A stretch of DNA of 64,000 nt. It comes from an uncultured Bacteroidales bacterium (GTDB taxonomy: Bacteria; Bacteroidota; Bacteroidia; Bacteroidales; P3). The notes beneath the pieces are model-generated. The model was not told the DNA's origin and did not search any database. It was given only the letters and a program-made list of their open reading frames with translations. Within the stretch, counting starts at the first letter, position 1, and each line of letters opens with the position of its first letter. Below, in pieces: positions 1 to 64,000 of the stretch. The translations under genes and the position numbers were made by a program. The DNA is taken from NCBI GenBank assembly GCA_900315335.1, contig OMYR01000017.1:1-64000 (forward strand), written 5' to 3'.

Positions 1-78
1 AACTTATCCAAGTCAGCCCAATACGTGCATCAAAGTTGCGCAACTTTGATGCACGTATTGGGCTGACTTGGATAAGTT
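1..78. repeat. perfect 78-bp palindrome at the window edge
   Basis: Bases 1-39 are the exact reverse complement of bases 40-78, with no spacer. The centre is TTGCGCAA. Such long spacer-free palindromes are rare in chromosomes because they are unstable. At the very first base of the window this may be a fold-back assembly or amplification artefact at a contig end, or the edge of a longer inverted repeat. Bases 79-259 contain no gene I can support. Confidence 0.9.
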
Positions 79-259
79 TCGAGCTGTTTTGAATAAAAAC
101 TTCACTGCGCAAGCCGAGAAGTTAAGGCCGCCAAACACAAACTTCACTTGATAGTTTTCGTACTTCAAGTAATCAGACGCAAAACAGCCTTGTCTGTTCT
201 TGAAATTCAAACGATTGAACGTAAATATGTGAGTGCGGGGTAAAGACATAGCCGAAAAA

Positions 260-670
260 CTATTCAAGTTCCTGAGGAAGAAAATCAACCTTTTGGATAG
301 AGGCATTGTTTATGGCATTGACCAAATCTTTTGAGGGTTGGAAAACGCATTTTACCCTTGTTATGGTCTTACGGGTAACGTCTTCGGGGGAGTTTTGCGC
401 CTTGGCGTCGAATTTTAACCGCAACGTGCCAAGATTACCCAATTGAACTTTGCATCCTTTAAGCAATGCCGCTTTGACAACATCGCTCAACTCATCTAAC
501 GCAAGCCCCATCTCGTGGCGGGACAGTGTGCAATTGGTTTCGACTTGCTTGCAAAGGGTTTCGTTTGAGACGAATGATTTCTCCAATAAGGCTGCAATGT
601 ACTTTGTTTCAACGGTGTTTGTCTTGAAATCGTTGTACTTCTTTACTTTGATAAAGTACTCTAAATCCAT
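260..670 (-). CDS. HU-like DNA-binding protein (HU-HIG type)
   Basis: A 136-residue protein of the large histone-like family of Bacteroidota. A helical HU-type dimerisation part covers roughly residues 20-75, the HU signature GNLGTLRL lies at about 78-85, and a beta-arm region follows (about 86-115). HU proteins bend and wrap DNA; members of this subfamily are mostly uncharacterised. A TACCTTTG promoter sequence lies about 75 bases upstream (745-752). It is a single-gene unit next to recG. The many A-tract arrays in this window are a possible type of target for such proteins, but nothing in the sequence links them. Confidence 0.8.
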   Translation of the reverse strand: MDLEYFIKVKKYNDFKTNTVETKYIAALLEKSFVSNETLCKQVETNCTLSRHEMGLALDELSDVVKAALLKGCKVQLGNLGTLRLKFDAKAQNSPEDVTRKTITRVKCVFQPSKDLVNAINNASIQKVDFLPQELE

Positions 671-744
671 ATTCCTGATGTTTTAATTGATTGTACTGAT
701 GATTGATTATATTTCTTCGTTTCTCGGGTTTTTGTTATCGCTTG

Positions 745-752
745 CAAAGGTA
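745..752 (-). promoter_or_regulatory. Bacteroidota -7 promoter element for the HU-like gene
   Basis: Reads TACCTTTG on the minus strand, matching TAnnTTTG. No good -33 TTG was seen 19 bases upstream. Confidence 0.5.
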
Positions 753-930
753 CAAATGTTTGACGAATTAATATCATATTCAACTAAGAAAGTTTTTATA
801 TCAAACGAAAAAAACGAAATTTTTAATAAGAAAACACGAATTGGCGATAAGAAAGTACGAAATGGCGAAGTATAAACACGAAATGGCGACAAGAAAATAA
901 AAGACAGGGGAGGGAAGCCAAGAAAGTGGG

Positions 931-3039
931 TCAAGAGATTTTGGAAAAGTCTTGAAGGGGTTTGTGTTTGAGGAAATATTGTTTTAACAGGGCGTTGTCG
1001 GGTAATGAGAGTGCGGGGTCGATCTTTACGATGTAGTCCGCCAAGTCTCTTGCCGTGCGTACAAGAGGTTCGTCTTTGACGATGTCGGCGATTTTCAAGT
1101 CCAAAACTCCCGATTGTTGTGTTCCCTGAATGCTTCCGGGACCTCTCAACGCCAAATCTTCTTGTGCAAGCACGAAACCGTCGTTGGTCGAGCACATAAT
1201 ATCGATACGTTTGGCGGATTCCTTGCTTAAATTGTCCTTGGTCATCAAGATGCAATACGATTGGTTCGCACCGCGACCCACACGGCCGCGTAGCTGGTGC
1301 AGTTGGGAAAGACCGAAACGTTCGGCATTTTGGATAATCATCACCGTTGCGTTGGGCACATCGACGCCGACTTCGATAACCGTTGTCGCAACCATTATGT
1401 TGGTAACGCCACGTTTGAAACGGTTCATCTCATATTCCTTATCTTCGGCTTTCATCTGCCCATGAACGATGCTGACTTGGTATTGCGGCAACGGAAACTG
1501 CTGTGTTATGGAGGTGTATCCGTCCATTAAATCTTTCAAATCGAGTTTCTCGTTCTCGTTAATCAAAGGATAAACGATGTATATCTGTCTGCCGACATTT
1601 ATCTGCTGACGCATAAAGTCATAAACCCGCAAAATTGAGGAGTCGAACAAGTGAATGGTGTTTATAGGCTTTCTTCCCGGCGGCAGTTCATCGATAACCG
1701 AGTAATCCAAATCCCCATAGACGGTCATTGCAAGGGTTCGCGGTATAGGTGTTGCGGTCATTACGAGAATATGTGGCGGAAGTGTAGTGTTTTTGTTCCA
1801 CATCTTGCTGCGTTGTTCCACACCGAAACGATGTTGTTCGTCTATAACGGCAAGCCCCAAGTTATGAAATTTCACGCTGTCTTCTAAAATGGCGTGAGTT
1901 CCCACTATAATATCGATGCAGCCCTCTTCCAAATTGGAGAGAATGTTTTTGCGAGCCTTACTTTTGACGCCGGACATAAGGAGTGCGACATTAACGTTAA
2001 GGCCGCTCAGGAAATTGGTTATGGAGTTGTAGTGTTGTTGTGCCAAAATCTCGGTGGGAGCTAGCAAAGCCGCCTGAAAACCGTTGTCCAAAGCGATAAG
2101 CATACACATAAGTGCGACCAAAGTCTTGCCGCTTCCCACATCGCCTTGCAACAATCGGTTCATTTGATGTGAGGAACGCATATCGTTGCGTATTTCTTTG
2201 ATGACACGTTTTTGGGCTTCGGTCAAAGAAAATTTAAGGTTGCGTGAGTAGAAAGAATTAAAGACATCGCCGACTTTGGAGAAGACAAAACCTTGTGATT
2301 TCTCCTTTCGGTGGCTCTTGGTCATCTGATGTTCCAACTGCATAAAGAAGAGTTCTTCGAATTTCAAGCGTAGTTTGGCTTTGGAAAGCAGTTCGGGAGA
2401 TTGTGGGTAGTGGATATTCTCCAAAGACTGTTGAAGAGAAATTAGGTTATAGTGTTTGACGATGTATTCGGGCAGTGTCTCGGCAATATTGCCGTGGCAT
2501 TCGTTGATAAGGTTAAGGGTAATCTTGGCAAGAGCCTTGGTGTTCAGAAAAGAGTTCTTCATCTTCTCTGTCGTTGAGTAGATAGGTAGAAACTTGCTGT
2601 CGTTGGCAGAATTGAAATACGTCTCTATGGGTTCTATTTCGGGGTGAATGAAGTTAAATTCGTTGTTGAATTTACTCGGTTTGCCGAACACCACGTATTG
2701 TCTTCCCACATCCAAACGGTCATAAATCCATTTCAAGCCTTTGAAAAAGACAAGTTCAATGCGCCCCGTCTCATCTCCAAAACCTACTATCAAGCGTTTG
2801 GTCTTGCCGTTTGTTACGGTTTGTTTGTCGATTACCTTGCCTTTGATTTGAATATGAATATCGTCGCTGCGTATTTCCCTTGCCTTGACAAAAACACTTC
2901 GATCCACGTAACGATATGGAAAGTAATAAAGCAAATCCTTATAGGACGAAACCTCCAACTCCCTTTGCAAAATAAGAGCTCGCTTTTCTCCCACACCTTT
3001 TAGGAACTTGATATTGCGATAAACAATGCTATCGTCCAT
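931..3039 (-). CDS. recG: ATP-dependent DNA helicase RecG
   Basis: A 702-residue full-length RecG, which remodels stalled replication forks and Holliday junctions. An N-terminal wedge/OB-fold region is followed by the helicase motor: Walker A GDVGSGKT at about 299-306, motif II DEQH at about 400-403, motif III TATPIPRT, and the C-terminal motif VI region QLRGRVGRG with the RecG-specific tail. The start at MDDSIVYRN gives the usual RecG N-terminus. It is transcribed in the same direction as the HU-like gene downstream, 260 bases away, and as the kce operon on its other side. Confidence 0.97.
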   Translation of the reverse strand: MDDSIVYRNIKFLKGVGEKRALILQRELEVSSYKDLLYYFPYRYVDRSVFVKAREIRSDDIHIQIKGKVIDKQTVTNGKTKRLIVGFGDETGRIELVFFKGLKWIYDRLDVGRQYVVFGKPSKFNNEFNFIHPEIEPIETYFNSANDSKFLPIYSTTEKMKNSFLNTKALAKITLNLINECHGNIAETLPEYIVKHYNLISLQQSLENIHYPQSPELLSKAKLRLKFEELFFMQLEHQMTKSHRKEKSQGFVFSKVGDVFNSFYSRNLKFSLTEAQKRVIKEIRNDMRSSHQMNRLLQGDVGSGKTLVALMCMLIALDNGFQAALLAPTEILAQQHYNSITNFLSGLNVNVALLMSGVKSKARKNILSNLEEGCIDIIVGTHAILEDSVKFHNLGLAVIDEQHRFGVEQRSKMWNKNTTLPPHILVMTATPIPRTLAMTVYGDLDYSVIDELPPGRKPINTIHLFDSSILRVYDFMRQQINVGRQIYIVYPLINENEKLDLKDLMDGYTSITQQFPLPQYQVSIVHGQMKAEDKEYEMNRFKRGVTNIMVATTVIEVGVDVPNATVMIIQNAERFGLSQLHQLRGRVGRGANQSYCILMTKDNLSKESAKRIDIMCSTNDGFVLAQEDLALRGPGSIQGTQQSGVLDLKIADIVKDEPLVRTARDLADYIVKIDPALSLPDNALLKQYFLKHKPLQDFSKIS

Positions 3040-3067
3040 AAACTCAACTATGCCGTGCTTTTGATTA

Positions 3068-3147
3068 AGAAAAAAGAAAACAAATTACGCTTTGAAGTGT
3101 TTGTTTTGGAAATTATGATGTACATAATTAAGGCTTCAAAGCGTAAT
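3068..3147 (-). terminator. terminator after the atoD-kal-kce operon
   Basis: A perfect 14-bp inverted repeat (3084-3097 with 3134-3147, arm ATTACGCTTTGAAG) encloses a second small 7-bp stem (3111-3117 with 3123-3129). On the minus strand it follows the kce stop by about 10 bases and is followed by a T-rich run (3068-3083). It separates kce from recG. Confidence 0.75.
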
Positions 3148-3157
3148 GTTAATGAAT

Positions 3158-3982
3158 TTATCTTTTCTTTAAGGAAAGAATTTCTCTTGCTTCGTCGGAA
3201 GAAGCAACTTCTCTTCCTAATTCTTTTGCCAATCTGACTACTTTATCCACCAATTCGCCGTTGGATTTTGCCAAAACGCCTTTGGACAGATACAAGTTGT
3301 CTTCAAAGCCTACTCTTACGTTGCCGCCCATTGCTATACCTGCCGCTGCCATAGGAAAAGCATGTCTGCCTATGCCCGTAACTGTCCAAGTGCTGTTAGC
3401 CGGAATGTTATTAACAAGCCAACAAAGGTTTGGAACAGTTGCAGGAGTGCAACCGAAAACGCCAAGAACGAAGTTAAACTGCATCGGATCGGCAGGTACA
3501 AAACCTTTTTTAGCCAATGCAAGGATACTGTCCAAGTGTCCCATTTCAAAACATTCGTATTCAGGTTTGATATTGTTTTCCAACATACGCTTGCCAAAGG
3601 CACGCATCATCGGCATCGTGTTCTCAAAAACATCATCTCCGAAATTACAAGTACCGCAATCCAAAGTAGCCATTTCAGGCATAAGTTCCGTCGGTTGCAA
3701 ACGCTCTTCGGCAGTCATACCGACAGCACCGCCGGTTGAAGGAATGATGATAACGTTCGGACATTCTTTGTATATGGCGTCAATACACTCCTTGAAACGT
3801 TCTTTGCTTTGAGTAGGTGTGCCGTCGTCTTCCCTTACATGTAAATGAACTATGGCTGCACCGGCATCAACAGCACTTTTAGCCTCGCGAACAATCTCAC
3901 TGACCGTGTAAGGAACGGCAGGATTTTGTTCTTTGGTAACCTCTGCACCGCAAATAGCAGCCGTTATAATAAGTTTATTCAT
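3158..3982 (-). CDS. kce: 3-keto-5-aminohexanoate cleavage enzyme (BKACE family)
   Basis: A 274-residue TIM-barrel enzyme of the beta-keto acid cleavage family. In lysine fermentation Kce condenses 3-keto-5-aminohexanoate with acetyl-CoA to give acetoacetate and 3-aminobutyryl-CoA. Visible family features are the N-terminal LIITAAICGAEVTK, the metal-ligand motif IVHLHVRE, the STGG loop and the C-terminal GGNVRVGFEDNLYL. The ATG at 3980-3982 is chosen over an upstream extension of 44 residues because it gives the family N-terminus and leaves the kal gene non-overlapping. It is last in the operon, 34 bases after kal, whose product acts on the 3-aminobutyryl-CoA made here. That pairing supports the lysine role over another BKACE substrate. 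Confidence 0.9.
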   Translation of the reverse strand: MNKLIITAAICGAEVTKEQNPAVPYTVSEIVREAKSAVDAGAAIVHLHVREDDGTPTQSKERFKECIDAIYKECPNVIIIPSTGGAVGMTAEERLQPTELMPEMATLDCGTCNFGDDVFENTMPMMRAFGKRMLENNIKPEYECFEMGHLDSILALAKKGFVPADPMQFNFVLGVFGCTPATVPNLCWLVNNIPANSTWTVTGIGRHAFPMAAAGIAMGGNVRVGFEDNLYLSKGVLAKSNGELVDKVVRLAKELGREVASSDEAREILSLKKR

Positions 3983-4016
3983 AGTGATTAAGTGTCTTAA
4001 TGTTGAAAATAAAAAG

Positions 4017-4412
4017 TTATTTGTTAAGTCTCTGACACTCTTTCGGAGTAACGCACGTTCCACTTGCACGACAAACCACAACAGGCTCAGCCAACACTTC
4101 TGCCGCAGAAGCACTTATATCCGTTCTTGCAGTTATAACTTTTCTTGCCTCAAAGGTCATCTTTCTTGATGTGTTGCCTACCTTTGTTATCTCGCCGTAT
4201 GCTTCGATATAATCGCCTGCAAAAACAGGAGCAAGAAACTCTACGTTGTCGTATGCACAGAATAATCCCTCATCGCCGTCCTGTTTGATAAGCAACTCCG
4301 TTGCCACGTCGCCAAATAGGTTTAACATTCTTGCACCATCAACCAAATTGCCACCATAATGAGCATCGTGCGCGCTCATTCTTAATCTTATTGTACTTGT
4401 TACTTTATCCAT
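4017..4412 (-). CDS. kal: 3-aminobutyryl-CoA ammonia-lyase (hotdog fold)
   Basis: A 131-residue hotdog-fold protein matching the length and pattern of 3-aminobutyryl-CoA ammonia-lyase, which releases ammonia to form crotonyl-CoA in lysine fermentation. Recognisable parts are the N-terminal [21 protein letters not shown] and the region around LFGDVATEL. It lies directly upstream of kce and 100 bases downstream of the CoA-transferase subunit, a typical grouping for the late lysine pathway. Confidence 0.88.
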
Positions 4413-4447
4413 TTTATTTTTATGTGTTTTTCATTCCTCGCAATCAA

Positions 4448-4488
4448 AGACAAACAGATAAGAATGTTATTCCGCTATCTGTTTGTCT
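4448..4488 (-). other. perfect stem-loop between atoD and kal
   Basis: The 13-bp arm AGACAAACAGATA (4448-4460) is perfectly complementary to 4476-4488, with a 15-base loop. It lies inside the operon, downstream of atoD, without a T-run after it. It may be an RNA-processing or stabilising element, or a weak attenuator. Function not known. Confidence 0.7.
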
Positions 4489-4512
4489 CTTGCCAAATTA
4501 TTTTTATGTGAA

Positions 4513-5154
4513 TTACGCTTTAACGATATAATCTACGAATAAGTAAGGTGTCTTTACGTATTCCGGTTTAATCTCTTCGACTTCTTCTTTAACCTCTGCA
4601 ATAACCAAATCAGCGGCAGTAGCCATAAGAGGGTTGAAGTTCTGAGACGTACCTCTGTAAATCAAGTTGCCGTACTTGTCGCAAACACTTGCACCAATCA
4701 AAGCAACATCGGCTCTTATAGGTTTTTCAAGCAAATACTCCTTGCCATCGACGGTTAGTTTCTGTTTGCCTTCTTCACAAATGGTTCCAAGACCTGTTGT
4801 AGTCAAGAAACCGCCCAAGCCTGCACCACCTGCGCGAATGGCTTCTGCTAACGTTCCTTGTGGAACCAATTGCACTTCCATTTCTCCGTTAATCATTTTT
4901 TCGCCGGTTACAGGGTTTGTTCCGATATGAGAAGCAATAACTTTTTTGACGCAGTTGTTGGCAACCAATAGTCCGCTGCCGTATTCAACAAATGAAGTGT
5001 CGTTGCAGATTATTGTCAAATCTTTGACATTGTTTTTAACCAATTGTTCAATGATTTTGCATGCCGAACCGGAACCTAAAAAGCCGCCAATCATAACGGT
5101 CATTCCGTCTTTAATCATAGAAGCAGCCTCTTCTATACTTATTCTTTTACTCAT
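4513..5154 (-). CDS. atoD: acetoacetate CoA-transferase subunit A (AtoD-like)
   Basis: A 213-residue family-I CoA-transferase alpha subunit. The glycine-rich loop MTVMIGGFLGSGSA at about 18-31 and the segment GGAGLGGFLTTTGLGT near 110-125 are family hallmarks. In the lysine route the AtoDA enzyme moves CoA between acetoacetate and butyrate or acetate. The beta subunit (AtoA), which carries the catalytic glutamate, normally follows directly. Here kal follows instead, so the partner must be elsewhere in the genome, or absent. A TAnnTTTG promoter sits at 5204-5211. Confidence 0.9.
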   Translation of the reverse strand: MSKRISIEEAASMIKDGMTVMIGGFLGSGSACKIIEQLVKNNVKDLTIICNDTSFVEYGSGLLVANNCVKKVIASHIGTNPVTGEKMINGEMEVQLVPQGTLAEAIRAGGAGLGGFLTTTGLGTICEEGKQKLTVDGKEYLLEKPIRADVALIGASVCDKYGNLIYRGTSQNFNPLMATAADLVIAEVKEEVEEIKPEYVKTPYLFVDYIVKA

Positions 5155-5203
5155 GATATATGTGTTTTTAATTATTCCCTATCCATTCTGTTAAATAGCA
5201 CGG

Positions 5204-5211
5204 CAAAGTTA
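5204..5211 (-). promoter_or_regulatory. -7 promoter element for the atoD-kal-kce operon
   Basis: TAACTTTG on the minus strand, 50 bases upstream of the atoD ATG. Confidence 0.55.
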
Positions 5212-5254
5212 CAAAATTTTATTGAATATACTTAAACGTATACTTAAAAAAGTA

Positions 5255-5359
5255 AAATTTTCTTCACTAACCACAAAAATAATCACTCACACTAATTTAC
5301 TGATTACTCACATTAATTTACTGATTAGTGAAACTAATTTCGCGATTTCACTCTTCGTT
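5255..5359. repeat. 21-bp-period array 1
   Basis: About five units: 5255-5275, 5276-5296, 5297-5317, 5318-5338 and 5339-5359. Cores include CACTCACACTAAT, TACTCACATTAAT and TAGTGAAACTAAT. It fills the 276-base gap between the atoD promoter and the end of the DUF5683 gene. Confidence 0.85.
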
Positions 5360-5430
5360 TTTTGCTTAAATAATTTAGGATTTTTGTTAAAGGAAACGAA
5401 TGTTTTTATCTCTCAAAACAAATAGTTTTC

Positions 5431-6069
5431 TTAAAAGCGCAGGTTTAAGGAAAGTCCAAAAGAGGAAGAATTTGCGTTTGATAAGGAAAAGATATTTGTC
5501 GGATAGTAGTAGGGAGTAAGGTTTAGAGATAAATCTTCTGTTAAATCGAAATTGAAAAGATGCCCATAAACGTAGGCATCCAACACCTGAACGGCATAAA
5601 AAGCAATACCGATGATGATACTCAACTGAAAATTGCTTTTGTATGTGTTGTAAAGATTGTAAATACCTTCGTTGGTGTAGGAAACATAGTCGGGTAGGAG
5701 TAAATCCGTATTGCCGTTGATACGGTTATAGTATTCGTCTTTGAATTTACTTCTGTTTTTTCCGTTTGTTATTGCGAAATAAGTTACCGTTGCTGCTGCG
5801 GCATAGATGATAGGAACTTTCCAAGCCTGATGATTATACACTTGTCCCGCACCCGGTAAAACGGCAGAAAGAACTGTCGCCTTTGTAGGGGAGTGGTGTT
5901 TTTTTGCCAAAATAACACTATCGTTGGCAACATTTGTAGCAACGGAATCAAATCGGACAATAGAGCTAAAAGTATAATCACCGCCCGCTCTTAAAATATT
6001 TGGCATAAGAGCGAAGAAAACAAAACATACACTACAAAACAGCGTTATGATAAAACGTTTTGATTTCAT
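5431..6069 (-). CDS. DUF5683 domain protein
   Basis: A 212-residue protein with an N-terminal hydrophobic signal segment (about 7-28). The DUF5683 signature follows: SAVLPGAGQVYNHQAWKVP near 70-88, a hydrophobic segment IIYAAAATVTYFAI and a later one (IIIGIAFYAVQVLDAYVYGH). It probably sits in the envelope. The family is characteristic of Bacteroidota and commonly follows parA-parB, as here: its ATG overlaps the last base of the parB stop codon. The function is not known. Confidence 0.8.
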   Translation of the reverse strand: MKSKRFIITLFCSVCFVFFALMPNILRAGGDYTFSSIVRFDSVATNVANDSVILAKKHHSPTKATVLSAVLPGAGQVYNHQAWKVPIIYAAAATVTYFAITNGKNRSKFKDEYYNRINGNTDLLLPDYVSYTNEGIYNLYNTYKSNFQLSIIIGIAFYAVQVLDAYVYGHLFNFDLTEDLSLNLTPYYYPTNIFSLSNANSSSFGLSLNLRF

Positions 6070-6977
6070 TATTCTTTGTTCAAAACTTCCATAATACGTT
6101 TGAACTCTTCATCGTTTTTGAAAGGTATGTTTATGTATCCTTTTCCGCGTTGAGAGCGTTTTATGGATATTTGCGTATCAAGTCTTTCCGTCAGACGATT
6201 TAAGCAATCTTTATGTAATTCAGGCAAAGGCTTTGAAGAGTTTTTCTTTGTCGCAATGGTCTTTTTTGAAGAGTCTTTATCGTTTTGTTTTGTGTGATTT
6301 ACCAACGCTTCAACCTGACGAACGCTCAGCGATTGCTCAACTATTTTTCTTGCAAGGTCTATCTGTTGTTTTTCGTTGTCCAATCCCAACAACGCACGGG
6401 CATGACCCATAGACAACTTGTCCTCTCGAATAAATATTTGTATCTCGGCAGGAAGTTTCAACAAACGTACATAATTTGTAACGTTGGAACGACTTTTGCC
6501 AAGCCTCTTGCCAAGTTCTTCGTTGGTTAAACCGGTTTGTTGCAACAAGGCTTGCAAAGACAAAGCAATTTCCAAAGCATTCAAATCTTCGCGTTGTATG
6601 TTTTCGATTAACGCCATTTGCATTTGTTCGTTAGCAGTAACAAGGCGAATATATGCAGGAATTTGCTTCAAACCTGCCATTTTGCTTGCTCTGTAACGTC
6701 TCTCGCCTGCAATAATGATATACTTATCGTCTTTCTTATTAACGGTAATCGGAACAATGACACCATTTTCTTTGATACTCATCGCCAATTCTTCAAGGCT
6801 GTCGGTATCAAACTCTTTTCTCGGTTGGTCGGGATTAGGTGTTATTTTGTCTATATCTATGTTTGCTATTTCGGCATCTATATGCGAGTGTTGAGTAATA
6901 TCGTTAGTTTTGTTTTCAATATTGCCGAACAACGCTTCAAGACCTCTACCTAATGCAGGTGATTTTGGCTTTGTCAT
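6069..6977 (-). CDS. parB: chromosome-partitioning protein ParB
   Basis: A 302-residue ParB/Spo0J-family protein. The N-terminus KSPALGRGLEALFG is typical. The CTP-binding ParB/Srx region starts near residue 40 (ITPNPDQPRKEF) and includes the arginine patch GERRYRA, and a helix-turn-helix lies around LTNEELGKRLGKSRSNVTNYVRLL. The C-terminal dimerisation part ends at LNKE. ParB loads onto parS sites as a CTP-dependent clamp and works with ParA to separate chromosome origins. It starts 4 bases after parA. I found no obvious parS site in the window. Confidence 0.95.
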   Translation of the reverse strand: MTKPKSPALGRGLEALFGNIENKTNDITQHSHIDAEIANIDIDKITPNPDQPRKEFDTDSLEELAMSIKENGVIVPITVNKKDDKYIIIAGERRYRASKMAGLKQIPAYIRLVTANEQMQMALIENIQREDLNALEIALSLQALLQQTGLTNEELGKRLGKSRSNVTNYVRLLKLPAEIQIFIREDKLSMGHARALLGLDNEKQQIDLARKIVEQSLSVRQVEALVNHTKQNDKDSSKKTIATKKNSSKPLPELHKDCLNRLTERLDTQISIKRSQRGKGYINIPFKNDEEFKRIMEVLNKE

Positions 6978-6981
6978 AATC

Positions 6982-7752
6982 TTAGTTTTTGGATTCTCGT
7001 TTAATTATCTCTTCTGCCAAGTTCATATAATTAATCGCTCCCGTTGAGTTTGCGTTATACATAACAGCACTCATACCATGCGAAGGAGCTTCTGCAAGAA
7101 CGACGTTATTATATATAATGGTGTTAAACACCAATTGTTTCAAATGTCTATAAACGTCTTCTGCCACTTGCTTGTTAAGACGTAATCGTTTGTCAAGCAT
7201 TGTCAAAAGTATTCCCTCAATATCCAACGAAGGATTTAATGAATTTTGAACTATCTTGATTGTATTGAGAAGTTTTCCCAATCCTTCCAAAGCAAAATAT
7301 TGGCATTGTACCGGAATTATTACACTATCTGATGCAACAAAAGCGTTTATCGTAACCAATCCCAATGAAGGAGAACAATCGATAATCACATAATCGTAAT
7401 TGTCTTTTACCGATTCAAGAACTTGTTTTAGTTTATATTCTCTGTTTTCAATTTTTGTCAGTTCGATTTCGGCTCCTACCAAATCAATTCTTGCAGGCAA
7501 TAAATCCAAATTCGGGGTAGATGTTTCAACGATTACTTTTTTCGCTTCGATGTTATCCATCATACATTCATAGACACTATATTCCAAATTATCCACATCA
7601 ACACCCAAACCCGAAGATGCGTTAGCCTGTGGGTCGGCATCGATAAGCAACGTTTTTTTCTCCATAACAGCAAGAGATGCAGCCAAATTTATGGCTGTCG
7701 TTGTCTTACCTACTCCGCCTTTTTGATTTGCTATGGCAATAACTTTTGACAT
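6982..7752 (-). CDS. parA: chromosome-partitioning ATPase ParA (Soj)
   Basis: A 256-residue ParA/Soj ATPase. The deviant Walker A KGGVGKTTTAINLA begins at about residue 10, the Walker B region is YDYVIIDCSPSLGL, and LLIDADPQANASSGLG follows the family pattern. It binds DNA in the ATP form and is stripped by ParB, driving origin segregation. It is first in the operon parA-parB-DUF5683, 46 bases downstream of the DUF3276 gene. Confidence 0.96.
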   Translation of the reverse strand: MSKVIAIANQKGGVGKTTTAINLAASLAVMEKKTLLIDADPQANASSGLGVDVDNLEYSVYECMMDNIEAKKVIVETSTPNLDLLPARIDLVGAEIELTKIENREYKLKQVLESVKDNYDYVIIDCSPSLGLVTINAFVASDSVIIPVQCQYFALEGLGKLLNTIKIVQNSLNPSLDIEGILLTMLDKRLRLNKQVAEDVYRHLKQLVFNTIIYNNVVLAEAPSHGMSAVMYNANSTGAINYMNLAEEIIKRESKN

Positions 7753-7798
7753 TATTAAAATTTTAAGTGTAATTAAATTATTGGTGTTTAATAAAAAT

Positions 7799-8128
7799 TT
7801 AATAATTGCTTACAATATCGTCGTTAGAAGTGTTATCCTTACGAATTTGTTCGATTTCTTCTTTCAAAGGAATGCTTGTCTTGATGTATTCAATCATATT
7901 TTCAAGCATATTGGCGAATTTGTCGTAATCTTCTTTATACAAAAATATTTTGTGTTTGTCGTAATCAAACTCACCACTCTGTTCGTTGAATTGTTTTTTG
8001 CTTTCTGTGATTACAAGATATTTCTCGTTATTTTTTGTCTTCTTAACATCAAAGAAATAAGTTCTTTTCCCTGCTCTCAGAGATTTGGAATAAACATCTC
8101 TACTGCTTCTGTCTTCTCTATTTTCCAT
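7799..8128 (-). CDS. DUF3276 protein (Pur-alpha-like nucleic-acid binding)
   Basis: A 109-residue protein of the DUF3276 (PUR) family, found mainly in Bacteroidota and spirochaetes and related to single-strand nucleic-acid-binding Pur-alpha. The pattern DVYSKSLRAGKRTYFFDVKKTKNNEKYLVITESKK covers the first part of the fold; the acidic C-terminal tail is disordered-looking. It lies just upstream of parA and may share its transcript. A TAACTTTG promoter lies 27 bases upstream of its ATG. Confidence 0.82.
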   Translation of the reverse strand: MENREDRSSRDVYSKSLRAGKRTYFFDVKKTKNNEKYLVITESKKQFNEQSGEFDYDKHKIFLYKEDYDKFANMLENMIEYIKTSIPLKEEIEQIRKDNTSNDDIVSNY

Positions 8129-8154
8129 TTTTTTTATTATCTTAATTGAGTTTG

Positions 8155-8162
8155 CAAAGTTA
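8155..8162 (-). promoter_or_regulatory. -7 promoter element for the DUF3276-parA-parB unit
   Basis: TAACTTTG on the minus strand; the complement of a TTG lies about 16 bases further upstream, slightly closer than the ideal 19. Confidence 0.5.
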
Positions 8163-8216
8163 GTAAAAAAAAATAAAACAACTAAATTACTCCAAAATAA
8201 AGTTTGGTTTTAATAT

Positions 8217-8897
8217 TTATCCAACTTTGGTGTAATCTCTTGCACCAAAAATCTTGCTACCGATACGAATCAATGTTGCGCCTTCTTGTATTGCGATGTC
8301 GTAATCGTGGGTCATACCCATAGATATTTCCTTAAAGTAAGGTTTGTCTTCAAAGAAGTCGTTTTTTAATGAAGTGAAGATGTTTTTCAAGTTTTTGAAC
8401 TCTTCGCGAGTTATTTCTCTGTCGTCGGTAATGCTACCAATGCCCATAACACCACAAATACGAACATTGTTTAATTCTTTGAACTCTTCGCTATTCAAAA
8501 TATCCCTTACCTCGTTTTCCGATAAGCCGAATTTACTTTCTTCGTTATTGATATCAATCTCAAACAAGCAATCAACAATTCTATTTACTTTTACAGCGTG
8601 TTTATTGACTTCTTTTAACAATTTCAATGAGTCAATGGAATGAATCATTGTAACGTAATCGATGATATATTTGATTTTGTTTTCTTGCAGATGCCCGATG
8701 AAATGCCAAAGAATGTCTTTGGGTAAATCAACATGCTTTTGCTTCATCTCTTGAGCCTTGTTCTCGCCGAAAACTCTTTGTCCGCAATCATAAGCCTGCA
8801 TCAAATCTTCGTTAGGTTTGGTTTTGGAAACGGCAATCAATGTTACGTTTTCGGGAATTTCTTTTCTGATGTTTTCTATACTTTGTTGAATGTTCAT
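8217..8897 (-). CDS. yggS: YggS-type pyridoxal-phosphate homeostasis protein
   Basis: A 226-residue single-domain alanine-racemase-fold protein that binds PLP and keeps vitamin B6 and amino-acid pools balanced. The PLP lysine is in LIAVSKTKP (about K25). Other family motifs are FGENKAQE, WHFIGHLQENK, and SMGMTHDYDIAIQEGATLIRIGSKIFGAR near the C-terminus. Full length. It is divergent from the lipoprotein gene that starts at 8971. Confidence 0.95.
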   Translation of the reverse strand: MNIQQSIENIRKEIPENVTLIAVSKTKPNEDLMQAYDCGQRVFGENKAQEMKQKHVDLPKDILWHFIGHLQENKIKYIIDYVTMIHSIDSLKLLKEVNKHAVKVNRIVDCLFEIDINNEESKFGLSENEVRDILNSEEFKELNNVRICGVMGIGSITDDREITREEFKNLKNIFTSLKNDFFEDKPYFKEISMGMTHDYDIAIQEGATLIRIGSKIFGARDYTKVG

Positions 8898-8943
8898 TTT
8901 TCAATTTTTTGTTTTAACGACTGCAAAATTACTGCAAATATAT

Positions 8944-8951
8944 TACTTTTG
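8944..8951 (+). promoter_or_regulatory. -7 promoter element for the 8971 lipoprotein gene
   Basis: TACTTTTG, 19 bases upstream of the ATG, giving a leader of roughly a dozen bases. Confidence 0.55.
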
Positions 8952-8970
8952 CAAAACAAAATACTATCTT

Positions 8971-9474
8971 ATGATAAAAAGGAATGTAATAAAAACGATT
9001 ATATTATTGTTAATAACAACATTATTTACATTTTGTACTTCGTCAGATGATGACCAGGCAAAAATAGAAAATGTTGTTACATCGTTCTACAAAGCATTGA
9101 ATAACGGAGATTACAAAGAAATTGGGACGTTGTTTAGTGGCGATATGAAGCAAGATATGAGGAAAATTAAAGATGATATTAAAAATTTTGTCGTCTTTAA
9201 GAAAGTTGATTTGAAAGATGTGGAAATAAATGGCTTGACGGCCGTTGCTACTGTGGAGTGTGTTGATGAATTTGGCAATGCAACAGAAATGACCTGGGAT
9301 CTGATAAAACAAAACAATAATTGGAGATTAAATAATTTCAACACCTCAAAAGCCCAAAATGTTAATACTAAAATTTTGGATACACATACCAAAATTCAAA
9401 CCGATACCACACAAATTCCGCAAGATATTACCACTGAAACTTTAACTGAGAACAATAATGATAATAATTCGTAA
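8971..9474 (+). CDS. lipoprotein with a DUF4878-like NTF2-type domain
   Basis: A 167-residue predicted lipoprotein. The ATG at 8971 gives a clean signal sequence (KRNVIKTIILLLITTLFTFC) ending in a lipobox-like TFC, and fits the promoter just upstream; the longer upstream extension would remove it. Residues about 30-115 (VVTSFYKALNNGDYKEIGTLFSG to WRLNNF) have the pattern of small cystatin/NTF2-like lipoproteins such as DUF4878. A Thr/Asn-rich tail follows. Its 3' end overlaps the start of the next gene by 17 bases. Confidence 0.6.
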   Translation: MIKRNVIKTIILLLITTLFTFCTSSDDDQAKIENVVTSFYKALNNGDYKEIGTLFSGDMKQDMRKIKDDIKNFVVFKKVDLKDVEINGLTAVATVECVDEFGNATEMTWDLIKQNNNWRLNNFNTSKAQNVNTKILDTHTKIQTDTTQIPQDITTETLTENNNDNNS

Positions 9475-10543
9475 AATCCTTTACACCATTAATGTTTTCT
9501 GTGCATTGCTTCTACTATTAATTTATGTAGCAGCATTTGTGCCGCAAGATATGTTTTCATATATTTCTTTGGTGGGTTATGCTTATCCATTCGTGTTGGT
9601 GGTCAATGTTGTTTTTGTTGTTTTGTGGTTGGTGTGGAAGCCGAGAAATACAATCTTATCATTAGTTGCAATAGCCATAGGGTTTGATTATGTGTCAAGA
9701 TTTGTTAATTTTTCTTCCAATGACCAAACCAAAAAAGAGATAACTGTTTTAACTTATAATGTGCATGATTTTGTTCATAACAAAGACTCTGAAAATTATT
9801 TGGGTGAGGAAGTTTTGGGCGACTCTATATTGAATTATATTGCTTTGACTAATGCAGATATTCTTTGTTTGCAAGATTACGATGTGAATATCACATACAA
9901 AAAAGGTTTTCATAAATATCTTTTGGATTCTTTGGGCTATCATCATTTTTACTATTATCATTCGCATAGGGATAATGTTTCCAATTGTGCCATATACTCA
10001 AAATATCCTATGACCAACACCGGTAGTGTTCTCGAAAAGGATACTCAAAATTATCTTTATATTTATGCCGACATCAAAACGCCTTATTCTCTTTTAAGAG
10101 TTTATAATCTTCATCTTGCATCGTATATGTTGGGAAAGGACGAACAAGAAAATTATGCCCAAATCATTAAAGGCAAAGTCAATGAAAAGCAATCTAAAAA
10201 GATTGTCTCAAAACTTATCGATGCCAACAGAATACGTGCAAAGCAAATCCGTTCTCTTTTGCCTGAAATGGAAAAACAACAACGCCCAGTAATTATTTGC
10301 GGAGATTTCAACGACCATCCGTTTTCCAATACTTATAAAAAATTTTCTAAAATCTATACAGACTCTTTTGTTAAGAGAGGTTCGGGAATTGGCAGCACTT
10401 ACAATGGAATTTTTCCTGCATATCGTATAGACTATGTGTGGTATGACAAAAATAGATTGGAATGCACATCATACTCTTCGCCAAAAATGGATTTTTCTGA
10501 CCATTATCCGATTTTGACCACCTTTGTTTTCAAAAAGGAATAA
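9458..10543 (+). CDS. endonuclease/exonuclease/phosphatase-family membrane protein
   Basis: A 361-residue protein with two or three N-terminal hydrophobic segments (about residues 5-80), then an endonuclease/exonuclease/phosphatase domain facing away from the membrane. Catalytic-motif candidates are the ITVLTYNVHDF start strand, ICGDFNDHP (metal and general-base region), YRIDYVWY and the terminal SDHYPI histidine. Such proteins are common in Bacteroidota; the substrate, nucleic acid or phosphoester, is not known. It is translationally overlapped with the lipoprotein gene before it and followed by nth. Confidence 0.85.
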   Translation: MIIIRKILYTINVFCALLLLLIYVAAFVPQDMFSYISLVGYAYPFVLVVNVVFVVLWLVWKPRNTILSLVAIAIGFDYVSRFVNFSSNDQTKKEITVLTYNVHDFVHNKDSENYLGEEVLGDSILNYIALTNADILCLQDYDVNITYKKGFHKYLLDSLGYHHFYYYHSHRDNVSNCAIYSKYPMTNTGSVLEKDTQNYLYIYADIKTPYSLLRVYNLHLASYMLGKDEQENYAQIIKGKVNEKQSKKIVSKLIDANRIRAKQIRSLLPEMEKQQRPVIICGDFNDHPFSNTYKKFSKIYTDSFVKRGSGIGSTYNGIFPAYRIDYVWYDKNRLECTSYSSPKMDFSDHYPILTTFVFKKE

Positions 10544-10587
10544 CGAAAAAATTTTTCTTGATAGCGAACAATAAAAATCAAATAACG

Positions 10588-11256
10588 ATGACAAAAAAAC
10601 AAAGATACGATTTAGCCATAGAATACTTAAATGAAATGTTTCCCAATGCCGATACGGAACTTGTACATGGCGATACGTTTCAATTGCTTATAGCAGTAAT
10701 ACTTTCCGCCCAATGTACAGACAAGCGGGTTAATGAGATAACGCCTGCTTTGTTTGAGAAATATCCTACGGCAGAGGATATGTCAAAAGCAACTCCCGAA
10801 GAAATTTTTCCATATATCAAAAGCATATCTTATCCAAATTCAAAGGCGAAGTATTTGGTGAATTGCTCAAAAAAACTTATGGAAAAATTTAATGGAATAG
10901 TACCGAGCGATGTCGATGACCTGCAAACATTGCAAGGAGTGGGTAGAAAAACAGCCAATGTCATAGCAGCGATAGTTTTTCATCAAGCAAAAATGCCTGT
11001 GGATACTCATGTACATAGAGTTTCAAGGCGAATAGGACTTACGACCGATGCCAAAACCGTTCGCCAAACCGAAGACCAGTTGATGAAAAACATTGATAAA
11101 AAAGACGTGGGGCTATTGCATCATCAACTTATACTTCTCGGTAGATACGTATGTAAAGCGAGAAAACCTGAGTGTGAAAAATGTAAATTAACGTCGGTTT
11201 GTAAAAATTTCTTAACTTTGCAGCGTAAAATAAAAACAGGGGAAAATCAGTTATAG
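10588..11256 (+). CDS. nth: endonuclease III
   Basis: A 222-residue DNA glycosylase/AP lyase for oxidised pyrimidines in base-excision repair. The helix-hairpin-helix LQGVGRKTANVI contains the catalytic lysine, the catalytic aspartate is in VDTHVHRVSRR, and the C-terminal iron-sulphur cluster cysteines fit C-X6-C-X2-C-X5-C (CKARKPECEKCKLTSVC). The ATG at 10588 is preferred to a non-ATG start 30 bases upstream. Confidence 0.96.
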   Translation: MTKKQRYDLAIEYLNEMFPNADTELVHGDTFQLLIAVILSAQCTDKRVNEITPALFEKYPTAEDMSKATPEEIFPYIKSISYPNSKAKYLVNCSKKLMEKFNGIVPSDVDDLQTLQGVGRKTANVIAAIVFHQAKMPVDTHVHRVSRRIGLTTDAKTVRQTEDQLMKNIDKKDVGLLHHQLILLGRYVCKARKPECEKCKLTSVCKNFLTLQRKIKTGENQL

Positions 11257-11365
11257 ATAAAAAAGAGAGTTTTTCTATGGGTTTGGAATGATTTGCGGGT
11301 ACTTGCGAACGTATTAAAAAACCGAAAAAATAAACAAGAGTAATAACAAATAAAAATCATACGAT

Positions 11366-11491
11366 ATGAAAAAAGTAGTGTTTGTCTTATTGGCAGTAGT
11401 TTTTTTGGCAATGGGATTATCATCTTGCCAATCGAGTAAATGTGATGCTTACAAATCTTCTCATTATTACACAAGAGAAATATTAAGATAA
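11366..11491 (+). CDS. very small lipoprotein (41 residues)
   Basis: A short ORF starting with MKKVVFVLLAVVFLAMGL and a good lipobox LSSC at residues 18-21, so only about 21 residues remain after processing (CQSSKCDAYKSSHYYTREI). The gene begins about 110 bases after nth. The sharp signal peptide plus lipobox makes chance unlikely. Small lipoproteins with a Cys-Asp-Ala-Tyr and a Tyr-Tyr-Thr-Arg pattern seem familiar from other Bacteroidota, but I cannot assign a role. Confidence 0.6.
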   Translation: MKKVVFVLLAVVFLAMGLSSCQSSKCDAYKSSHYYTREILR

Positions 11492-11605
11492 TAAACGATA
11501 AAACATTGTTATCTATTATCTTTTTGGATATGCAATACATTGATAGCGGTGCTTGAAAAAACGCCGCTTTTGTTGTTTGTTTTAATTATCTGTATTGCAA
11601 AAATT

Positions 11606-11731
11606 TTTTCAATAAGTGTTTTTATGAAATTAGTGTTAAACACTAATAAAATAATGTCTCACATTAAAAAAATAGTGTTAAACATCAGTTTTGTGATTTG
11701 TCGTATTATTTTAATGGAAACACTCATTGTT
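11606..11731. repeat. 21-bp-period array 2
   Basis: About six units: 11606-11626, then 11627-11647 (with the full palindrome TTAGTGTTAAACACTAA), 11648-11668, 11669-11689, 11690-11710 and 11711-11731. The last unit ends on the base before the xerD stop codon. Units are A-rich at their left ends in the first half and T-rich in the second half. The remaining 11492-11605 holds nothing I recognise. Confidence 0.88.
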
Positions 11732-12664
11732 TTATTTTTCGTAAAAAGGGTGTTGGTATTGCAAGGTATGTCTTAAATCATCAGTCTTCAAATTGATATA
11801 AATTTCGGTGGCAGTTATACAAGAATGGCCTAACATCTCTTTGACTGCGACAAGGTTGGCTCCGTTACGTATAAGTTCGGTGGCAAAAGAATGACGTAAA
11901 ATATGTGGGTGGATTTTCTTTTTTATGCCAGCTTTCAAAGCCGCTTCATTTAACATTTTATTGATTGCTTGACGTGTCATTTCGCTACCACGCGTATGCG
12001 AAACAAACACATAATCACGACTTTGGGACTGAATATTGACCTTGCTACGATAGTTTTTTATGTAGTTTTTGAGGTCATTCAAAACATTTGCGGCAATGGG
12101 GACAAACCTTTCTTTATCGCCCTTGCCGATAATGTCAAGATACTCTTGCTTAAAATTTATATTGTCAAGTTTAAGATTAATAAATTCACTTACACGAAGA
12201 CCTGTGGCATAAAGAAATTCTATGCTTAACCAATTTCTATAACCATAGCCTGTCGAGGTGTCAATGGCGTTCATCATTGCAAAAATCTCTTCTTCCTCCA
12301 AAATCACAGGCAGTTTTTGTTCAAGTTTTGGAGTTATCACCAATTTGGATATATCTTTTTGCAAAACATCGTTAAACACCAAAAATTTGAAAAATGCCCG
12401 CAGAGACTGTATTATACGTGTCTGAGAAGTGGCTTTAAGTAATTTTTCTTCTTCGTTTCTATCCTTAAATACAAGGATTGTCTGCAAAAACTCATCTATA
12501 ATTTGAGGTGTAATATCACTAAATTCTTTGTCGGGATATTCAGTTGAAAGAAAATCGCAAAACCTTGTGCAATCACCCATATATGCAATGGTGGTGTTGT
12601 CGCTTAAAGAACGCTCAACTTTTAGGAAATACCTAAACTCCTCCAAATACTTTGCACTATCCAT
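11732..12664 (-). CDS. xerD: tyrosine site-specific recombinase XerD-type
   Basis: A 310-residue tyrosine recombinase. The N-terminal SAM-like core-binding domain covers about 1-95 and the catalytic domain about 115-300. All catalytic residues are visible: R157 (TGLRVSE), K181 (GKGDKER), H254 and R257 (HPHILRHSF), H280 (LGHSCI) and the nucleophile Y289 (ATEIYINL). Length and pattern match chromosomal XerC/D, which resolves dimers at dif, rather than a mobile-element integrase. No dif site was identified. Confidence 0.9.
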   Translation of the reverse strand: MDSAKYLEEFRYFLKVERSLSDNTTIAYMGDCTRFCDFLSTEYPDKEFSDITPQIIDEFLQTILVFKDRNEEEKLLKATSQTRIIQSLRAFFKFLVFNDVLQKDISKLVITPKLEQKLPVILEEEEIFAMMNAIDTSTGYGYRNWLSIEFLYATGLRVSEFINLKLDNINFKQEYLDIIGKGDKERFVPIAANVLNDLKNYIKNYRSKVNIQSQSRDYVFVSHTRGSEMTRQAINKMLNEAALKAGIKKKIHPHILRHSFATELIRNGANLVAVKEMLGHSCITATEIYINLKTDDLRHTLQYQHPFYEK

Positions 12665-12740
12665 AAGTGTGTAGTTTATTTTTAATTGTGATTGTTTTTA
12701 GTGCTTTTCAGATGTAGTTTTGTGTTGGTGTGATTTTAGG

Positions 12741-12808
12741 TTTTTAATGTTTAACACTATTTCTCTGATGTTTAATATTATTTTACTGATGTTTAATATT
12801 ATTTTTGT
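12741..12808. repeat. 21-bp-period array 3
   Basis: Three core copies in T-rich orientation: ATGTTTAA begins at 12747, 12768 and 12789, exactly 21 bases apart. It lies between the start of xerD and the end of mtgA. Confidence 0.85.
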
Positions 12809-12814
12809 CATTGA

Positions 12815-13546
12815 TTAAAGGCGTGGTCTGCCTATTATATTCATCTTCCTTTGAATCCTATTTGCTCTGCGGTTAAGATATGAGGACGGATTGGCAGCAT
12901 TACGTTTCAATGGGGAAGGTAGTATGGAGGCAAGCAAAGCGGCTTCGCGTTTTGACAGATGAGACGCCGAATGGTGGAAATAGTATTGCGAAGCAGCCTC
13001 AACGCCATAAATTCCATCGCCAAACTCTATGATATTAAGATAAACTTCCATAATCCTTTTCTTTGACCAAAAGGTTTCCATTAACACCGTATGCCAAGCC
13101 TCTAAACCTTTACGGATATACGATTTTTGAATCCAAAGAAAAGCGTTTTTAGCTGTCTGTTGGGTGATTGTACTGCCGCCGAAAGCCTTTTTGCCTCTTG
13201 CTTTATTGACTTTTTGTGCGTGTTTTATCGCATCAATATCAAAACCTTTGTGATGCCTAAAATTATTATCCTCCGAAGCTATCACGGCAACAACCATATT
13301 AGGGGAGATGTCTTCGTATTTAATCCATTGTTTTTGCAATTTGACTTCTCTTTTGGAATCAAACATTTGTTCAACGCAACGTTGCACCATAAGAATGGTT
13401 ATCGGTGGGTTAATCCATTTGTAAGCAAGGGTTATCACAATTGTCCATAAAAAATAAATCAAAACAACCAAACCCAAACGTTTGAAGAATTTTTTGAAAG
13501 AGAATTGTCGTTTCTTTTTTTGTGTATTTGTAGTTGCTTGTGCCAT
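12815..13546 (-). CDS. mtgA: monofunctional biosynthetic peptidoglycan transglycosylase
   Basis: A 243-residue membrane-anchored GT51 glycosyltransferase that polymerises lipid II into glycan strands. A basic N-terminus is followed by one transmembrane helix (LGLVVLIYFLWTIVITLAY). GT51 motifs are visible: SEDNNFRHHKGFD with the catalytic glutamate, GGSTITQQTAKNAFL, KKRIMEVYLNIIEFGDGIYGVEAA, and the ALLASILPSP region. The ATG at 13544-13546 fits the membrane anchor better than the extension of 9 residues. Confidence 0.94.
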   Translation of the reverse strand: MAQATTNTQKKKRQFSFKKFFKRLGLVVLIYFLWTIVITLAYKWINPPITILMVQRCVEQMFDSKREVKLQKQWIKYEDISPNMVVAVIASEDNNFRHHKGFDIDAIKHAQKVNKARGKKAFGGSTITQQTAKNAFLWIQKSYIRKGLEAWHTVLMETFWSKKRIMEVYLNIIEFGDGIYGVEAASQYYFHHSASHLSKREAALLASILPSPLKRNAANPSSYLNRRANRIQRKMNIIGRPRL

Positions 13547-13570
13547 AACATTATTTGCTGAAATAAGGTG

Positions 13571-13578
13571 CAAAGTTA
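13571..13578 (-). promoter_or_regulatory. -7 promoter element for mtgA
   Basis: TAACTTTG on the minus strand, 24 bases upstream of the chosen mtgA ATG. This supports that start over the longer one, whose ATG would overlap the promoter. Confidence 0.55.
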
Positions 13579-13652
13579 AGAAAAAAGAAAGTTATACCCA
13601 TTATTTTCAATAAAAAACAAGTGTTTTTCATATAAAAAACAAATTTTTTTCA

Positions 13653-13660
13653 TACTTTTG
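13653..13660 (+). promoter_or_regulatory. -7 promoter element for the 13695 secreted protein gene
   Basis: TACTTTTG, 34 bases upstream of the ATG. Confidence 0.5.
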
Positions 13661-13694
13661 CAAACTGAAAGTTAATAAGATTGGTTCGTAGCAG

Positions 13695-15365
13695 ATGATA
13701 AATCCTAAAATATATATGGTTGTGGCGTTTTTGTTCGGGTTAGTCGGCAGTTGTTTTGCCGAAAATCCTTTGTCAAATACAGACCGAACAAAAATTTCTT
13801 TAATTCCAACCGATACCATAACGATAAACGCATCAAAAACTCCTAATACTAAGGATTTTGAAAGTGATTGTATTATAGAGATAACAAACGATACATTTTT
13901 GGAAACAAAAAACGATACAACCATTATTCTTACTTTATCAAAGGTTGCTGATGCCTACTCTTGGTATAAATACGACCCAAAAAGCGATATTAAAACTTTA
14001 TTGGGTAGTGGTGGTACGCAAATGGTAGTAATAAATGGCGGAAGCGATGAATATTTTATTATTGAAGCGACAATAAAAGATGAGGAAGAACTTTTAACAA
14101 ACGGAGATTTCGAAGCAGGAAATACTGGCTTTACAAGTGAATACACATATATTTCAGTGGCAGGCGATGATGCTTTGAGCGAAGAAAATAACTACGCAAT
14201 AGGAATAAATCCAAAAAATTATAATACCGATTGGGTGGATTGCACGAATGGGACAAATGTATTTATTGCCAATGGCTCAAACGTGGATAATCAAAAAGTT
14301 TATTCCACAACGGCTACAATTAATCCCAACACCTATTATAGTTTATCATTCAAAGCGACGAACATTGCAGATATTGAAGATAGCGAGAAACTATCAAAAT
14401 TTATGTTGTCAGTAAATGATGAAATGCTTGGAGGAGATATGTCGGTAGAAGCAACGCAGTGTGATTGGAAATCGTTCGATAGGATTTATTATAGTGATGA
14501 TAATACAACGGCAAATATAGATATTTTAAGTAAAACAACAGCCTCTAACGGTAATGACTTTGCTATTGATGATATATCTTTACGCCGTGTTTGTTTTGCA
14601 TCGGATACTATTCATATAAGTACAATCCAGCCTAATTATATTACAATCTATGACACAATATGTGGAAACGAAACTTACGATAAATATGATTTTATTGCCG
14701 ATACAACAGGCGAGTATGTCAAACGATTGATAAATCAATATGGTTGCGACAGCATCATTACCTTGTATCTTACGGTTAATCCTACGTATAACGATACTTT
14801 GTATTTGGTAGGTTGCGGCGAGGGATATAATGACGATAATTTCCTTATAGAACAATCGGGAATTTATACGAGGGCATTGCAGACAATAGAGGGTTGTGAT
14901 AGTATTGTAACTATTGTTTTCAAATACGTGGAACCTTTCGTTGATAGCATTAGTGCAGAAATATATAAAGGAGATACATTTACTATGTATGGCTTTAATG
15001 AAAGTACTACCGGTTCGTACGAAATGGTTTATCAAGATACTAACGGTTGCGATAGTACATATTATTTGGATTTGAAGGTTATTAATTTCCGCTTTCCAAA
15101 CGTGGTAACCCCTAACGGCGATGGGGTTAATGATATTTTCGATATAACAGATGTCTTGGAGCAAACCATATTTACTAATGTCGCAATAAGAATTTACAAC
15201 CGCTATGGCAGAACTATCTTCGAGGTTGAAAATCCAAAAACTATTGATAATATGTGGAATCCTGATGCAACCAATACCCCGACAGGTACATACTTTTTCA
15301 GATTTACTGCCAAAAGCCAATCAAAAAATATTGACTTTGTCGGGACAATTGATGTGTTAAGGTAA
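13695..15365 (+). CDS. secreted protein with a type IX (gliding-type) C-terminal sorting domain
   Basis: A 556-residue secreted protein. A signal peptide (about 1-22, ending SCFA) leads into a carbohydrate-binding-like module at about 135-300 (ELLTNGDFEAGNTGF to GNDFAIDDISLRRVC). Three Cys-Asp-Ser repeat strands follow at about 320-460 (GCDSIITLYLTV, GCDSIVTIVFKY, GCDSTYYLDLKV). The C-terminal gliding-motility/T9SS type-B domain (about 465-556) has PNVVTPNGDGVNDIFDI, IRIYNRYGRTIFEVEN and GTYFFRF. It is therefore predicted to cross the outer membrane by the type IX system. No T9SS apparatus genes are adjacent. Confidence 0.88.
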   Translation: MINPKIYMVVAFLFGLVGSCFAENPLSNTDRTKISLIPTDTITINASKTPNTKDFESDCIIEITNDTFLETKNDTTIILTLSKVADAYSWYKYDPKSDIKTLLGSGGTQMVVINGGSDEYFIIEATIKDEEELLTNGDFEAGNTGFTSEYTYISVAGDDALSEENNYAIGINPKNYNTDWVDCTNGTNVFIANGSNVDNQKVYSTTATINPNTYYSLSFKATNIADIEDSEKLSKFMLSVNDEMLGGDMSVEATQCDWKSFDRIYYSDDNTTANIDILSKTTASNGNDFAIDDISLRRVCFASDTIHISTIQPNYITIYDTICGNETYDKYDFIADTTGEYVKRLINQYGCDSIITLYLTVNPTYNDTLYLVGCGEGYNDDNFLIEQSGIYTRALQTIEGCDSIVTIVFKYVEPFVDSISAEIYKGDTFTMYGFNESTTGSYEMVYQDTNGCDSTYYLDLKVINFRFPNVVTPNGDGVNDIFDITDVLEQTIFTNVAIRIYNRYGRTIFEVENPKTIDNMWNPDATNTPTGTYFFRFTAKSQSKNIDFVGTIDVLR

Positions 15366-15393
15366 AACCTTGATATATCAACTCAATAAAAAC

Positions 15394-15432
15394 ACACACA
15401 CGTCAAAATAAATTAATCACTGACGTGTGTGT
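15394..15432 (+). terminator. stem-loop after the T9SS-type secreted protein gene
   Basis: ACACACACGTCA (15394-15405) pairs with 15421-15432; 15-base loop, 29 bases after the stop. The T-run is weak, so termination is probable rather than certain. Confidence 0.55.
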
Positions 15433-15449
15433 TAATTATAAAGACTATC

Positions 15450-15575
15450 AAATTAGTATCATTAATTATTTTTATAATGTCATTAATTATTAAAATAGTT
15501 TCACTAACTATTTTTTTCTTTTCACTTATTATTTTTGTCTTATCACTAATCGTTATAGCCGTATCACTAAACAAC
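15450..15575. repeat. 21-bp-period array 4 (six units)
   Basis: Six head-to-tail units starting at 15450, 15471, 15492, 15513, 15534 and 15555. Most cores are of the TATCACTAAT or TTTCACTAACT type. It lies in a convergent gap between the secreted protein gene and the GyrI-like gene. Confidence 0.9.
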
Positions 15576-15632
15576 CTTGAAAATACATATCACAATAATG
15601 TATAATCTCAAATAACAATATTTTTAGTAAAA

Positions 15633-16274
15633 TTACTTCTTTCGGATAGGAATACGTATTACAGTTTTGCATTTATCAGCAGCAACTTTGCGAGGGTCGG
15701 ATAAATAAATTTCGTGATGATGACGATTTTCATTTATATCGTTTGCATAATTGTTTTGATTGATATAATCTTCCATTAAGGCAATGGATTGAGGTTCGCT
15801 GTTATAATCGCCTATATGCATCACCTGAACGCATAAGCCCTCATCAATTGTTAAAAACTTAGCTTGCGAACAATCCAATCCCTTTTTCTTTTTCGTTGCA
15901 GTCTTCACAGCCCAATCAAAATCCTTTTGAGTAACGAATTCGGGCAGACGGATAAGCGAAATCCATTGAAAGGCTTCTTTATCTTTGCCGTCAAAAAACT
16001 GCCTATCCTTGTCATTTAACCACCATAAACCTTCAAGTGGAGGAACAACGTAGTCGAAAAATCCTTCAATCTTGTAATCCGTTTTATAACTCATTTTCAA
16101 AGTATAAGCAACAGAATATAGAATTTCTATTGAGCATTTATACAATCCGTCTTCCTTATTGGGATTTCCAAAACCCTGCACAGAGATGTAATTCATCTTG
16201 GGAATGGTAACGAGTTGTGGTTTGTTTTTCGGAAGATAATATTCTTTGTATTCTTTCTTGAAATCAAAAGCCAT
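15633..16274 (-). CDS. GyrI-like small-molecule-binding protein
   Basis: A 213-residue stand-alone GyrI-like (SOUL/ligand-binding) protein of the COG4832 type. Typical segments are the N-terminal LVTIPKMNYISVQGFGNP, VVPPLEGLWW, and the C-terminal HHEIYLSDPRKV with YxSDP-like motif. Members are thought to bind hydrophobic or cationic small molecules; some hydrolyse them. No DNA-binding domain is present. The ligand is unknown. Confidence 0.8.
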   Translation of the reverse strand: MAFDFKKEYKEYYLPKNKPQLVTIPKMNYISVQGFGNPNKEDGLYKCSIEILYSVAYTLKMSYKTDYKIEGFFDYVVPPLEGLWWLNDKDRQFFDGKDKEAFQWISLIRLPEFVTQKDFDWAVKTATKKKKGLDCSQAKFLTIDEGLCVQVMHIGDYNSEPQSIALMEDYINQNNYANDINENRHHHEIYLSDPRKVAADKCKTVIRIPIRKK

Positions 16275-16315
16275 AGACGTGCAAAGATTACTTTAATACG
16301 TGTTACTCAAAAAAC

Positions 16316-17119
16316 TTAAAACAATCTTAGTGCGTCGTTTAACGAAGTCTTTTTGTCGGTGGATTCTTTTCTTTTTCCGATGATAAGAGCGCAATTAACG
16401 TTGTAATCTCCGCTTGGGAAATGTTTGGTGTAACTGCCGGGAACTACCACCGAATTTTCAGGAACCATACCTGTGTAAATAACTTCTTTGTCATTGGTTA
16501 CGTCAATAATCTTTGTTGAGGCGGTTATTGTTGTTCCTGCTCCCAAGACAGCACCTTGGCAAACTCTCGCACCTTCAACCACAATACAGCGAGAACCAAT
16601 AAAACAATGGTCTTCTATTATGACCGGCTTGGCACCTATCGGTTCCAAAACGCCACCAATACCGACACCACCTGCAAGATGAACATTTTTGCCGATTTGT
16701 GCAGCACTGCCAACCGTTGCCCATGTATCAATCATAGTACTCTCATCGACGTATGCTCCTATATTGACAAATGACGGCATCATAACAACTCCGCTTGCCA
16801 AAAACGCTCCGTAACGAGCCACCGCACCGGGTACAACTCTCACACCCCATTGCATAAAATCTTTCTTCAACGGAACTTTGTCGGCGTATTCAAAATCGCC
16901 TGCGTGCATATCTTTTACTTTGTTGATGGCAAAATAAAGATTTATCGCCTTTTGAATCCAAGAATTGATGACCCAATCGTCGCCTTGTTTTTCGGCAACA
17001 CGAATTTCGCCTCTGTTTAGTAATGAAATAGTGTCGTTAATATCGTTTATTACATTCTTTTGCGACAAAAGTGAGCGGTCTTCCCACGCTTTTTCTATCG
17101 ATTGTGTATCTATAAGCAT
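16316..17119 (-). CDS. dapD: tetrahydrodipicolinate N-succinyltransferase
   Basis: A 267-residue left-handed beta-helix acyltransferase of the succinylase branch of lysine/diaminopimelate synthesis. It has the N-terminal helical part, then hexapeptide repeats from about residue 105 (MMPSFVNIGAYVDESTMIDTWATVGSAAQIGKNVHLAGG) and the C-terminal cap. Full length. A TATCTTTG promoter lies 24 bases upstream. Partner genes dapC/dapE are not in the window. Confidence 0.95.
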   Translation of the reverse strand: MLIDTQSIEKAWEDRSLLSQKNVINDINDTISLLNRGEIRVAEKQGDDWVINSWIQKAINLYFAINKVKDMHAGDFEYADKVPLKKDFMQWGVRVVPGAVARYGAFLASGVVMMPSFVNIGAYVDESTMIDTWATVGSAAQIGKNVHLAGGVGIGGVLEPIGAKPVIIEDHCFIGSRCIVVEGARVCQGAVLGAGTTITASTKIIDVTNDKEVIYTGMVPENSVVVPGSYTKHFPSGDYNVNCALIIGKRKESTDKKTSLNDALRLF

Positions 17120-17143
17120 AACCCAAAATTTTTATTTTCTCTG

Positions 17144-17151
17144 CAAAGATA
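17144..17151 (-). promoter_or_regulatory. -7 promoter element for dapD
   Basis: TATCTTTG on the minus strand, 24 bases before the ATG. Confidence 0.55.
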
Positions 17152-17215
17152 ATACTTTTTGGATTATAAATATGTTTTTTTGATATTTTTCTCAAAATTT
17201 TTATCACATATCGCA

Positions 17216-17299
17216 AAATTAGTATTAAACACCGGTAAAATAATGTGAGAGATTAATAAATTAGTGTTAAACATCAGTAAAACGATTTGTAGTATTGTT
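17216..17299. repeat. 21-bp-period array 5
   Basis: Four units starting at 17216, 17237, 17258 and 17279, in the divergent gap between dapD and the deoxynucleoside kinase gene. Units 3-4 are almost the same as units 3-4 of the array at 31730. Confidence 0.9.
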
Positions 17300-17424
17300 T
17301 GAGAGATAAGAATAGGTCATGTAATGGCGTGGTGCAGAAGAAAATTTTTGAGAGTTTTCGGCGTAAAAATCAGTGGATAAAATATCAAGAACAAAAGAAA
17401 AATCAACTAAAAATCGAAATCTTT

Positions 17425-17454
17425 TTGTTTTTTGTGAAAAAACACGTAACTTTG
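17425..17454 (+). promoter_or_regulatory. promoter of the deoxynucleoside kinase-kdsB operon
   Basis: TTG at 17425-17427, 19 bases, then TAACTTTG at 17447-17454: the ideal Bacteroidota sigma factor spacing. The ATG follows 34 bases later. Confidence 0.75.
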
Positions 17455-17488
17455 CAACTGAATAAAGATTTGATAAATACACACGAAA

Positions 17489-18103
17489 ATGTACATTGCA
17501 GTTGCAGGTAACATAGGCAGTGGAAAGACAACTCTGAGCGACTTGGTTGTAAAACATTATGGCTATACTGCCGTATCGGATCAGACGGAAGATAATCCGT
17601 ATATCGTAAATTTCTATAACGATATGCGACGTTGGGCTTTTAACTTACAGGTTTATTTTTTGCAAAGACGTTATACGCATCTTATGGAGTCTTGGAAAAA
17701 ATATAAAAACATTGTACAGGATCGTACCATATATGAAGATGCTTTTATATTTGCTCCCAACTTACATTCGATGGGCTTGTTATCGACAACGGATTACGAG
17801 ACATATATTTCTTTGTTCAATCTGTTAAATTCTTTGACACCGGCTCCCGATCTTCTTGTATATTTGAAAGCAAGCGTGCCTACACTTATAAATTTAATCA
17901 CCAAAAGGGGAAGAATTTATGAGAGTTCCATTCGGTTGGATTACATAACTTCGTTAAATCAACGCTATGACGATTGGTTTGAATCGTACAAGGGAAGAAA
18001 GATTGTGGTGGATGTGGATAATTTGAATATAATAGAGTCGCCGGAAGCCTTAGGCGAAGTTTTTGAAAAGATAAATGCAGAATTAAATCCGTTATTCAAA
18101 TGA
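17489..18103 (+). CDS. deoxynucleoside kinase
   Basis: A 204-residue deoxynucleoside kinase-family enzyme that phosphorylates deoxyribonucleosides for salvage. The P-loop GNIGSGKTTL is at about 7-16, the DRTIYEDA motif near 82-89 gives the substrate-site DR(S/T) and E, and the LID arginines are in TKRGRIYE. Which nucleoside it prefers cannot be told. It overlaps the start of kdsB by four bases (ATGA), so both are translated from one mRNA. Confidence 0.9.
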   Translation: MYIAVAGNIGSGKTTLSDLVVKHYGYTAVSDQTEDNPYIVNFYNDMRRWAFNLQVYFLQRRYTHLMESWKKYKNIVQDRTIYEDAFIFAPNLHSMGLLSTTDYETYISLFNLLNSLTPAPDLLVYLKASVPTLINLITKRGRIYESSIRLDYITSLNQRYDDWFESYKGRKIVVDVDNLNIIESPEALGEVFEKINAELNPLFK

Positions 18104-18861
18104 AAAAACTTGCAGTAATACCCGCTCGATACGCTTCTTCAAGATTTGAAGGTAAGCCTTTGGCTGACATTTGTGGAAAGCCGATGATTCTTCACGTATA
18201 TCAAGCCGTTCAAAACAGTAATCTGTTTGATGAAGTTGTTGTTGCAACTGATGACGATAGGATTTTGTCTGCCGTTATCAATGGTGGAGCAAAGGCGTTG
18301 ATGACATCAAGCGAATTAAACAACGGAACGGAAAGAGTGGAACAGGCATTAAGGATTTTGGAAAAAGATAACCCTCAAACGCATTATGATATTGTTGTAA
18401 ATATTCAAGGCGATGAGCCACTGATAAAACAAGAGATGTTAAAGGAATTGTTGTCGGGCTTTGAGAACAATGATGTGGATATTGCGACATTAAAGAAAAT
18501 TATAGAGAATAGGGAAGAAGTGTTGGATAGCAATGTTGTCAAGGTAGTAACGGCAAAGGATAACAAAGCGTTGTATTTCTCTCGTTGCCCGATTCCGTTT
18601 AATAGGGATGAGAGTGTAGAGGATTTGTTAAAACAGCGAATGTATTATAAGCATATAGGTATATATGGTTATAGAAGCGAAGTATTGAAAAAAATAGTTG
18701 CTTTGAATCAAACTGATTTGGAACGAATAGAGAAATTGGAACAATTGCGTTGGTTGGAGAACGGTTATAATATAGTTGCGATGACAACAGAACACGACAC
18801 AGTGGGGGTTGATACAAAAGAGGATTTACAAAAGGTTATTGATATATTAAACAAAAGGTAA
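18100..18861 (+). CDS. kdsB: 3-deoxy-manno-octulosonate cytidylyltransferase
   Basis: A 253-residue CMP-Kdo synthetase, which activates Kdo for lipopolysaccharide core synthesis. The nucleotide-binding start VIPARYASSRFEGKPL, the VVATDDDRI motif, NIQGDEPLI and the C-terminal HIGIYGYR and VDTKEDL segments are all present. It implies an outer membrane with Kdo-containing LPS. Confidence 0.96.
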   Translation: MKKLAVIPARYASSRFEGKPLADICGKPMILHVYQAVQNSNLFDEVVVATDDDRILSAVINGGAKALMTSSELNNGTERVEQALRILEKDNPQTHYDIVVNIQGDEPLIKQEMLKELLSGFENNDVDIATLKKIIENREEVLDSNVVKVVTAKDNKALYFSRCPIPFNRDESVEDLLKQRMYYKHIGIYGYRSEVLKKIVALNQTDLERIEKLEQLRWLENGYNIVAMTTEHDTVGVDTKEDLQKVIDILNKR

Positions 18862-18924
18862 GTGGTAACACTGATTGTTGAACATAGTAGAAAATAAATA
18901 TAAACACTATAATAAGTATTGATT

Positions 18925-20499
18925 ATGAATGTTGCAGAGAATTTATACGATTATTTGAAATATAACGATAAAGCAGAACTTATTGGTTTTGGAACATTTT
19001 ATGTAAAAACGTCTTCTGCCAAGATTAATGAGATGACAGGCACGATAGAGCCGCCAAAGAAAGAGTTGTCTTTTAGTAGAGAACAAACGGGGGACAATGG
19101 TTTTGTTACTTTTATGGCAAAGCACGAGTTTATCAGCGAGAAAACAGCTTTGATGTGGATTAAACAATATTCGGATTCGCTTAACGAGAAGATACAAGCA
19201 GGTAGAAGTGTTGTTTTGAATAAGTTGGGTAAATTGGAAAAAGGTCTTTTGGAGGAATATACTTTCACACCTGCACAAGATTTGAATTTGTTGGATAATA
19301 GTTTTGCACTTGGGGCGTTGAAAAATGTTCAAACATTTGATTCAACAGATGATTTACAAGTAATGCCGACATCACAGAAAACCGAACAAGTAGAAACGAC
19401 CATACCTCAGGATTATCAACAGACAAAAACGGAAATAGAATCCCAAATAGAGAATGCCAAGAAAATAAAAGAAGAACAAAAGGTTCAAGAAACTTCTTCT
19501 CAAACTCAGGAGCGTATCATTGAGCATAGCGAAGCGACAATAAACACCACAGTTGAGCAACCTAAGAATGAGACTTCGGAGGAACTTGTCTCTGAAATGG
19601 AAAACAATAAATTGGATAACACAACAGATAAGGATAACACGCAGCAAACAATAGATAGAGCCGCTGAATTTACCGAGAAAGTTATTGTTGAGGATATTAA
19701 GCCTGCACAAGAACAGGAAAAACAAAATCAAAAGGACGAGGACGAGAAAGAATGTGATGATTTGTTGATGAAACAAGCCACCGAAATCGTTCGTAAATAT
19801 GATAATGACAAAACACCAAAGAAAAATGAGAAACAATCAAAGCATACAAATAAAAGAAAAAGAAATTGGTTGATTGTACTTTGGATAATCATTGCGTTAT
19901 TAATTTTGTGCGGAGCGTTTGTATTTGCTCATTGGTTTGGACTTTTGAAAGATATTAAGTTCCTAAAACCTGTAACTTCTCGTTTGGAATATTACATTCC
20001 TGTTCGTAAGGTTGAAACTCCAAAGGCAGAAAAGCCATTGGTGAATACTCAGACAGAAACAGTTTCAGAGATTGAGCCTGTGATTGAACAAGAGGAAGAA
20101 ATTGTTGCAGTTGAACCAACACCAATGGAACAACCTAAAAAGACTACATCGGTAGCCAAAAAACAAAAGAAAGTAAAAGAAAAGAAACAGCAAGAAACTC
20201 AGACGGCACCACAAGAAGAAGTTGTTGTTGAAGATAACACTCCGATAGTTGTACAAAATCATTCAAAATTAGGTTTTGATGTTGTCAGCGGTTCTTTTGC
20301 AGACAAGAGCAAAGCACAAGAAAGAGCGAAAAAGGCAAGAAGTTTGGGTTATGACGGTTATGTTATCTCAAAGATAAAGAACGGTTCGCCTATATATTAT
20401 GTATCTTACGGTTCAAGACGTACAAACAGTGAGGCAACGGATCTTTGTACGATGATAAAGAATCGTTTGTCGGGCGATTTTTATATTATTTCGCGATAA
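18925..20499 (+). CDS. HU-CCDC81 and SPOR domain protein
   Basis: A 524-residue single-pass protein. Two N-terminal HU-CCDC81-type domains cover about 1-130 (YLKYNDKAELIGFGTFYVK; KLGKLEKG). A long Glu/Lys/Gln/Thr-rich linker follows, then a transmembrane helix (WLIVLWIIIALLILCGAFVFAHWF, about 312-336), another charged linker, and a C-terminal SPOR domain (about 448-524, FDVVSGSFADKSKAQERAKKA) that usually binds denuded peptidoglycan at the division septum. This architecture is widespread in Bacteroidota. It suggests a link between cytoplasmic DNA or division proteins and the septal wall; that is inference. The ATG at 18925 is used rather than a TTG six bases upstream. Confidence 0.88.
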   Translation: MNVAENLYDYLKYNDKAELIGFGTFYVKTSSAKINEMTGTIEPPKKELSFSREQTGDNGFVTFMAKHEFISEKTALMWIKQYSDSLNEKIQAGRSVVLNKLGKLEKGLLEEYTFTPAQDLNLLDNSFALGALKNVQTFDSTDDLQVMPTSQKTEQVETTIPQDYQQTKTEIESQIENAKKIKEEQKVQETSSQTQERIIEHSEATINTTVEQPKNETSEELVSEMENNKLDNTTDKDNTQQTIDRAAEFTEKVIVEDIKPAQEQEKQNQKDEDEKECDDLLMKQATEIVRKYDNDKTPKKNEKQSKHTNKRKRNWLIVLWIIIALLILCGAFVFAHWFGLLKDIKFLKPVTSRLEYYIPVRKVETPKAEKPLVNTQTETVSEIEPVIEQEEEIVAVEPTPMEQPKKTTSVAKKQKKVKEKKQQETQTAPQEEVVVEDNTPIVVQNHSKLGFDVVSGSFADKSKAQERAKKARSLGYDGYVISKIKNGSPIYYVSYGSRRTNSEATDLCTMIKNRLSGDFYIISR

Positions 20500-20553
20500 C
20501 GGATAAGTGATACTGAGAAATTTTTGTCTGTAAACAGAAATTTGTTTTCAGTA

Positions 20554-21792
20554 ATGAATAATCTGAAAAGCGATACTTATAATTATTATACATTACCAAA
20601 TGGGCTTCGGTTGGTGCATAAGTACGATGTATCAAACGTGGCTCATTTGGGAATTACTATTGATGCAGGCAGTAGGGACGAAAAGCCTTACGAGAATGGT
20701 ATGGCTCATTTTATTGAGCATTGTATTTTCAAGGGTACTGCAAAGCGTAAATATTATAGGATATTGTCAAGAATAGACGGTGTAGGGGGAGAACTCAATG
20801 CTTATACGACAAAAGAAGAGACGGTTGTGTATGCGACATTTCTTAATACTTATTATGAGAGAGCAGCCGAACTTTTGAGTGATATTGTGTTCAATAGTGT
20901 CTTTCCAGAAAAAGAGTTGGAGAAAGAGAAAACGGTTATCATAGATGAAATAAATTCTTATGAGGATAGCCCTTCGGAATTGATTTATGATGATTTCGAG
21001 CAATTGGTCTTTGGACGTACTGGGTTGGGACGTATGATTCTTGGAACGGAAGATAAAGTCAAATCCTTTTCTTCCACAATGGTTAAAGACTTTATTCAAA
21101 AAAATTGGTTTACCAACAGAATTGTTATTTCTTCTGTGGGCAATATTCCTTTTGAAAAGTTGGTTCGTTTGATTGAGAAGTATTTTTCGGATATTCCGAC
21201 CAAGATTTCAGAAAAAAAACGTCACACGTCATACAAATATATTCCCAAACAAATAAAGAAAAACAGAGATACTTATCAAGCACACGTTATGATTGGTAAT
21301 ATGTGTTATTCATATAAAAATCCGAAACGTGTCGCTTTTACTTTACTTAATAATATCTTGGGTTCGTCGGCTATGAATTCTCGATTGAATATGAATATAA
21401 GAGAGAAATATGGTAACACCTACACGATAGAATCTTCTTACACGGCATACCGGGATAGCGGAATTTTTCAGATTTATGCCGGCTGTGAAGAGCATTTTGC
21501 CGATAAGGTCTATGAACTTATCATTCGGGAATTGCAACTTTGCACTCAAAAACGTATCACTCAATCTTCTTTAACGCGTGGTAAAGAGCAGCTCAAAGGA
21601 CAATTAGCCATTCAATACGACAGCAATCAAAACGAGATGTTGTCTATCGGCAAGGCTCTTTTGAATTATGGCAGAGTCTCAACGTTGGAAGAGAATTTCA
21701 ATGATATTGATGCTGTTACGCCCAAAGATATTTTAGAAGTTGCAAATGAAGAATTTATAGAAGAGAACCTTTCTTCGATTATCTATTATTAA
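20554..21792 (+). CDS. M16-family zinc peptidase
   Basis: A 412-residue processing-peptidase-like enzyme. The inverted zinc motif HFIEH (in GMAHFIEHCIFKGT) and the downstream glutamate in ELNAYTTKEETVVYA are intact, so it should be active. One M16 core plus the inactive-like second domain makes the usual two-domain subunit. The ATG at 20554 was chosen over a TTG 30 bases upstream. It follows the SPOR protein gene by about 55 bases. The substrate is unknown. Confidence 0.92.
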   Translation: MNNLKSDTYNYYTLPNGLRLVHKYDVSNVAHLGITIDAGSRDEKPYENGMAHFIEHCIFKGTAKRKYYRILSRIDGVGGELNAYTTKEETVVYATFLNTYYERAAELLSDIVFNSVFPEKELEKEKTVIIDEINSYEDSPSELIYDDFEQLVFGRTGLGRMILGTEDKVKSFSSTMVKDFIQKNWFTNRIVISSVGNIPFEKLVRLIEKYFSDIPTKISEKKRHTSYKYIPKQIKKNRDTYQAHVMIGNMCYSYKNPKRVAFTLLNNILGSSAMNSRLNMNIREKYGNTYTIESSYTAYRDSGIFQIYAGCEEHFADKVYELIIRELQLCTQKRITQSSLTRGKEQLKGQLAIQYDSNQNEMLSIGKALLNYGRVSTLEENFNDIDAVTPKDILEVANEEFIEENLSSIIYY

Positions 21793-21875
21793 GATAAACG
21801 TTTATGCGTTTGAGTTAGATAAAAACGAATTGTTTCTTTTGATTTTTTGTTTTCTCTATTTGAATAAAATTTTTG

Positions 21876-22166
21876 TTATTCTCTTTCTTTGACGGTTATA
21901 TGTACGGTGTCACCTGCTTGTTTGCCAATCTTTATGCGTATCGACTTCAAAACGCCGAGCAAATACTCTTCCGATCCCATACGAACGATAGACCCTTTGT
22001 ATGGCTCACCGTCAAAAGTGGCATCAACCTTAACTCTGCCTTTGCCGAACTCTTTTCTAATATCATAAGGGAAAACCACGTATGCTGCATCCATATCGGG
22101 ATTTTTTTGTATCACAGCATCAAACTCGTAAATGCGTGGATTGATATTTAATACCTCTTTACTCAT
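21876..22166 (-). CDS. DUF1905 domain protein
   Basis: A small protein (about 96 residues from the ATG at 22164-22166) covering a complete DUF1905 domain: YEFDAVIQKNPDMDAAYVVFP, then VKVDATFDGEPYKGSIVRMG and LGVLKSIRIKIGKQAGDTV. The function is unknown. Its N-terminal residues SKEVLNINPR are encoded by a unit of the 21-bp-period array that continues upstream, and further ATG-started extensions would simply read through more array units. The start codon is therefore uncertain. Confidence 0.75.
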   Translation of the reverse strand: MSKEVLNINPRIYEFDAVIQKNPDMDAAYVVFPYDIRKEFGKGRVKVDATFDGEPYKGSIVRMGSEEYLLGVLKSIRIKIGKQAGDTVHITVKERE

Positions 22167-22226
22167 GTTTAACATCATTTCATTAGTGTTTAACACTATT
22201 TGATTAATGTTTAACACTAATATTAT
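22143..22226. repeat. 21-bp-period array 6, overlapping a gene start
   Basis: Four units starting at 22143, 22164, 22185 and 22206, in T-rich orientation with cores TTTAACATCA and TTTAACACTA. The first unit codes for the beginning of the DUF1905 protein and the second contains its likely ATG. Confidence 0.88.
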
Positions 22227-22268
22227 GAAAATAGGTAAGAAAATTTTTTAATTTGCAAAGCCGTTGTT

Positions 22269-22637
22269 TTAACCGATAGTCAGGGTATTGCCTTTGCTAT
22301 CCTTGAAATTGTTTGTAACAATCAAGATTATATCCACTATCGTCCCAAATCCGAAAACGCCCAAGGTCAAAAGCCAAACTATCCCCGTTGCAATCTTACC
22401 TGCATAAAACCTATGAATACCGCTAACGCCTGCAAAACCTAAGCAACATAAAAGCAAAGCAATAAAACCGCTCTTCTCACTGTAAGCAGTGTTTGAATTA
22501 TCAAAACCCTCGCCTTTATAATGGAAAGCACCGTTTGAATTTTCTTCTTGTTTCTTTCCACATTTAGGACAATATACGGATTGTTTGCTTATAATTTCGC
22601 CACAATAAATGCAGTGCTTTTCATAATCATAATTCAT
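22269..22637 (-). CDS. TM2-domain protein with N-terminal zinc ribbon
   Basis: A 122-residue membrane protein. An N-terminal zinc ribbon (CIYCGEIISKQSVYCPKCGKK, two CxxC pairs at about 9-27) is joined by a linker to a TM2 domain with two hydrophobic helices (FIALLLCCLGFAGVSGIHRFYAGK and GIVWLLTLGVFGFGTIVDIILI). The GxHRFY(A/T)GK turn is the TM2 signature. The function is unknown. Confidence 0.85.
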   Translation of the reverse strand: MNYDYEKHCIYCGEIISKQSVYCPKCGKKQEENSNGAFHYKGEGFDNSNTAYSEKSGFIALLLCCLGFAGVSGIHRFYAGKIATGIVWLLTLGVFGFGTIVDIILIVTNNFKDSKGNTLTIG

Positions 22638-22678
22638 AATTGTTTTCTTTTTATAATCTTTTGATTTCTTTGATTGGA

Positions 22679-22915
22679 TTACTGAGCTAATATCTGTATA
22701 ACGTTATCCGACATCTCCAACAAGCCGCCATTGATTTGAAAACTGTGTTCTTTATCCTGCATATCCACAAGTTTTATCTCTCCTTTGGCTAATGCCGACA
22801 CGATAGGGGCGTGGTTGTTCAAAATCTCGAAATGTCCGTCAAGTCCTATGAGTTTGGCGTCCTTTATCTCGCCTTCAAACATAGTTGAATCGGGCGTTAT
22901 GATACTTATCTTCAT
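22679..22915 (-). CDS. atpC: ATP synthase F1 epsilon subunit
   Basis: A 78-residue short epsilon subunit holding only the N-terminal beta-sandwich (MKISIITPDSTMFEGEIKDAKLIGLDGHFEILNNHAPIVSAL). The C-terminal helical hairpin, which can inhibit ATP hydrolysis in long epsilon subunits, is missing, as in many Bacteroidota. It follows atpD by 116 bases with a strong stem-loop between them. Confidence 0.93.
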   Translation of the reverse strand: MKISIITPDSTMFEGEIKDAKLIGLDGHFEILNNHAPIVSALAKGEIKLVDMQDKEHSFQINGGLLEMSDNVIQILAQ

Positions 22916-22956
22916 AATCTCAAAGTTGTTTTACTTATGTTTTTTCATTATTTATC

Positions 22957-23018
22957 GATGTACGATAGCAAAGAACGACAATTTGATTTTCTTTGCCTCA
23001 TTCTTTGTATCGTACATC
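22957..23018 (-). other. stem-loop between atpD and atpC
   Basis: Arm 22957-22975 pairs with 23001-23018 over 18 base pairs with a single bulged base (outer 11 bp perfect: GATGTACGATA). No T-run follows. Located inside the atp operon, it may tune the ratio of beta to epsilon or protect the upstream mRNA. Confidence 0.75.
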
Positions 23019-23031
23019 TGTTATTCAATCA

Positions 23032-24558
<1,527 letters not shown>

Positions 24559-24720
24559 TTATCATTTCAATCAGAATGCGAATTTACTATTTTTTTCTTT
24601 AAAAGTATTTGCTTTCCTGATAAAATTTAAGTTTTTTCCGATTAAATATGCTTAAATAAAAACGTAATCACCTGTCAAATATTATCTTCGTATCATAATT
24701 TTTATTTGATGTAAAACGAC

Positions 24721-24804
24721 AAAATTAGTGTGTGAGATTATTTTATTGATGTTTAACACTAATTTACTAATGTTTAACACTAATTTAATGACAAGTGTTA
24801 TTGT
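24721..24804. repeat. 21-bp-period array 7
   Basis: Four units starting at 24721, 24742, 24763 and 24784. The first begins AAAATTAGTG; the next three are in T-rich orientation with GTTTAACACTAA cores. It occupies the divergent gap between atpD and ribF, upstream of the ribF promoter. The rest of 24544-24720 shows nothing clear. Confidence 0.88.
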
Positions 24805-24843
24805 TTTTCTGCCATTACAGATGTCTGTCAAAAACAAAAGATA

Positions 24844-24873
24844 TTGTCAAATCAATATAAATTTGTAAATTTG
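24844..24873 (+). promoter_or_regulatory. ribF promoter
   Basis: TTG at 24844-24846, 19 bases, then TAAATTTG at 24866-24873 (a second TAAATTTG overlaps just before, at 24858-24865). The match means that this TTG is a -33 box and not a start codon. Confidence 0.7.
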
Positions 24874-24906
24874 CACTTTGTTTCAAAAAACATTGAAGAA
24901 TATACT

Positions 24907-25842
24907 TTGGAAATATTGGATATACAAAATATCAGTAAATTGCAGCGTCCTTGTGTTATTACGATAGGGATGTTTGATGGGGTGCATATAGGTCATAGGC
25001 AGATGCTTGAAGAGTTGAAACTATGGGCTGAAAGATGTTCTGCGGCAAGTGTTGTGGTAACCTTTTCCAACCACCCGAGACAAATTCTCGATAAAAATTC
25101 GGATAACCCGATAAAGTTTATAGACACCAAGAGCGAAAGATTTCAAAAGATTGCTTCTTGCGGTGTGGATTTTATCTTACCGATAGAATTTACCAAAGCA
25201 TTTGCATCTCTTACGCCTATGCAGTTTTTGGATGTTTTGCTTGAAAAAATGGATATTAGATTGCTTTTGCTCGGTTACGACAACCGTTTCGGCAATCCCA
25301 AGAATAATGAGTACGAGACTCTGTTGAAAGACGGATTTTACAAGAACATAAAAATTCAAAAAGACGTTAGCGGAGTATATTACAACGATATAGAAGTTTC
25401 TTCCACGCAGATAAGAAACGCAATAACAAGCGGTAAGATAAAAACTGCCAACGCCATGTTGTCAGAGCCTTATTGTATAACATCAAAAGTTATAAACGGT
25501 TTGCAAAACGGCAGAAAAATAGGTTTTCCGACGGCAAACATAATTATTCCGGACAACAAAATATTGCCCCAAGCAGGTGTCTATGCAACAAAAACGATAA
25601 TAGACAACCAAATTTACAATTCCATAACGAACATAGGTAACAATCCGACTTTTGAAGCGAAGACGACAACGGTGGAAACACATATAATGGATTTCAAAGA
25701 TGATATTTATCAAAAGGAAATTACCGTTAAGTTTTTGGATTTCATAAGACAGGAACGCAAATTCGATACCGCAGAGGATTTGTCCGACCAAATAAACAAG
25801 GATTTAATGTATGCGAAAGATATTTTCAACAATTCCATATAG
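24907..25842 (+). CDS. ribF: bifunctional riboflavin kinase/FMN adenylyltransferase
   Basis: Makes FMN and then FAD from riboflavin. The N-terminal FAD synthetase domain has ITIGMFDGVHIGHR with the nucleotidyltransferase HIGH-like motif, and STQIR as the second ATP motif. The C-terminal kinase domain starts around residue 190 with GRKIGFPTANI. No ATG exists near the expected N-terminus: TTG at 24907 gives 17 residues before the ITIG strand, as in other RibF proteins. An upstream TTG at 24844 is more likely part of the promoter. The 3' end overlaps the next gene by 32 bases. Confidence 0.9.
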   Translation: MEILDIQNISKLQRPCVITIGMFDGVHIGHRQMLEELKLWAERCSAASVVVTFSNHPRQILDKNSDNPIKFIDTKSERFQKIASCGVDFILPIEFTKAFASLTPMQFLDVLLEKMDIRLLLLGYDNRFGNPKNNEYETLLKDGFYKNIKIQKDVSGVYYNDIEVSSTQIRNAITSGKIKTANAMLSEPYCITSKVINGLQNGRKIGFPTANIIIPDNKILPQAGVYATKTIIDNQIYNSITNIGNNPTFEAKTTTVETHIMDFKDDIYQKEITVKFLDFIRQERKFDTAEDLSDQINKDLMYAKDIFNNSI

Positions 25843-26329
25843 ATACTCATTTTTTATTTTGTTTATCGCTTGCGGTTGGGAATTATTTTCACAAAACGGT
25901 TATTTCAATTCACTTGAACAGGCGATGCTAACACCTGACAGCGTGATAAGTCTTAATTTGAAAAAACAGAAAATCAAAGAATTTCCTATGGAAATACTGA
26001 AAATGAAGAATATTCAACGCTTGGATATTTCGAGAAATTACATTAAAGAAATACCGCCTCAAATAAGCGAATTGAAACATCTGCATTACGTTAATTTTGC
26101 TCAGAACTATCTTACTACATTACCAAAAGAAATGGCACAACTGCCTTTGGATACATTGATTTTATGGGACAATCAGATAAGAGAGTTTGACGAGAGTTTT
26201 TCTACTACAAATCTCAAACTGTTGGATATACGCGCCATTCTTATGACACGAAAAGAACAAAAAGCAATTAAGAAAATTTTTTCCAATACAAAGATAAAAA
26301 AAGACCACCCTTGCAATTGCGGACGTTAA
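25811..26329 (+). CDS. secreted leucine-rich-repeat protein
   Basis: A 172-residue protein with an N-terminal hydrophobic signal segment (about 10-27) and three to four leucine-rich repeats (IQRLDISRNYIKEIPPQISEL; LHYVNFAQNYLTTLPKEMAQL; LDTLILWDNQIREF). The C-terminal DHPCNCGR is unusual for its two cysteines. Its start lies inside the end of ribF, so the two are coupled. Likely periplasmic or surface-bound; the binding partner is unknown. Confidence 0.75.
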   Translation: MRKIFSTIPYRYSFFILFIACGWELFSQNGYFNSLEQAMLTPDSVISLNLKKQKIKEFPMEILKMKNIQRLDISRNYIKEIPPQISELKHLHYVNFAQNYLTTLPKEMAQLPLDTLILWDNQIREFDESFSTTNLKLLDIRAILMTRKEQKAIKKIFSNTKIKKDHPCNCGR

Positions 26330-26345
26330 AGGTTAAGGAAAACGA

Positions 26346-27122
26346 ATGAAAAAAGTTAAGGATATGTTGATAGCATTGGTGCAGACAGCGATAAAAGATT
26401 TTGATATAGAAAGCAATCTTCGTTACTTTACGAAGATTTGTAAGGATATTTCAAGTGAAGTCGAGTGGATAATTTTGCCGGAGATGTTTATAACGGGTTT
26501 TGTTGCCGACACGTCGTTAAGTATTCAGAGCAAGGCGAAAGGATTGGAGTTTATGCGTAATCTTTCTAAGCAAAAAGAGTGTGGAGTTGAAGGCTCGCTA
26601 ATGGTTGAAGAGGACGGCAAGTATTATAATAGACATTATTTGATTACGGACACTGCGGAATTTATGTATGATAAGCAGAAATTGTTTTCCTTATCCAAGG
26701 AAGCCGAAGCACTTTGTGCAGGAAACAAGGAGTGTATTGCAAGACTCGGGGATTATAATGTAAGTTTAAGGACTTGTTATGACTTACGGTTTGCTGATAT
26801 TTGCAAGAATGGTTACTCAAATGGCAGGTTCAAATATGATATAATGACGTTTGTGGCATCGTGGCCGAAGAGTAGGAGTGAGCAATGGAAGATTTTGTTG
26901 AAAGCACGTGCTATTGAGAATATGTGTTACGTTATCGGGGTGAATAGAGTTGGTAAGGACGCAAATGGTTTGGAGTATGTGGGCGAGAGTTGTGTTATAA
27001 ATAGCAAAGGAGAAGAGTTAAAACCTTTGGAAAACTCAACGCAGGAGATACTTTATTACGATATAAGCAAAGAATATTTGGATTCTATGCGAAAGAAGTT
27101 CCCTGTATATATGGATTGGTAA
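26346..27122 (+). CDS. nitrilase-superfamily amidohydrolase (omega-amidase type)
   Basis: A 258-residue carbon-nitrogen hydrolase. The catalytic Glu-Lys-Cys triad is visible: E in ILPEMFITGF, K in YDKQKLFSL and C in LRTCYDLRF. Length and motifs are closest to the YafV/omega-amidase group, which hydrolyses alpha-ketoglutaramate or similar amides. It follows the LRR gene by 16 bases and ends in a strong terminator. Exact substrate not provable from sequence. Confidence 0.88.
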   Translation: MKKVKDMLIALVQTAIKDFDIESNLRYFTKICKDISSEVEWIILPEMFITGFVADTSLSIQSKAKGLEFMRNLSKQKECGVEGSLMVEEDGKYYNRHYLITDTAEFMYDKQKLFSLSKEAEALCAGNKECIARLGDYNVSLRTCYDLRFADICKNGYSNGRFKYDIMTFVASWPKSRSEQWKILLKARAIENMCYVIGVNRVGKDANGLEYVGESCVINSKGEELKPLENSTQEILYYDISKEYLDSMRKKFPVYMDW

Positions 27123-27130
27123 AAGGAAAA

Positions 27131-27167
27131 CGGCAGTGTGGTTCAGTACTTACACTGCCGTTTTTTT
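27131..27167 (+). terminator. intrinsic terminator after the nitrilase gene (copy 1)
   Basis: CGGCAGTGT (27131-27139) pairs with ACACTGCCG (27152-27160), followed by seven Ts. About 50 bases around it recur nearly unchanged at 27977. Confidence 0.9.
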
Positions 27168-27219
27168 GAATAAAGAAGAAAAAAACATAGAAAAGTTTGG
27201 TAGTTTAATTTTAATTGTA

Positions 27220-27227
27220 TATCTTTG
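27220..27227 (+). promoter_or_regulatory. -7 promoter element of a small transcription unit
   Basis: TATCTTTG with a TTG at 27197-27199 (20-base spacing). With the terminator at 27419 it defines a transcript of about 250 bases. Confidence 0.6.
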
Positions 27228-27259
27228 TAGGCGAAACGAAGTCAAAAGGAATTGAAATC

Positions 27260-27427
27260 ATGAGTGAAACGGAATTAGCCAACGAAAGACATTTTTCAAA
27301 GAATGTTATCGGTGATATAACTAAAATGTTACTAAATATTCGTCGTTTATGCGGTTCAATGAGGGTGTATGCTTCGCAATACATCTTTTTAATCGGGAAA
27401 AACGCCTTTATTCGGTTCGCCTGTTAA
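27260..27427 (+). CDS. possible 55-residue small protein (or part of a small RNA)
   Basis: An ATG-started ORF lying between a recognisable promoter (27220) and a terminator (27419). The peptide begins MSETELANERHFSK and ends GKNAFIRFAC. It has no recognised domain, signal peptide or membrane segment. Its stop codon lies in the left arm of the terminator stem. The same transcript could equally be a noncoding RNA of about 250 bases. I cannot choose between these from sequence. Confidence 0.35.
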   Translation: MSETELANERHFSKNVIGDITKMLLNIRRLCGSMRVYASQYIFLIGKNAFIRFAC

Positions 27428-27481
27428 GTAGTAATAACTTAGTAATAGGTTAGATGCTATTTAGCAGGCTAATTTTTTTTT
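27419..27481 (+). terminator. terminator of the small transcription unit
   Basis: GCCTGTTAA (27419-27427) pairs with TTAGCAGGC (27461-27469), with one G-T pair, then a nine-base T-run (27473-27481). Confidence 0.7.
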
Positions 27482-27533
27482 GAGAAAGTAAAATGATGAT
27501 GAATAATAATTAATAAATATAGGAGATAATAGT

Positions 27534-27950
27534 ATGAAACGTTTTATTTTTACAATAATAATAGTTTTGTTTTCAGTAAATGTATATAGTCAAAATGCAG
27601 TAATCTCTGGCGGAATAATCCCTCCTGACGGGACATATTGCGCGAAAAAATTGGACAATACTTACAAGAATGAGGTATATATCGTCGTAAAGAATGCTAA
27701 GATTACAGGAGTTTTTAAGGATAAAGTAAATGAAAAGAACAGAGTAAAAACAGCTAAAGTATTTTTTGCAAAACACGATGATAAAGGTATGCATGAATTG
27801 TATAGCATTGCAGATAAAATAGACGGCACCTTAGATGAAAATGGATGTCAAAACTTGACGGTTGCAGTAAATACAAAAGATAAAAAGAGTACGTACTATG
27901 TATGGGTAATAGCAAGCCGAGAAGAATGCTGGTATGAATTTGATGATTAG
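27534..27950 (+). CDS. secreted protein of unknown function
   Basis: A 138-residue protein with a clear signal peptide (KRFIFTIIIVLFSVNVYSQ, cleavage after about residue 19). The mature part has beta-strand-like alternation (VYIVVKNAKITGVF; TKDKKSTYYVWVIASREECWYEF) and three cysteines. I do not recognise the family. It lies with the small unit before it between two nearly identical terminators. Confidence 0.65.
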   Translation: MKRFIFTIIIVLFSVNVYSQNAVISGGIIPPDGTYCAKKLDNTYKNEVYIVVKNAKITGVFKDKVNEKNRVKTAKVFFAKHDDKGMHELYSIADKIDGTLDENGCQNLTVAVNTKDKKSTYYVWVIASREECWYEFDD

Positions 27951-27978
27951 TTTAATTAAAACAATTCATTAATAAAAA

Positions 27979-28015
27979 CGGCAGTGTGGTTAAGTAATTA
28001 CACTGCCGTTTTTTT
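27979..28015 (+). terminator. intrinsic terminator after the secreted protein gene (copy 2)
   Basis: CGGCAGTGT (27979-27987) pairs with ACACTGCCG (28000-28008), then seven Ts and GAATAAAGAAGAA, the same as copy 1 apart from two bases in the loop. Confidence 0.9.
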
Positions 28016-28094
28016 GAATAAAGAAGAAATGTACGTCTTTATTTATTTTGATTACGTCTTTGCTATTAATAAGTAGGTATTGATTTGTTAAAAT

Positions 28095-28760
28095 TTACTC
28101 CCAAATGAAATTATCTTTGCCCGCCGCTATCTCAAAATGATATTTCACTATACCAAGGTCGATTTTGGCGTAAAAGCCCAAGCGTTTTTCCAATTTGACC
28201 TTGTTACCGTTGATAGAAAAACGGAATTTCTGCTGATTGATTGCCGTAGGAGCAAGCAAAGCACATTCAACACCTTTTTTGAACCAATCGGGAGCGTTTT
28301 GTGCGTTTTTTGTTACCTGTTCGAAAGATTTTCGTTTGTGGTCGTTGCCCTGACTAACGCCATAACCAAAAGCAATGACGCAGATAAGTTTTTCGTCTTG
28401 GTTGATTTTTATTTTGTTTTTCTTTTTGTTATACGTCAGACCAACCCAACAAGTGTTTAAGCCGAGCATTTGACAAAGAAGTACTAATCTTTCGCCGTAG
28501 TATCCGCATTCGGTGTCCTGGTCTTTGGATTTTTTTCCCACAATTGCGATATAGTTCACAGCATTGGAGAATTTACCGTAATGGGCAGTCATTGTGTTAA
28601 ACGCATCCGGGTCGTTGGTTACGATTTGAATATTTAGACTGCTGTCTTTATTGATTTTATTGATTTCTTGTTGTAACGCATCAATTTTTTCCCTTTCAAT
28701 CGGTTGCTGGGTATATGCTCTGACGCTGTGGCGTAGTTTAACTGCTTCTAAAATGTCCAT
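28095..28760 (-). CDS. nitroreductase-family flavoprotein (TM1586-like)
   Basis: A 221-residue single-chain nitroreductase-fold protein with the family start MDILEAVKLRHSVRAYTQQPI (FMN-contacting RxSxR-like motif), LGLNTCWVGLTYN in the middle, and a second internal half ending LGIVKYHFEIAA. It resembles the TM1586 group, in which two half-domains are fused. A flavin reductase or dehalogenase-like role is possible; the substrate is unknown. Confidence 0.85.
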   Translation of the reverse strand: MDILEAVKLRHSVRAYTQQPIEREKIDALQQEINKINKDSSLNIQIVTNDPDAFNTMTAHYGKFSNAVNYIAIVGKKSKDQDTECGYYGERLVLLCQMLGLNTCWVGLTYNKKKNKIKINQDEKLICVIAFGYGVSQGNDHKRKSFEQVTKNAQNAPDWFKKGVECALLAPTAINQQKFRFSINGNKVKLEKRLGFYAKIDLGIVKYHFEIAAGKDNFIWE

Positions 28761-28896
28761 TGTCGTTATTTTTTAGTGTTATATGTTTTTTTATAACGTT
28801 CAGAATTAAAATATATTTTGAATTTATGGCGGATAAGGATATTAATTTATTTCACTCGGTACATAAAAGAATTTGTTTTATCGTTTGATTTTGTCG

Positions 28897-28904
28897 TAAC
28901 TTTG
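28897..28904 (+). promoter_or_regulatory. -7 promoter element for the DMT transporter gene
   Basis: TAACTTTG, with TTG at 28873-28875 (21-base spacing). Confidence 0.55.
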
Positions 28905-28917
28905 CAAACTCAAAAAA

Positions 28918-29847
28918 TTGAGTAAAGTGAATAATAAAGTTAAAGGATATACAGCAGGAATTGTGGCTGCCATTGCTTACGGAACTAATCCGCTTGGAGC
29001 GTTGTCTTTGTACAATGAGGGTTTTAATCCTTCAAGTGTTATTTTCTATCGCTTTCTTTTTGCGGTTATTATTATGTTCGCTATTCTTAAATGGAAAAAA
29101 GTTCCACTCAAAGTAACTTCCTACGAACTCAAAATATTAGCTTCATTAGGGGTTATATTTGTTGCTTCAAGTATTACTTTATACACTTCTTTCAATTATA
29201 TGGATAGCGGAATTGCTTCTACTATTCTTTTTGCATATCCTATTATGGTCGCAATCATTATGTCAGTCTTTTTCAAAGAAAAAACATCTTGGCTTACGAT
29301 ATTATCCATCGTTTTAAGTATCTCGGGAATCTGTCTTTTGTATAAAGGAGACGGAACGGCAACTCTTTCGTTGGTGGGAGTGATGTTGGTACTTTTATCT
29401 TCTTTGACTTATGCAGTGTATATAGTTATTGTCAATCGTGCAAAGATGGTTATGTCTCCTTTTAAGACTACTTTCTATATTATGGCTTTTGCAACCATAG
29501 CTGTTTTCTTGTATTCATTCACTTCTCCGTCAAATCATATCATTATGTTTCCGTCGTGGTCTTCTTTCGGTTGGAGTGTTATGCTGGCTTGTTTTCCTAC
29601 AATAATCGCAATGACTTTTTTGAATATAGGAATATTTTATATAGGCTCTACACCAACGGCCATAATGGGTGCTTTGGAACCTGTAACGGCAGTAATTATT
29701 TCCGTAACCATTTTTAACGGAGTATTTACCTTGCGTTTTGCTATTGGAATTGTACTTATATTGATAGCTGTTTTGATAATCGTTGCAGGCAAGAGTTTGC
29801 TTGATACATTAAAACAAAAACGAGTAGCGAATAAAAAATTAAATTAA
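28918..29847 (+). CDS. DMT-superfamily (EamA) transporter
   Basis: A 309-residue inner-membrane protein with ten hydrophobic helices in two EamA repeats (first from IVAAIAYGTNPLGAL, second from VGVMLVLLSSLTYAVYIVIV). Typical drug/metabolite exporters of this family move amino acids or metabolites out of the cell. There is no ATG at the N-terminus. TTG at 28918 or GTG at 28927 is used; the GTG gives the more plausible leader from the promoter. The substrate is unknown. Confidence 0.88.
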   Translation: MSKVNNKVKGYTAGIVAAIAYGTNPLGALSLYNEGFNPSSVIFYRFLFAVIIMFAILKWKKVPLKVTSYELKILASLGVIFVASSITLYTSFNYMDSGIASTILFAYPIMVAIIMSVFFKEKTSWLTILSIVLSISGICLLYKGDGTATLSLVGVMLVLLSSLTYAVYIVIVNRAKMVMSPFKTTFYIMAFATIAVFLYSFTSPSNHIIMFPSWSSFGWSVMLACFPTIIAMTFLNIGIFYIGSTPTAIMGALEPVTAVIISVTIFNGVFTLRFAIGIVLILIAVLIIVAGKSLLDTLKQKRVANKKLN

Positions 29848-29855
29848 AAAGGTTT

Positions 29856-30158
29856 TTAATCCTTTTTGTACAGAATGCAGTTGCGTTGAAGTATGCTTGC
29901 TTGAAGCAGTGGGTTGTCTATTGTCTCGAATATGGATAAATCCGTTTCGTAAGGTAAATTCAACTCAGCGATGTCCGAAACTATTTTATCCAATAATGAC
30001 ACTGAAAGATTAGTTCCTAACATCGTTATATCCAAATCCGATTCCGTTCGATAAGTTCCTTTTGAACGAGAACCAAAAACCAATACCTTTTCTATTTGTT
30101 TGTATTTTGCAAAAACTCTTTGCAGTTGTAATATTTCGTTGTCGGCTAATCCGTACAT
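29856..30158 (-). CDS. MNT-type minimal nucleotidyltransferase
   Basis: A 100-residue nucleotidyltransferase-fold protein. The GSRSKGTYRTESDLDI motif (about 29-44) holds the Gly-Ser and the two metal-binding aspartates. Such proteins are usually the antitoxin of HEPN-MNT pairs and adenylylate the HEPN toxin. No HEPN gene is adjacent; it starts 4 bases downstream of the sodium:solute symporter gene. It may act on a distant partner or be a remnant. Confidence 0.8.
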   Translation of the reverse strand: MYGLADNEILQLQRVFAKYKQIEKVLVFGSRSKGTYRTESDLDITMLGTNLSVSLLDKIVSDIAELNLPYETDLSIFETIDNPLLQASILQRNCILYKKD

Positions 30159-30162
30159 AATT

Positions 30163-31626
30163 TTATGAATTTTGAATTTCTGGTACTTTGTTTTCTTTTT
30201 TGCTTATACACAAAAGACCGATAAATGTTAGAAATCCGTTTAGCACCAATAATTCAAAATCAAAGGAGTAATTGAACCATTCTTGCGAATTATTGTTAAG
30301 TACAAAACATATTACAGGTGCAAGAACGCATACTATCGGCACAAATCTGTCCTTGACTTTTCGTTTTGTGGTAAGACCAAAGAAGAATAAACCTAATAAA
30401 GGCCCGTAAGTTATTGAAGCAACCTGATAAAGAATATCTATCAAATGTTCGTTTTGGTTATGATAGTAGAAGATAATTACAGCCGTAAATAAAACGGCAA
30501 ATGCTAAATGAACATAGTGGCGTATTGTTGTCTTTTGCTTTTCGGTCTTGTCTTGACGACCTTCAAAATTCAAAAAGTCTATACAAAAAGCTGTTGTCAG
30601 CGATGTTAAAGCCCCGTCGGCACTTGGGAACAATGCCGAAATCAAACCGATGATAAAGACAATGGATGCAATGGAAGGCAAGTGGTTTATTGCAATCTCG
30701 GGAAACAAAGCATCTCCCGTTGCAGCGATACCGTTTTTGAATTTATAGATATATAACGCACTGCCGAGCATAAGGAACAAGAAATTGACAACAAATAAAA
30801 TCAACGAAAACGTTACCATATTTTTTTGTGCGCTTTTAAGATTCTTGCAACTCAAATTCTTTTGCATCATCTCTTGGTCCAATCCCGTCATTGCTATACA
30901 TATAAACGCTCCGCCCAACAATTGTTTCCACCAACAGTTTCGGCTCATCGAATCTGTTTCTATAAATGTAAAATAATCTGAATGTGCAATGTTGTCAATC
31001 ATTCCCGAAAAAGAAAATCCGAGTTCATTGGCAACCATGACAAAACACATCACCAAAGCGGCAAGCATAAAAGTCGTTTGCAATGTGTCCGTCCAAATTA
31101 TTGTCTTTACACCGCCCTTGATTGTAAAAGCCAATATCAAAGCCAAGAATAAAGCAACCGTCAATTCAAAAGGCAATCCCCAAGACTTGAATACAAAATT
31201 GTACAAAACGATGATAACTATAAACATTCTAAGGCTTGCACCCAAACAGCGGGACAGCATAAAAAAGAAACTGCCTGTTTTATGCGAATACTTGCCGTAA
31301 CGTTTTTCCAAATACTTGTATATACTTACCAAATTGAGTTTGTAATATGTCGGCAGCAAAACAAATGCTATAACAAGATAACCTATAAAATAGCCTAAGA
31401 CCATAAGCATATAGGTAAACATTCTATCATTGACCCAGCCGGGAACAGACATAAATGTTACCCCGCTTAACGACGCTCCAATCATACCGTAAGCCACAAC
31501 AAACCAAGGTGATTTCTTGTTGCCTTGAAAGAAAGATTTGCTGTCCGCCTTGCGAGAAGTGATGTATGTTATACCGAAAAGCAATAGCGTATAAGCCACA
31601 AATGCAATAAATATGATTAATTCCAT
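30163..31626 (-). CDS. sodium:solute symporter (SSS family)
   Basis: A 487-residue membrane protein with about 13 helices. SSS family patterns include GMIGASLSGVTFMSVPGWV near 50-68, the segment CLGASLRMFIVIIVLYNFV, and GLISALFPSADGALTSLTTAF with the Na2-site serines. The ATG at 31624-31626 gives the normal N-terminus (MELIIFIAFVAYTLLLFG); longer starts would translate through the 21-bp array at 31730 and are rejected. The solute, perhaps a sugar acid, sialic acid or amino acid, cannot be told. Confidence 0.92.
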   Translation of the reverse strand: MELIIFIAFVAYTLLLFGITYITSRKADSKSFFQGNKKSPWFVVAYGMIGASLSGVTFMSVPGWVNDRMFTYMLMVLGYFIGYLVIAFVLLPTYYKLNLVSIYKYLEKRYGKYSHKTGSFFFMLSRCLGASLRMFIVIIVLYNFVFKSWGLPFELTVALFLALILAFTIKGGVKTIIWTDTLQTTFMLAALVMCFVMVANELGFSFSGMIDNIAHSDYFTFIETDSMSRNCWWKQLLGGAFICIAMTGLDQEMMQKNLSCKNLKSAQKNMVTFSLILFVVNFLFLMLGSALYIYKFKNGIAATGDALFPEIAINHLPSIASIVFIIGLISALFPSADGALTSLTTAFCIDFLNFEGRQDKTEKQKTTIRHYVHLAFAVLFTAVIIFYYHNQNEHLIDILYQVASITYGPLLGLFFFGLTTKRKVKDRFVPIVCVLAPVICFVLNNNSQEWFNYSFDFELLVLNGFLTFIGLLCISKKENKVPEIQNS

Positions 31627-31656
31627 AGTGTTATCAAGTAATTTTTGTTTGGAGTG

Positions 31657-31664
31657 CAAAGTTA
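31657..31664 (-). promoter_or_regulatory. -7 promoter element for the sodium:solute symporter gene
   Basis: TAACTTTG on the minus strand, 30 bases upstream of the ATG, which supports that start. Confidence 0.55.
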
Positions 31665-31729
31665 CAATATTCTTAATTGATATAATGACATTCGATAATT
31701 GATTTATGAAATTTTTGTGTGAAACCATA

Positions 31730-31813
31730 AAATTAGTATCACTAATTAGTAAAATAGTGTGAGTGATTAAAAAATTAGTGTTAAACATCAGTAAAACGAT
31801 TATTGATATTATT
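31730..31813. repeat. 21-bp-period array 8
   Basis: Four units starting at 31730, 31751, 31772 and 31793 in the divergent gap between the symporter gene and recR. Units 3-4 nearly repeat units 3-4 of the array at 17216. The rest of the 341-base gap holds the two promoters. Confidence 0.9.
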
Positions 31814-31918
31814 TTTTGAATAAGAATAAAAGTTTTTTTGATTACTGTAACCGATAATATTTGGGGAGAAATAGCGAGAAATATAAATAAATTCAAAACA
31901 ATTAAATGATAATTATTG

Positions 31919-31926
31919 TAATTTTG
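31919..31926 (+). promoter_or_regulatory. -7 promoter element for recR
   Basis: TAATTTTG, 41 bases upstream of the recR ATG. Confidence 0.5.
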
Positions 31927-31967
31927 CACTATAATTTTAGAAGCGATACATACAATACAGACAGATT

Positions 31968-32585
31968 ATGAACTATCCCTCGATACATTTGGAGAATGTG
32001 ATAAACGAATTTAGCAAACTGCCGGGAGTAGGAAGTCGTACAGCACTAAGATTTGCGTTGTACTTGCTTGATGCAGACGAAAAAGAAGCAAATTCATTGG
32101 CACAATCTATTTCTTTGATGCGTTCGGAGATAAAACTTTGCAAACATTGTTTTTCTATTTCGGATAGCGATGAGTGCGAAGTATGTAAGGACGCTAAACG
32201 AGACCATTCCTTAGTGTGTGTGGTGGAAAACATAAGAGATGTTATGGCGATAGAAAATACCAATTCATATTCGGGAGTTTATCATGTATTGGGCGGTGTT
32301 ATTTCTCCGATAGACGGAATAGGAGCAGGGGATATTAAGATAAAAGAACTTGTGGAGCGTATTGCCAAAGAAGATATTCAAGAAATCATATTGGCATTGC
32401 CCACGACAATGGAAGGCGACACGACTTGTTTCTATATTAACAAATTGGTTAAAGATATGAACGTTAAAGTTTCAGCCATAGCAAGAGGAGTTTCCATTGG
32501 CGACAATATAGAATATACTGACGAAATCACTTTGTCTCGTTCAATTCTGAACCGCTTACCATTTGATAAAATATACGGAAAGTAA
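31968..32585 (+). CDS. recR: recombination protein RecR
   Basis: A 205-residue RecR. The N-terminal helix-hairpin-helix (LPGVGSRTALRFALYLL), the four-cysteine zinc finger (CKHCFSISDSDECEVC, about 58-73), and the TOPRIM domain (VCVVENIRDVMAIE onward) are intact. It forms the RecFOR loading complex for RecA at gapped DNA. It is a single-gene unit followed by a long hairpin. Confidence 0.96.
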   Translation: MNYPSIHLENVINEFSKLPGVGSRTALRFALYLLDADEKEANSLAQSISLMRSEIKLCKHCFSISDSDECEVCKDAKRDHSLVCVVENIRDVMAIENTNSYSGVYHVLGGVISPIDGIGAGDIKIKELVERIAKEDIQEIILALPTTMEGDTTCFYINKLVKDMNVKVSAIARGVSIGDNIEYTDEITLSRSILNRLPFDKIYGK

Positions 32586-32780
32586 GCCAAGTAGATTTTC
32601 TTTGTAGAGATTACTGTTAATTTACGTTTGTTTTCGCCAAAATCAGATAATGGAATATTGGCGAACGGTATGGTTTTTATATATTGCGTTGTCGGTATTT
32701 TGGATAGAGTGATAAAACAATCGGGTAGGGGTATTAATGAAATTTTCTGTTGTAATGATAGTATGAATATCAATACGAAT

Positions 32781-32818
32781 AAGGGTTGCACTACAAAAAT
32801 ATTTGTAGTGCAACCCTT
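32781..32818. terminator. 17-bp perfect hairpin between recR and methylmalonyl-CoA mutase
   Basis: AAGGGTTGCACTACAAA (32781-32797) pairs perfectly with 32802-32818 around a four-base loop. It sits between converging genes and may end transcription from both sides. The flanks are A/T-rich without a long T-run on the plus strand. The 195 bases between recR and the hairpin show no convincing gene. Confidence 0.65.
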
Positions 32819-32854
32819 AAAAATATTTTAATTCCTTATAGGAAACAGATTAAC

Positions 32855-35005
32855 TTATTTTCTTGCTTCCAAAAGCAACTCTAACATCTTGATTGCAGAG
32901 TCGGCGATTTTTGTTCCGGGACCGAAAACGGCAGCAACACCGGCTTTGAACAAGAAGTCATAGTCTTGCGGAGGGATAACACCACCGGCAATAACCATAA
33001 TGTCCTCTCTGCCGAGTTTTTTCAACTCTTCAATAACCTGAGGAACTAATGTCTTATGGCCGGCAGCCAAAGAACTTACTCCCAAGATATGAACATCGTT
33101 TTCTACTGCTTGTTTTGCACTTTCTTCCGGAGTTTGGAACAATGGTCCCATATCAACGTCAAAACCTATATCGGCATAACCTGTTGCAACAACCTTAGCA
33201 CCGCGGTCGTGTCCGTCTTGACCCATTTTTGCAACCATTATACGAGGACGACGTCCCTCAATCTTTGCAAATTCGTCGCAAAGCTGTTGTGCTTTCTTGA
33301 AATCGTCGTTATTTTTTGTATCTTGACTATACACGCCTGAAATCAAATTAATTTTTGCTTTATATCTACCGAAATGTTCTTCCAATGCATAAGAAATTTC
33401 TCCTAATGAAGCACGTTTTCTTGCTGCATCGATACTCAATTCAAGTAAGTTTCCTTCGCCTGTTGCAGCGCAGTTGCTTAGTTTTCTTAATGCCTCTTGA
33501 CAATCTTCTTCGTTTCTTTCTGCTCTAAGTTTTGCCAAACGTTTGATTTGAGCTTCACGAACGGCAGAGTTGTCTACCTCCAATGTATCTATTGCATCTT
33601 CGTGAGCCAAACGATATTTATTAACACCCAATATAGTGTCTATTCCACTGTCTATACGAGCCTGTTTTCTTGCAGAAGATTCCTCAATTCTCATCTTAGG
33701 AACGCCTGATTCGATTGCAGCAGCCATACCGCCAAGTTTCTCAACCTCTTGAATATGTCCCCAAGCTCTGTGTGCTATCTCGTTGGTCAAGGACTCAACA
33801 TAATAACTTCCTGCCCATGGGTCTAATGAACGACAAATATTTGTCTCTTCCTGTAAATAAATCTGTGTATTACGTGCAATACGTGCAGAGAAATCGGTAG
33901 GTAGTGCGATAGCCTCGTCCAAAGCATTTGTGTGCAATGATTGAGTGTGTCCCAATGCTGCACCCATAGCTTCAATACAAGTTCTGCCTACATTGTTAAA
34001 TGGATCTTGTTCTGTCAAAGACCAACCTGATGTCTGAGAGTGTGTACGCAATGCCAATGATTTTGGATTTTTAGGGTTGAATTGGCTAACCAATTTAGCC
34101 CAAAGCATACGAGCGGCACGCATCTTAGCAATCTCCATAAAGTGGTTCATACCTATTCCCCAGAAGAAAGACAAACGAGGTGCGAACTCATCCACGCTCA
34201 TACCTGCGTTAATACCTGCACGTATGTATTCCAAACCGTCTGCCAATGTGTAAGCCATTTCTATATCGGCAGTAGCACCTGCTTCCTGCATGTGATAACC
34301 CGAAATAGAGATGGAATTGAACTTAGGCATATTCTTAGAAGTGTAAGCAAATATATCGGCAATGATTTTCATTGAAGGTTTTGGCGGATATATATATGTA
34401 TTACGAACCATAAACTCTTTAAGAATATCGTTCTGAATTGTACCTGCCAATTGTTCTTGTTTTACACCTTGCTCTTCGGCAGCGATTATATAGAATGCCA
34501 AAATAGGAAGAACGGCACCGTTCATAGTCATTGATACGGACATCTTGCCCAAATCTATTTGGTCAAACAATATCTCCATATCCAAAATACTATCAACGGC
34601 AACACCTGCTTTACCTACATCACCTATAACTCTTGGGTGGTCGGAGTCATATCCTCTATGGGTTGGTAAGTCAAAAGCAACAGACAAACCTTTCTGTCCT
34701 GCTGCGATGTTTCTTCTGTAAAACGCATTACTTTCTTCTGCTGTTGAAAATCCTGCATATTGACGTATTGTCCAAGGACGCATAACGTACATAGTTGAAT
34801 AAGGTCCTCTTAGGAATGGTGCGACACCTGCTGCATAATTCAAGTGTTCCATACCTTCAAGGTCTATTGCACCATAGGCAGGTTTTACTGGTATTTGCTC
34901 AGGTGTAAGCCAGTTTTTCTCGTTGCCAACTTTTTGTTCCCAATCGTGGAAACTTTCATACTTGTATGGGGCTTTAAAGTCCACATTTTCAAAATTTGGT
35001 CTCAT
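32855..35005 (-). CDS. mutB: methylmalonyl-CoA mutase large subunit
   Basis: A 716-residue catalytic subunit interconverting succinyl-CoA and methylmalonyl-CoA for propionate formation. The TIM-barrel domain (about 70-550) includes [24 protein letters not shown] and [16 protein letters not shown]. The C-terminal B12 domain (about 585-716) has the DGHDRGAKV cobalt-ligand motif with its histidine. The small subunit gene mutA, normally directly upstream, is missing: the 410 bases before this gene are noncoding. Convergent with recR. Confidence 0.96.
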
Positions 35006-35039
35006 ATATTAAGTGTTTTTTATTTCTTAATTTGAATTG

Positions 35040-35047
35040 CAAAGGTA
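35040..35047 (-). promoter_or_regulatory. -7 promoter element for the methylmalonyl-CoA mutase gene
   Basis: TACCTTTG on the minus strand, 34 bases upstream of the ATG. It shows that the gene has its own promoter. Confidence 0.5.
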
Positions 35048-35180
35048 ATCATTTTTTTGCAATTGCCGTAACTTTTTATAAAAAACTTGTTATTATTTTA
35101 ATATTTTTACAAAAAACTGTCTTTATACATTCAAAAAATTTATGATACAACAAACCTGTCTTTACTCAATAACAGAAAAT

Positions 35181-35306
35181 TTTTCACTTATCTTATTGCC
35201 AAAAATAGTGTGAGAGATTAATGAATTAATATGAGAGACTAATAAAATGGTGTTAAACATTAGAAAATTAGTTTCACTTATCTTTTTTATGATTAGTATT
35301 ATGTGT
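35181..35306. repeat. 21-bp-period array 9
   Basis: About six units: 35181-35201, 35202-35222, 35223-35243, 35244-35264, 35265-35285 and 35286-35306. Cores alternate between GTGTGAGAGATTAAT-type, GTGTTAAACATTA and GTTTCACTTAT. It fills the divergent gap between the mutase gene and the ABC transporter genes. Confidence 0.88.
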
Positions 35307-35416
35307 AAAATATTTGTCGTATTTGTTTTGTATATACCATTATACAAGACAAAATTATTACATACTATAAAATAAAACGCTTAGTCTTTCGTTATGAAAA
35401 CCTAATTAAGTTTATT

Positions 35417-36328
35417 ATGAACACTATTTTAGAAGTCAAGAATGTAACTAAGGCATACGAGACCAAAGTTGCGTTGGACGATGTTTCTTTACAGGTTGAA
35501 AAGGGCTGCGTTTTCGGTCTTTTAGGGCCTAACGGAGCAGGCAAGACAACGCTTATCCGTATGATTAACCAGATAACCAAACCCGATAAAGGAGAAATAC
35601 TTTTCAATGGCGAACCTTTGAAAGAAAAACATATACAACATGTCGGCTACTTGCCCGAAGAAAGAGGCCTTTACAAGAAAATGAAAGTTGGCGAAGAGGC
35701 TTTGTATCTTGCAAGGCTTAAAGGTATGAGCAGTACCCAAGCAAGGCAATCTTTGGATTATTGGTTTGAAAAATTTTCCATATCGGATTGGTACAACAAA
35801 AAGGTTCAAGAACTATCCAAAGGTATGCAACAAAAAGTTCAGTTTATTACTACCGTTATGCACTCACCACAATTGCTTATCTTTGATGAGCCTTTTTCGG
35901 GTTTCGACCCGCTGAATGCCGATTTGTTGAAAAACGAGATTTTGGAGTTAAGAGACAAGGGCGCAACCATTATTTTTTCTACTCACAATATGGAAAGCGT
36001 GGAGCAGATTTGCGATAATATAGTGCTTATCAATTCCTCGCATAAGGTTTTGGAGGGTAGCGTTAAGGAAGTTAAACAAAGGTTTAAGAAAGGGGAGTTT
36101 GAACTTATTATCAACTCTAAATTTTCAAATGATTTGCTTACCGACGGAGTTGAATTGCTTGGCGAAAAATCCGAAAACGATACTTCTATTATTCGTTTGA
36201 AGATAGAAAAAGGCAAGAATGCAGATTTACTTTCTCATATATTGAAAACTACCGATATAATTTCCTATAAAGAAATTCTTCCAAGTATGAACGAAATATT
36301 TATCCAAACAATAAAGAATACGAAATGA
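35417..36328 (+). CDS. ABC transporter ATP-binding protein (NatA-like)
   Basis: A 303-residue ATPase. Walker A GPNGAGKTTLI at about 39-49, the ABC signature LSKGMQQKVQF near 137-147, and Walker B LLIFDEPFSGFDP are intact; a C-terminal extension is typical for the Na+-efflux (NatA) group. It overlaps the permease gene by four bases (ATGA). The pair most resembles NatAB, but related proteins export other substrates. Confidence 0.9.
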   Translation: MNTILEVKNVTKAYETKVALDDVSLQVEKGCVFGLLGPNGAGKTTLIRMINQITKPDKGEILFNGEPLKEKHIQHVGYLPEERGLYKKMKVGEEALYLARLKGMSSTQARQSLDYWFEKFSISDWYNKKVQELSKGMQQKVQFITTVMHSPQLLIFDEPFSGFDPLNADLLKNEILELRDKGATIIFSTHNMESVEQICDNIVLINSSHKVLEGSVKEVKQRFKKGEFELIINSKFSNDLLTDGVELLGEKSENDTSIIRLKIEKGKNADLLSHILKTTDIISYKEILPSMNEIFIQTIKNTK

Positions 36329-37680
36329 ATAAATTATTGATAATTATTAAGCGAGAATATCTTTCAAAGGTCAAGAAAAAATCTTTCTTTGTATTGACTA
36401 TTTTAGGACCTATTCTTATGTCGCTTTTGATAGTTTTGCCTGTTGTTTTGAAAGAAAACGTTTCCAAGACTTATACCGTTATGGTTGTGGATTCAACGAC
36501 TAAGACGGTTATTAATGGCGATACTATTGCGTTTTTTGACGGCAAATTTGTGAGCAATGAAAAGGTGATTTATTCTTATGGTAAGGATATTGAAAAAGCT
36601 CAAAATATGCTTAGGAATGATGAAGTCGATATGGTTTTGGAGATTGTTAAGTCCAACGATAAAGTGCCTATAAAGACTTTTTCATATTTTGCCGATAACG
36701 AACCATCATTGGAAGCCAAGGAAGATGTTCAGCAGCAAGTCAAACAGATATTCAAAAACTCGGTGTTAATGGTCAATTACGATATGAGTAAGGAGGATAT
36801 TGCAATCGTTAATGACCCTCAAATAGAGTCTTACATCACCGATATTCGCACAGGAGAGAGTTCCAATTCTGAGATAAAAATGGTTTTGGGAGCAATTCTC
36901 GGCATTATGATTTATTTCTTTCTATTCTTTTTCGGTGGTCAGATTATGCGAAGTGTGGGGGAGGAGAAAACATCTCGTATTGTGGAGGTTTTGGTGTCTT
37001 CGGTTAAAAGCATATATTTATTATTTGGAAAGATAATAGCCGTTGCGTTGGTAGGTTTGACGCAATTGGGACTTTGGATTGTTTTAACTTTATTGTTAAT
37101 GGGTGGATTAAAGGTTGCACAACCTGATTGGTTTGCAGTGCAGCCACAAGAAAAAATAGAGTTGAACGAAAGAGTTTTTACTGCAAATAAGATTGATACT
37201 TTGAACATAGATACTTCGCCGGCCAATGAAGCGATACAAGAATTGCAGTCGATAAACTTTCCGTTGATTCTTTCAATGTTTTTAGTTTATTTCTTACTTG
37301 GTTATCTATTGTATGGAACGTTGTTTGGGGCGGTGGGTTCTTTGTTGGACGAAGACTCTGATGCAAGTCAGTTTTCATTACCTATAACGGTGCCGTTGAT
37401 TTTTGCGATAGTTTGTTTGCCGATGATTATGCAAGATCCTTCGTCGTCTTTGTCGCAATGGTTGAGTATTATTCCATTTACTTCGCCGATGATTATGCTT
37501 GTTCGAATACCTTATGGAGTTGCTATATGGCAGATAGTTGTGTCTGTTGTGTTGTTGATTTTGACGGTTATCGCAAGCCTTTTTGTGGCTACGAAAATCT
37601 ATCGTTCCGGCATTTTGATGTACGGAAAACAAATAAAATATAAGGATTTATTTAAGTGGATTAAGAAAAAGGAGAACTAA
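36325..37680 (+). CDS. ABC transporter permease (NatB-like)
   Basis: A 451-residue membrane protein. One N-terminal helix (about 22-43) is followed by a large extracytoplasmic domain (about 45-180) and six C-terminal helices starting at MVLGAILGIMIYFFLFFFGGQIMRSVGEEKTSRIVEVLVSS. This is the layout of NatB/ABC-2-type permeases. It forms a transporter with the ATPase just upstream. Confidence 0.88.
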   Translation: MNKLLIIIKREYLSKVKKKSFFVLTILGPILMSLLIVLPVVLKENVSKTYTVMVVDSTTKTVINGDTIAFFDGKFVSNEKVIYSYGKDIEKAQNMLRNDEVDMVLEIVKSNDKVPIKTFSYFADNEPSLEAKEDVQQQVKQIFKNSVLMVNYDMSKEDIAIVNDPQIESYITDIRTGESSNSEIKMVLGAILGIMIYFFLFFFGGQIMRSVGEEKTSRIVEVLVSSVKSIYLLFGKIIAVALVGLTQLGLWIVLTLLLMGGLKVAQPDWFAVQPQEKIELNERVFTANKIDTLNIDTSPANEAIQELQSINFPLILSMFLVYFLLGYLLYGTLFGAVGSLLDEDSDASQFSLPITVPLIFAIVCLPMIMQDPSSSLSQWLSIIPFTSPMIMLVRIPYGVAIWQIVVSVVLLILTVIASLFVATKIYRSGILMYGKQIKYKDLFKWIKKKEN

Positions 37681-37690
37681 GATTTTAGTA

Positions 37691-37753
37691 TAAATATTAT
37701 TTCACTGAATATAAATGTTATTTTACTGAATATAAACATTATTTTGTTGAATA
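37691..37753. repeat. 21-bp-period array 10
   Basis: Three units starting at 37691, 37712 and 37733. Each begins TAAA and ends TGAATA; they match one another at most positions. It starts 10 bases after the permease stop and before its terminator. Confidence 0.88.
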
Positions 37754-37757
37754 TAAG

Positions 37758-37792
37758 CTTGCTTAATTGGTTTCATTAAGCAAGTTTTTTTT
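37758..37792 (+). terminator. intrinsic terminator after the ABC transporter operon
   Basis: CTTGCTTAAT (37758-37767) pairs with ATTAAGCAAG (37775-37784), followed by eight Ts. Confidence 0.88.
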
Positions 37793-37920
37793 GATTGGTT
37801 ATCTTGAAATTTTTAATGGGTAGCGAAGTTTTTTGATTTCAATAATAGACGCAATTTTTTTTCGTTTGTTTAAGCAAGTAGATGTAATCAGTTTTTTGTG
37901 ATAGTTATTTATAAGATGAA

Positions 37921-37962
37921 CATAAACAAAAAGGCATCAAAGTTAGATAACCTTGATGCCTT
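37921..37962 (-). terminator. intrinsic terminator after the 37982 lipoprotein gene
   Basis: AAGGCATCAA (37931-37940) pairs with TTGATGCCTT (37953-37962); on the minus strand it is followed by TTTTTGTTTATG. Confidence 0.7.
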
Positions 37963-37981
37963 AATTCAAAAAAATTAGAAA

Positions 37982-38443
37982 TTAGCTTCTAAGTTTCTTT
38001 TCAGCCATAATAGCGTTGTTCAAACGAGTTTTGTACTCAGGGTTTGAAGTACAATCTTTGATTGTTTGTTCCATAGAAGCAGCTTGTTTTTTAAGGTCAG
38101 CGTAAGCTTTCATAGCAGTAGCGCCCTTAGCTTTGTTGTTTTTAGCTTCTTTTAATTGATCAACGTATTTTTCAAAAGCTTTAACTTTTGCTTCACAAGG
38201 ATCAACTGCAGGCTTTTTAGTCTCTTCTTTCTTTGCAGTTGTTTTAGTTTCTTGTTTTGTAGATTTTGCAGGAGCAGGAGTCTCTGCAACAGGTTCAGCC
38301 TCAGTTGCTGTTTCTTCTGCAACTATTTCAGTTGAAGTTTCCTCAGCAGGAGTTTCTGTTGTTGTTTCAGTAGCTTGTTTACCGCCACAAGCAGCCATAA
38401 GAGCTACGATAGCTGCGCCTAATACGAAATGTTTAATTTTCAT
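37982..38443 (-). CDS. Thr/Glu/Ala-rich lipoprotein
   Basis: A 153-residue lipoprotein. The signal peptide MKIKHFVLGAAIVALMAACG ends in an AAC lipobox (Cys at 19). A low-complexity spacer of Thr, Glu, Ala, Pro and Lys follows (about 22-78). The C-terminal helical domain (about 80-153, DPCEAKVKAFEKYVDQLKEAKNN) holds a Cys pair. It probably reaches from the membrane towards the wall. Function unknown; similar spacer lipoproteins are common in Bacteroidota. Codons are regular and the gene appears well expressed, with its own terminator. Confidence 0.8.
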   Translation of the reverse strand: MKIKHFVLGAAIVALMAACGGKQATETTTETPAEETSTEIVAEETATEAEPVAETPAPAKSTKQETKTTAKKEETKKPAVDPCEAKVKAFEKYVDQLKEAKNNKAKGATAMKAYADLKKQAASMEQTIKDCTSNPEYKTRLNNAIMAEKKLRS

Positions 38444-38665
38444 TGTTTTGATGTTTTTTAATTAATTAATTAAATTATTAATACTTTAAGTATTGTCTAT
38501 CTTTTTTATAATTCAAATATTTGTTCAAAGAATCAACTGCGAAAAAACGTTTCTCATATCGCACACCTCTTTTCACAAGGCAAAAATACAAAAAAAGAAC
38601 AAAAGAAGTCGTTATTTATTAAAAATATTTTGTTTTGTAAATGGCAAAAAATATATTTTATTGAT

Positions 38666-39694
38666 TTAATCCTTTGATTTATTAATAATTATATTCTGTT
38701 GTTGAATCGATTCTTGATGAATAATTTCGTATAATTCTTTTACAAAACTTGTCTCTAAGTCATTGTTTTTTGCATTTTCAGTAATACTTTCCAACACTTC
38801 TTGCCATCTTTTCGACTGAAATATTTGTAAATTCTTATTTTTTTTAACTTGCGCAATTTTGCGACTGACGGCCATTCGTTCGCTAAGAAATTCAATAATA
38901 GAATTGTCTATATCATTTATTTGTTTTCTTAGCAGTCCCAATTCCTCAATATCTTCATTCTTGTTTTTATCTATTATAGGTAAATTTTGCAATAATTGTT
39001 TTAGTTGATTGGTGTTTAATTGTTGGTCTTTGTCTGTTAGTGCTGCACTTGGGTTTATATGTGTTTCAATCATCAAACCGTCAAAACCTGTCGATATGGC
39101 GTTAAATGCAATTTCTCTAACCAAATTCGCTTTCCCCGAAATATGAGATGGGTCGCAAATTATGGGTATATCGTTGCGTAATCGTTTTAATTCCAAAGGT
39201 ATTCTCCACAAAGGAGTTTGACGATACTTGTTTATCGAAAGCGAAAACCCTCTATGAACGGCGATAATGTTTTTTATACCATGTTTTTCAAATCTTTCAA
39301 TAGCACCAAGCCACAAAGCGATATCTGGATTTAGCGGATTTTTAACCATAACGGTTATATTGCTTTTGTCCAAAGACTGTGCTATATCTTCTATTAAGAA
39401 AGGATTTTGTGTAGTCCTTGCGCCAATCCAAACAGCATCGAAACCGTTTTCCAAGCATTGCTCTGCCATATAAGGATTGGCAATCTCCGTACAAATTTTT
39501 AGGTTAAAATCTTTTTTGACTCTGCTAAGCCAGGTAAGACCTTGCTCTTTAACACCCTCGAACCCACCCGGACGAGTGCGGGGTTTCCATAGACCAGCTC
39601 TGAAATAAGTAATACCTAAATCCTTAATGCATTGAGCTGTTTGATACACTTGCTCAAAACTCTCGGCACTACACGGACCACAAACGAGAATCAT
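38666..39694 (-). CDS. fused DAHP synthase/chorismate mutase
   Basis: A 342-residue bifunctional enzyme. The N-terminal type I-beta-like DAHP synthase (about 1-250: GPCSAES, WKPRTRPGGFEG, IICDPSHISGKANLV) makes the first shikimate intermediate. The C-terminal AroQ chorismate mutase (about 255-325: LRKQINDIDNSIIEFLSERMAVSRKIAQVKK) makes prephenate. The fusion is common in Bacteroidota and allows feedback through the mutase domain. The ATG at 39694 lies one base after the stop of a small upstream ORF; a GTG at 39706 is an alternative start inside that ORF. Confidence 0.93.
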   Translation of the reverse strand: MILVCGPCSAESFEQVYQTAQCIKDLGITYFRAGLWKPRTRPGGFEGVKEQGLTWLSRVKKDFNLKICTEIANPYMAEQCLENGFDAVWIGARTTQNPFLIEDIAQSLDKSNITVMVKNPLNPDIALWLGAIERFEKHGIKNIIAVHRGFSLSINKYRQTPLWRIPLELKRLRNDIPIICDPSHISGKANLVREIAFNAISTGFDGLMIETHINPSAALTDKDQQLNTNQLKQLLQNLPIIDKNKNEDIEELGLLRKQINDIDNSIIEFLSERMAVSRKIAQVKKNKNLQIFQSKRWQEVLESITENAKNNDLETSFVKELYEIIHQESIQQQNIIINKSKD

Positions 39695-39695
39695 A

Positions 39696-39869
39696 TTAAT
39701 TGACACTAATCAAAATCGTTTTCTCTAATGTCGGTGAAAAATATTCCTTGCTTTGCGAATACTCAATTATTGTGTCTATTATCTTTTGCGAAGGAACTTG
39801 TGGATATTCTTGTAAAAGCAAATCGCTTTCCCATACTGATAATTCCGAAAATATGTATAACTTTTCCAT
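39696..39869 (-). CDS. possible 57-residue protein coupled to DAHP synthase/chorismate mutase
   Basis: A small ORF running from an ATG at 39867-39869 to a TAA at 39696-39698; the next gene's ATG follows after one base (TAATATG), so the two look translationally coupled. The peptide starts MEKLYIFSELSVWESDLLL and ends TILISVN. It is acidic and Tyr/Ser/Glu-containing, with no signal peptide or membrane helix, and does not look like a Phe/Tyr leader peptide. I do not recognise it. Confidence 0.5.
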   Translation of the reverse strand: MEKLYIFSELSVWESDLLLQEYPQVPSQKIIDTIIEYSQSKEYFSPTLEKTILISVN

Positions 39870-39941
39870 TTTTGTAATTTAGTTTTGGTTTGATTACGCC
39901 ATTATAACGAAGAAAAGTTGTTATTATTATATTATGTATAT

Positions 39942-39975
39942 AAAAAACTTACCAAAACAACGTTTTGGTAAGTTT
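39942..39975 (-). terminator. intrinsic terminator after the 40078 sigma factor gene
   Basis: A perfect 14-bp hairpin (39945-39958 with 39962-39975, arm AAACTTACCAAAAC) with a three-base loop, followed on the minus strand by six Ts. Confidence 0.85.
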
Positions 39976-40077
39976 AATTATTAATAGAATAATTATCGCA
40001 ATAACTCTTCGTGCAATTTTATACTGTTACATATATGTATAAACTATCGTCAAAATTAAATTTGAAAACAAACTATT

Positions 40078-40668
40078 TTATTTCATTGACAAAGACATAG
40101 AATTTTCTTCCGCCAAACGACGCATATTAATCAAAGCATAACGCATTCTACCCAAAGCCGTATTTATACTTACGCCGGTTTTTTCGGCAATCTCCTTAAA
40201 AGACATATCGGCATAATGACGCATAACCAAAACCCTGCGTTGCTCTTTTGGTAATTGCTTGATAAGAAAACGAATATTCTTGTAAATTTGGTCTTTAATC
40301 ATCTCGTCTTCTTTTGTCAAGTCGGGGTGATTCATAACATCGAAAACATTGTATTCATCGTTGGAATAAACCATACGAAACTTCTGATTTTTTCTTATGT
40401 AATCAATTACAAGATTGTGAGCGATGCGCATAACCCATTGAATGAACTTGCCCTCATCGTGATATGTGCCACTACGCAATGTGTTTATGACCTTAATGAA
40501 GGTATCTTGAAAAATATCGTCAGCAAGAGCCTTATCTTTGACCAAAGATATGATATAATTATATACTTTTTGTTGATGGCGTTCCAACAAAGTCTTAAAA
40601 ACTTGTTGTTCTCCGTTTTGATATGCCATAACAAGTTCGTAATCGGTTCTGCTGTCTATCGTATTCAT
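40078..40668 (-). CDS. ECF-type RNA polymerase sigma factor
   Basis: A 196-residue sigma-70-family factor. Region 2 is at about 20-90 (ADDIFQDTFIKVI, FIQWVMRIAHNLVIDYIRK) and region 4 at about 130-185 (LPKEQRRVLVMRHYADMSFKEIAEKTGVSINTALGRMRYALINMR). No anti-sigma gene lies beside it, so it may be a conserved stand-alone sigma factor of Bacteroidota. Its promoter is an ideal housekeeping one. Confidence 0.9.
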   Translation of the reverse strand: MNTIDSRTDYELVMAYQNGEQQVFKTLLERHQQKVYNYIISLVKDKALADDIFQDTFIKVINTLRSGTYHDEGKFIQWVMRIAHNLVIDYIRKNQKFRMVYSNDEYNVFDVMNHPDLTKEDEMIKDQIYKNIRFLIKQLPKEQRRVLVMRHYADMSFKEIAEKTGVSINTALGRMRYALINMRRLAEENSMSLSMK

Positions 40669-40761
40669 AAGAATATTATTTTAGTGTGTTTATTTTTCAA
40701 AAATAATAGTCTTATATCCATGAGATGTTCGTGCTTTTATTGTTTTGTATTATTACAAGTG

Positions 40762-40791
40762 CAAAGGTATTGAATTTTTTTCAAGCGGCAA
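40762..40791 (-). promoter_or_regulatory. promoter of the 40078 sigma factor gene
   Basis: On the minus strand: TTG (40789-40791), 19 bases, TACCTTTG (40762-40769). Exact consensus spacing. Confidence 0.72.
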
Positions 40792-40855
40792 TGAAAATTT
40801 TACAAAAAAATATATTGCCAATATGCTATTTGCTGATTTATAGTTGAATAAAATT

Positions 40856-41023
40856 TTTGCAATATCTGATTTTGTTTTTATAATATCACTAATTGTCGCA
40901 ACAATATCGCAAATAGTAAAAATAATCTCAATAACTGGCAAAATAGTGTTAATAACTAATAAAATAATCTCAATAACTAATAAAATAGTTACTGACACTA
41001 ATTTTGTGGTATTACTAATTAAG
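40856..41023. repeat. 21-bp-period array 11 (longest, about eight units)
   Basis: Units start at 40856, 40877, 40898, 40919, 40940, 40961, 40982 and 41003. The four from 40919 are cleanest, with A-tract starts and cores TCTCAATAACT, GTGTTAATAACT and TTACTGACACT. The last unit covers the stop codon and final residues of the CitC-CitG gene. The 345-base gap between the two genes contains only this array and the sigma promoter. Confidence 0.9.
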
Positions 41024-42790
41024 AACGGAATAAATGAAAATGGTTAAAGAAAGCATATCGGCAGCCCCTCCGGGGGATATATTCTCGCGGATATATTTAT
41101 TATTAAGTTTTTGCAATTCGGAAATAGAAAAATCATTGCTTGAAAACATTTGTTTTGCTTCGTTTTTGACGTTTTGTGCCGTTTGTCTGCCTTTGCGATA
41201 ATAAATATTGGTATCATCTAAGGTACTCATAATAAGAAATAGCAATCTATGAAGGCAATGTTCATCGTCTTTATTGGCTTGATAAAAGTCTAACCAAGAC
41301 GAAAACAACTCTTCGTAACCCTCTCTTGCCATAGCCAAAGCACCTTTGATGTTATTAGTTTTCAAAACATCGTTGCCGTGAGTTTCTTGCGGCTGAGGAA
41401 AATTGTTTGCTATCGTTTTAATTAAATCTTGTAATGATTGTTTTGAAATTTCAATGTCATCGCCGTTGTTATTGCTGCAATTTATACCTTTATATAATAT
41501 ATGTGCAGCACAAAAAACGACAATCCCCATAGAAAACAATGCACCTTTATGAGTATTTATGCCGTTGGTTGCATCAAACATCGCTTTTTCGGCTTCAATC
41601 CCAATGGAACGAATGAGATTTATATCGGCAAGTTTTTCGTTAAAACCAAGCAAGGCAAGTTTAGTGAAATAAGGATGTAAAGCGTTGATGCTTTTATTCA
41701 TTAAAGTGTAATCCATATCCTGATGAGCCCCACTGTCGGATTTATCTACCAATCCCGGCTTTGGAGTTGTATCCAACTCTTCTTGTAAAGACTGTTTTGC
41801 CAACATAGAAATTATATATGGTAGAGTAGTAGTATATGCAAATTTTATGGTATGTCTAAGGCTTTTTGTCTTTATATAGTTCCTTAAAGCACTTGCACTA
41901 ATCACTTCTTGTTCGGCTTCCAATCTTTTTATTTCAAAAACATTGATACCTTTTTTCGGTAAAGTTTCGTGCATAATCTCATTATATCGTTTTGTGAGAG
42001 CATCGGTTGGTTCGCTGCCGACAAAACGAATTTTTATGTTTAGACTCGGAGCAATGAATTTAACAAACAAATCCAAATCCAAATTTATATGTGTGTCCGT
42101 CGTATCATTCAAATCTTTAATGAAATACGTGGGAAAAGTGAGTTTAGATACTGCGTAGTCGCTGCCTTGTAACACCGTTACGTTTTCTAAGTTCTTCGTG
42201 CCACTCTCAATCATTGCTTTGCGTTCGGAATATGAAAATATTGAAACGTCTTCTTTTACTGCAATTATAAATAGATTATCCACCTTTTTTGCGGCTTGTT
42301 CTATCAAAAAGCGATGACCTTTGGTAAAAGGATTGCAATTCATAACTATGCAGCCATTCACTCCCTGTTTGCTATTGCTTTTAAGGTAAGAGCAGTAATC
42401 ATTAATGTTTTTAAGATTATTCTCCAATAAAATTGCCTTGTCGGATTGTGCCAAAAGTTCAAAACCCAAAGAAGAGAAAATTTCTTTATTGCTCGGTTTT
42501 GTAAATACTTTTACGCTGTTATGGTTTTGTGTCGCTATACTTATAAGATGTGAAATAAGTCTGTTACTTAATCCGTTGCCTTTTTCTTCATCGCTTACTG
42601 CCAAACATTTTATTATATTGTCTTTTAAGCCACCACCTGCCAAAATCCTATCATCATCTAAACGAAAAACACAAGCATAATAATCCACATCATCTAATCG
42701 TAAATCATTGCGATTTAGAAATTCTTCCACTTTTTTACGAGTAGATTTTAAGGATAATGGCATTGTGCGTATTTCGTATTCCGAGTACAT
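41015..42790 (-). CDS. citC-citG: fused citrate lyase ligase (CitC) and triphosphoribosyl-dephospho-CoA synthase (CitG)
   Basis: A 591-residue two-enzyme protein. Residues about 1-130 are a GNAT-like domain and about 140-325 a nucleotidyltransferase domain (GCIVMNCNPFTKGHRFLIEQA, ISASALRNYI), together CitC, which acetylates the citrate lyase prosthetic group. From about 330 to 591 it is CitG (TPKPGLVDKSDSGAHQDMDY, HPYFTKLAL, GINTHKGALFSMGI), which makes the prosthetic-group precursor. CitC and CitG are usually separate proteins, and the better known fusion is CitX-CitG. No frame break is visible at the join. Its 3' end touches array 11. Confidence 0.9.
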   Translation of the reverse strand: MYSEYEIRTMPLSLKSTRKKVEEFLNRNDLRLDDVDYYACVFRLDDDRILAGGGLKDNIIKCLAVSDEEKGNGLSNRLISHLISIATQNHNSVKVFTKPSNKEIFSSLGFELLAQSDKAILLENNLKNINDYCSYLKSNSKQGVNGCIVMNCNPFTKGHRFLIEQAAKKVDNLFIIAVKEDVSIFSYSERKAMIESGTKNLENVTVLQGSDYAVSKLTFPTYFIKDLNDTTDTHINLDLDLFVKFIAPSLNIKIRFVGSEPTDALTKRYNEIMHETLPKKGINVFEIKRLEAEQEVISASALRNYIKTKSLRHTIKFAYTTTLPYIISMLAKQSLQEELDTTPKPGLVDKSDSGAHQDMDYTLMNKSINALHPYFTKLALLGFNEKLADINLIRSIGIEAEKAMFDATNGINTHKGALFSMGIVVFCAAHILYKGINCSNNNGDDIEISKQSLQDLIKTIANNFPQPQETHGNDVLKTNNIKGALAMAREGYEELFSSWLDFYQANKDDEHCLHRLLFLIMSTLDDTNIYYRKGRQTAQNVKNEAKQMFSSNDFSISELQKLNNKYIRENISPGGAADMLSLTIFIYSVLN

Positions 42791-42815
42791 CTTGATTTAT
42801 GATATTGAATTTGTT

Positions 42816-43370
42816 TTAGAAATCGTTGAAAATTTCTTGATATTTTAACGAAAATTCAGGAGAGAAGGTTAAAAATTCATCTGTCAATTGCTTGATACGA
42901 CAAAGTAATTCTTGTGTGGTGTGAGTGAAATTTCTCATACAAAATCTTGCTTCGTTATCACACAAAAGGCATTTACGTTTTTCGTAGCCGACTTGCTCAC
43001 GACTTATAATATTGAAATTCTTGTCCAAAATATCAATATCAAACAAACGTCCCAATATATGGTTTTCTTCAATAAGACAACAAAGTTTTTTTGCTTTCAA
43101 AGGCTCAATATCGGTTGTCAAATAAAATTCGTAACCTGTTTTAAGTATATGTTCTTCACTATCTATGGTGTTTTTATTAAAGGTCTTTATTATTTCATCT
43201 TTTGCCGCAAGACCTATTACTAATGACTCTTTGTTTATTTTAACGCTTCCTGGCATAACGACAGTCAGACAAATAAGCGTTTTACAATTCGTTTCGCTAA
43301 GAAATCTCCTCTGACGCTCTTGTCTGTTATCCCTGCTTTGCAATAGTTCTTCTAATGTAATAGGTTCCAT
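42816..43370 (-). CDS. citX: holo-citrate lyase synthase
   Basis: A 184-residue CitX, which attaches the CitG-made precursor to the acyl carrier subunit CitD. The family pattern is seen in ITLEELLQSRDNRQERQRRFL near the N-terminus, LTVVMPGSVKINKESLVIG (about 36-54) and DIDILDKNFNIISREQVG, followed by a cysteine-containing RKCLLCDNEARFCMR. It is 25 bases upstream of the CitC-CitG gene. Confidence 0.9.
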   Translation of the reverse strand: MEPITLEELLQSRDNRQERQRRFLSETNCKTLICLTVVMPGSVKINKESLVIGLAAKDEIIKTFNKNTIDSEEHILKTGYEFYLTTDIEPLKAKKLCCLIEENHILGRLFDIDILDKNFNIISREQVGYEKRKCLLCDNEARFCMRNFTHTTQELLCRIKQLTDEFLTFSPEFSLKYQEIFNDF

Positions 43371-43412
43371 AGATGCGAATATTTTTGCTGATATGAAATT
43401 AAAATCACCAAA

Positions 43413-43464
43413 AGGCTTGTAAGTAAAAACGTCTTTTGCGTTTTATTTAATTACTTACAAGTCT
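43413..43464 (-). other. stem-loop between citF and citX
   Basis: AGGCTTGTAAGTAA (43413-43426) pairs with 43451-43464 with one mismatch, and an inner AAACG/CGTTT stem extends it. It lies within the operon after citF and has no T-run, so it may lower or stabilise expression between the structural genes and the maturation genes. Confidence 0.65.
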
Positions 43465-43503
43465 TATAATGGCGATTTCTATCGTTTTTGAATATATCCG
43501 GAA

Positions 43504-45039
43504 TTATCCTTCAATATTTTTGATAACGTCCAAAACGCTGCCGTCTCTATTCATTACAACACCTACAACCTTATCGCCAAATGGCAAAGGATCGGCATCG
43601 CCTATGATAGATTTGGCTTTTTTAGCAAGGTCATGAATATCTACTATGTTCAAACCGGCTTTCTTCAATCTCTCTGCTATTTCAGGACGGCGAGGATTGA
43701 CTGCAATTCCGTATTCGGTTACAATAACATCAACGCTTGAACCCGGAGTGATTAAAGTCGTTACTTCATCAACAACGCAAGGTATTCTACCTCTTAGCAA
43801 TGGACAAACAATGATTGACAAAGCAGCATCTTCCGCCGTATCTTGGTGTCCTCCTATTGCTCCACGAATAATACCGTCGGAACCCACCAATACATTAACA
43901 TTGAAATTAACATCGACTTCCAATGCACTCAAAATAACCATATCCAAATAGTGTGTTGCACTGCCTTGTTCGTCTTTACTTGCGTATTCGTTGGCAGATG
44001 CTTCTTTGTGCATTTCGTTGTTTTTGATTGATTCGGCAGCAACTTTATCAAATGACTGAACATCTATCAGTTTCTCAATCAAACCTTCTTCAAACATTTT
44101 AACCATGTGTGCTGTTATACCACCCAAAGCGTAAGAAGCCTTGATGCCTTGTTCAATCATACTTTCTCTAATGTATTTAACAGCAGCCAATGATGCTCCA
44201 CCGGAGCCTGTTTGGATTGAAAAGCCGTCTTTGAAATAACCTCCGTTGATAATAACTTTTGCAGCCTGTTTTGCAAGAAGAATATCGCGTGGATTCTTTG
44301 TATCACGAATAGCACCCGAAGCAATCTTTGATGAATCGCCGACGCTTTCAACCTCTACAACGTAATCGACATAACTTTCAGAGATAGATGCAGGAGTATT
44401 AGGATAAGCAACCAAATCATCAGTCAATATAACCACTTTATCTGCATTCTGGGCGTCAGGTATAGCGTAACCTAACGAACCACAAATGGATTTTGCGTTT
44501 TCACTTCTCGAAAATCCGCAAGCATTACCCAAAGCATCAGAAGAACTTGCTCCGATAAACGCTACATCTATATGTTCATCGCCATTAATAATTGCACTAC
44601 CTCTGCCACCATGCGAGCGGAAGATTACAGGCTCTTTCATAAGTCCCTTTGATATTGCGTCAGCCAACTTACCTCTCATACCGGAGGTTGATATGGATGT
44701 AATCACACCGTTTTTAATGTGTTCGATAAGTGGTTCATGAACATCTTGCAAAGAAGAAGCCGCAAGACGAAGATTTTTATATCCCATTTGGGCTAACTTA
44801 TCTACAACCATATTAACCACTTTGTCGCCACCACGGAAATGATGATGAAAACTTATGGTCATACCGTCTTTTAGACCTGACTGTTTAATAGCCTGCTCCA
44901 AAGTAACTAATTTAGGAGATTCTTTTTGAAAATCTTTTTTGAATGTAGTTGCTTTATTTTCTGCACTTTTATATACTTGTTTATTCATTTTGGCAGCCTG
45001 TGCCTGTATATCTGCCATTCTATCTTTCAATGTACTCAT
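43504..45039 (-). CDS. citF: citrate lyase alpha subunit (citrate CoA-transferase)
   Basis: A 511-residue CitF, which swaps acetyl for citryl on the carrier subunit. Typical segments are LKDGMTISFHHHFRGGDKVVNMV, IRSHGGRGSAIINGDEHIDVAFIGA-type glycine loops (about 130-165), and the C-terminal VIVTEYGIAVNPRRPEIAERL. The ATG lies one base after the citE stop, and a strong Shine-Dalgarno sequence is embedded in the last codons of citE. Confidence 0.95.
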   Translation of the reverse strand: MSTLKDRMADIQAQAAKMNKQVYKSAENKATTFKKDFQKESPKLVTLEQAIKQSGLKDGMTISFHHHFRGGDKVVNMVVDKLAQMGYKNLRLAASSLQDVHEPLIEHIKNGVITSISTSGMRGKLADAISKGLMKEPVIFRSHGGRGSAIINGDEHIDVAFIGASSSDALGNACGFSRSENAKSICGSLGYAIPDAQNADKVVILTDDLVAYPNTPASISESYVDYVVEVESVGDSSKIASGAIRDTKNPRDILLAKQAAKVIINGGYFKDGFSIQTGSGGASLAAVKYIRESMIEQGIKASYALGGITAHMVKMFEEGLIEKLIDVQSFDKVAAESIKNNEMHKEASANEYASKDEQGSATHYLDMVILSALEVDVNFNVNVLVGSDGIIRGAIGGHQDTAEDAALSIIVCPLLRGRIPCVVDEVTTLITPGSSVDVIVTEYGIAVNPRRPEIAERLKKAGLNIVDIHDLAKKAKSIIGDADPLPFGDKVVGVVMNRDGSVLDVIKNIEG

Positions 45040-45056
45040 TTTACAGCTCCTCCTTT
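45039..45056 (-). promoter_or_regulatory. unusual strong Shine-Dalgarno sequence for citF
   Basis: On the minus strand AAAGGAGGAGCTGTAAAATG precedes citF; the AAGGAGGA lies within the last citE codons (Lys-Glu-Glu-Leu). Most other genes in the window have no such motif. Confidence 0.8.
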
Positions 45057-45928
45057 GTTATAACACCTGCTGCCAATGCAAGTTCTATTGTATGTTCCGC
45101 TCTGATAACTACCGGTTTATCAACCATTTTTCCATTTACGGCTATAACGCCCGAACCTTTTGCTTGCGCTTCTTTAATTGCTGCAACAATAGTTTTCGCT
45201 TTCTCAATTTCTTTTTCAGTCGGGGTGAATACCTCGTTTATTATCTCTATTTGACGAGGGTTGATAATACTCTTGCCGTCAAATCCCAAACGTTTGATAA
45301 GTTCAACTTCCTTACGGAATGTTTCCATATCGTTAAGATTTGAATAAACCGTATCCAAAGCGTATATGCCTGCTGCACGAGCGGCAACAACGATTGTTTG
45401 ACGAGCCAACAATAATTCATCTCCCGAAGGTGTTCTTTGTGCTTTTAGATTTGCACAATAGTCTTCTGCACCTAAGGCGATACCCATCATTCTTTTCGAT
45501 GCTGTGGCTATTGCGTATGCGTTGATGATACCTTTGGTTGATTCAATAGCAGCCATTATCTGTGTTCTGCCCAAACAACCTATTTCTTTTTCTACTTTTT
45601 CTATTTCGGCTTCCAACTCTTGTACTTCTTCGGCAGTCTCAGTCTTAGGCATACGTATTACATGTACTCCGGCTTTAACAACTGCTTCAACATCTTTCTT
45701 ACCATACGGAGTGGAAAGTGGATTAACCCTGACAATCATCTCAATATTGCCGTAATCGATAGTCTTTAACGCATTATGCACCAATAAACGGGCTGCATCT
45801 TTTTCTGCCATCGTTACGGAATCTTCCAAGTCAAGCATTATCGAGTCAGGAGCGTAAATCATAGCGTCTGACATCATTGCGGGATTGTTACCCGGCACGA
45901 ACATCATTGTTCTTCTTAATCTCTGCAT
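45041..45928 (-). CDS. citE: citrate lyase beta subunit (citryl-ACP lyase)
   Basis: A 295-residue CitE, which cleaves citryl-ACP into oxaloacetate and acetyl-ACP. The RRTMMFVPGNNPAMM start, the MLDLEDSV metal-binding motif near 31-38, VRVNPL and the GKSIINPRQI segment are family hallmarks. It is followed directly by citF. The gap of 204 bases to citD is unusually long for this operon and contains only AT-rich sequence with scattered TTACTAATT motifs. Confidence 0.95.
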   Translation of the reverse strand: MQRLRRTMMFVPGNNPAMMSDAMIYAPDSIMLDLEDSVTMAEKDAARLLVHNALKTIDYGNIEMIVRVNPLSTPYGKKDVEAVVKAGVHVIRMPKTETAEEVQELEAEIEKVEKEIGCLGRTQIMAAIESTKGIINAYAIATASKRMMGIALGAEDYCANLKAQRTPSGDELLLARQTIVVAARAAGIYALDTVYSNLNDMETFRKEVELIKRLGFDGKSIINPRQIEIINEVFTPTEKEIEKAKTIVAAIKEAQAKGSGVIAVNGKMVDKPVVIRAEHTIELALAAGVITKEEL

Positions 45929-46132
45929 TTTCTCATCTGATTTTTTAATTAGTAATTCATAATTGTAAGTTATTATTAATCATTTTGTAATATCACTTAA
46001 CGAATGTGTCGCATTACATTAAAATTGCATCTATTTGCCAATTGTTAAAACAAATCCAATATATTTTAATGTTTTTGATGATGTGATTACGATTAATCTG
46101 TTAATTATCAACTACTAATTACTAATTAATTA

Positions 46133-46414
46133 CTAATCTTTCCAAACGTCTTTGCCTGTTGCTCTAACTGCGGCTGCTGTAACTCTTGCTCTTATAGTGC
46201 AATCTAATGCGCCTTTGTCAGTTGCTTTAATTTCTGCATCTTCAATGCCTAAACCTTGCAAAGTTTCGGTAATAACTTTTTTGATTTGACTTCCGAACTG
46301 ATATTTTACAGTGGAGTCCAAATCAACCTGCACACCTTTGTTTTTTGATGGTGCAATCTGAATGAAAATATCGCCTGATTCCAATGTTCCGGCGAATGCT
46401 TCTTTTAATTCCAT
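46133..46414 (-). CDS. citD: citrate lyase acyl carrier subunit
   Basis: A 93-residue gamma subunit that carries the phosphoribosyl-dephospho-CoA arm. The serine attachment site lies in the N-terminal FAGTLESGDIFIQIAP segment (about 8-23). It ends with TARVTAAAVRATGKDVWKD-like helices. First gene of the cit operon; a TAATTTTG element lies about 110 bases upstream. No citrate transporter or oxaloacetate decarboxylase gene is in the window. Confidence 0.92.
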   Translation of the reverse strand: MELKEAFAGTLESGDIFIQIAPSKNKGVQVDLDSTVKYQFGSQIKKVITETLQGLGIEDAEIKATDKGALDCTIRARVTAAAVRATGKDVWKD

Positions 46415-46521
46415 TGCTTTGATCTACAATTTTTATGTTATTATTTATGTCTATTCAGTCAACAAAATTTCCTTATCGGTGCATATTAAAACCATATGTG
46501 ATACGCCCAAAAAAGGAAAGG

Positions 46522-46529
46522 CAAAATTA
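46522..46529 (-). promoter_or_regulatory. probable promoter of the citrate lyase operon
   Basis: TAATTTTG on the minus strand, with TTG 17 bases further upstream (46547-46549). It leaves a leader of about 100 bases before citD. Confidence 0.5.
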
Positions 46530-46634
46530 CAAAGATTTTTTATAATCAAATCAATAAAATCGAAAAAAGATAGAATTTATTTACAAAACACAATGCCATT
46601 ATGTCTAAACACAAAAATAATAGGGCTTATCGCA

Positions 46635-46718
46635 AAATTAGTGTTAAACACTGCAAAAATAGTGTTAAACATCATTTCACTAATGTTTAACACTATTTTT
46701 GTAGTATCGGTTAATAAA
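46635..46718. repeat. 21-bp-period array 12
   Basis: Four units starting at 46635, 46656, 46677 and 46698. The first two are A-rich with GTGTTAAACA cores; the third is T-rich with TGTTTAACACTA. It lies between the cit promoter and the alcohol dehydrogenase gene. Confidence 0.9.
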
Positions 46719-46779
46719 TAATCGTATTGACTAACACGTTTTTAGAAATTAGTTATTGTATTAACGAAAATATGGTTGC

Positions 46780-46823
46780 AAACAAGAAAAACAAGCGACA
46801 AACCATTTTGGAATGCCGCTTGT
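46780..46823 (-). terminator. probable terminator after the alcohol dehydrogenase gene
   Basis: ACAAGCG (46791-46797) pairs with CGCTTGT (46817-46823); followed on the minus strand by TTTTCTTGTTT. Weak stem. Confidence 0.5.
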
Positions 46824-46852
46824 AAATTATATACTTTGATAAAGAAAATGAA

Positions 46853-48040
46853 TTAAAGACTCTGACGCAAAATTTCTACAACATCGTTATGGTTCAATGA
46901 ACTGTAATCGGTAGGATATAATATCGTGCTTTTGGCAATTGCATCAAGCATATCTTCTTTTACTCCCAATTCAGCGGAGTGCATAACAAGACCAATTTCG
47001 TTCATCCATTTTTCCAAACAAGCAATACCTTCCAAAGCGATTTGTTTATCGTCTTTGCCGTCTTGTTTTACGTTCCAAACATTTACTGCAAAACGTTTGA
47101 ATTTATCCATACCCTTGTTATTGTTGTTGCTGATAATATCGATAACATATTTATAATAAGGTATAGAAACAGCCGATAAAGTCATACCATGTGTTGCGTT
47201 TGTATGAGCACCGATAGCCTGTCCAATCATATGAACAATCCAATCTCCGTTTTTACCTTTCTTCAAAAGAGTATTCAACGCCCACGTTGCAATCCACATA
47301 ATATTGCTTCGAGCTTCATAGTCTTTTGGATTTTTAACTGCAATCAACGAACTATGAATTAATGAGCGCATAAGACCTTCTGCAAGGTAATCCGTCGTGT
47401 TATCATCGAAATTAGAGAAATATTGCTCCATAATGTGGCTCATAATATCAAAGAAGCCGGCTACCATTTGGTATTGAGGAACAGTAAATGTGTATTCAGG
47501 GTTAAGTATAGTGAATTTAGGGAATAGTCTATCGTCAAAAACTTTACCTATTTTCAATTTTTCTTTATGATTGGTTATAACCGAGCCTCCGTTCATTTCG
47601 CTACCCGTTCCGACCATTGTCAAAATGCTTGCAACAGGTATGATTTTGCAAGTAGGATCTTTTTGCTCCAAAAAATAAGTTTTCCAAGCGTCTGTTTCAC
47701 AATAAGCAGAAGCAGCCACACCCTTTGCGTAGTCAATAACACTTCCGCCTCCGACGGCAAGGATTAAATCAACGGCATTATCTTTTGCCATTTTTGCGCC
47801 TTCATACAATTTTTCAACAGTAGGATTGCTCATAACACCACTGTCTTCTATGATTGTCTTGCCTTCGGATTTAAGAATATCAACAACTTTGTCGTAAATT
47901 CCATTGGTTTTTATTGAACCGCTGCCATACGAGAGCATTATTGTTTTACCATAATTTTTAAGTTCGTCTTTAAGAAAATTAAGACTTTCATTACCGAAAT
48001 ACAATTTGGTTGGGTTTGAATATTTGAAATTTCCTAACAT
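46853..48040 (-). CDS. iron-containing alcohol dehydrogenase (butanol dehydrogenase-like)
   Basis: A 395-residue group III dehydrogenase. The NAD(P)-binding GGGSVIDYAKGVA motif (about 98-110) and metal-ligand histidines in HIMEQYFSNF and AIGAHTNATHGMTLSAVSIPYY are present. It is closest to the NADH/NADPH-dependent butanol dehydrogenase group (BDH/YqdH), which reduces aldehydes in fermentation. It sits alone upstream of the cit operon end; the substrate is inferred. Confidence 0.88.
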   Translation of the reverse strand: MLGNFKYSNPTKLYFGNESLNFLKDELKNYGKTIMLSYGSGSIKTNGIYDKVVDILKSEGKTIIEDSGVMSNPTVEKLYEGAKMAKDNAVDLILAVGGGSVIDYAKGVAASAYCETDAWKTYFLEQKDPTCKIIPVASILTMVGTGSEMNGGSVITNHKEKLKIGKVFDDRLFPKFTILNPEYTFTVPQYQMVAGFFDIMSHIMEQYFSNFDDNTTDYLAEGLMRSLIHSSLIAVKNPKDYEARSNIMWIATWALNTLLKKGKNGDWIVHMIGQAIGAHTNATHGMTLSAVSIPYYKYVIDIISNNNNKGMDKFKRFAVNVWNVKQDGKDDKQIALEGIACLEKWMNEIGLVMHSAELGVKEDMLDAIAKSTILYPTDYSSLNHNDVVEILRQSL

Positions 48041-48171
48041 AACGTTTATAATGTTTAATGGTTGTACTTTTCTTTAACGAAATGAAATTTCAAATATTGT
48101 TTTCAAAAGTGTATTTTGAAAAATTTGAAATCCTACTACAATTAAATTTTTGATAAATAGTATTTGGAACT

Positions 48172-49083
48172 CTATTGTAATTTGTCAAATATTTCTTGTT
48201 TTATCATACGGCTGAATTTGGTTGCTCCGAACTCATTTAAGTGGTCGCCGTCATAAAAGTCTTTGTTTGTAAAACGAGAATCTCTCATATAATCGTAATA
48301 AGGTAAATCGTATTCTTTTTGCATTTGGGCAATAGTGGAATACATTTTATCCAATTGTTTTTTGTTTAAGTTCTCATAGTATGTATGCCAAGTAGGAGTT
48401 GTCAGCAATACCAATGAAAGTGAATGCGTGCGACAATAAGAAACTATTTTCTTGAAATAAGAGATGTTTTTGTCCAAATACGCCCAATCCGTAGTGTGTC
48501 TTTTTGCGGCAGATATGGCATAAAGAGTTTCCCATGTGGATGAACGGGAAGCAAGAGAATGGTTCGTTCCCCAACCTAAACTATCGCAGATATTGTTTTC
48601 GGTATTAAAAAATTTGCTTTTCAACTTACCGCGAAATACGGCAGGATGAGACAATTCCAAATTGTATTTTGAAAAATCCGAATGATAATCGCAATCCATA
48701 TATATCTTATAGTTTATAGCGTACCACCAAAGTTCAGTGTCTTCAATGTCATAAGCAAAAAATGTAAAGTAGGAAATAGGAAGAACAACAGTCTTTAACC
48801 CTTTGCACATATTACCGTATTTCTCCAACATAAAGTAATCGTATTGTAAGTTCTGAGAAGTATTTGCCAAATTGAACGAATGTGGGATATATTGGGGACG
48901 TATTGCATAATAAGCGTGAGAAGAGCCTAAAAATATGATTTCCGTATCGTCTGCATGGCGTATCATTTGATGATTCTTTATCTTATACGGATTCGGTATC
49001 TGACGTACTGTGTATTCTCCCAATGAAAGAGTGAGCAACAAAGCCACCGAAAGCAAAACTATTGTTATCAAAAAGCGTTTCAT
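48172..49083 (-). CDS. SGNH-hydrolase-like partner of an MBOAT acyltransferase
   Basis: A 303-residue protein with an N-terminal signal anchor (about 5-22). The SGNH-like features are the GSSHAYYAIRP motif near 52-62 (nucleophile serine) and a C-terminal DGDHLNEFGATKF with the Asp-x-x-His pair. It lies five bases after the MBOAT gene, and this pairing (as in DltB/DltD or AlgI/AlgX-like systems) suggests that it moves an acyl group, probably acetyl, onto an extracytoplasmic glycan. Confidence 0.78.
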   Translation of the reverse strand: MKRFLITIVLLSVALLLTLSLGEYTVRQIPNPYKIKNHQMIRHADDTEIIFLGSSHAYYAIRPQYIPHSFNLANTSQNLQYDYFMLEKYGNMCKGLKTVVLPISYFTFFAYDIEDTELWWYAINYKIYMDCDYHSDFSKYNLELSHPAVFRGKLKSKFFNTENNICDSLGWGTNHSLASRSSTWETLYAISAAKRHTTDWAYLDKNISYFKKIVSYCRTHSLSLVLLTTPTWHTYYENLNKKQLDKMYSTIAQMQKEYDLPYYDYMRDSRFTNKDFYDGDHLNEFGATKFSRMIKQEIFDKLQ

Positions 49084-49088
49084 ATTAT

Positions 49089-50537
49089 TTAGAATTGGAA
49101 ATAGATAAATGTTTCTTGGTCTGCCGCAAAGACGATTGTTATTATGATTAACAAGTAATAGAATACCAAACGGGCAAATCTATATTTGAAAATACCTGTT
49201 TGAGAAGATATTTGCGAAGCGTGTTGTTTTTCTCTTTGTATCCATTCGACCAATAGCAAGACAAAAACCGCTGCCAATGGCAAACGAGCCTGCATTATGT
49301 CTCCTATGTCGACAAAAGATATACAGCACATTTTTACAAGGTAGTCTCCTGCCTGAGTTATATTTTCCGAGCGGAATATTATCCAACCTATAACCACAAG
49401 AAAAAATGTCAGCACCATTTGTCCAATCTCTTTTATATTCGGTAACAGACGTCCCGTTGCCACAATATCGGTATATTTTCTATTCCTTTTCAATAGCATT
49501 AATGGAACGAAAAGCAAGGCGTGGTATGCACCCCAAACGATAAAAGTCCAATTGGCACCGTGCCAAAAGCCGCTGACAAGAAAAATAATAAAGGTATTTC
49601 GTATCACTTTCCATTTTGCACATTTGCTGCCACCAAGAGGGATATAGATATAATCACGAAACCATGTTGTCAAGGATATATGCCAACGTCGCCAAAACTC
49701 TGCTATATTTCTTGAAAAGTATGGGAAATTAAAGTTACGCATTAAATTGAATCCAAACAAACGAGCAGTACCTATGGCAATATCGGAATAGCCAGAAAAG
49801 TCTCCATATATTTGAAAGGTAAATAAAACACCTGCCAACAGCAATGTAACTCCGCTTTGATTGGCATAGTCTGCCCATATTGAATTGACAACAATTGCAC
49901 AATTATCGGCTACGACCATTTTCTTGAAAAATCCCCAAAGTATTTGGCGACAGCCATCCACAGATTGAGCGTAATCAAAGCGACGAGGCTTGTGAAACTG
50001 AGGCAAAAGATTAGTTGCCCTTTCAATAGGTCCTGCAACAAGTTGGGGAAAGAAAGATATGTAGGCGAAAAAGGCTACTATGTCTTTACACGCAGGTACT
50101 TTTTTGTTATAAACATCGATGCTGTATCCCAAAGCTTGAAATGTGTAGAAACTTATACCGACCGGAAGGATTAAATTCAATGTTACAAAATCGGTTTGTA
50201 TTCCCACAAGACTAAGAAGTTGAGCAAGGTTGTCGGCAAAGAAGTTATAGTATTTGAAAACTCCGAGAATACCGATATTGAGCAAGATATTGACAATGCT
50301 TATTGTTTTTTGTCTTTTACTGTGCTTTTCGTTTGAAGCAATCAATAGTCCGCAAATGTAACTCAAAAGAGATGTGAGTACTATAAGTATTAAAAACTTC
50401 CAATTCCAATAGCCGTAGAATACATAACTTGCTATCAAAAGAAACAAGTTTTGTACTTTTAGCCGTTTGAACATAAACCAATAGAGAAGAAAAACTATCG
50501 GCAAAAAAATTAAAAACTCAATGGAATTAAATAGCAT
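49089..50537 (-). CDS. MBOAT-family O-acyltransferase (AlgI/DltB-like)
   Basis: A 482-residue multi-pass membrane protein. The N-terminus FNSIEFLIFLPIVFLLYWFM, the FWRRWHISLTTWFRDYIYIPLGG segment and the catalytic-histidine segment SGFWHGANWTFIVWGAYHA are family hallmarks. It passes acyl groups across the inner membrane. No alginate or teichoic acid genes are nearby, so the acceptor is probably a capsule, exopolysaccharide, LPS or peptidoglycan sugar. Confidence 0.92.
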   Translation of the reverse strand: MLFNSIEFLIFLPIVFLLYWFMFKRLKVQNLFLLIASYVFYGYWNWKFLILIVLTSLLSYICGLLIASNEKHSKRQKTISIVNILLNIGILGVFKYYNFFADNLAQLLSLVGIQTDFVTLNLILPVGISFYTFQALGYSIDVYNKKVPACKDIVAFFAYISFFPQLVAGPIERATNLLPQFHKPRRFDYAQSVDGCRQILWGFFKKMVVADNCAIVVNSIWADYANQSGVTLLLAGVLFTFQIYGDFSGYSDIAIGTARLFGFNLMRNFNFPYFSRNIAEFWRRWHISLTTWFRDYIYIPLGGSKCAKWKVIRNTFIIFLVSGFWHGANWTFIVWGAYHALLFVPLMLLKRNRKYTDIVATGRLLPNIKEIGQMVLTFFLVVIGWIIFRSENITQAGDYLVKMCCISFVDIGDIMQARLPLAAVFVLLLVEWIQREKQHASQISSQTGIFKYRFARLVFYYLLIIITIVFAADQETFIYFQF

Positions 50538-50687
50538 AATATAAATCTTTTTTGATTGAAATTCGTTTTCATAAATTGCTTAACGAAAAGAGACTGTAAA
50601 TATTGTATATAGATATATAATTGAGCTTTTTGAAATGAAAATTGAGTATTAAAATGTGTTAATTTTTCAGAAAAATAACTTTTTATG

Positions 50688-50717
50688 TTGTGATTTGAAC
50701 AAAATGTTGTAGTTTTG
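50688..50717 (+). promoter_or_regulatory. ilvE promoter
   Basis: TTG (50688-50690), 19 bases, TAGTTTTG (50710-50717): exact Bacteroidota consensus spacing. It leaves a leader of about 55 bases before the ATG at 50780. Confidence 0.78.
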
Positions 50718-50779
50718 CAAAAGTTTTAAGATAAACTAATAAAGAATATAGATAAACTAACAATAAAAATAGTACAGAC

Positions 50780-51793
50780 ATGGAAAATATAGATTGGGGT
50801 AGTTTAGGTTTTGGCTACTACAAGACTGATTACAACGTACGTTGCTATTATCGTAATGGCAAATGGGGTGAATTGGAAGTATCTTCTTCCGAAGAAATAA
50901 CGATGCATATGGCTGCCACAGTTCTTCATTATGGTCAGGCTGCTTTTGAAGGAATGAAAGCATTCCGCGGAGTTGATGGAAAAATACGTATGTTCCGTCC
51001 TTACGAAAACGCTAAACGTATGATTTCTTCTGCAAAAGGTGTTTTGATGGCAGAACCACCAGAGGAATTATTCGTTGAAGCATGTAAAAAATGCGTTAAA
51101 TTGAACGAAAAATATGTTCCACCTTACGGAAGCGGTGCTTCATTATATTTACGCCCTATATTAGTCGGAACTGGTGCGCAAGTAGGTGTTCATCCTGCAA
51201 AAGAATATTTGTTTATGGTATTTGCTTGCCCTGTGGGACCATATTTCAAAGCCGGTTTCAAGCCTGTTAAATTCCAAATAGCAAAAGATTATGACCGTGC
51301 TGCTCCATTCGGAACAGGTAAATACAAAGTTGGTGGTAACTACGCTGCTTCATTGGTTTCTGGCGAAAGAGCTGCTAAGGAAGGTTATTCTAACTGTATT
51401 TATTTGAATGCCGCTACTCACGAATTTATCGATGAGGCAGGTGCTGCAAACTTCTTTGGTATTAAGAACAATACTTATTGCACTCCTGAATCTTCATCTA
51501 TTCTTCCTTCAATTACCAATATGTCTTTGTGTCAGATTGCCGAAGACTTGGGAATGAAAGTTGAAAGAAGAAAAATTCCTGTTGAAGAGTTGGCTTCTTT
51601 CGAGGAAGTTGCTGCTTGCGGAACTGCTGCTGTGATTTCTCCTATCAATGAAATTACAGACAGAGAAACAGGAAAAACTTACAAATGGGGAGAAGAAGCA
51701 GGTCCTGTTTGCACAAAATTGTATGACACATTGAAAGGTATTCAAGAAGGTAGAATAGAAGACAAACATTCTTGGAATGTATTTGTTGACTAA
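50780..51793 (+). CDS. ilvE: branched-chain amino acid aminotransferase
   Basis: A 337-residue fold-type IV PLP enzyme, which makes or degrades leucine, isoleucine and valine. Visible features are LHYGQAAFEGMKAFRG near 50-65, LYLRPILVGTGAQVGVHPA, the PLP-lysine region GTGKYKVGGNYAASL, and EFIDEAGAANFFG. Full length with a strong promoter and terminator as a single-gene unit. Confidence 0.96.
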   Translation: MENIDWGSLGFGYYKTDYNVRCYYRNGKWGELEVSSSEEITMHMAATVLHYGQAAFEGMKAFRGVDGKIRMFRPYENAKRMISSAKGVLMAEPPEELFVEACKKCVKLNEKYVPPYGSGASLYLRPILVGTGAQVGVHPAKEYLFMVFACPVGPYFKAGFKPVKFQIAKDYDRAAPFGTGKYKVGGNYAASLVSGERAAKEGYSNCIYLNAATHEFIDEAGAANFFGIKNNTYCTPESSSILPSITNMSLCQIAEDLGMKVERRKIPVEELASFEEVAACGTAAVISPINEITDRETGKTYKWGEEAGPVCTKLYDTLKGIQEGRIEDKHSWNVFVD

Positions 51794-51818
51794 TCATTAA
51801 CCGATGAGTATAACACAT

Positions 51819-51857
51819 AAAGATTGGCAATTTATATTATTGCCAATCTTTATTTTT
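51819..51857 (+). terminator. ilvE terminator
   Basis: AAAGATTGGCAA (51819-51830, preceded by an AT-rich base) pairs perfectly with 51840-51851, followed by ATTTTTG. Confidence 0.8.
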
Positions 51858-51866
51858 GAAGTTTCT

Positions 51867-51929
51867 AAAATGATGTTTAACACTGTTGAAATAATTAATG
51901 AAACTAAAAAATTAGTATTAAACACTAAT
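51867..51929. repeat. 21-bp-period array 13
   Basis: Three units starting at 51867, 51888 and 51909, with A-rich left ends. The cores are ATGTTTAACACT, ATTAATGAAACT and GTATTAAACACT. It lies after the ilvE terminator. Confidence 0.88.
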
Positions 51930-51974
51930 TTTCTCTTTAACGCAAAAAATAAAATATAAGCAATCGTACATAGA

Positions 51975-53126
51975 ATGAATCCAAAGCATAGAGAAACGAT
52001 TACAATTGGTTTTGATGCCAAAAGAGCTGTGACTAATACCACAGGTCTTGGGTCTTTTTCACGAACATTGATAAACGACCTGCTTAAAGACAGCAACGAT
52101 TTTGATTTTATCCTCTATGCTCCCGATTTAGGAAAAGATTATTTGCGAGAACAAATCAATAAAAGCGATAGATTACAAATAAAAACAAGCAATAAAAACC
52201 TTAAAATTTTCAAAGATTATTGGCGTAGCAAAGGTATTGTCAAGGATTTGATTAAAGATAAAGTCGATATTTTTCATGGTCTTAGCGGAGAATTGCCGCA
52301 AGGCATTAGGAAAAGCGGTATTAAAAGCGTTGTAACTATTCACGATTTGATATTTTTAAGGCATTCGGAGTTTTACAATCCGATTGATGTTAAAATCTAT
52401 ACACATAAGTTTTTCTCCACAATCAATCAGGCGGATAAAATCATTGCAATAAGCGAATGCACGAAGCGAGATATTTTGCATTATTCAAATGTAAAAGAAG
52501 AAAAAATAGATGTTATCTATCAATCGTATAACAAGATTTACTCGGCTATTGTAACCAACGACAAAAAACAAGAAATAAAACAAAAATATTCATTGCCCGA
52601 TAGATTTATTCTTAATGTCGGCTCTATCGAAAGGCGAAAAAATGTACTTTTGGCAGTTAAGGCTTTGAGCCAATTAGACAAAAACATTCATCTGGTTATT
52701 GTCGGCAAAAAGACAGATTACTTAAAAGAAGTGGAGAGTTATGTTAAGCAGCATTCATTGAATGATAGGGTTCATATATATCATAACATAAGCAACGAAG
52801 AACTAAGAGTTTTTTACAAGTTAGCCGAAATTTTTGTTTATCCATCAATTTACGAAGGCTTTGGTATTCCCATAATAGAGGCAATTGCCAATGATTTACC
52901 GGTAGTTGCTTGCAAAGGCTCTTGTTTGGAAGAAGCGGGAGGGGAGTATTCTTATTATGTCGGGACAAATGATGTCGTAGAAATGACGCAAGCACTGAAA
53001 ACACTCTTGGATAATGAAGACAAAAGGACGTTAGCCATAAATGAAAGCAAAAAGTATATTCAAAGATTTGCCAACACCAACGCTGTCGATAAGTATTTTA
53101 ACGTCTATAATAGTCTTTGTAATTAA
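51975..53126 (+). CDS. glycosyltransferase family 4 protein
   Basis: A 383-residue GT-B enzyme. The N-terminal Rossmann part (about 1-190) starts TIGFDAKRAVTNTTGLGSFSR; the C-terminal donor-binding part has LNVGSIERRKNVLLAVKAL and the EX7E-like EGFGIPIIEAIANDLPVV. Likely transfers a sugar in LPS, capsule or glycoprotein synthesis. A single-gene unit between two 21-bp arrays. Confidence 0.92.
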   Translation: MNPKHRETITIGFDAKRAVTNTTGLGSFSRTLINDLLKDSNDFDFILYAPDLGKDYLREQINKSDRLQIKTSNKNLKIFKDYWRSKGIVKDLIKDKVDIFHGLSGELPQGIRKSGIKSVVTIHDLIFLRHSEFYNPIDVKIYTHKFFSTINQADKIIAISECTKRDILHYSNVKEEKIDVIYQSYNKIYSAIVTNDKKQEIKQKYSLPDRFILNVGSIERRKNVLLAVKALSQLDKNIHLVIVGKKTDYLKEVESYVKQHSLNDRVHIYHNISNEELRVFYKLAEIFVYPSIYEGFGIPIIEAIANDLPVVACKGSCLEEAGGEYSYYVGTNDVVEMTQALKTLLDNEDKRTLAINESKKYIQRFANTNAVDKYFNVYNSLCN

Positions 53127-53127
53127 T

Positions 53128-53190
53128 AAAATAGTTTCATTGATTATTTTATTAGTTTCATTAATTAATTTATTGGTTTCACTGATTATT
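53128..53190. repeat. 21-bp-period array 14
   Basis: Three units starting at 53128, 53149 and 53170, two bases after the glycosyltransferase stop codon. All three have the GTTTCA(T/C)T core (TAGTTTCATTGATT, TAGTTTCATTAATT, TGGTTTCACTGATT). Confidence 0.9.
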
Positions 53191-53232
53191 TTATTTATTA
53201 GCCCATTTGATTTTAGAAATATTGAAAATTTG

Positions 53233-53240
53233 TAATTTTG
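53233..53240 (+). promoter_or_regulatory. -7 promoter element for the TrmH-family gene
   Basis: TAATTTTG, 23 bases upstream of the ATG. Confidence 0.5.
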
Positions 53241-53263
53241 CAGATTAGAAAACTAAGCGGAGT

Positions 53264-53968
53264 ATGACATATAAAGATTTAGATATAGAAAGCAAACGTA
53301 AATACTATTCATTGCTTTGCGATATAATCACGCAAGAACGCCGATTTAACTTGGAAAAAGTCATTGATTTAAGAACAGAACATTTTGTTCCCGTAATAGA
53401 AAATATTCATAAGGCACAGAATGCGTCGGCAGTGTTAAGGACTTGCGATTGTTTGGGACTTCAAGAGGTAAGAGTTGTAGAAAATAATAACAAGTTTGCC
53501 GTTACGGACGATATTTCATTAGGTGCAAATAAATGGTTAAACATCAAAAAATACAATACGTTTGAAAACAATACCAAACGTTGTTTCGATGATTTGAGAA
53601 GTGAAGGCTACAAAATCATTGCTACAATGCCTCACGACAATGATATAAATCTGCAAGACATTGATATAACCCAAAAAACGGCAATAGTTTTTGGTAGCGA
53701 GGTCGATGGTATATCCAAAGAGGCTATTGATAACGCCGATTGTTTTATGAAAATCCCCATGTACGGTTTTACCGAAAGTTTCAATATATCTGTTTCTGCT
53801 GCAATAACACTACATTATCTTACCGACAAATTGCGTCAGAGCAATATACCTTGGCAATTGAGCGAAGAAAAACGCTTAAATACTTTAATCCATTGGGCAT
53901 TGGAAAGCATAACGACCAAAGATAAAATTGCAAAAGAATTATTGAATAGAGTTATAAGTATGAAATAA
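53264..53968 (+). CDS. TrmH-family RNA 2'-O-methyltransferase
   Basis: A 234-residue SPOUT-fold methyltransferase. Motif 1 is NIHKAQNASAVLRTCDCLG (about 46-64), motif 2 TAIVFGSEVDGIS and motif 3 MKIPMYGFTESFNISVSAAITLHYL, forming the SAM knot. It matches tRNA (guanosine-18-2'-O)-methyltransferase TrmH in length and motifs, but an rRNA target cannot be excluded. Confidence 0.9.
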   Translation: MTYKDLDIESKRKYYSLLCDIITQERRFNLEKVIDLRTEHFVPVIENIHKAQNASAVLRTCDCLGLQEVRVVENNNKFAVTDDISLGANKWLNIKKYNTFENNTKRCFDDLRSEGYKIIATMPHDNDINLQDIDITQKTAIVFGSEVDGISKEAIDNADCFMKIPMYGFTESFNISVSAAITLHYLTDKLRQSNIPWQLSEEKRLNTLIHWALESITTKDKIAKELLNRVISMK

Positions 53969-54010
53969 AAACTTTATTCTTGCGTTCTAAGATTTCAAAC
54001 AGAAAAGAAA

Positions 54011-54736
54011 ATGAAAATTAAAAGCATAATAATAGCAACTGTTTTATTGGTATTTGGCTGCTGCAAAACTGCCACAGCCCAACTATTCAAAGCCAATGTG
54101 TCGGCAGGTTTTGCTATTTCGCAGATTGACGGCGATGAACTCTATGGCTTTAAGCATTTGGGTTTTTCGGGTGGTGTTGGAGTTATGATGCCGATAATTC
54201 CAGACAAGACCGATGAGGGTTTTCAGTTATCCACCGAAATACTTTTATCACAACGTGGGGCAACAAACAACCATCTTACCGACCCGTTTGAATATCATTG
54301 TAATTTGACTTATATAGATGTGCCGTTAATGATTCATTATGTGGATAAACGTGGAGGTGTTACACTTGGAGCAGGTATTCAATACGGCAGATTAATTTCC
54401 ACAAAAGAATCTTGGACATTGTACGATACTATGATAAATGGTATGGATAGACCGCTGAATATAAACGACCATAATTTTAAGAAAAATGATTTGTCTGTCG
54501 TTGCTGATTTTCGTTTTACGATTTGGAGAAATTTCAAATTTGATGTGCGTTGGCAGTATTCGTTATTGCCGATTAGAAAAGACGTAGGCTTTTTTAATTC
54601 GTACAATCCCGATGATGACTATTACAAATCGTGGTATCGAGACTACAAAACACATAGTTTGACTTTCAAAGTCATATATGTGTTCAACGAAGACAATGAT
54701 ACGTACCATCGTACCAAGTACCGCAGAAGAAGATAA
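54011..54736 (+). CDS. outer-membrane beta-barrel protein (PorT-like family)
   Basis: A 241-residue protein with a signal peptide (about 1-22, ATAQ) and alternating beta-strands ending in aromatic residues. The pattern ANVSAGFAISQIDGDELYGFKHLGFSGGVGVMMPI and LTYIDVPLMIHYVDKRGGVTLGAGIQYG is that of the outer-membrane beta-barrel family that includes PorT, a T9SS component. The family is broad, so a T9SS role is possible but not shown. It is 42 bases downstream of the TrmH-like gene. Confidence 0.8.
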   Translation: MKIKSIIIATVLLVFGCCKTATAQLFKANVSAGFAISQIDGDELYGFKHLGFSGGVGVMMPIIPDKTDEGFQLSTEILLSQRGATNNHLTDPFEYHCNLTYIDVPLMIHYVDKRGGVTLGAGIQYGRLISTKESWTLYDTMINGMDRPLNINDHNFKKNDLSVVADFRFTIWRNFKFDVRWQYSLLPIRKDVGFFNSYNPDDDYYKSWYRDYKTHSLTFKVIYVFNEDNDTYHRTKYRRRR

Positions 54737-54819
54737 AGACAAAATTTTCTTGTTGCGTGTTACAAATCACGTTTTTTCAAACAAAATAATATTTTCAACA
54801 CAATAATACGACTACAATA

Positions 54820-55287
54820 ATGATTACCGCTTTATTTCCCGGCTCGTTTGACCCCGTAACCAAGGGACACGAATCCATAGTAAAGAAAGCCTTGCCTATG
54901 TTTGACAAGATAATTGTGGCAATAGGCGAGAATACGATGAAAAAGAACTCTATGTTTTCATTGGAGCAGCGATTACAATGGTTGAAAGACACTTTTGGAA
55001 ATTATGACAAGGTGCTGATAGATTCGTATTCGTGTTTGACAACGGATTATTGCAAGGCGAAAAATGTGAAATACATATTAAGAGGTTTGAGAGACACGGC
55101 GGATTTTCAGTACGAGAAAAACATAGCCGATGTGAATACAATGCTTGATTCGGAGATTGAAACGGTTTTTTTACTTGCCGATAAGCAAGAAACAAATATA
55201 TCGTCTTCGGTTGTAAGAGAGATGTTATTATTTGGAAAAGACGTCAAAGAATTTATTCCAAAGGGAGTGATTATTCCCCATAAATAA
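54820..55287 (+). CDS. coaD: phosphopantetheine adenylyltransferase
   Basis: A 155-residue enzyme for the penultimate coenzyme A step. The nucleotidyltransferase T/HxGH motif is in LFPGSFDPVTKGHESI; LRGLRDTADFQYEKNIADVN and the ISSSVVREM motif are typical. Full length. Confidence 0.96.
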   Translation: MITALFPGSFDPVTKGHESIVKKALPMFDKIIVAIGENTMKKNSMFSLEQRLQWLKDTFGNYDKVLIDSYSCLTTDYCKAKNVKYILRGLRDTADFQYEKNIADVNTMLDSEIETVFLLADKQETNISSSVVREMLLFGKDVKEFIPKGVIIPHK

Positions 55288-55313
55288 GTCATAAAATTTT
55301 AAGACTGATTAGC

Positions 55314-55397
55314 AAATTAGTGTTAAACATCAGCAAAATAATGTGAGAAACTATTTTATTAGTGTTTAACACTAATTTTTTGGTATGTGATAAACGA
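55314..55397. repeat. 21-bp-period array 15
   Basis: Four units starting at 55314, 55335, 55356 and 55377. Unit 1 has GTGTTAAACATCA, unit 2 ATGTGAGAAACT and unit 3 the palindrome TTAGTGTTTAACACTAA. It lies between coaD and the sigma factor gene. Confidence 0.9.
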
Positions 55398-55464
55398 AAA
55401 ACGATTGGATTATTTTTGCATTTTTTAACTGTTGTTGAAAAATACAGGAGTGCAAAAAATTATC

Positions 55465-55472
55465 TATATTTG
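55465..55472 (+). promoter_or_regulatory. -7 promoter element for the sigma/anti-sigma operon
   Basis: TATATTTG, 35 bases upstream of the sigma factor ATG. Confidence 0.5.
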
Positions 55473-55507
55473 CAAAAAGTTATGTTTGATTGTGTCTGAG
55501 AATTGAA

Positions 55508-56044
55508 ATGGAGTTGAGCGACAAAGAAATAATCGAGGGTTGCAAAAACAATGACAGAAAATGTCAGCAGTTGTTGTATGACAGATATTCAAGTGTCTTG
55601 TTTGGTGTTTGTCTTAAAAATTCTAAATGTAAGGAAGACGCCGAAGATATTTTTCAAGATGCTTTCGTGAAACTCTACGCCAACTTGGATAAATTTTCTT
55701 ACTTGGGAAGTTTTGAGGGTTGGTTAAGAACTTTTTTTACTCGCGTTGCTTGGAACTACTATCGGGACAGAAAAGATAAGTATTTTAGGATTGAGTTGAA
55801 TGAAACCAATGCTCCGACTCACGAAAATATTGTTTTGGAGGATTATTCAAACGAACAATTGATTAATTGCTTGCAAAGATTGGACGATAAGGAGAGAATA
55901 ATTTTGGTTTCGTTTGTTATAGAAAATCGTTCGTGGGAAGAGATTGCCAAAAATATGAATTTGGAAGTTGCGACGGTGAGATCGATGTGTTCAAGAGCGA
56001 AGAAAAAATTGTTGCAAATGTTTTATAATATGGAAAGGATGTAA
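55508..56044 (+). CDS. ECF-type sigma factor
   Basis: A 178-residue sigma-70 ECF factor. Region 2 (CKEDAEDIFQDAFVKLYANL, EGWLRTFFTRVAWNYYRDR) and region 4 (ERIILVSFVIENRSWEEIAKNMNLEVATVRSMCSRAKKKLLQM) are intact. The ATG at 55508 is chosen over a start six codons earlier because it gives the usual MELSDKEII N-terminus. Three bases separate it from the membrane protein gene that follows, which probably controls it. Confidence 0.9.
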   Translation: MELSDKEIIEGCKNNDRKCQQLLYDRYSSVLFGVCLKNSKCKEDAEDIFQDAFVKLYANLDKFSYLGSFEGWLRTFFTRVAWNYYRDRKDKYFRIELNETNAPTHENIVLEDYSNEQLINCLQRLDDKERIILVSFVIENRSWEEIAKNMNLEVATVRSMCSRAKKKLLQMFYNMERM

Positions 56045-56047
56045 GAA

Positions 56048-56905
56048 ATGAAAATAGACGAGGATAAAATTTTTGAGCAATTGTCCGAACGTTTGAAGGA
56101 TTACAAGCAAGAACCTGACAAACGATTATGGACGAATATTGAAAAGCAAATATCTAAGCCCAAGATGTCTGCCATAAAGGTTTTAACCATTGCAGGCGGC
56201 TTGATATTGGTTGGCGTTGTATGTGCTGTTGCTTTTGCCCCGATGAAAGCAGCAAAACAAGAGCCGAAAATGGTTGCAAAAAATATTAAAACTCCGAAAA
56301 TTGCAGCCGATAGGGTAGAAAGTACAGCAGTAGTACAAGACAAGGAGATTTTAACAGATATTAGTGAAAAAACTGCCGAAAAGACGATAGTAAAAACACA
56401 ATCTTGCCCTGCAACAATTACGGATATTGATAAAGTTAGTGAAAAGAAAACTGAAAATTCAACATCGCAAATTAGCAATACACCTGCCGTTGTAAAAGTT
56501 GAGCCTCAAATTCCGACGAAAAAAGATACTCAAAAGCCAAAAACAACAACTAATAATAGCGTAACACAAGTTGAGAATAAGGTTTCAAAGGGTGGTGGCA
56601 ATCCAAGTGAAATGGAGGAAACAAATGAACTTGTTGTTATGCCGAATGCTTTTCAGCCGAATAGTAATGATGAGAAGTTAAATACTTTCAAGCCTATGTA
56701 TCATAAGGAATTGAGAAGTTTTGAGATGCAGATTTATGCTCGCAACGGTATGAAGGTCTTTAATTCAAAGGACGTCAATTATGGTTGGAATGGAGAGATA
56801 AAAGGCAAGACTGCCGACAAGGGAACATACGTTTATTATATTCAATACGAAGATATGAACGGCAAAGTGTATCAAAAGAAAGGTACTTTATGGTTGCATA
56901 GGTAG
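56048..56905 (+). CDS. membrane-anchored putative anti-sigma factor with a gliding-type C-terminal domain
   Basis: A 285-residue protein. A short cytoplasmic N-terminal part (about 1-38, DEDKIFEQLSERLKDYKQEPDKRLW) has the look of an anti-sigma binding helix region. A transmembrane helix follows (VLTIAGGLILVGVVCAVAFAP, about 43-63), then a Thr/Lys/Val-rich periplasmic linker. The final 85 residues resemble the gliding-motility-associated/T9SS type-B domain (MPNAFQPNSNDEKLNTFKP, MQIYARNGMKVFNSKD, KGTYVYYIQYED). It follows its sigma factor directly. A role in sensing type IX secretion or envelope state is inference. Confidence 0.72.
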   Translation: MKIDEDKIFEQLSERLKDYKQEPDKRLWTNIEKQISKPKMSAIKVLTIAGGLILVGVVCAVAFAPMKAAKQEPKMVAKNIKTPKIAADRVESTAVVQDKEILTDISEKTAEKTIVKTQSCPATITDIDKVSEKKTENSTSQISNTPAVVKVEPQIPTKKDTQKPKTTTNNSVTQVENKVSKGGGNPSEMEETNELVVMPNAFQPNSNDEKLNTFKPMYHKELRSFEMQIYARNGMKVFNSKDVNYGWNGEIKGKTADKGTYVYYIQYEDMNGKVYQKKGTLWLHR

Positions 56906-56981
56906 TGAGAATTATGGGATTGGAGTCAAGGAAAAAAGGAAAACGATAGTATTTTTGATAATTGCAAGTAGCGTTTTAGTG

Positions 56982-57030
56982 CAAAATGTGTTTTATAGAG
57001 TATTCTTTAAGACACATTTTGTTGTTTTTT
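56982..57030 (+). terminator. terminator after the sigma/anti-sigma operon
   Basis: CAAAATGTGT (56982-56991) pairs with ACACATTTTG (57012-57021), followed by TTG and six Ts. Confidence 0.85.
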
Positions 57031-57042
57031 ACATAAAAAACT

Positions 57043-57072
57043 TTGTCAAACGGGAAAAATATTTTAATTTTG
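57043..57072 (+). promoter_or_regulatory. manC promoter
   Basis: TTG (57043-57045), 19 bases, TAATTTTG (57065-57072): exact consensus spacing. The leader contains an AAGGAGGAG sequence, at 57084-57092, too far upstream of the ATG to be its ribosome-binding site. Confidence 0.72.
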
Positions 57073-57124
57073 TAACTCCATTAAGGAGGAGTACTATAAG
57101 TAACATAACATTAAACTTTGTGTA

Positions 57125-58222
57125 ATGGATTTGAATAAAAACAATTATTGCGTGATAATGGCAGGCGGTATCGGGTCAAGGTTTTGGCCTATGTCGCGTA
57201 CGGAAAAACCTAAACAGTTCCTTGACGTAATGGGTGTGGGAGAAAGTCTGTTGCAGATGACTTATCATCGCTTTGAAAAGATTTGTCCAAAAAACAATAT
57301 ATACATTGTAACAAGTGCTGTTTATAAAGATTTGGTTAAACAACAACTTAAAGGTATTGAAGACGACAGAATAATTTGCGAACCGACCCGAAGAAATACT
57401 GCTCCGTGTATAGCGTATGCCAATTTCAGAATTTTGAATCAAAATCCGCAAGCAAATATTATCGTTGCTCCGTCTGACCACCTTATATTAAAAGAAGACA
57501 AATTCATTGACATTATCAACAAGGCTTTGGACGTTGCAAAGGATAACGATATATTGATAACATTGGGTATCAAGCCATCTTATCCGAATACGGGTTATGG
57601 TTACATTCAGTACTACAGAGTGGCAAGTTTGCAAAGCGATAATAATTTCAAGAAAGTCAAACTCTTTACCGAAAAACCTAACCTTGAAATGGCACAAATG
57701 TTTATTGACAGTGGCGATTTTTTGTGGAATGCCGGTATCTTTGTTTGGTCTTTGAATGCTATCAATAATGCGTTGCATGAGTTCTTACCTGATGTTTTCA
57801 ATGCCTTTAATTCCGGTAGGGAACTTATAGGAACAGAAAAAGAAATGGATTTTATCAATGAGATTTATACTTCATGTCAATCCATTTCAATAGATTACGG
57901 CGTTATGGAAAAGGCCGCTAATGTTTATGTGATGCCTTCCGATTTCGGTTGGAGTGATGTAGGAACGTGGAAAGCGTTGTATGAAGTCAGAAAGAAAGAT
58001 GCTAACGGTAACAGTATTACTGGCAAAAACGTTATGGTTTATAATTCCAAAAATAACGTAATAACTGTTGATGATAATAAATTGGCTGTCATTCAAGGAA
58101 TGGACGATTATATTATTGTTAATTCAGCCAATGTGCTTTTGATTTGTAAAAAAGACGAAGAACAACGTGTAAAACAGTTTTTGACTGATATTGAAGTTCA
58201 AAAAGGAAAAGAATATTTATAA
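57125..58222 (+). CDS. manC: mannose-1-phosphate guanylyltransferase
   Basis: A 365-residue GDP-mannose pyrophosphorylase. The nucleotide-binding start IMAGGIGSRFWPMSRTEKPKQF, the ENTRRNTAP-like EPTRRNTAPCIAYA, the FTEKPNLEMA motif and FGWSDVGTW are visible. It lacks the C-terminal isomerase domain of bifunctional ManC proteins. It provides GDP-mannose/fucose precursors for surface glycans and is 25 bases upstream of asnS. Confidence 0.94.
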   Translation: MDLNKNNYCVIMAGGIGSRFWPMSRTEKPKQFLDVMGVGESLLQMTYHRFEKICPKNNIYIVTSAVYKDLVKQQLKGIEDDRIICEPTRRNTAPCIAYANFRILNQNPQANIIVAPSDHLILKEDKFIDIINKALDVAKDNDILITLGIKPSYPNTGYGYIQYYRVASLQSDNNFKKVKLFTEKPNLEMAQMFIDSGDFLWNAGIFVWSLNAINNALHEFLPDVFNAFNSGRELIGTEKEMDFINEIYTSCQSISIDYGVMEKAANVYVMPSDFGWSDVGTWKALYEVRKKDANGNSITGKNVMVYNSKNNVITVDDNKLAVIQGMDDYIIVNSANVLLICKKDEEQRVKQFLTDIEVQKGKEYL

Positions 58223-58247
58223 TAGATATATAATAGAAAAATAAATA

Positions 58248-59651
58248 ATGGAAGCAAGAAGAATTGAAATAAAAGAATTGTTTTGCGAAAATGCAAAGCA
58301 ATGGATTTCTCAGGATGTTTGTGTAAAAGGTTGGGTTAGAACCAAACGAGGTAATAAAAGTGTTGCATTTATTGCATTGAATGACGGTAGTACGATAAAA
58401 AATATTCAGATTGTTGCTGATGTTGCCAATTTTAGTGAAGATATATTGAATCAAATTACAACAGGTGCATGTATTTGTGCTGTTGGTAAATTGGTTGAAT
58501 CTATGGGTAAAGGTCAGAGTGTGGAAATTCAGGCAAATAGCATAGAGATATACGGCACGGCAGACCCTCAGACATATCCTTTGCAGAAAAAAGGACATAG
58601 TTTGGAGTTTTTGAGAGGTATTGCTCATTTAAGACCAAGAACAAATACCTTCGGAGCAGTGTTGCGTATTAGACACAATATGGCTTTTGCAATACATAAA
58701 TATTTTAATGACAAAGGTTTCTTTTATTGGCATTCTCCACTTATCACGGCTTCTGATTGCGAAGGAGCAGGAGAGATGTTTCAAGTAACGACTTTGGATT
58801 TGGACAACACTCCAAAGAACGAACAAGGCAAAACAGATTACACGCAGGATTTCTTTGGACAAAGTACTTTTTTGACTGTATCTGGTCAGTTGGAAGGAGA
58901 GTTGGGTGCAACATCAATTGGTAAGATATACACTTTTGGACCTACGTTTAGAGCCGAGAATAGTAACACCCCGCGCCATTTGGCTGAGTTTTGGATGATA
59001 GAACCAGAGATGGCTTTCTATGACATCAACGACAATATGGATTTGGCAGAGGACTTTATAAAATATTTGGTTCGTTACGCTTTGGATAATTGTAAAGACG
59101 ATATAGCCTTTTTGAATGATATGTATGATAAAGATTTAATCAATCGTTTGGAAAGTGTATTGAAAGAAGACTTTGTCCGTTTGCCGTACAAAGAAGCCAT
59201 AGATATTTTGGAAAAGAGCGGACATAAATTTGAAGTGTCGGTATCTTGGGGAATGGATTTGCAAAGCGAACATGAGAGGTATTTAGTTGAACAGCATTTC
59301 AAACGTCCGGTTATTTTAATTGATTGGCCTAAGGAAATAAAGTCTTTCTATATGAAACAGAATGATGACGGAAAGACCGTAAGAGGTATGGACGTTTTGT
59401 TCCCTCAGATTGGTGAGATTATAGGTGGTAGCGAACGTGAGGCAGATTACAATAAACTTGTTACCCGTATGAAGGAATTGAATATGAATATGGAGCATTA
59501 TCAATGGTACTTAGATACTCGTAGATTTGGTTCGGCTCCTCATAGCGGTTTCGGTTTAGGCTTTGAGCGTTTGTTGCTATTTGTAACAGGTATGGCAAAT
59601 ATCAGAGATGTTATACCTTTTGCCCGCTTCCCTAAGAATGCAATGTTTTAA
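58248..59651 (+). CDS. asnS: asparaginyl-tRNA synthetase
   Basis: A 467-residue class IIb synthetase. An OB-fold anticodon-binding domain covers about 17-110 and the catalytic domain follows: motif 2 [21 protein letters not shown] and motif 3 [15 protein letters not shown]. Full length. Its presence means Asn-tRNA is charged directly rather than only through amidation. Confidence 0.96.
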
Positions 59652-59675
59652 GATTTATATAGATTAAATAAAATT

Positions 59676-61085
59676 ATGGTGTCAAATTCTCTAACAACCA
59701 AGATGCAGCAAAAGTTTGCTCCTTCGCAGATTCAGTATATGAAACTGCTGCAACTTCCGTCTGCTTCTTTGGAAGATAGGATAAAGGAGGAAATTGAGAA
59801 AAATCCGTTGTTAGAAGAAGATGACCAACAAACAAAAGACGATACATCAATAGAAATTCCACGCATTAAGACCGATTCAAATGGTAAAGTGAGTACAAAA
59901 AATGTAGAAAAGAAAACAGAAGGATTTAAGGTCGATCCCGGTTCTTTTAATGCACAAGAAAATTCTATGTATGAAAGTCTTTTGGAACAGTTGGGCTTAG
60001 TTGATTTAACGGATACCGAATACGAAATTGGAAAAGAGATAATCGGCAACATCAATGAGAATGGTTACCTAACAAGAACCGTAGATGCGTTGGCTGACGA
60101 TTATTTCTTTTCTCATTCGCAAGAGATAGAAACAAGTCAAATAGAGAATGTGTTGAAGATTATTCAGTCATTCGAACCGTCCGGTGTGGGGGCAAGAGAT
60201 TTGAAAGAGTGTCTGTCTTTGCAAATAAAGAGAATAAAACAAAAAGGAGAAGACATCAATCTTGCCAAGCAGATAATTCTGTCGGATAATCTATTTGAAA
60301 TGTTTAAGAATAAACAATACACGCAGCTTCTATCCAAACTCTCTTGCTCAAAGTCTGATTTGGAAAAAGCCGAAAGTATTATCCGCCAATTGAACCCTAA
60401 ACCTTTTTCAGGAAGTGAAGGAATTTACGAAAACGTTTATGTAACCCCCGATTTCTATATTTGGAATAATGAAGGTAAGGTTGAATTTCAATTAACAAAG
60501 ACTTTTAATAAAACCGTTAAGTTATCGCAACATTACGTCAATATGCTTGACGATTTGAAGAAAAATCCGAAGAAAAAAGAAAATAAAGAAGCCATAGCTT
60601 TCATTAAAGACAAGATTGACTCGGCTAATGAATTTATGTTGTCCTTGCAACGTAGAGATGAAACATTAGTAAAAGTTATGGCGGCAATAATTAAATTCAA
60701 TTATGCTTATTTCCTTGACGGGGATATAACTAAACTAAAACCTATGCGATTGGTGGATATTGCTCAAATGACAGATAATGATATTTCTACAATCTCACGA
60801 TTTGCATCAAACAAATATGCTCAAACGCATTTCGGATTATTCCAAATAAAAAAATTCTTCTCAAACGCTGTTGAAGATGAACAAGGTAATCAGATTTCTT
60901 CTGACACCATAAAGCAAGCACTAAGCAAAATAATAGCCACGGAGAATAAACAAAATCCATATCCTGACGAAAAATTGGTAGAATTGCTCAAAGGCGAAGG
61001 TTATGTACTTGCAAGAAGAACAATTGCCAAATATAGAGATTTGTTAGGTATTCCCGTAGCAAGACTTAGAAAAACTATTAATTAA
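59676..61085 (+). CDS. rpoN: RNA polymerase sigma-54 factor
   Basis: A 469-residue sigma-54. The activator-binding region I (TTKMQQKFAPSQIQYMKLLQLPSASLEDRIKEEIEKNPLLEE) is at about 6-48, followed by an acidic linker, the core-binding domain, and the C-terminal DNA-binding RpoN box ARRTIAKYRDLLGIP. It needs enhancer-binding ATPases, none of which are in the window. It lies 24 bases after asnS. Confidence 0.95.
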   Translation: MVSNSLTTKMQQKFAPSQIQYMKLLQLPSASLEDRIKEEIEKNPLLEEDDQQTKDDTSIEIPRIKTDSNGKVSTKNVEKKTEGFKVDPGSFNAQENSMYESLLEQLGLVDLTDTEYEIGKEIIGNINENGYLTRTVDALADDYFFSHSQEIETSQIENVLKIIQSFEPSGVGARDLKECLSLQIKRIKQKGEDINLAKQIILSDNLFEMFKNKQYTQLLSKLSCSKSDLEKAESIIRQLNPKPFSGSEGIYENVYVTPDFYIWNNEGKVEFQLTKTFNKTVKLSQHYVNMLDDLKKNPKKKENKEAIAFIKDKIDSANEFMLSLQRRDETLVKVMAAIIKFNYAYFLDGDITKLKPMRLVDIAQMTDNDISTISRFASNKYAQTHFGLFQIKKFFSNAVEDEQGNQISSDTIKQALSKIIATENKQNPYPDEKLVELLKGEGYVLARRTIAKYRDLLGIPVARLRKTIN

Positions 61086-61137
61086 AATCAATTTATTGTT
61101 TAACCCAAAACTATTAAAACAGAATTTATAGGCAAAT

Positions 61138-61743
61138 ATGGATCCCTTACCCGCTGAAAGAATATTGGCAAAGATATTTAGGACGGTATTTTCACCGTAT
61201 ATGCTGTCTTCATATATTTTTTTGTTTTGCTCTTATATGATTTTGGCTTGTAGGATATATTTTATTCTGTATCCGCAATTGTTTTTGGTGTTGTTATTAT
61301 CCCAAATAGTAGCAACAGCACTCATACCTTATGTGTATACACGCTATATATCGACAAGCAGTACATCAAAACAAAGGCGAGATGTGTTGGCTTTTGCCCT
61401 TGTGGTAAGTATAATAAATTTTCTTTTGCTTAAAAATTTTGTACCTCAGGCACTATTTACACCGATAGCGACTTCGTTCGTTATAACCTTTACGACAATA
61501 ATCCTTTTGCTGATTCAATCTTATTTTACACAAATCAACTTGCATTGTACCGTTATCGGAGTTATTGTTGGTTTTGCGTTATTGATGCCGTATTACAAAA
61601 CGTTTTTGTCGTTGTCGATTGTCTTGCTTGTTTCGGGCTTGGCATTGTCGGTTTATATTGTCTGCGGAAAAAGTAATCTAAAACAAATTTTATATTGTTT
61701 GATTACAGGATTTTTATCGGTTGGAATTTCGTTGTTGTTGTAA
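61138..61743 (+). CDS. integral membrane protein of unknown function
   Basis: A 201-residue protein with about six hydrophobic helices (for example YIFLFCSYMILACRIYFIL, LFLVLLLSQIVATALIPYV, IATSFVITFTTIILLLIQ). It somewhat resembles membrane proteins related to PAP2 phosphatases that occur in this place in Bacteroidota, but I see no catalytic motif. The stop codon overlaps the ATG of the M23 peptidase gene (TAATG), so they are coupled. Confidence 0.65.
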   Translation: MDPLPAERILAKIFRTVFSPYMLSSYIFLFCSYMILACRIYFILYPQLFLVLLLSQIVATALIPYVYTRYISTSSTSKQRRDVLAFALVVSIINFLLLKNFVPQALFTPIATSFVITFTTIILLLIQSYFTQINLHCTVIGVIVGFALLMPYYKTFLSLSIVLLVSGLALSVYIVCGKSNLKQILYCLITGFLSVGISLLL

Positions 61744-63005
61744 TGAAAAAGAAAAAATACATATTATTATATATATTGACCCTTATATGTTTTTTTGACG
61801 CATTTGCTCAAAATCAAGAGGACAGGCATGCAAGAAACAAACGTATTGCCGATTCTTTATACTATGTTCATACGATAAAACCCCGTGAAGATAGTATTCG
61901 TCAGGCAAGATTAATGGAAACGGCATCTAAGCATCAACAAATGCAGGATAATGACGAAAATACATTTGCTTCCAAATCTAAAAAAAAGAAAGGTGATAAT
62001 AAAAAATTAGTCTCTCACACTAATTCAACGAATAGTGAGAAAAATTTATCAGTGTTAAACACTAAAAAACGTATATCGCAAGCCAATATTCCAACGACTT
62101 CCACTAATGCGACGGCTGATACATCAAAGAGAAAAAATTGTACAAAAGTACCTTGTACGACATTATACCAAAACACATGGTTCTCCGAAAGAGTAAAATC
62201 GGAGAAAGTCTCTTTGAAAGATATACCGGATGAAGTTACCTTGAAACTCTGCGGCAAAAATTCGACCGATAAATTCGTTTTCCCTTGTAAAGGTATAAAG
62301 ACTTCGGGATATGGTTGGCGTTGGGGACGTCCTCATACGGGAATAGATATTGCACTTCGCACGGGAGATAAGATTTATGCTGCATTTGATGGTGTTGTCA
62401 GAGTTGCTAAATATAATGGTGGTTATGGCAATATGGTGCTTATTCGCCATTATAATAACTTGGAAACTCTTTATGGCCATATGTCGGAAATAAAAGTTAA
62501 GGTCGGACAAGAGGTTAAAGCTGGTGATGTTATCGGACTCGGAGGTTCTACCGGCAGAAGCACAGGCCCGCATTTGCATTTTGAGTGTCGGTTGCTTTAT
62601 GCGTGCTTTGATCCAGAGTGGATTGTGGATATAAAAAATTTTGATTTGAAGACCAAATTGATTCGTATAGATAAGTCATATTTTGGAACGTCAGCCTCGC
62701 AAGCAGCATACGACAAAAAAGAAAGCGTTACCAAACTTACAAAAGTAAATACACTGTTGGACGGAACGAAATATATATCGGATAAAGAATTGAATAAACT
62801 TATTGCCAAGAAAGAAAAGGAGATGAATCAGCCCGTTAAAATCAATAACGATGACAAAAGTACGTGGAGATATTATAGGATAAAAGAAGATGATACATTG
62901 GAGGGGATAAGTTTGAAATATAGGGTAACGATAGAAGATCTTGTGAAAATGAATAATCTTAAAGATAATAATCTAACGGTAGGAGCAAAGATTAGAATTA
63001 GATAA
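61743..63005 (+). CDS. M23 peptidase with LysM domain
   Basis: A 420-residue secreted protein. A signal peptide (KKKKYILLYILTLICFFDAFAQ) is followed by a charged spacer, then an M23 metallopeptidase domain (HTGIDIALRTGDKIYAAFDG with the zinc His/Asp, and GRSTGPHLHFE), and a C-terminal LysM (YRIKEDDTLEGISLKYRVTIEDLVKMNNL). It should cut or bind peptidoglycan; an EnvC-like division role is possible. The ATG at 61743 is preferred over a longer start that overlaps the membrane protein gene. The spacer contains an in-frame 21-bp-period array. Confidence 0.92.
   Translation: MKKKKYILLYILTLICFFDAFAQNQEDRHARNKRIADSLYYVHTIKPREDSIRQARLMETASKHQQMQDNDENTFASKSKKKKGDNKKLVSHTNSTNSEKNLSVLNTKKRISQANIPTTSTNATADTSKRKNCTKVPCTTLYQNTWFSERVKSEKVSLKDIPDEVTLKLCGKNSTDKFVFPCKGIKTSGYGWRWGRPHTGIDIALRTGDKIYAAFDGVVRVAKYNGGYGNMVLIRHYNNLETLYGHMSEIKVKVGQEVKAGDVIGLGGSTGRSTGPHLHFECRLLYACFDPEWIVDIKNFDLKTKLIRIDKSYFGTSASQAAYDKKESVTKLTKVNTLLDGTKYISDKELNKLIAKKEKEMNQPVKINNDDKSTWRYYRIKEDDTLEGISLKYRVTIEDLVKMNNLKDNNLTVGAKIRIR
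62003..62065. repeat. 21-bp-period array 16, inside a coding sequence
   Basis: Three units starting at 62003, 62024 and 62045, within the spacer of the M23 peptidase. The DNA reads AAATTAGTCTCTCACACTAA, then a GTGAGA unit, then TCAGTGTTAAACACTAA, the same words as in the intergenic arrays. It adds about 21 codons in frame (VSHTNST to VLNTKKR). Confidence 0.88.
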
Positions 63006-63051
63006 GATTATATAAAAATAAAAACGAATAATACAAAAACGAATATATAAT

Positions 63052-63528
63052 ATGTCAAGTGAATTAAAGAATTTATCGTCGTACAATAAAGACGAAGTGC
63101 CTTCGGGCGAGAAATGTTCAATAGGAATAGTTGTTTCGGATTGGAATGATGAGATTACGAGCAATTTGCTTAAAGGTGCAATAGAAACATTGCTTCAACA
63201 CGATACGGATGAAAAGGATATATTGGTTGAGCATGTACCGGGAGCATACGAATTGCCGTTTGGAGCAAAGGCTTTGATAGATAGAAAAAAATTTGATGCC
63301 ATAATATGTTTAGGTTGTATAATACAAGGCGAGACTCGTCATTTTGATTTTATAGCAGATGCTGTTGCCAATGGTATTATGAGAGTATCGTTGGACGAGG
63401 AGATACCTGTCGTTTTCGGCGTTTTAACAACCAACAATATAGAACAAGCAAGAGAAAGAAGCGGTGGTAGATTGGGGAACAAAGGTGTTGAAGCAGCTAT
63501 AACGGCATTGAAGATGTCTGTTTTGTAA
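63052..63528 (+). CDS. ribH: 6,7-dimethyl-8-ribityllumazine synthase
   Basis: A 158-residue lumazine synthase, the penultimate enzyme of riboflavin synthesis. IGIVVSDWNDEITSNLLKGA (substrate site), EHVPGAYELPFGAKAL, ICLGCIIQGETRHFDFIADAVANGI (with catalytic His) and VFGVLTTNNIEQARERSGG are all present. It follows the M23 gene by 46 bases. Confidence 0.97.
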   Translation: MSSELKNLSSYNKDEVPSGEKCSIGIVVSDWNDEITSNLLKGAIETLLQHDTDEKDILVEHVPGAYELPFGAKALIDRKKFDAIICLGCIIQGETRHFDFIADAVANGIMRVSLDEEIPVVFGVLTTNNIEQARERSGGRLGNKGVEAAITALKMSVL

Positions 63529-63558
63529 ATAAAAATCGCTGTTTGTTTATAGGAATAT

Positions 63559-64000
63559 ATGAAGAGTTTGAGAATTGTATTTTTCGGTACGCCTGAGATT
63601 GCTGCCATAGAATTGGAGCATTTGGTGAGAAAAGGTTATAACGTTGTAGGAGTTGTTACCAATGTGGATAAACCGCAAGGTCGGGGAAAAGTTTTAACAC
63701 CTTGTGAAGTTAAGATAAAGGCAGAGGAGTTAGGGTTAAGGGTATTGCAGCCGAAAAGTATGAAAGATGAGGAGTTTTTGCAAGAGTTGAAATCTTTGCA
63801 AGCCGATATTCAAATAGTGGTAGCCTTTCGCATGATGCCAAAGGTTGTGTATGCTATGCCAAAGTATGGTACATTTAATATGCACACATCACTTTTGCCT
63901 CAATACAGAGGTGCTGCTCCTATAAATTGGGCGATAATCAACGGCGAAAAACTTACCGGTATTACAACATTTCTATTGAATGACAAAATGGATTGTGGTG
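63559..64000 (+). CDS. fmt: methionyl-tRNA formyltransferase (cut by the window end)
   Basis: The first 147 residues of Fmt, which formylates initiator Met-tRNA using 10-formyl-THF. The start MKSLRIVFFGTPEIAA, VDKPQGRGK, and the catalytic region TFNMHTSLLPQYRGAAPINWAI (Asn-His-Ser/Asp type, SLLPxYRGAAP) are clear. The gene runs off the end of the window. It begins 30 bases after ribH. Confidence 0.95.
   Translation, partial: MKSLRIVFFGTPEIAAIELEHLVRKGYNVVGVVTNVDKPQGRGKVLTPCEVKIKAEELGLRVLQPKSMKDEEFLQELKSLQADIQIVVAFRMMPKVVYAMPKYGTFNMHTSLLPQYRGAAPINWAIINGEKLTGITTFLLNDKMDCG

Follow-up and report, generated by a model that had tools for sequence, protein, structure and literature searches.

An in-frame 21-bp array in an M23 peptidase gene belongs to a chromosome-wide family of phased DNA arrays in a rumen-type Bacteroidales genome

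A gene for an M23 peptidase in a rumen-type Bacteroidales genome carries, in frame, a short array of 21-bp units resembling arrays found in intergenic DNA of the same genome. We asked whether this segment is an inserted element, a peptide linker in its own right or one copy of a signal carried at the level of DNA.

Methods

The window, meaning the whole 64-kb stretch of DNA analysed (G000:C48:1-64000), lies within the 2.13-Mb metagenome-assembled genome G000, from a rumen-type Bacteroidales genus; its sister species ('Bacteroidales bacterium Phil12') is referred to as G002. Array counts cover 1.07 Mb of G000, about half of its genome. Arrays were detected with a 21-bp periodic HMM trained on G000 intergenic arrays, gene calls were greedy ORFs, and an array was considered deep in-gene when at least 60 nt inside an ORF of at least 450 nt. 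Codon-shuffled genes (882 kb) and congener DNA (391 kb) served as nulls for the HMM; a reversed-sequence null was dropped because reversed arrays retain both period and symmetry. In the synonymous recoding test, the peptide was held fixed, codons were drawn by genome usage and the array score was recomputed. Seven congeners were sampled at 20-80 kb each for a 21-bp signal.

The array within the M23 peptidase gene

The gene occupies 61743..63005 on the forward strand (ORF list and Pfam) and encodes a Peptidase_M23 domain (aa 197-284) and a LysM domain (aa 378-419), preceded by what appears to be a signal-peptide-like N-terminus and a variable linker. The periodic HMM detected 3.5 units of 21 bp at 61993..62065 (score 23.9), an array for which Tandem Repeats Finder gave no report. 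It lies in the linker, 5' of the catalytic domain (62331..62594, forward strand), as the first-pass annotation had placed it, and its detection by a model trained on intergenic arrays bears out the proposed membership of the intergenic family. The same annotation counted three units in one register. Two clear cores support this, namely AGTCTCTCACACT in unit 1 (62009..62021), a core type also seen in intergenic arrays, and AGTGTTAAACACT in unit 3 (62051..62063), the family's commonest dyad, which share the register of the intergenic family at a distance of exactly 42 bp, but the middle core GAATAGTGAGAAA (62030..62042) is degenerate.

The array encodes KLVSHTN STNSEKN LSVLNTK (62003-62065) and occupies the sole stop-free frame of the peptidase linker. 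Its score of 22.5 compared with a mean of -0.3 for synonymous recodings of the same peptide (z 4.2), a z value that, like others from this test, is somewhat inflated as arrays were picked for high score; the codon-shuffle control described below is free of that bias. The addition of about 21 residues first proposed is putative. The linker measures 99 aa in both G000 and G002, against 36-71 aa in those orthologues, from congeners and several further genera of the family, whose linker ends could be located, but its conservation is too low to pinpoint an insertion or to tell insertion from rewriting. A single substitution, G62010A (V to I), separates the 63-bp segments of G000 and G002, and it falls where the array unit permits A or G. 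The neighbouring arrays lie 6.6 kb upstream and 3.1 kb downstream.

A genome-wide family of phased units

The unit of the family comprises a 13-bp dyad, ARTnWnWnWnAYT (most often AGTGTTWAACACT), and an 8-bp AT-rich linker, with positions 2 (T) and 10 (A) fixed at 97 %. Allowing up to two mismatches, the core TAGTGTTWAACACTA occurred 374 times in G000 versus 5 in the reversed control and 387 times in G002 versus 11 in its control, and was present only at background level in 12 non-sister congeners; the dyad motif is confined to the two sister species. Within clusters, cores were 21, 42 or 63 bp apart and at no other distance. The HMM identified 240 arrays at a score of at least 12 and 201 at a score of at least 20 in 1.07 Mb of G000, typically of 3-5 units each. 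The same model found only two arrays at a score of at least 20 in 391 kb of congener DNA and none at a score of at least 15 in 882 kb of codon-shuffled genes. Neighbouring units show 3.6 mismatches when compared in direct orientation and 4.4 in inverted orientation, so the arrays are not hairpins. Units differ at 4.4 of 13 positions within an array and at 5.1 of 13 between arrays; neighbouring units are thus nearly as divergent as unrelated ones, which rules out recent local tandem duplication.

Dialects in other species of the genus

A 21-bp signal was present in all seven sampled congeners, most clearly in G001, G007, G008, G012 and G013 and more weakly in G005 and G010. Congener cores differ from those of G000, being TTTTCWGAAAA in G008 and G013 and AAACGCCGTTT-like in G001, G005 and G010. 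The position-by-position comparison of dialects covers CoaX and a few intergenic cases, because an HMM built from G008 alone, for which there was little training sequence, gave diffuse calls. In CoaX, the same loop holds the G000 array and, in G008 and G013, TTTTCWGAAAA-type cores spaced 21 and 21 bp apart. On the 3' side of murE, G008 and G013 carry an intergenic array in their own dialect, whilst G000 has a gap of 74 bp there and an array inside murE itself.

At the loci L291-L302 (G001, G010, G005, G012 and G007) each species displayed its own core in 21-bp, sometimes 22-bp, arrays, and some loci in other genera of the family hint at periods of 21-22 bp. Arrays of G008 (L287 5201-5311, L288 2084-2189 and L289 11490-11638) end in inverted sequences that are sharply conserved, AAGTGCC...GGCACTTTA, as if their outer units formed a different, boundary-type site.

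Insertion and rewriting within genes

The M23 array is not an isolated case. Half of the G000 genome (1.07 Mb) contains 21 deep in-gene arrays, and 19 of the 21 share one reading frame, which, read from the consensus, would be the frame where the common unit has no stop codon. The genes concerned include those for MurE, AroA, FtsK, an SBP_bac_5 protein, CoaX, a UlaG-like hydrolase, an OmpA-domain protein, KdtA, a Pif1/HRDC helicase and Cas12a. In FtsK, as in the M23 peptidase, the array lies in a linker, whilst in MurE, AroA, CoaX, KdtA, the helicase, the UlaG-like hydrolase and the OmpA-domain protein it lies within or between folded parts. Tolerance of the element in proteins was anticipated correctly, but it extends beyond linkers. 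The array of the Cas12a-type gene (G000 C65:2417-2483) is situated inside the nuclease domain.

Synonymous recoding lowered the array score by 2.9-5.0 SD in every in-gene case tested. Together with the absence of matches in codon-shuffled genes, this places the in-gene signal at the level of DNA: codon choice tracks the DNA motif beyond what the peptide alone requires. Conservation of the protein rather than of the DNA, which the first-pass annotation had set as the contrary outcome, was tested for and did not occur.

Aligned with 12 congeners, the helicase, KdtA and AroA keep the same length across the array. In the helicase, for example, the array segment reads AKFNTNSVMLDKNITMFNTNSLINPP versus DKFDSSSVILDNNISRFNYEKSLNPP, at equal length, and one codon, for lysine or arginine in G000 and most outgroups, is ATG in G002. 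Judged from these alignments, the units of all three genes are written over existing conserved codons, and the ATG of G002 is a point change towards the core. The UlaG-like hydrolase has gained seven residues, equal to one unit, plus two more just downstream, and MurE has gained 19 residues at the array. The array is thus an insertion absent from orthologues in MurE and partly so in the UlaG-like hydrolase, but not in the helicase, KdtA or AroA, and the earlier wording that the element can enter or arise within genes holds for the presence of in-gene copies, but 'enter' misleads for genes rewritten without added residues.

These cases bear most directly on the alternative that ranks first, though we consider it unlikely: a mobile palindromic element, similar to Rickettsia palindromic elements or MITEs, that copies itself both between genes and, in frame, within them, and whose copies target immunity holds apart. 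Such an element would account for the many dispersed copies, the in-frame copies in unrelated genes, the residues gained by MurE, a 143-bp array-holding stretch that is in G000 and missing from G002, and the conserved inverted ends (AAGTGCC...GGCACTT) common to the G008 elements; no target-site duplication was evident. Against this, the helicase, KdtA and AroA gained no residue, the divergence of units within arrays relative to that between arrays indicates that most are not fresh copies, and a RAYT-type transposase (PF01797) was found in none of 14 genus genomes in a search that recovered its positive controls, which rules out RAYT-driven REP activity. Given the in-place cases and the absence of RAYT, mobile insertion alone leaves the arrays unexplained.

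Turnover, constraint and spacing

We aligned 89 arrays between G000 and G002. Length was equal in 53, and in approximately 14 the difference was close to 21 or 42 bp. For two in-gene arrays present in both species the difference is 21 bp exactly, as expected from the first-pass argument that a unit of this length preserves the frame, and one of the two has entirely different units. Substitutions were far fewer at core positions 2 and 10 (8/515) than in linkers (155/2075; P 4e-8), so that these core positions evolve about five times more slowly. Substitution was faster even at linker positions with a bias of 85 % than at core positions with a bias of 74 % (P 4e-4). The overall substitution rate is not lower in arrays (6.0 %) than in other intergenic DNA (4.7 %).

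Arrays also keep a distance from one another. At a score of at least 20, no pair of intergenic arrays was less than 1 kb apart, where 7.3 were expected, and none of 29 in-gene arrays lay within 1.06 kb of an intergenic array, compared with 32-34 % of random coding positions (P 6e-6). The corresponding in-gene figure for G002 is 0/19 against a null of 29 % (P 0.001), although most of its arrays are shared with G000 and the two results are not independent. Variance in the spacing of intergenic arrays was low in G000 (CV 0.66 versus 0.69-0.89 for the null; P 0.003), but not in G002, nor in G000 at a threshold of 30. Loss of closely placed repeats through recombination, or transposition immunity, could produce such an exclusion distance. 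In the sampled G002 sequence, the longest stretch without arrays contains the ribosomal-protein operon, and we reject foreign DNA as the origin of array-poor stretches there; the stretch is as expected if tightly packed conserved genes leave no room for arrays.

Constraint and spacing together weigh on a further alternative, which we rate as improbable and place after mobile copying, whereby the arrays are a neutral satellite of functionless 21-bp units that slippage and ectopic gene conversion have spread. Length differences of about one or two units between the sister species, the wholesale replacement of units in one gene and the synteny breakpoints at arrays are as such a satellite would have them. 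It does not predict core positions evolving more slowly than equally biased linker positions, an exclusion distance above 1 kb, writing in place over conserved protein segments, or one 21-bp period shared across the genus by different dyads. We consider that it fails because of core constraint and exclusion.

Several synteny breakpoints between G000 and G002 fall at arrays, including window 11627-11712. An apparent inversion of approximately 160 kb has both ends in arrays (window 11627-11736 and G000 C56:33887-34016), which suggests recombination between arrays. Elsewhere, a 5.5-kb segment between two G000 arrays (C56:49086 and C56:54719) corresponds to a single array-sized stretch in G002 (C158:226411-226474), as if recombination between arrays had deleted or inserted the segment.

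Position within intergenic regions

In most classes of intergenic region of at least 200 bp, half or more of the regions hold arrays, a level that divergent regions reach only from 300 bp; at or above 300 bp, prevalence is neutral with respect to gene orientation. Intergenic arrays avoid the promoter side, and between tandem genes the array is nearer the upstream stop in 63 of 94 pairs. This last bias is what transcription terminators or hairpins at mRNA 3' ends would produce, a role that is nonetheless very improbable: units are direct rather than inverted, copies exist inside genes, and divergent regions of at least 300 bp hold arrays as often as others. The direct unit order and the arrays in divergent regions rule out hairpins and terminators, and the in-gene copies and lack of orientation preference uphold the earlier view that the element is not simply a transcription signal. 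Least credible of all is protein-level selection for a flexible linker peptide, which the linker position in M23 and FtsK would suit and which the synonymous recoding test rules out, codon choice following the DNA motif; moreover, most copies are intergenic, and others sit inside folded enzymes.

Interpretation and relation to known systems

With a probability of roughly 0.6, we interpret the M23 segment as a single instance of a DNA landmark that recurs across the chromosome: an array of putative phased protein-binding sites that selection or an uptake-like drive has spread. This reading starts from directly observed features (the array and its family, the DNA-level signal, phase, constrained core, spacing, in-place writing, and turnover of units and dialects) and adds a putative binding protein, its role and the force spreading the motif, which we infer. 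A spacing of 21 bp corresponds to two helical turns and would set all cores on one face of the helix, where a sequence-specific DNA-binding protein or complex may recognize the array. The role of the array might be chromosome organization or a signal of the self-recognition or uptake type. Selection or drive would then set one array every few kilobases, positioned outside the promoter where a long intergenic region is available and otherwise written into tolerant coding sequence. Within genes, point mutations and added 21-bp units would build the array in the one frame of the unit that has no stop, and the heptapeptides would be a by-product of the DNA-level array. Tentatively, we extend the proposal to the genus, in which 21-bp-phased dyad arrays may constitute a new class of chromosome landmark whose motif shifts from species to species as a dialect does, with a fast-changing putative DNA-binding system rewriting both intergenic DNA and essential genes, time and again, at intervals of kilobases.

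A literature search returned no description of these 21-bp arrays. Uptake sequences (DUS/USS) have dialects that differ between related species. The arrays resemble them in having hundreds of copies in intergenic DNA and tolerant coding segments, in a genome-wide, species-specific excess of a short word (374 versus 5 in the control) and, for the helicase, KdtA and AroA though not MurE, in apparently having arisen through point mutations of coding DNA, with nothing inserted. In Neisseriaceae and Pasteurellaceae, DUS/USS are reported to be evenly spaced and to originate when existing sequence acquires point mutations (PMC1939737), and by analogy they appear to be the closest precedent for point-mutational rewriting of coding DNA (PMC1939737). 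They differ from the present arrays in being single words of 9-12 bp, non-palindromic in the case of DUS (PMC1939737), rather than dyads in phased multi-unit arrays, and our literature search found no DUS in Bacteroidota.

Other repeat systems share some of these features. Rickettsia palindromic elements are palindromic DNA that occurs between genes and, in frame, within unrelated genes, which are often metabolic (PMC10969869), a distribution like that of the arrays, but they are insertions of approximately 150 bp with a conserved peptide, whereas the arrays have 21-bp phased units and several in-gene cases without insertion. REP/BIME sequences are clustered palindromic units, mainly intergenic with some intragenic copies, including in replication and repair genes (PMC3733652); the arrays are similarly clustered, palindromic and mainly intergenic with some intragenic copies, yet lack the GTAG/CGTC tag and have a direct 21-bp phase in place of head-to-head dimers. 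Archaeal Borg elements also have tandem repeats both between and in genes, and the units of those in genes have lengths that are multiples of three (PMC9879509); Borg units are recent, perfect and specific to their locus, in contrast to the single genome-wide, degenerate unit with a constrained core described here. BrickBuilt, a minisatellite MITE of Porphyromonas gingivalis, likewise provides a Bacteroidales host with tandem repeats, of 23 nt, at many sites (PMC4596501), but its 19 copies all lie between genes and carry leader and tail sequences. PARCEL units are 75 bp long, lie in ORFs and encode 25-residue amphipathic repeats (PMC2996958), unlike the mostly intergenic arrays with their 21-bp period.

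The DNA-level signal is strong enough to rewrite conserved codons of AroA, KdtA and the helicase at constant length, and it also extends MurE and keeps a minimum distance between copies. In-frame protein repeats can mirror chromosome biology and not protein function. Should a binding protein be found, the arrays would represent a nucleoid-organizing or self-recognition system with species dialects in gut and rumen Bacteroidales, for which our literature search found no system of such kind.

Further arrays in the window

The remaining HMM calls in the window were mostly intergenic. Arrays with scores above 40 were located at 11627..11736 (46.7, at a synteny breakpoint with G002), 17202..17291 (43.6), 22140..22228 (42.6), 24710..24791 (44.1), 35203..35302 (44.0), 40861..41022 (49.0, approximately 7.7 units) and 55300..55392 (46.9), the last being the closest upstream of the M23 array. 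Lower-scoring intergenic arrays were present at 5264..5353 (35.5; the G002 copy is one 21-bp unit longer), 12745..12804 (32.2), 15432..15570 (32.3), 51866..51934 (29.5) and 53106..53195 (35.4; the G002 copy is one unit shorter). The array at 31716..31814 (47.0) extends across a gene start and intergenic region, and that at 46636..46724 (38.0) lies within a small, doubtful ORF. A separate 21-bp direct repeat at window 826-897 (ATAAGAAAACACGAAATGGCG), unrelated to the dyad family, is one unit longer than in G002.
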